Positions 1-11,157 of a stretch of DNA of 11,157 nt are shown here, in pieces (the stretch's first letter is position 1; each line of letters starts with the position of its first letter). The DNA lies in the NCBI GenBank assembly GCA_002394535.1, contig DGUG01000226.1, positions 1 through 11,157 of the forward strand. The letters run 5' to 3'. Source of the stretch: Lachnospiraceae bacterium UBA4316. Lineage in GTDB: Bacteria; Bacillota; Clostridia; Lachnospirales; Lachnospiraceae. The translations under genes were made by a program, and so were the position numbers. Under the pieces are notes generated by a model, which made no database searches, had not been told where the DNA came from, and saw nothing but the letters and a program-made list of their open reading frames with translations.

Positions 1-380
1 GCATCTAGGAGCGGATTTCCGTCAGCATCAAATGCCTCTGTAACGCTTACGGTTATCTTAAACTTAGAAGTGTCGCTTACAATACCGTTCTGATCAAAAT
101 ATGTTTCCTCGACGGTATAAGTATGATCACCTCTGTCATCGTATTCCTTAAGTTCTTTGTTTTCATCCTCAAATGCTCCCCACTTATAGTTAAGGAAGTC
201 AATCTCGGAGGCATTGAAGGCAACAACACTCGGTACACCAAAGCTATCATTGGTATTATTAACCTTAGCTGTCTTACCTGTTGCATCATCTGTCAGAACA
301 AACTCAAACTTATCATCTTTCGTAAGTTTACGACCATCAAGTTTCTTGACACCCACAAGGTCTATAGACCCTTCCTGATT
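1..380 (-). repeat. Stalk domain 19, partial (residues 3390-3515)
   Basis: Cut by the window edge after VTEAFDADGNPLLD. Lys3401 (VKKLDGR) and Glu3480 (YTVEET) are visible; the expected bonding Asn would lie beyond base 1. The frame is still open at the edge. Confidence 0.8.
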
Positions 381-3300
381 GAAGATGTTAAGGAATACAT
401 CCTTGTACTCTTCATCCGACAATGCATTCTCTGTTTCCTGTACCCACTTCGGTTTACCTGTTCCATCAGGTGTTGTCACATGAAGCTTGCCGTCCTCGAT
501 ATCATAAACGGTAAACTCAAGCTTAAATACCGCAGGCGAATTAGTTACACCAGGTACGCTCGACTTCATATCCTCGGTTGCAGTAAAGACAAATGTCTTC
601 TCTACCTTTCGGGGTTCCGTCTCGGTTGCCGGTGTTATCTTCACATCATCAAACGCCAACAGATCAGTATATTTGATCTTGAGATCATCTACCGCTATCT
701 CACCGGCATTAGGCCATTCAGCTCCGCTTACGCTGTATCCGTTAAGTACATGCCTATGGTATCCCTTCTCGAGTTCGCCCATGCTGGCAAGGCCGTCATC
801 AGAATCAATGTTGAACCAGAACATACCTCTCTTGATCTTCATACCGAATATCTGCTTGGTAAATACGGGCGGATCGATCTCGCACACAGCATCGTACTCG
901 TTCTCGAATACAACATCATCATTCTTAGCGGTACCATTTATCTTGAACAGATCCTTAACTCTGTTGATAAGACCCGTCCTTGAATCGCCTGAATACTCGG
1001 TATTCTTCTTGGCAACTATCCTCTTAGTAACATCAAGCTTCAAAGTCTTGTTGTTAACGATCTTGACTTCAACAACATACGCTTCCCTGCTATAGGTTAC
1101 TCCGGCCTTTGATGCGACCTCTTCTTCGATCGTGTAGTACTTCTTGATCTCATCAAGGTAACTTCCGTCAGAAGCCTTAAGATCCTCCTGCGTATATGAA
1201 AGATCCTCAAACTTGAACGCAGATTCGGAAGTAAATGTCTTCATATCAAGATCTGCATTACCGCATGTTACTCTCTGAAGCGTTTTGCCGCTCTCATCTT
1301 TCAGAACAAACCAGAAATCACCTGACTTAAGAGGCTGGTTCTTCATGATCTTCTCGCCATCAAGAGGAATGCTTCCTTCTGCATTAAACTGGTTGTCAAA
1401 TGTGATGGCATCATTAACACCAAGCGTGCTCGGCTCACCTGTAGCCGGTATCTTGCTTGTCTCTTTACGGACACTGAGCTTACCGTCCTTGCCTTCTCCT
1501 ACAGTGATCTTAACTTCATATTCCGTAGGATCGAGCGTAGTTCCGTCTATTGTTGCGATCTCTCTTACAACATAAACATGTTCGCCGATATCCTTCTGAG
1601 TATATTGAAGCTTTTTAAATGTAAACTTGTCGCCCTTATTCTTAACTGTTTCTATAAGGGTCTCTTTGCCGTCACTATCCTTCTCCGAAAGTGAGAATTC
1701 ATATGAAGCATCTTCAAGTCTCTTACCTGTTACGGTCTTAACACCGTCGATTATCTCCTCTCCTTCAGCCTTGTACTTATTCGTAAATACAAGTCCGGTC
1801 GCAGGATCGACGTTCCTCGTGGATGAAGTCCTTGCCTGAAGAAGTCCGTCCGCATCATAGTAAAGCTCAACGGTAATATCATAATGACCATCGTCATATG
1901 TGACGTTTCCGGTCCTCTGATCTATTGTAGGGATCTCCTCATAGACCGTATATTTGAACTTATGTCCGTTGCTTGCAGAATCAAGATAATCCTGCTGCGT
2001 GAATACAAGCTCATCAAAATGGTAATCCGTAGGTTCGGTAGCATTCTTAGGAGTAACCGTTACCTTCTGCTCCTTATCTCCTACCTTGACCACATTTCCG
2101 TTTTCATCCGCAAGAACGAATGTATACGTTCCAAGAGTTGTTCCTCCGTCAACAAATCCGGAAAGTTCCTTGGACCCGCCAAGAGGCACCTTTGTGGATG
2201 ATTCATACTTGTTTGTAAACTTAATATCCGTTACGGAGCCATCAAGGTAAGTGGTCTCACCTTCTTTTTTATTATTTGTAAGCGTAACTTTTGTAGCTAC
2301 CTTATTATTATTGTTGGAAACCTCAACTTTAGCTGTATATACAGTATCATCGTATTTAATACCGTTATTCAGATCAAAGATCGTTTCTCTGATCGTATAG
2401 GTATATTCTTTTCCAACATCGGCAAGTGTATACTCGATGTCATCAAAGACAGCCTTTGTCCCAGTGTTCCATACACTCTGGTTCTGATCCGGTCCGGTAA
2501 GGGTAAACTCGAACATATGGTCCGCGATCGCTTTACCTGTAAGAGTCTTTTCAACTTCAAAGTGAACCGAGTTGGGCTTAACATCCGGATTGATAAATGA
2601 GCAACTGTCCGCCGTCGTATTGTTCTGGCTTGCATTGGTTATAGTCTTAACAACGTCAAGCGTTCCGTCGAGGTTATCATTAACATTGACTTCAACGTCA
2701 TAGATCGTCTTATCAAACTTAATGCTTGACTGTCCCAGCTTAGCTTTCTCAGCATCATCGGGTTCGACCTCAGTTACTCTGTAGAAGTATGTCTTGCCTA
2801 TGTCATCCTGAGTGTATTCCTGCTTGAATGAGAACTTTCCTCCGGCGTTGGTAGTCTCAGCAATCTGCTGATAATCTCCGTTCTCATCCTTCTTCTCAAG
2901 GATAAATGTAAATTCTCCATCCGTAAGATCTCTGCCGGTAACTTCCTTGGTTCCGGGAATAACAACATCTCCCTTAGCCTCGTATACGTTGGTGAATATC
3001 ATCTTGCCGGTATAAGGTGTTCCGTCTTGATTGAACATCTGCTCACCGTTCTTCTTGATGACCTTATCGACATCAAGCTCTCCGCTTCCGATATCCTTAA
3101 CGGTCACAACAGCATCATAAACATCTGTGCTGTACTTATAACCGTCGTTGTCAACCTTGGTTTCCTTGACTGTGTACGTATAAGTCTTGTAAGTTCCGTC
3201 CGCATGCTTAACAAGATCATCAAGCTTATAATCAAACGAAGCTATGGTCTTGGTCTCGTTGGCCTTGCATTTTGTTGTATATGTCTTGCCATTCTCGTCC

Positions 3301-6300
3301 GTAAGAACAAACTCAAATTCCTTTGTATTATCATCTGTTCCCTGAACAAGCTTCTGAACTTCAAACGAAACCGAGCCGTTTGCATTATATACGTTATGGA
3401 ACGTAGCCAACTTACTTGCAAGTACAGAGATCTCGTTACTTGTTACAGACGCTGTAAGCTTTCCTTTACTGTTGGTGACAGTGATGACTACATTATAAGT
3501 AGAATCATCATACGTCACGCCCGGAAGCTTGTCGGCATCAGCCGGAATATCTTCCTTGACCGTATATGCAAATTCTTTTCTGTCTGCGTAGGTACCATCC
3601 TCGTTCTTCATATCGGAGAATTCAAATTTGATCTCCGGGAATGTGATGGTTGTTCCTACATTCCTAACTGTTTTATTGTATTTCTTAGGATTTCTTGCGG
3701 CGCTTGCCATGGTGAAGCTGAACTCGCCATCGGAAAGAGCACGTCCTACAAGCTCTTTCTCTCCACCCGGTACTACTGTAATAGGCTTTGTATCATATGT
3801 ATTAACAAAATCCACAGGCTCAGGCTTGCAAAGGTTGATTACCTTATCGCCTTCTGTTACCTCTGTGCCGGATACGGATGTAGTCTTTCCATTTCCGCTT
3901 ATAACGGCACTGACAGTCAGCTTACCGTTATCATTATCGGAAACAGTTACACTTACCGTATACGGTGTAGGATCATACTTGACACCGTCAAGTACCCAAA
4001 TACCGTCTACCTGCTCTGCCCCTTCAGGTACAAGCTCCGTAATGGTGTATTCATAGCTTTCACCGGCCTTAGTGGGCTTCGTGTAAGTGATCCTGTCAAA
4101 TACAACATTGCCGGCTGCATCATTTGACTTCTCCTGCTTGAGCGTCTTTCCGTTCTCATCCTTACCTGTAAGAAGGAATGTAAAGTCGCCTGCCGACAGA
4201 GCCTTGCCCGTAAGAGTCTTTAATGCTCTAAGATCAAGTGATCCTTCAGCTTCATATGTGTTGGTAAATCCGGTATCCTTTCCTACTCCTTTACCAGTGA
4301 TGAATCCGAGTACTCTTTCCCAGAATCCCGGTGTCTCATATGTCTCGCCTTCCTTGTATGCATACCAGTCGGTATCGATATTACCCTTGCCGTCATCTTT
4401 AAGGGTTACAACGATATTGTAGACCGTTCCGTCATATGTGTATCCGTCCTTCTTGTATGTTCCGTCAGCAAAAGGACCTGCGGCGCCTTCAGGAATGCGC
4501 TCCTTCATTGTGTAGTAAACGCCATACTTACCATCGCCTATGGCATTAACCATATCCTTAAGTGTGTAAGTCATCTCAGGGAATACGGCTGTCGCCTGCT
4601 TACCTGCCTGGGCGCTGGTCACGCTTGCGGAATTGACAAGTGTTCCTGTCTGATCATAGAGATCGAACGTGAACTTATTTGCCTCAGTGATGTCTCTTCC
4701 TACAAGAGTCTTCTTGGCTTCAAGAGAAATCTTTCCTGTTGCTTTGTAGGTATTGTCGAATTCAACATATGCGTCACCTTCTGCGATGAGGTTGGTTCCG
4801 GTTGAATCGTAATATTTCTTGTCAACAACAAGTTTGCCTGTCTCCGTATCTATGGAGATAAATGCTTTCGCAATGTAGGTAGCAGTGCTCAGAGTGTATC
4901 CCTCAATAGTCTCAGCCTTCTCTTTGATCAGGTATTCAACAGGGCTCTTTGCAACATCCGCCTCGGTAAACTTGAGTTCCTTGAACGTGATGTACCCGCC
5001 ATCCTCATTCTTCTTCGTATCCTCAAGTACCGTATAGTTGCCCGCACTGTCCTTGCTGTACAGTTCGAATGAGAACTTCCTGTTTTCGCTATATTCACCG
5101 TTTACTTTCTTTCTTGCAACAAAGTGAGTCTTACCATCTGCATTGAAAGTGTTGTTAAAGCATACTGCATCGGGCTCTTTGTCCTTAACGGCTGTTATCG
5201 TTCCGTCTCCGTTATCAGTCAGAGTTACCTTTACAGTATAAATCTCAGTACTGTTTGTGATACCGGGAACTGTTTCATCCGCTTCACTGATCGTATAGTA
5301 CTTGTAAGCCGTCTTTTGGCCGTTAAGATCAGCTTCCGTATAATTAAGCGTAGTGAAATTAAACTCTCCGCCGTTTTCTCCGAAAAGCTTGGTATCCTTC
5401 GTTATGGGAACCTTCTCTATGAACTTATCCCCTTCATAAAGCTCGGCAAAGAACTTTCCTGAATCCGAGGAATCAAACTCTCTTCCGGTGATCTTCTTGG
5501 TTCCGCCTAAATCGATATGACCCTCTGCATGGTATTCATTCTCGAACCTGGCCGGGTTCGTTTCCGTTGCATTATTGGCAGTAATTTCAAGATTTCCGTC
5601 ACCCAGATCCTTGACGTTTATTGTTACATTTTCGATGTGTCCGTCATAGGTATATCCGTTCTTCTTGTATGTTCCGTCGTCCTGCTTAACAGCGCCCTCC
5701 GGAATAACCTCCTCTATCGTATAGAAGAAGTCCTTTGAAGGCTGCTTGTTAAGATCGCTGTATGTGAACGGAAGTGCCGTGAACGAAACATTACCGTTTA
5801 CATCATTCTTTGCTTCTTCGATCAGGTTTTCGCCCTGCTTGAGTCTGAAGGTAAACTGGTTTGCTTCGATCGTCCTGCCTGTCAGATCCTTATGGGCAAA
5901 CAGAGGAATGCTGCCCGGATTGTAAGGCGTATTTACAAATCCGATCTCATTTACATATCCTTCCGTTCCGGTCTTCTGGATCTTCTTATTTTCGGGCTTC
6001 AGAATCTCAAGAGCACCCTTGCCGTTGTCAGTTACCTTAATGGTAACAAAATACTCGGCTGTGGAATAAACCATGTTGCCCGTATCAGCGGGAACAACCT
6101 CGGTTACCCTGAACTTGAACGTTCCGGTTGTCTTGAATGTGATATCGTCAAACTTGAACGCATCAACAGCGAGTGTAGCCGGTACACCGTTCATTACGGT
6201 AGTAGCTGAAGGCATAACAACATCGCCTGCAGCGATAGCCTGTGTTGTCACGTCATCGCCCGCTTCAAGCTTGAATTCAAATTTCTCTCTTTCAAGAGTT

Positions 6301-9300
6301 GCGCCTCCGCTAAGAGTCTTCTTACCTGTGATAGGCTCCTTTACGGGCTCGGATATCATGTAGTCATTGATGAATGACGGATCGACTGTCGTGATCACAT
6401 TGGAATCTGTCGGTTCCGCATCATATGCACCATAAATATCCTTTTTAAGTGTTCCGTCACCGTTATCCGATACAACAACCTTGATCCTGTATGTGCGTGC
6501 ATCATAAATGATACCCTCATGGAGCTTCTTGCCGGGCATGCCTTCGATATCGACAGCACCATCGGGAACTACTTCGTTGATCGTATAATTGTATGTTCTG
6601 CTTCCGTATGTTCCATCAGTGTTCTTGGGAAGATCTGTAAGCTTGTAATCATATGTTGATGTCTTCCCGTTCTCAAGGAATGTTACGGTACCGGGACCTG
6701 TAACAGACTTCGTCATTGACGATTTTACGGTGTTACCCTCAATTTCCTTGAGGATGAAACTGAACGACCGGCTCGTTGACAGAGCTGTATTTTCGGCATA
6801 TTCCTTCTCCGCCTGGAATACTATATTGCCTGCGGCATTGTAAAGGTTTTCGAACTCTGCAGGCTTCAGGCATGTAGCAAAATCATGCTGATCGACCTCG
6901 AGTTTACCGTCCATATCGGTATCGGTAATCGTAACCGACACATTGTGCTTGGTCGAAGAAACAGTGATGTTCTGGCTGTTAACAGCTGTTTCTTCTATAA
7001 CATAATGATAGGTCTTACCTATATCTTTCTCGCTGTATGAAAGTTCATCAAAATTGAACTTGAAGTTGAAAGCGGCTGCTTCGGGGCCGGAGAACTCCTT
7101 GGTCTGGTTTGCCTTCTCCTGCGTGTCGTCCGTGCTTGAAAGCTTGAACGTGAACTTGTCGCTCTTTGTTATCTTACGTCCCTTAAGGGTCTTCTTACCG
7201 TAGAATACAGCCTTTCCGGTTGCGCTGTATTTATTTGTGAATACAAACTTGGATCCGCCGAATTTGAACGTATTATCACCATTTATAACGCTGACGCAGT
7301 TATAACCGTTTTCGGGATTCTCAAACCGATAATACTCGACATTCGTTTTAACTTCGCCGTTTACAACATTGGCGGTAACCTTTACGACATAAGCCCCTTT
7401 GTCCTTCTCATACGGAGCCTTGCACTCGGTCTCCTTAATGAGATACAGCCAATAATCAGAGGTCTGTCCGTTTCTGATTGTCAGATCAATAGGATCAAAT
7501 GTTATGCTTGATCCGACATTCGCTTTGGTCTGTATGGCCTTGTTCTCTTTGAATTTGCTTTTACCGCCGTACTCATACAAAGAGAATTTGAACGTTGTAT
7601 TTGCAGGCACCGCAGTATTATCATCATTGATCTTCTTGATACCTTCAAACTGAACGCGTGCTCCCGAAGGCTTGTAAGTATTTACAAACTCTATCGGACG
7701 ATCCTTGATCGGGAGACACTCTTTGTGCTTCGTCATCTTTGTCTTGGGTTCAATGCGGAGCTTATAAACATCCAGATTTCCGTACTTATAATGATAAGCA
7801 TTGATCCACAGCTTGACATACCAGGGTTCTGTCTGATATGTGATACCGGGTCTCTTGGGATTGGGGATCACTTCGGTGATCTTGTACATAAAGCTTAAGC
7901 AATGTACGTCCTCGTGCCAGTACCAGGAAGCATCGCTCCCACGGTCATATACCTTCTGGGCATCCAAGGTGATCCTACCGAATGACGCACTGTGACCCGG
8001 CGAGTTCTCATATATAGTGATCAGGTTTTTCTCAGGCATTACAGGATTATCATCCTGCTTGTTTCCCTGATCGTCATAGCCCGTAAACGGCTCAATCTTG
8101 AAGGTGAATCCTTCCTCGGGCCAGGGACCGTCGAATGCTTTGGATATTCTGAAGTCAAAGCCCTTCTCTTCCGTTTTTGTCTCAGGCATATCATGCCATG
8201 TGCAGTGCCACTCAGCTCCGCCTACCTTGGCAACGTCCTTGGCAACGAGCCAACCGCCGCTTGTATTGTTAACTTCAATCTCTGCTTTGGGACAGATGAA
8301 TGCCCCGTCAACATTACCCCGGAAGGTAACGGTCTCAGCCTTGGGCATGTTGTAGATGAGATGCTCAGAGATCATGGGCTGTGTTCCGTTCGGAGAATAA
8401 TCTTTATTATCTATAATGAGTCCGACATTCTGATCAAGAATAACATTCTTATCAGGAATATTGAAAACAACAGTCTGTTTGGATGTCATCTTGATCTTCA
8501 GACCGTTCGTACTTCCGGACCAGTCACCGAACTCTCCGTTATCGAAATTGAAGTAGTATGTTCCGTCGCCGCTACCCCACTGCGTAAGGTCAAGATAATA
8601 CATCTTATCTCCGGAATTGGTATTGATCCTGTCCTTAAATTTGCCAAAATCATATGAATTCTTCTCGCCGAACATCGCATCTGCATTTCTCTGTGCTTCA
8701 CCGATCAATTCATCAACGAGCGTATTGATCTCATCCTGGCTGTAACTTACAGTGTCGACAAGTGTGCCGCTAGCCTCCTGATCCGAGTTAAATTTAGCAG
8801 CCGCCTCAGGCGTCGTATATATAAGTACCTTACCTTTATTACCGTTATCCGTAAGTTTGAAATAATTACCCTCATATGCGCCGATATAAGTGAATCCTGT
8901 ACCGCCGCCATCGTTTTTGCACGAGTTCATTGCAACATCGCCCTTTAAGACCTTTGTCGCAAAGTTCGTCTCATTATGTCCTCTGAGGTTGATGGAATTG
9001 GATACAATACCGTAATTAACGTTGGCGCCGAGTGCCTTCTTGAAATCTCTTTCGGTACCTGTCTGGAACTTGAGTGTACCATCCGTCTGGATAGCCCAAA
9101 GTGAGAAGCTGTCTGTTTCAAATTCAACAACTCCGTCCTCTACCGAAGCATCAACGTCAACAGTTTCTGTTGTGATAGTTGAACCTTCCTCAACGATATG
9201 TGTGACCGTTACTTCATCGTCATCTACAGCACCGAGATCTTCAGCAAGCTGATCTCTCTTAAATTCGATGCTGACTCTGACAGAACCTTCTTCAGGCTCG

Positions 9301-10547
9301 ATCTCTTCGGCCTTGGTGTCATCCGTGTAGAAACCGATATCATAAAGTAACGTATTTTCAGCTGTTGCAAGGATGTCTCCGTTCTCGACATCTTTGTCCT
9401 TGTTCAATGCCTCAAGGTACTTCTCAGACTCCTCCTCTGTAAGAGGTGTAACCCCAAAATAGGCATCATCGGGAACTGCGTCTGCCTTCTCGAGTGTTGC
9501 CGTAACCTTGACCTTATTGTCTTCGTATTCATATACTCTCTTGGTGTTTTCATTATCAACAGTGATGACTGCTACTGCGTCCTCAACGCTGTCGATGTTT
9601 ACGATAGACTTGATCTTAATCTCTTCGTCATCAGATACAACGTATGCAACAAAGCTTTCTTCATCAAGATCTTCAATGGTTAACTGGTCGCTGTCCTTGC
9701 CAAGTCCGCTTATTCCTTCCGAAGCGTCCTTGCCGTTAACTGTTGCTGCGGCGTCGCTCTCTACGAAGAGCTTGAATGATGCTTTGTCTGATAATTCTTC
9801 GGCATTAAACTTAACAGTGATGGAATCGAATCCTTCACCGCTTATTGCTTCTATCTCGTCCCCGTTCGTTGATGTGAGAGTCTTGGTCGTAAGGACCTTC
9901 TCAGCCGGTATGCTCTCAACAACGATCAAAGGATATCCGTCTTCATTATATGTATAGGAAAGGATAACATCATCTGAGGAATTGGCACGGATAGAGAATT
10001 CGCCGCCTTCAAGGCTGTCGAAATCGTATCTTCCGTCATTGGTCTTATCAAGGTCTTCATTGAGAACCGGGTTGTATGATGCACTTGCAGGACCTGTAAA
10101 ATCAATGCGGAACTTGTCCCTGTTGTCAAGTTCGTCTGTATTGACATATACGGAGATATCATCGTACCCGGAACCGGTGATCCCACTATCGGAAACATCA
10201 AGGGTTCCTTTGAGAAGTTCTTCAGCTTCTTCGAAGACTTCTGCCTCTTCCGGAACTTCCTCGGAATACTCTTCAACCTCCGGAGTCTCTTCTACGGTCT
10301 CCACGAACTCTTCGTCCGCAGAAGCTTCAACTACCTCAAAATCCGTCTGGCCTCCATCATCAGGCTCAACGGTGATATCAAGGTTTTCTCCGGTCTCTTT
10401 GACCGCATCGTTATTAACAACGATACCGTCCTCGGTCGTGATTTCGGCAGCAAATGTCTGAACAGATGAAAAGCCTGTCTCAAGCACTGTTGCGACGAGG
10501 GTTAACATCGCGATCGTGGTTCTAAGCCAATTTCTCTTTGTCCTCAT
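1..10547 (-). CDS. Giant surface adhesin with choice-of-anchor A head and FctA-type isopeptide-domain stalk (partial, C-terminus off window)
   Basis: One frame stays open from ATG 10545-10547 to the left edge (at least 3,515 codons). The domain lengths I translated add up exactly to the coordinates, so I see no frameshift. Order: signal peptide 1-34, acidic linker 78-110, paired module 121-150/233-261, adhesin-type N-terminal domain about 275-490, choice-of-anchor A type domain about 491-790, then 19 tandem stalk domains to the edge. Each stalk domain starts near a K-x-[LIV]-x-G motif, has an [IV]-x-E strand in its middle and ends in F-x-N-x-Y. This matches the FctA/Spy0128 family, in which Lys and Asn are joined by an isopeptide bond assisted by Glu. 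The expected role is a secreted, wall-anchored adhesin or fibre. No sortase motif or membrane anchor is visible because the C-terminus is missing. The start was chosen for its AAGGAG site six bases upstream and the signal peptide that follows directly. The ligand is unknown. Confidence 0.93.
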   Translation of the reverse strand, partial: MRTKRNWLRTTIAMLTLVATVLETGFSSVQTFAAEITTEDGIVVNNDAVKETGENLDITVEPDDGGQTDFEVVEASADEEFVETVEETPEVEEYSEEVPEEAEVFEEAEELLKGTLDVSDSGITGSGYDDISVYVNTDELDNRDKFRIDFTGPASASYNPVLNEDLDKTNDGRYDFDSLEGGEFSIRANSSDDVILSYTYNEDGYPLIVVESIPAEKVLTTKTLTSTNGDEIEAISGEGFDSITVKFNAEELSDKASFKLFVESDAAATVNGKDASEGISGLGKDSDQLTIEDLDEESFVAYVVSDDEEIKIKSIVNIDSVEDAVAVITVDNENTKRVYEYEDNKVKVTATLEKADAVPDDAYFGVTPLTEEESEKYLEALNKDKDVENGDILATAENTLLYDIGFYTDDTKAEEIEPEEGSVRVSIEFKRDQLAEDLGAVDDDEVTVTHIVEEGSTITTETVDVDASVEDGVVEFETDSFSLWAIQTDGTLKFQTGTERDFKKALGANVNYGIVSNSINLRGHNETNFATKVLKGDVAMNSCKNDGGGTGFTYIGAYEGNYFKLTDNGNKGKVLIYTTPEAAAKFNSDQEASGTLVDTVSYSQDEINTLVDELIGEAQRNADAMFGEKNSYDFGKFKDRINTNSGDKMYYLDLTQWGSGDGTYYFNFDNGEFGDWSGSTNGLKIKMTSKQTVVFNIPDKNVILDQNVGLIIDNKDYSPNGTQPMISEHLIYNMPKAETVTFRGNVDGAFICPKAEIEVNNTSGGWLVAKDVAKVGGAEWHCTWHDMPETKTEEKGFDFRISKAFDGPWPEEGFTFKIEPFTGYDDQGNKQDDNPVMPEKNLITIYENSPGHSASFGRITLDAQKVYDRGSDASWYWHEDVHCLSFMYKITEVIPNPKRPGITYQTEPWYVKLWINAYHYKYGNLDVYKLRIEPKTKMTKHKECLPIKDRPIEFVNTYKPSGARVQFEGIKKINDDNTAVPANTTFKFSLYEYGGKSKFKENKAIQTKANVGSSITFDPIDLTIRNGQTSDYWLYLIKETECKAPYEKDKGAYVVKVTANVVNGEVKTNVEYYRFENPENGYNCVSVINGDNTFKFGGSKFVFTNKYSATGKAVFYGKKTLKGRKITKSDKFTFKLSSTDDTQEKANQTKEFSGPEAAAFNFKFNFDELSYSEKDIGKTYHYVIEETAVNSQNITVSSTKHNVSVTITDTDMDGKLEVDQHDFATCLKPAEFENLYNAAGNIVFQAEKEYAENTALSTSRSFSFILKEIEGNTVKSSMTKSVTGPGTVTFLENGKTSTYDYKLTDLPKNTDGTYGSRTYNYTINEVVPDGAVDIEGMPGKKLHEGIIYDARTYRIKVVVSDNGDGTLKKDIYGAYDAEPTDSNVITTVDPSFINDYMISEPVKEPITGKKTLSGGATLEREKFEFKLEAGDDVTTQAIAAGDVVMPSATTVMNGVPATLAVDAFKFDDITFKTTGTFKFRVTEVVPADTGNMVYSTAEYFVTIKVTDNGKGALEILKPENKKIQKTGTEGYVNEIGFVNTPYNPGSIPLFAHKDLTGRTIEANQFTFRLKQGENLIEEAKNDVNGNVSFTALPFTYSDLNKQPSKDFFYTIEEVIPEGAVKQDDGTYKKNGYTYDGHIENVTINVKDLGDGNLEITANNATETNPARFENEYHAEGHIDLGGTKKITGREFDSSDSGKFFAELYEGDKFIEKVPITKDTKLFGENGGEFNFTTLNYTEADLNGQKTAYKYYTISEADETVPGITNSTEIYTVKVTLTDNGDGTITAVKDKEPDAVCFNNTFNADGKTHFVARKKVNGEYSENRKFSFELYSKDSAGNYTVLEDTKKNEDGGYITFKELKFTEADVAKSPVEYLIKEKAETIEGYTLSTATYIAKAFISIDTETGKLVVDKKYYDSTGTNLIAEGDAYVEFDNTYKATGKISLEAKKTLVGRDITEANKFTFDLYDQTGTLVNSASVTSAQAGKQATAVFPEMTYTLKDMVNAIGDGKYGVYYTMKERIPEGAAGPFADGTYKKDGYTYDGTVYNIVVTLKDDGKGNIDTDWYAYKEGETYETPGFWERVLGFITGKGVGKDTGFTNTYEAEGSLDLRALKTLTGKALSAGDFTFLLTGKDENGKTLKQEKSNDAAGNVVFDRITYTKPTKAGESYEYTITELVPEGAEQVDGIWVLDGVKYDPTPYTVSVTVSDNDNGKLTVSAVISGNGKTTSVSGTEVTEGDKVINLCKPEPVDFVNTYDTKPITVVPGGEKELVGRALSDGEFSFTMASAARNPKKYNKTVRNVGTTITFPEIKFEFSDMKNEDGTYADRKEFAYTVKEDIPADADKLPGVTYDDSTYNVVITVTNSKGKLTASVTSNEISVLASKLATFHNVYNANGSVSFEVQKLVQGTDDNTKEFEFVLTDENGKTYTTKCKANETKTIASFDYKLDDLVKHADGTYKTYTYTVKETKVDNDGYKYSTDVYDAVVTVKDIGSGELDVDKVIKKNGEQMFNQDGTPYTGKMIFTNVYEAKGDVVIPGTKEVTGRDLTDGEFTFILEKKDENGDYQQIAETTNAGGKFSFKQEYTQDDIGKTYFYRVTEVEPDDAEKAKLGQSSIKFDKTIYDVEVNVNDNLDGTLDVVKTITNASQNNTTADSCSFINPDVKPNSVHFEVEKTLTGKAIADHMFEFTLTGPDQNQSVWNTGTKAVFDDIEYTLADVGKEYTYTIRETIFDLNNGIKYDDTVYTAKVEVSNNNNKVATKVTLTNNKKEGETTYLDGSVTDIKFTNKYESSTKVPLGGSKELSGFVDGGTTLGTYTFVLADENGNVVKVGDKEQKVTVTPKNATEPTDYHFDELVFTQQDYLDSASNGHKFKYTVYEEIPTIDQRTGNVTYDDGHYDITVELYYDADGLLQARTSSTRNVDPATGLVFTNKYKAEGEEIIDGVKTVTGKRLEDASYEFSLSEKDSDGKETLIETVKNKGDKFTFKKLQYTQKDIGEHVYVVREIATIDGTTLDPTEYEVKITVGEGKDGKLSVRKETSKIPATGEPSTLGVNDAITFDNQFNAEGSIPLDGEKIMKNQPLKSGDFWFVLKDESGKTLQRVTCGNADLDMKTFTSESAFKFEDLSYTQEDLKASDGSYLDEIKKYYTIEEEVASKAGVTYSREAYVVEVKIVNNKTLKLDVTKRIVAKKNTEYSGDSRTGLINRVKDLFKINGTAKNDDVVFENEYDAVCEIDPPVFTKQIFGMKIKRGMFWFNIDSDDGLASMGELEKGYHRHVLNGYSVSGAEWPNAGEIAVDDLKIKYTDLLAFDDVKITPATETEPRKVEKTFVFTATEDMKSSVPGVTNSPAVFKLEFTVYDIEDGKLHVTTPDGTGKPKWVQETENALSDEEYKDVFLNIFNQEGSIDLVGVKKLDGRKLTKDDKFEFVLTDDATGKTAKVNNTNDSFGVPSVVAFNASEIDFLNYKWGAFEDENKELKEYDDRGDHTYTVEETYFDQNGIVSDTSKFKITVSVTEAFDADGNPLLD
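381..893 (-). repeat. Stalk domain 18 (residues 3219-3389)
   Basis: The longest complete copy (171 residues) and divergent. Predicted triad Lys3231 (FTKQIFG), Glu3325 (FTATEDM) and Asn3387 (FLNIF). It has an insert with histidines and aromatics (EKGYHRHVLNGYSVSGAEW) in the middle of the domain. Confidence 0.7.
894..1385 (-). repeat. Stalk domain 17, with helical insert (residues 3055-3218)
   Basis: Predicted triad Lys3066 (EKIMKNQ), Glu3141 (YTIEEEV) and Asn3216 (FENEY). Residues 3186-3209 contain RTGLINRVKDLFKING, an amphipathic helix-like insert at the same place as the one in domain 9. Confidence 0.78.
1386..1772 (-). repeat. Stalk domain 16 (residues 2926-3054)
   Basis: Predicted triad Lys2937 (VKTVTGK), Glu2996 (YVVREIA) and Asn3052 (FDNQF). 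The closing aromatic is Phe. Confidence 0.8.
1773..2204 (-). repeat. Stalk domain 15 (residues 2782-2925)
   Basis: Predicted triad Lys2793 (SKELSGF), Glu2870 (YTVYEEIP) and Asn2923 (FTNKY). The expected Arg after Gly is Phe, and an extra turn (VDGGTTLG) follows. Confidence 0.8.
2205..2582 (-). repeat. Stalk domain 14 (residues 2656-2781)
   Basis: The shortest copy (126 residues). Predicted triad Lys2667 (EKTLTGK), Glu2721 (YTIRET) and Asn2779 (FTNKY). The Lys-Asn distance is 112. A polar loop rich in Asn, Lys and Thr (LTNNKKEGETTYLDGS) precedes the last strand. Confidence 0.85.
2583..2981 (-). repeat. Stalk domain 13 (residues 2523-2655)
   Basis: Predicted triad Lys2534 (TKEVTGR), Glu2593 (YRVTEVEP) and Asn2653. 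The last strand reads FINPD: the bonding Asn is kept but the aromatic after it is replaced by Pro-Asp. Confidence 0.8.
2982..3386 (-). repeat. Stalk domain 12 (residues 2388-2522)
   Basis: Predicted triad Lys2399 (VQKLVQG), Glu2462 (YTVKETK) and Asn2520 (FTNVY). The reactive-Lys strand is K-L-V-Q-G instead of K-x-L-x-G-R. Confidence 0.8.
3387..3794 (-). repeat. Stalk domain 11 (residues 2252-2387)
   Basis: Predicted triad Lys2264 (EKELVGR), Glu2332 (YTVKEDIP) and Asn2385 (FHNVY). The link from domain 10 is DTKPITVVPGG, a little longer than usual. Confidence 0.85.
3795..4253 (-). repeat. Stalk domain 10 (residues 2099-2251)
   Basis: Predicted triad Lys2110 (LKTLTGK), Glu2171 (YTITELVPEGA) and Asn2249 (FVNTY). 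It has a Gly/Ser/Thr-rich loop (SGNGKTTSVSGTEVTEGD) before the last strand. Confidence 0.85.
4254..4745 (-). repeat. Stalk domain 9, with helical insert (residues 1935-2098)
   Basis: Predicted triad Lys1946 (KKTLVGR), Glu2016 (YTMKERIPEGA) and Asn2096 (FTNTY). It shares the DGTYKKDGYTYDG loop with domain 6. Residues 2072-2091 (TPGFWERVLGFITGKGVGKD) form an aromatic and hydrophobic insert just before the last strand, absent from most other copies. Confidence 0.8.
4746..5144 (-). repeat. Stalk domain 8 (residues 1802-1934)
   Basis: Predicted triad Lys1813 (ARKKVNG), Glu1876 (YLIKEKA) and Asn1932 (FDNTY). An extra segment (KKYYDSTGTNLIAEGD) stands before the last strand. Confidence 0.8.
5145..5531 (-). 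repeat. Stalk domain 7 (residues 1673-1801)
   Basis: Predicted triad Lys1684 (TKKITGR), Glu1755 (YTISEAD) and Asn1799 (FNNTF). The closing aromatic is Phe rather than Tyr. The adjoining Asn1798 is a second Asn next to the predicted bonding one. Confidence 0.8.
5532..5921 (-). repeat. Stalk domain 6 (residues 1543-1672)
   Basis: Predicted triad Lys1553 (HKDLTGR), Glu1612 (YTIEEVIPEGA) and Asn1670 (FENEY). It carries the loop DGTYKKNGYTYDG, shared almost exactly with stalk domain 9. Confidence 0.85.
5922..6359 (-). repeat. Stalk domain 5 (residues 1397-1542)
   Basis: Predicted triad Lys1410 (GKKTLSGG), Glu1483 (FRVTEVVP) and Asn1539. The final motif is FVNTPY, one residue longer than the usual F-x-N-x-Y. 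It joins domain 4 through the proline-rich link SEPVKEP. Confidence 0.8.
6360..6839 (-). repeat. Stalk domain 4 (residues 1237-1396)
   Basis: Predicted triad Lys1248 (EKEYAEN), Glu1325 (YTINEVVP) and Asn1394 (FINDY). The K-x-L-x-G-R motif is replaced by K-E-Y-A-E-N. A 30-residue loop follows the Glu strand. Confidence 0.75.
6840..7226 (-). repeat. Stalk domain 3 (residues 1108-1236)
   Basis: Predicted triad Lys1119 (KKTLKGR), Glu1185 (YVIEET) and Asn1234 (FENLY). Close to the family consensus, with F-T-F-K-L after the Lys strand and V-T-I-T-D near the end. Confidence 0.85.
7227..7673 (-). repeat. Stalk domain 2 (residues 959-1107)
   Basis: Predicted triad Lys971 (GIKKIN), Glu1039 (YLIKETE) and Asn1105 (FTNKY). 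It lacks the usual G-R after the reactive Lys and has an extra hairpin (ENPENGYNCVSVINGDN) before the last strand. Confidence 0.75.
7674..8170 (-). repeat. Stalk domain 1, FctA-like (residues 794-958)
   Basis: The first and one of the most divergent stalk domains. The predicted bond triad is Lys803 (SKAFDG), Glu892 (YKITEVIP) and Asn956 (FVNTY). The Lys-Asn distance of 153 is long because of aromatic-rich insertions (ASWYWHEDVH, YVKLWINAYHYKY). It joins directly to the head domain. Confidence 0.75.
8178..9077 (-). other. Choice-of-anchor A type head domain (residues about 491-790)
   Basis: The region opens with an N-Y-G-I-V strand (LGANVNYGIVSNSINLRG). It ends with the pattern typical of this family: LIYNMPKAETVTFRGNVDGA, then ICPKAEIEV, NNTSGGWLVAKDV and GGAEWH. 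The family ending is roughly [IL]-x-[YW]-N-x-P-x-A, then G-x-[IV]-x-A-P-x-A, then G-x-x-[IV]-A-[KS], then E-x-H. In known proteins it is a beta-helical or beta-sandwich surface domain at the outer end of adhesins. Here it precedes the stalk, so it is the likely ligand-binding tip. Residues about 510-690 hold family-atypical insertions, including a helical stretch near SYSQDEINTLVDELIGEAQR. Confidence 0.7.
9078..9725 (-). other. Adhesin-type N-terminal domain (residues about 275-490)
   Basis: This acidic beta-rich region includes YEYEDNKVKVTATLEKADAV, a Y-D-I-x-F strand, EEGSVRVSIEF, and a closing TDSFSLWAI around Trp484. I know this arrangement (V-x-V-T-A-T-L early, a G-S-V-x-V-x-I-x-F strand, and T-D-S-F-S-x-[WY] at the end) from the N-termini of large clostridial surface proteins. 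I cannot give it a family accession. It is probably a structural domain between the N-terminus and the head. Confidence 0.5.
9765..9851 (-). repeat. N-terminal module, copy 2 (residues about 233-261)
   Basis: Second copy of the I-x-G-x-G-[YF]-D-x-I-x-V-x-x-N pattern, followed by AEEL and FKLF. Identity to copy 1 is only at pattern level, so the duplication is old. It precedes the larger N-terminal adhesin domain. Confidence 0.65.
10099..10187 (-). repeat. N-terminal module, copy 1 (residues about 121-150)
   Basis: The segment starting SGITGSGYDDISVYVN aligns with EAISGEGFDSITVKFN at residue 233. The shared pattern is I-x-G-x-G-[YF]-D-x-I-x-V-x-x-N, then E-L and a Phe-containing strand. The offset is 112 residues, which suggests two copies of a domain of roughly 110 residues. 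I do not recognise the family. Confidence 0.65.
10218..10316 (-). other. Acidic low-complexity linker (residues 78-110)
   Basis: Eighteen of 33 residues are Asp or Glu, with Pro, Val, Thr and Ala between them. It sits between the processed N-terminus and the first folded module and is most likely a flexible, highly charged spacer. No binding function can be read from it. Confidence 0.75.
10446..10547 (-). other. Sec signal peptide of the giant adhesin (residues 1-34)
   Basis: The N-terminus begins MRTKRNWLRT, a strongly basic n-region. A hydrophobic core (IAMLTLVATVL) and a polar stretch ending TFAA follow, before an acidic mature start (EITTEDG). The likely signal peptidase I cut is after Ala34, or one residue earlier. 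This supports export through Sec and supports the ATG at 10545-10547 as the true start. Confidence 0.85.
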
Positions 10548-10553
10548 AATTCT

Positions 10554-10559
10554 CTCCTT
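10554..10559 (-). promoter_or_regulatory. Ribosome-binding site of the giant adhesin
   Basis: AAGGAG on the minus strand, six bases before the ATG at 10545-10547. The strong match and good spacing, with a signal peptide immediately after, favour this start over the in-frame ATG at 10617-10619. Confidence 0.85.
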
Positions 10560-10617
10560 GTTCCCTTTCCTGTTGGGTTTTCGGTTAATATATACTTTCG
10601 GGTACGGGTATACACGC

Positions 10618-10645
10618 ATAGTATCCCCTTTCCCCTTTATATCAA
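10618..10645 (-). promoter_or_regulatory. Possible sigma-A-type promoter of the giant adhesin
   Basis: TTGATA (10640-10645), a 16-base spacer, then TACTAT (10618-10623): five of six and four of six consensus matches. It would give a leader of about 60 bases. It overlaps the upstream in-frame ATG, which would then not be transcribed whole. Other weak -10-like boxes occur nearby (for example in TATATATT), so this is a candidate only. Confidence 0.4.
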
Positions 10646-10721
10646 TAATGACTCTCCTTCCTGTAAAAAAGGTTCATTTTTGTCTGTTTTTTTCGCAAAA
10701 AATTACCCCTGAAAAATAAAC

Positions 10722-10751
10722 AAAGTTGCGCAAATAAAATTGTGCAACTTT
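10722..10751 (-). terminator. Rho-independent terminator after the EAL gene
   Basis: An inverted repeat with arms of 11 bases (AAAGTTGCACA / TGCGCAACTTT on the minus strand, one mismatched pair) and an 8-base loop. On the minus strand it is followed by the U-rich run TTTATTTTTC. It lies about 45 bases past the TAA of the EAL gene and would separate it from the adhesin. Confidence 0.6.
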
Positions 10752-10794
10752 AACAGTAGCCCTATAAACACGCCACATAAGACGATATAACTCT

Positions 10795-11157
10795 TTACCG
10801 AGACTGATCGTAGACGCCGAAGGCAAGCTCTCTGGCTTCGTCATATTCCATCGGGCGACCCCAGATGTAGCCTTGAATAAAGTCACAATCAAGCGTCTTC
10901 AGGCATTCAACCTGATTGTCATGCTCCACTCCTTCGGCAATAACCTCCGCATCCATCAAATGTCCCATGTAGATAATAGACTTGACGAAGTCCGTATTCA
11001 CATCATTGCGAAGAATGTTATCTATAAGCGATTTGTCTATCTTCACAAGGTTGATCGGAAGATTCATCAGCTGTCCGAGAGATGTGTATCCTGTTCCGAA
11101 ATCATCAAGAGCTATCATTATCTGGTTATCGCGCAGTATCTTGATATTCTCGATCGT
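10795..11157 (-). CDS. EAL-domain cyclic-di-GMP phosphodiesterase, C-terminal part
   Basis: The frame enters from the right edge and stops at TAA 10795-10797, giving 120 visible residues. The sequence holds the later conserved motifs of the EAL family: DDFGTGYTSL (metal-binding Asp pair), NLVKIDKSLI (conserved Lys and Asp), VIAEGVE (catalytic Glu) and IQGYIWGRPM near the end. These residues hydrolyse cyclic-di-GMP to pGpG in active members, and none looks degraded. The EAL signature itself and any sensor or GGDEF domain lie upstream, outside the window. The ATG at 11116-11118 is internal to the domain and not the real start. It ends soon after the domain (YDQSR), as is usual when EAL is the last domain. 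It is cytosolic or membrane-tethered depending on the missing N-terminus. Confidence 0.92.
   Translation of the reverse strand, partial: TIENIKILRDNQIMIALDDFGTGYTSLGQLMNLPINLVKIDKSLIDNILRNDVNTDFVKSIIYMGHLMDAEVIAEGVEHDNQVECLKTLDCDFIQGYIWGRPMEYDEARELAFGVYDQSR

Follow-up and report, generated by a model that had tools for sequence, protein, structure and literature searches.

Stalks built from domains with internal isopeptide bonds have been described in several surface proteins. Spy0128, the FctA major pilin (T antigen) of group A Streptococcus, carries two domains per subunit and is polymerised by sortase. A 2021 review describes the FCT region as a recombination hotspot and T antigens as variable between strains, as the protein studied here is; according to that review, intragenic recombination had not been reported for pilus genes (PMC7900414). 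The giant adhesin of Mobiluncus mulieris comprises 7,651 residues with 51 crosslinked Ig-like domains, and what chiefly sets M. mulieris apart from M. curtisii is a surplus of 21 isopeptide domains (PMC10619420). Fibrillar adhesins with intramolecular isopeptide domains share an adhesive domain, a tandem isopeptide stalk and a sorting signal; they form a general class, and the excerpted text names no fixed-slot, block-recombining array (PMC12617251). Periscope proteins project a tip on rod-like single-chain repeats (PMC9704523; PMC8201768, both in part), and these repeats are described as near-identical and variable in number (PMC9704523).

Here, we analysed a window of 11,157 nucleotides from an uncultured gut-type Lachnospiraceae bacterium. 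It holds most of a giant adhesin gene, whose product shares with Spy0128 the family, the Lys-Glu-Asn layout and the predicted fold, but combines 20 such domains, a tip and an anchor in one chain. Like the Mobiluncus adhesin, it is a single-chain giant surface protein with tandem Spy0128-resembling isopeptide domains. The Mobiluncus adhesin differs in its thioester tip and its interspersed ester-bond domains. With regard to TIE proteins, defined by a thioester tip and ester-bond domains, a Pfam scan of our full-length homologue P0001 at E 0.01 reported only FctA, SpaA and Cna_B. Domain number differs between the Mobiluncus species, while 15 of the 37 relatives with at least 14 domains correspond to the window domain by domain. 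A Periscope protein was rejected: the best within-chain identity of a domain has a median of 33% and a maximum of 40% (16 of the 19 domains with a match), and domain number does not vary among the 15 colinear relatives. A record domain number was ruled out by the 51 domains of Mobiluncus and the 32 FctA-type domains of P0026. Long isopeptide stalks are already known; less expected are fixed positions with block-wise divergent sequence.

Reading of the minus strand, on which all features of the window described below lie, revealed a frame without stop codon from 10619 to the window end. The gene (3..10619; 3,539 codons in the window) is cut at its 3′ end by the contig end and continues on another contig of that assembly, C224, with ~30 residues unassembled in between; the full adhesin has ~4,200 residues. 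Its probable true start is 10547 (residue 25), where homologues P0002, P0006 and P0031 start at a matching Met and a Shine-Dalgarno-like AAGGAG is present at 10554-10559. A signal peptide (10446..10547; residues 25-58), recognised together with its cleavage site by eye and similar to the starts of homologues, is followed by an N-terminal region (9063..10445; residues 59-519) that includes an acidic stretch and was assigned to no family. The next segment (8196..9062; residues about 520-808) forms the tip, an ice-binding-like adhesive domain of the pAdhesive_15 family (PF20597). Both the profile match and an ice-binding-protein fold in the predicted model point to this assignment. Pfam scanning of the whole protein missed the tip and the first stalk domain, and scanning the protein in pieces recovered both. 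VIA-align matched the model of the tip and this domain to ice-binding proteins; Foldseek with the same model gave no ice-binding proteins among the 50 matches listed. A search with the tip alone yielded one protein, P0033, whose source name is 'choice-of-anchor A domain-containing protein/pilin isopeptide linkage protein'.

The stalk within the window (8177..3) consists of 18 complete FctA-type domains and a partial one, given here with their putative bond residues: D1 (7671..8177; K827, E916, N980), D2 (7224..7670; K995, E1063, N1129), D3 (6837..7223; K1143, E1210, N1258), D4 (6357..6836; K1272, E1349, N1418), D5 (5922..6356; K1434, E1507, N1563), D6 (5529..5921; K1577, E1637, N1694), D7 (5142..5528; K1708, E1779, N1823), D8 (4743..5141; K1837, E1900, N1956), D9 (4251..4742; K1970, E2040, N2120), D10 (3792..4250; K2134, E2195, N2273), D11 (3384..3791; K2288, E2356, N2409), D12 (2979..3383; K2423, E2486, N2544), D13 (2583..2978; K2558, E2617, N2677), D14 (2202..2582; K2691, E2745, N2803), D15 (1770..2201; K2817, E2894, N2947), D16 (1383..1769; K2961, E3020, N3076), D17 (891..1382; K3090, E3166, N3240), D18 (378..890; K3255, E3349, N3411) and D19, cut by the contig end (3..377; K3425, E3505). 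The Asn of D19 was located by eye on C224 (FEFKNEF), which also encodes a 20th FctA-type domain. The original prediction of at least 19 domains was thus real in its domains but an undercount, as full-length P0001 has 20 FctA-type and four Cna_B/SpaA domains. Its domain lengths of 126 to 171 residues agree with the 127-171 residues measured for complete segments with our own boundaries, and its Lys-Asn distances of 112 to 156 hold in D1-D18.

Family profiles, three predicted folds and the conservation of the bond columns back the isopeptide-domain identity proposed earlier. PF12892 matched 17 domains above cut-off (D3-D19), and D1 passed when scanned alone (31.6 bits against a cut-off of 22.1), which brings the window to 18 of 19 domains. 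D2 scanned alone stayed below this cut-off, and its assignment rests on a leave-one-out profile (E = 1.1e-5) and its bond residues. For D20 on C224, no Pfam match was obtained, and TIGR03786 scored 15.2 bits, under its cut-off of 31.85; its equivalent in P0001 was recruited by a profile built in this analysis. With the three bond columns masked, each of the 18 complete domains was found at E ≤ 1.6e-5 by the profile of the other 17, while the best of 360 shuffled domains reached E = 7.8 against the masked 18-domain profile. This test and the open frame rule out chance or a misread frame as the source of the array. Structure models cover three of the 20 FctA-type domains, D1 with the tip and D10 together with D11 (pLDDT 93.3); all three domains show a predicted CnaB-like beta-sandwich that matches Spy0128 and FctB. 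At E 0.1, a sequence search of the PDB with D10-D11 returned no match, and the 18-domain profile found 11 distinct PDB sequences.

At its end, the stalk of P0001 adds one Cna_B and three SpaA domains, and the tail on C224 and in P0001 comprises a membrane segment, identified by eye, and a basic end. Within the last 150 residues, canonical LPxTG was found in none of 32 homologues, and xPxTG[DN] in all 32. C224 ends with the same motif, GPVTGD, in which the Leu of LPXTG is missing. The protein thus displays the layout of a fibrillar adhesin, with a PF20597 tip, a repeated stalk and a surface-anchor-like tail. Upstream of the adhesin lies the 3′ end of a GGDEF-EAL gene (10798..11157), whose 5′ part is found at the end of contig C190 together with a sortase gene. 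This sortase is class-B-like, scoring just below the class B cut-off, and probably uses the xPxTGD signal.

Median identities of the 15 colinear relatives to the window are 35-53%, and P0001 reaches 94%. The colinearity count leaves out 54 of the 1,482 ordered pairs of proteins because they share fewer than eight matching domains, and the all-pairs figure retains the duplicate pair P0005/G019. Homologues can be 97-100% identical over their final 490 residues and still diverge block-wise, the stalk to about 50% or the tip to 37%. The pattern resembles recombination among alleles in which domain number and bond residues do not change. The block test itself shows uneven ancestry along the chain, which fits natural recombination and joining by assemblers alike. 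An assembly artefact, in which the middle part from one strain was fused between the conserved ends from another, is unlikely but deserves weight, as the homologues concerned are protein clusters from sources resembling metagenome assemblies, the breakpoints coincide with the borders of highly identical stretches, and P0002 is known from a single contig. On the other hand, five contigs and three sources are reported for the P0009 cluster (90% identity), and three contigs each for the P0011 and P0021 clusters. Moreover, between the window genome and G026 the neighbours are conserved (GGDEF-EAL 98-99.5%, sortase 91%, RNase R 88% identical) but the adhesin is divergent (tip 33%, stalk 34-42%), a contrast that shows fast change, not blocks.

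Variation might also arise from silent cassettes or same-genome copies switched into the expressed gene, as G020, G025 and G028 carry two giant tail-bearing genes on one contig and strand. We consider this improbable, since the 500-residue tail has a single match in the own genome and in the near-complete G011, G015 and G018, and own-genome FctA matches are confined to the window contig. Neither the FctA nor the tail search of the own genome (70.9% complete) supported a cassette store. Exchange between strains at one locus, acting on tip and stalk blocks of 20 old, distinct domain lineages fixed in number, order and bond residues, appears to us about evenly balanced between true and false.

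Lys, Glu and Asn occupy the bond positions in 18 of 18 complete domains, as originally predicted, and with a Phe two before the Asn they are the only invariant columns of the 18-domain alignment (228 columns). One could argue that they are kept merely for the fold and that many domains are bond-less, given that core Phe, Tyr and Gly residues show good conservation too, with one Phe present in 93.5% of 278 domains. Yet in these 278 domains, recruited with the bond columns masked, the three residues outrank all other columns. Furthermore, three domains of G048, one protein from another genus, have lost the Lys and two of these also carry Gln for Glu, but are still recruited by the masked profile; the fold thus seems to survive loss of bond residues. 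Judging from this one protein, their retention is not automatic for the fold, and a fold-only explanation is hardly probable. An hmmsearch-based count over 46 proteins, with figures for those outside G048 and G057, gave Glu in 724 of 738 domains, Lys in 642 of 650 and Asn in 369 of 372 with the residue aligned; the Asn is unaligned in 366 domains because matches end early. Some odd rows of this count (e.g., one of G026) read K-E-N in the 278-domain alignment, save a displaced Lys. Aligned with the window, P0021 retains 52 of 54 bond residues, and the two misses look like alignment faults. The tip-proximal domains of P0021 are arranged differently.

A sortase-polymerised pilin subunit like Spy0128 is very improbable, as one chain already has 24 stalk domains and its own tip, in spite of the FctA domains, the class-B-like sortase nearby, the described involvement of the class B sortase Spy0129 in pilus assembly (PMC3019223) and a score of the C-terminal piece of 78.6 bits against the LPXTG major pilin model NF033902, under its cut-off of 95.

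Taken together, the sequence and its profile matches, the modelled folds of tip and three stalk domains, the conserved residues, the gene neighbourhood and the block pattern make us confident in reading the protein as a wall-anchored fibrillar adhesin with an ice-binding-like tip, a probably self-crosslinking stalk and a block-variable surface; bond formation, anchoring, adhesion, a mechanical role and within-species recombination are what we infer from them. The exported chain would display an ice-binding-like beta-solenoid at the end of a single-chain rod made up of 20 FctA/Spy0128-type domains, behind which come one Cna_B domain, three SpaA domains and the non-canonical xPxTGD sorting signal. 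In each FctA domain, a buried Glu would drive a spontaneous bond between the Lys of the first strand and the Asn of the last, such that force from tip to wall would run through covalent cross-bridges. By analogy with published work on Spy0128-type domains, the fibre may resist pulling or proteases. With fold, order and bond residues fixed and tip and stalk recombining in blocks between related strains, the outcome would be fibres whose domain count stays the same as their surface changes. If true, this would be the opposite of the Periscope strategy: the surface (ligand, antigen, phage recognition) would vary, not the length or the covalent backbone.

In our reading, tandem isopeptide stalks have so far been studied mainly in pathogens and pilins. 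A set of uncultured Lachnospiraceae supplies divergent domains by the hundred, arranged in order and at orthologous positions. Comparing them can address whether the bond is itself selected, as no feature is better conserved and roughly half of the remaining residues change, and why the length of some adhesin stalks varies but that of others does not. For protein ligation tools, they are a source of many new Lys-Glu-Asn domains, and they provide a candidate sorting signal of non-canonical type next to which a sortase is encoded.

The reading frame of the adhesin is stop-free over 3,539 codons, running on the minus strand from position 10619 to the contig end, in an assembly of 235 contigs that is 70.9% complete. 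Its likely start is residue 25, which has AAGGAG a short way upstream and is also the first residue of the homologues P0002, P0006 and P0031. The 24-codon extension preceding it (10548-10619, minus strand), near-identical in P0001, P0009 and P0021, is probably an untranslated leader. Between 8177 and 3, motif and alignment define 18 complete FctA-type domains and a cut one (D1-D19). Pfam FctA scored 638.6 bits over the protein, with 17 matches (D3-D19), every one above cut-off, and NCBIfam TIGR03786 matched ten stretches; scanned alone, D1 scored 31.6 bits against FctA and D2 yielded no score with the Pfam model. With the bond columns (three in number) masked, leave-one-out profiles recovered all 18 complete domains at E <= 1.6e-5, and the best of 360 shuffled domains reached E = 7.8 against the 18-domain masked profile. 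Only Lys, Glu, Phe and Asn are invariant among 228 aligned columns, and the stated Lys-Asn spacing of 112-156 was reproduced. The original observation of at least 19 tandem domains, each complete copy retaining its Lys, Glu and Asn, is borne out, as is their reading as an isopeptide stalk.

The masked-bond-column profile recruited 278 domains from 15 proteins (the window protein plus a single protein per genome for 14 genomes), leaving out one domain of a second protein from genome G028. The three bond columns were the most conserved of all, with N in 276 domains, E in 276 and K in 263. Seventeen rows differ from K-E-N, 13 within the genus (243 domains) and four in G048, a genome of another genus. 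Ten of the in-genus exceptions are the position-18 domain, with the Lys shifted by one column; the remaining three are a domain truncated at the window edge and two gaps at which the residues were read by eye. The profile overlooked one domain apiece in G026, G001, G011 and G030, and D1 of G035, G028 and G018; inspected by eye, these show similar motifs. In G048, domains 11, 15 and 18 of a 4,520-residue frame on contig C18 have lost the Lys (to Thr, Ala and Ser), two of them also carrying Glu to Gln, and the fourth row is a truncated segment; these Lys-less domains are natural bond-less controls. All 54 bond sites are identical to the window in P0001, P0002, P0006 and P0009, at stalk identities of 91, 60, 50 and 50%, respectively, and 52 of 54 in P0021.

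Order and number of the domains were compared across 37 relatives with at least 14 domains, after removal of one identical duplicate. In 15 of these, at least 16 window domains find their best match at one offset, with median identities of 35-53% (94% in P0001); same-position matches reached 19/19 in P0002, P0006 and G019 (identical to P0005) and 18/18 in G018, G028 and G035. The other 22, more distant, share 2-12 domains at one offset. Best hits across 1,428 ordered protein pairs numbered 24,158, and 11,558 of these lay at the modal offset, compared to 3,683 in a random null. Among the colinear relatives, the profile counts 20 domains in each of nine P proteins and in G023; it counts 19 in G018, G028 and G035, where a D1 was recognized by eye in addition, and 20 in G026, where it missed one. 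G024 is cut.

An isopeptide-domain stalk as such is already known: tandem isopeptide domains are often present in the proteins of a global survey (PMC12617251), and a Mobiluncus protein has 51 domains (PMC10619420), compared to 20 FctA-type domains in P0001. Periscope proteins carry near-identical repeats of variable number (PMC9704523), whereas in the window protein a domain's best identity to any other, available for 16 of the 19 domains, is 33% at the median and at most 40%. The main text of a fibrillar-adhesin survey (PMC9210967) contains neither Lachnospir nor FctA, and within the literature searched, which may not be all, such an adhesin was not described for this group.

The missing part of the gene could be followed through P0001 (4,237 residues; 20 FctA-type domains by our profile, 18 stretches by Pfam), which is 97% identical to window residues 505-990, as is P0002. 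Beyond its stalk lie one Cna_B and three SpaA domains, a linker, VLGxR repeats, GPVTGD, a membrane segment and a basic end. Contig C224 of the window's own genome matches the last 500 residues of P0001 at 98%; it begins within D19, carries one Cna_B and three SpaA matches and no FctA match, and holds the genome's single tail copy (tail peptides at 1789-2001). It continues with a gene bearing a prepilin-type methylation motif, secG and rnr. Upstream, the window contains the 3' end of a GGDEF-EAL gene from residue 440, and at the end of contig C190 lie a sortase gene and GGDEF-EAL residues 1-404. Because the gene pieces at their ends continue, we order these unjoined contigs as C190, window, C224. 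Several relatives show the same neighbors: 8 of 12 same-genus loci include a sortase, and secG and rnr are downstream in several; other relatives have a triosephosphate isomerase gene upstream (Pfam-checked in one). The class-B-like sortase gene near the tail-bearing gene (C190, locus L063 5733-6590; L040 1056-1898; also L091, L095, L101, L103, L104, L105 and L108) precedes that gene in some congeners and closely follows it in others.

V[LRA]Gx[RK] peptides occur two or three times within the last 150 residues of all 32 homologues (P0001-P0032), accompanied by a single xPxTG[DN] and in no case by LPxTG. In a search that covered the same genus and other families of the order, 30 of the 37 genomes of the genus and none of the 24 from the other families had the 71-residue tail. 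No related paper on VLGARR or VLGVR was found in the literature searched. The tail peptides and xPxTG[DN] may represent a sorting or processing signal not yet described. A different reading frame of the own genome (contig C94, L078, 2663) also contains VLGVR and VLGSR.

Among named genomes, a scan yielded 14 loci, every one titled Lachnospiraceae, and five of the titles mention a rumen (water buffalo, goat, yak). A tail of this kind also ends open frames of ~5,100-6,800 residues in the congeners G002, G003, G010, G017 (with an internal stop), G020, G025, G027, G028 and G034, and a Cna_B/SpaA query matches many times in the first five. As secG and rnr also follow the giant gene of G010, stalks of different types may occupy the same locus. 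Separately, the tail has a weak match (E 9.9e-5) at G026:C5:103456, inside a 9,817-residue open frame.

Identity between homologues falls into blocks. P0001 and P0002 share 86% over residues 61-220, 98-99% over 221-1420, 51-55% between 1420 and 3411 and 97-99% over the remainder starting at 3411; for P0006 and P0021, identity rises from 37% in the tip to 60% over 821-1420 and to 91-100% from 1421 onward; and P0001 and P0006 share 38-57% over 221-3410 and 95-100% beyond. Single-breakpoint tests gave 289.9, 716.7 and 215.0 for these pairs, against permutation maxima of 29.6, 16.7 and 32.5. Assembly chimeras are a possible source of this pattern in the P proteins. For pilus genes, a review (PMC7900414) states that no intragenic recombination had been reported. 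Between the own genome and G026, the tip is 33% and the stalk 34-42% identical, and the sortase 91%. The GGDEF-EAL neighbor (window 10798-11157 and L063 6629-7840, compared to L039 of G026) may itself have been exchanged between species, as it is 98-99.5% identical although the nearby RNase R is at 88%. The noteworthy point is a fixed array with apparently exchanged sequence.
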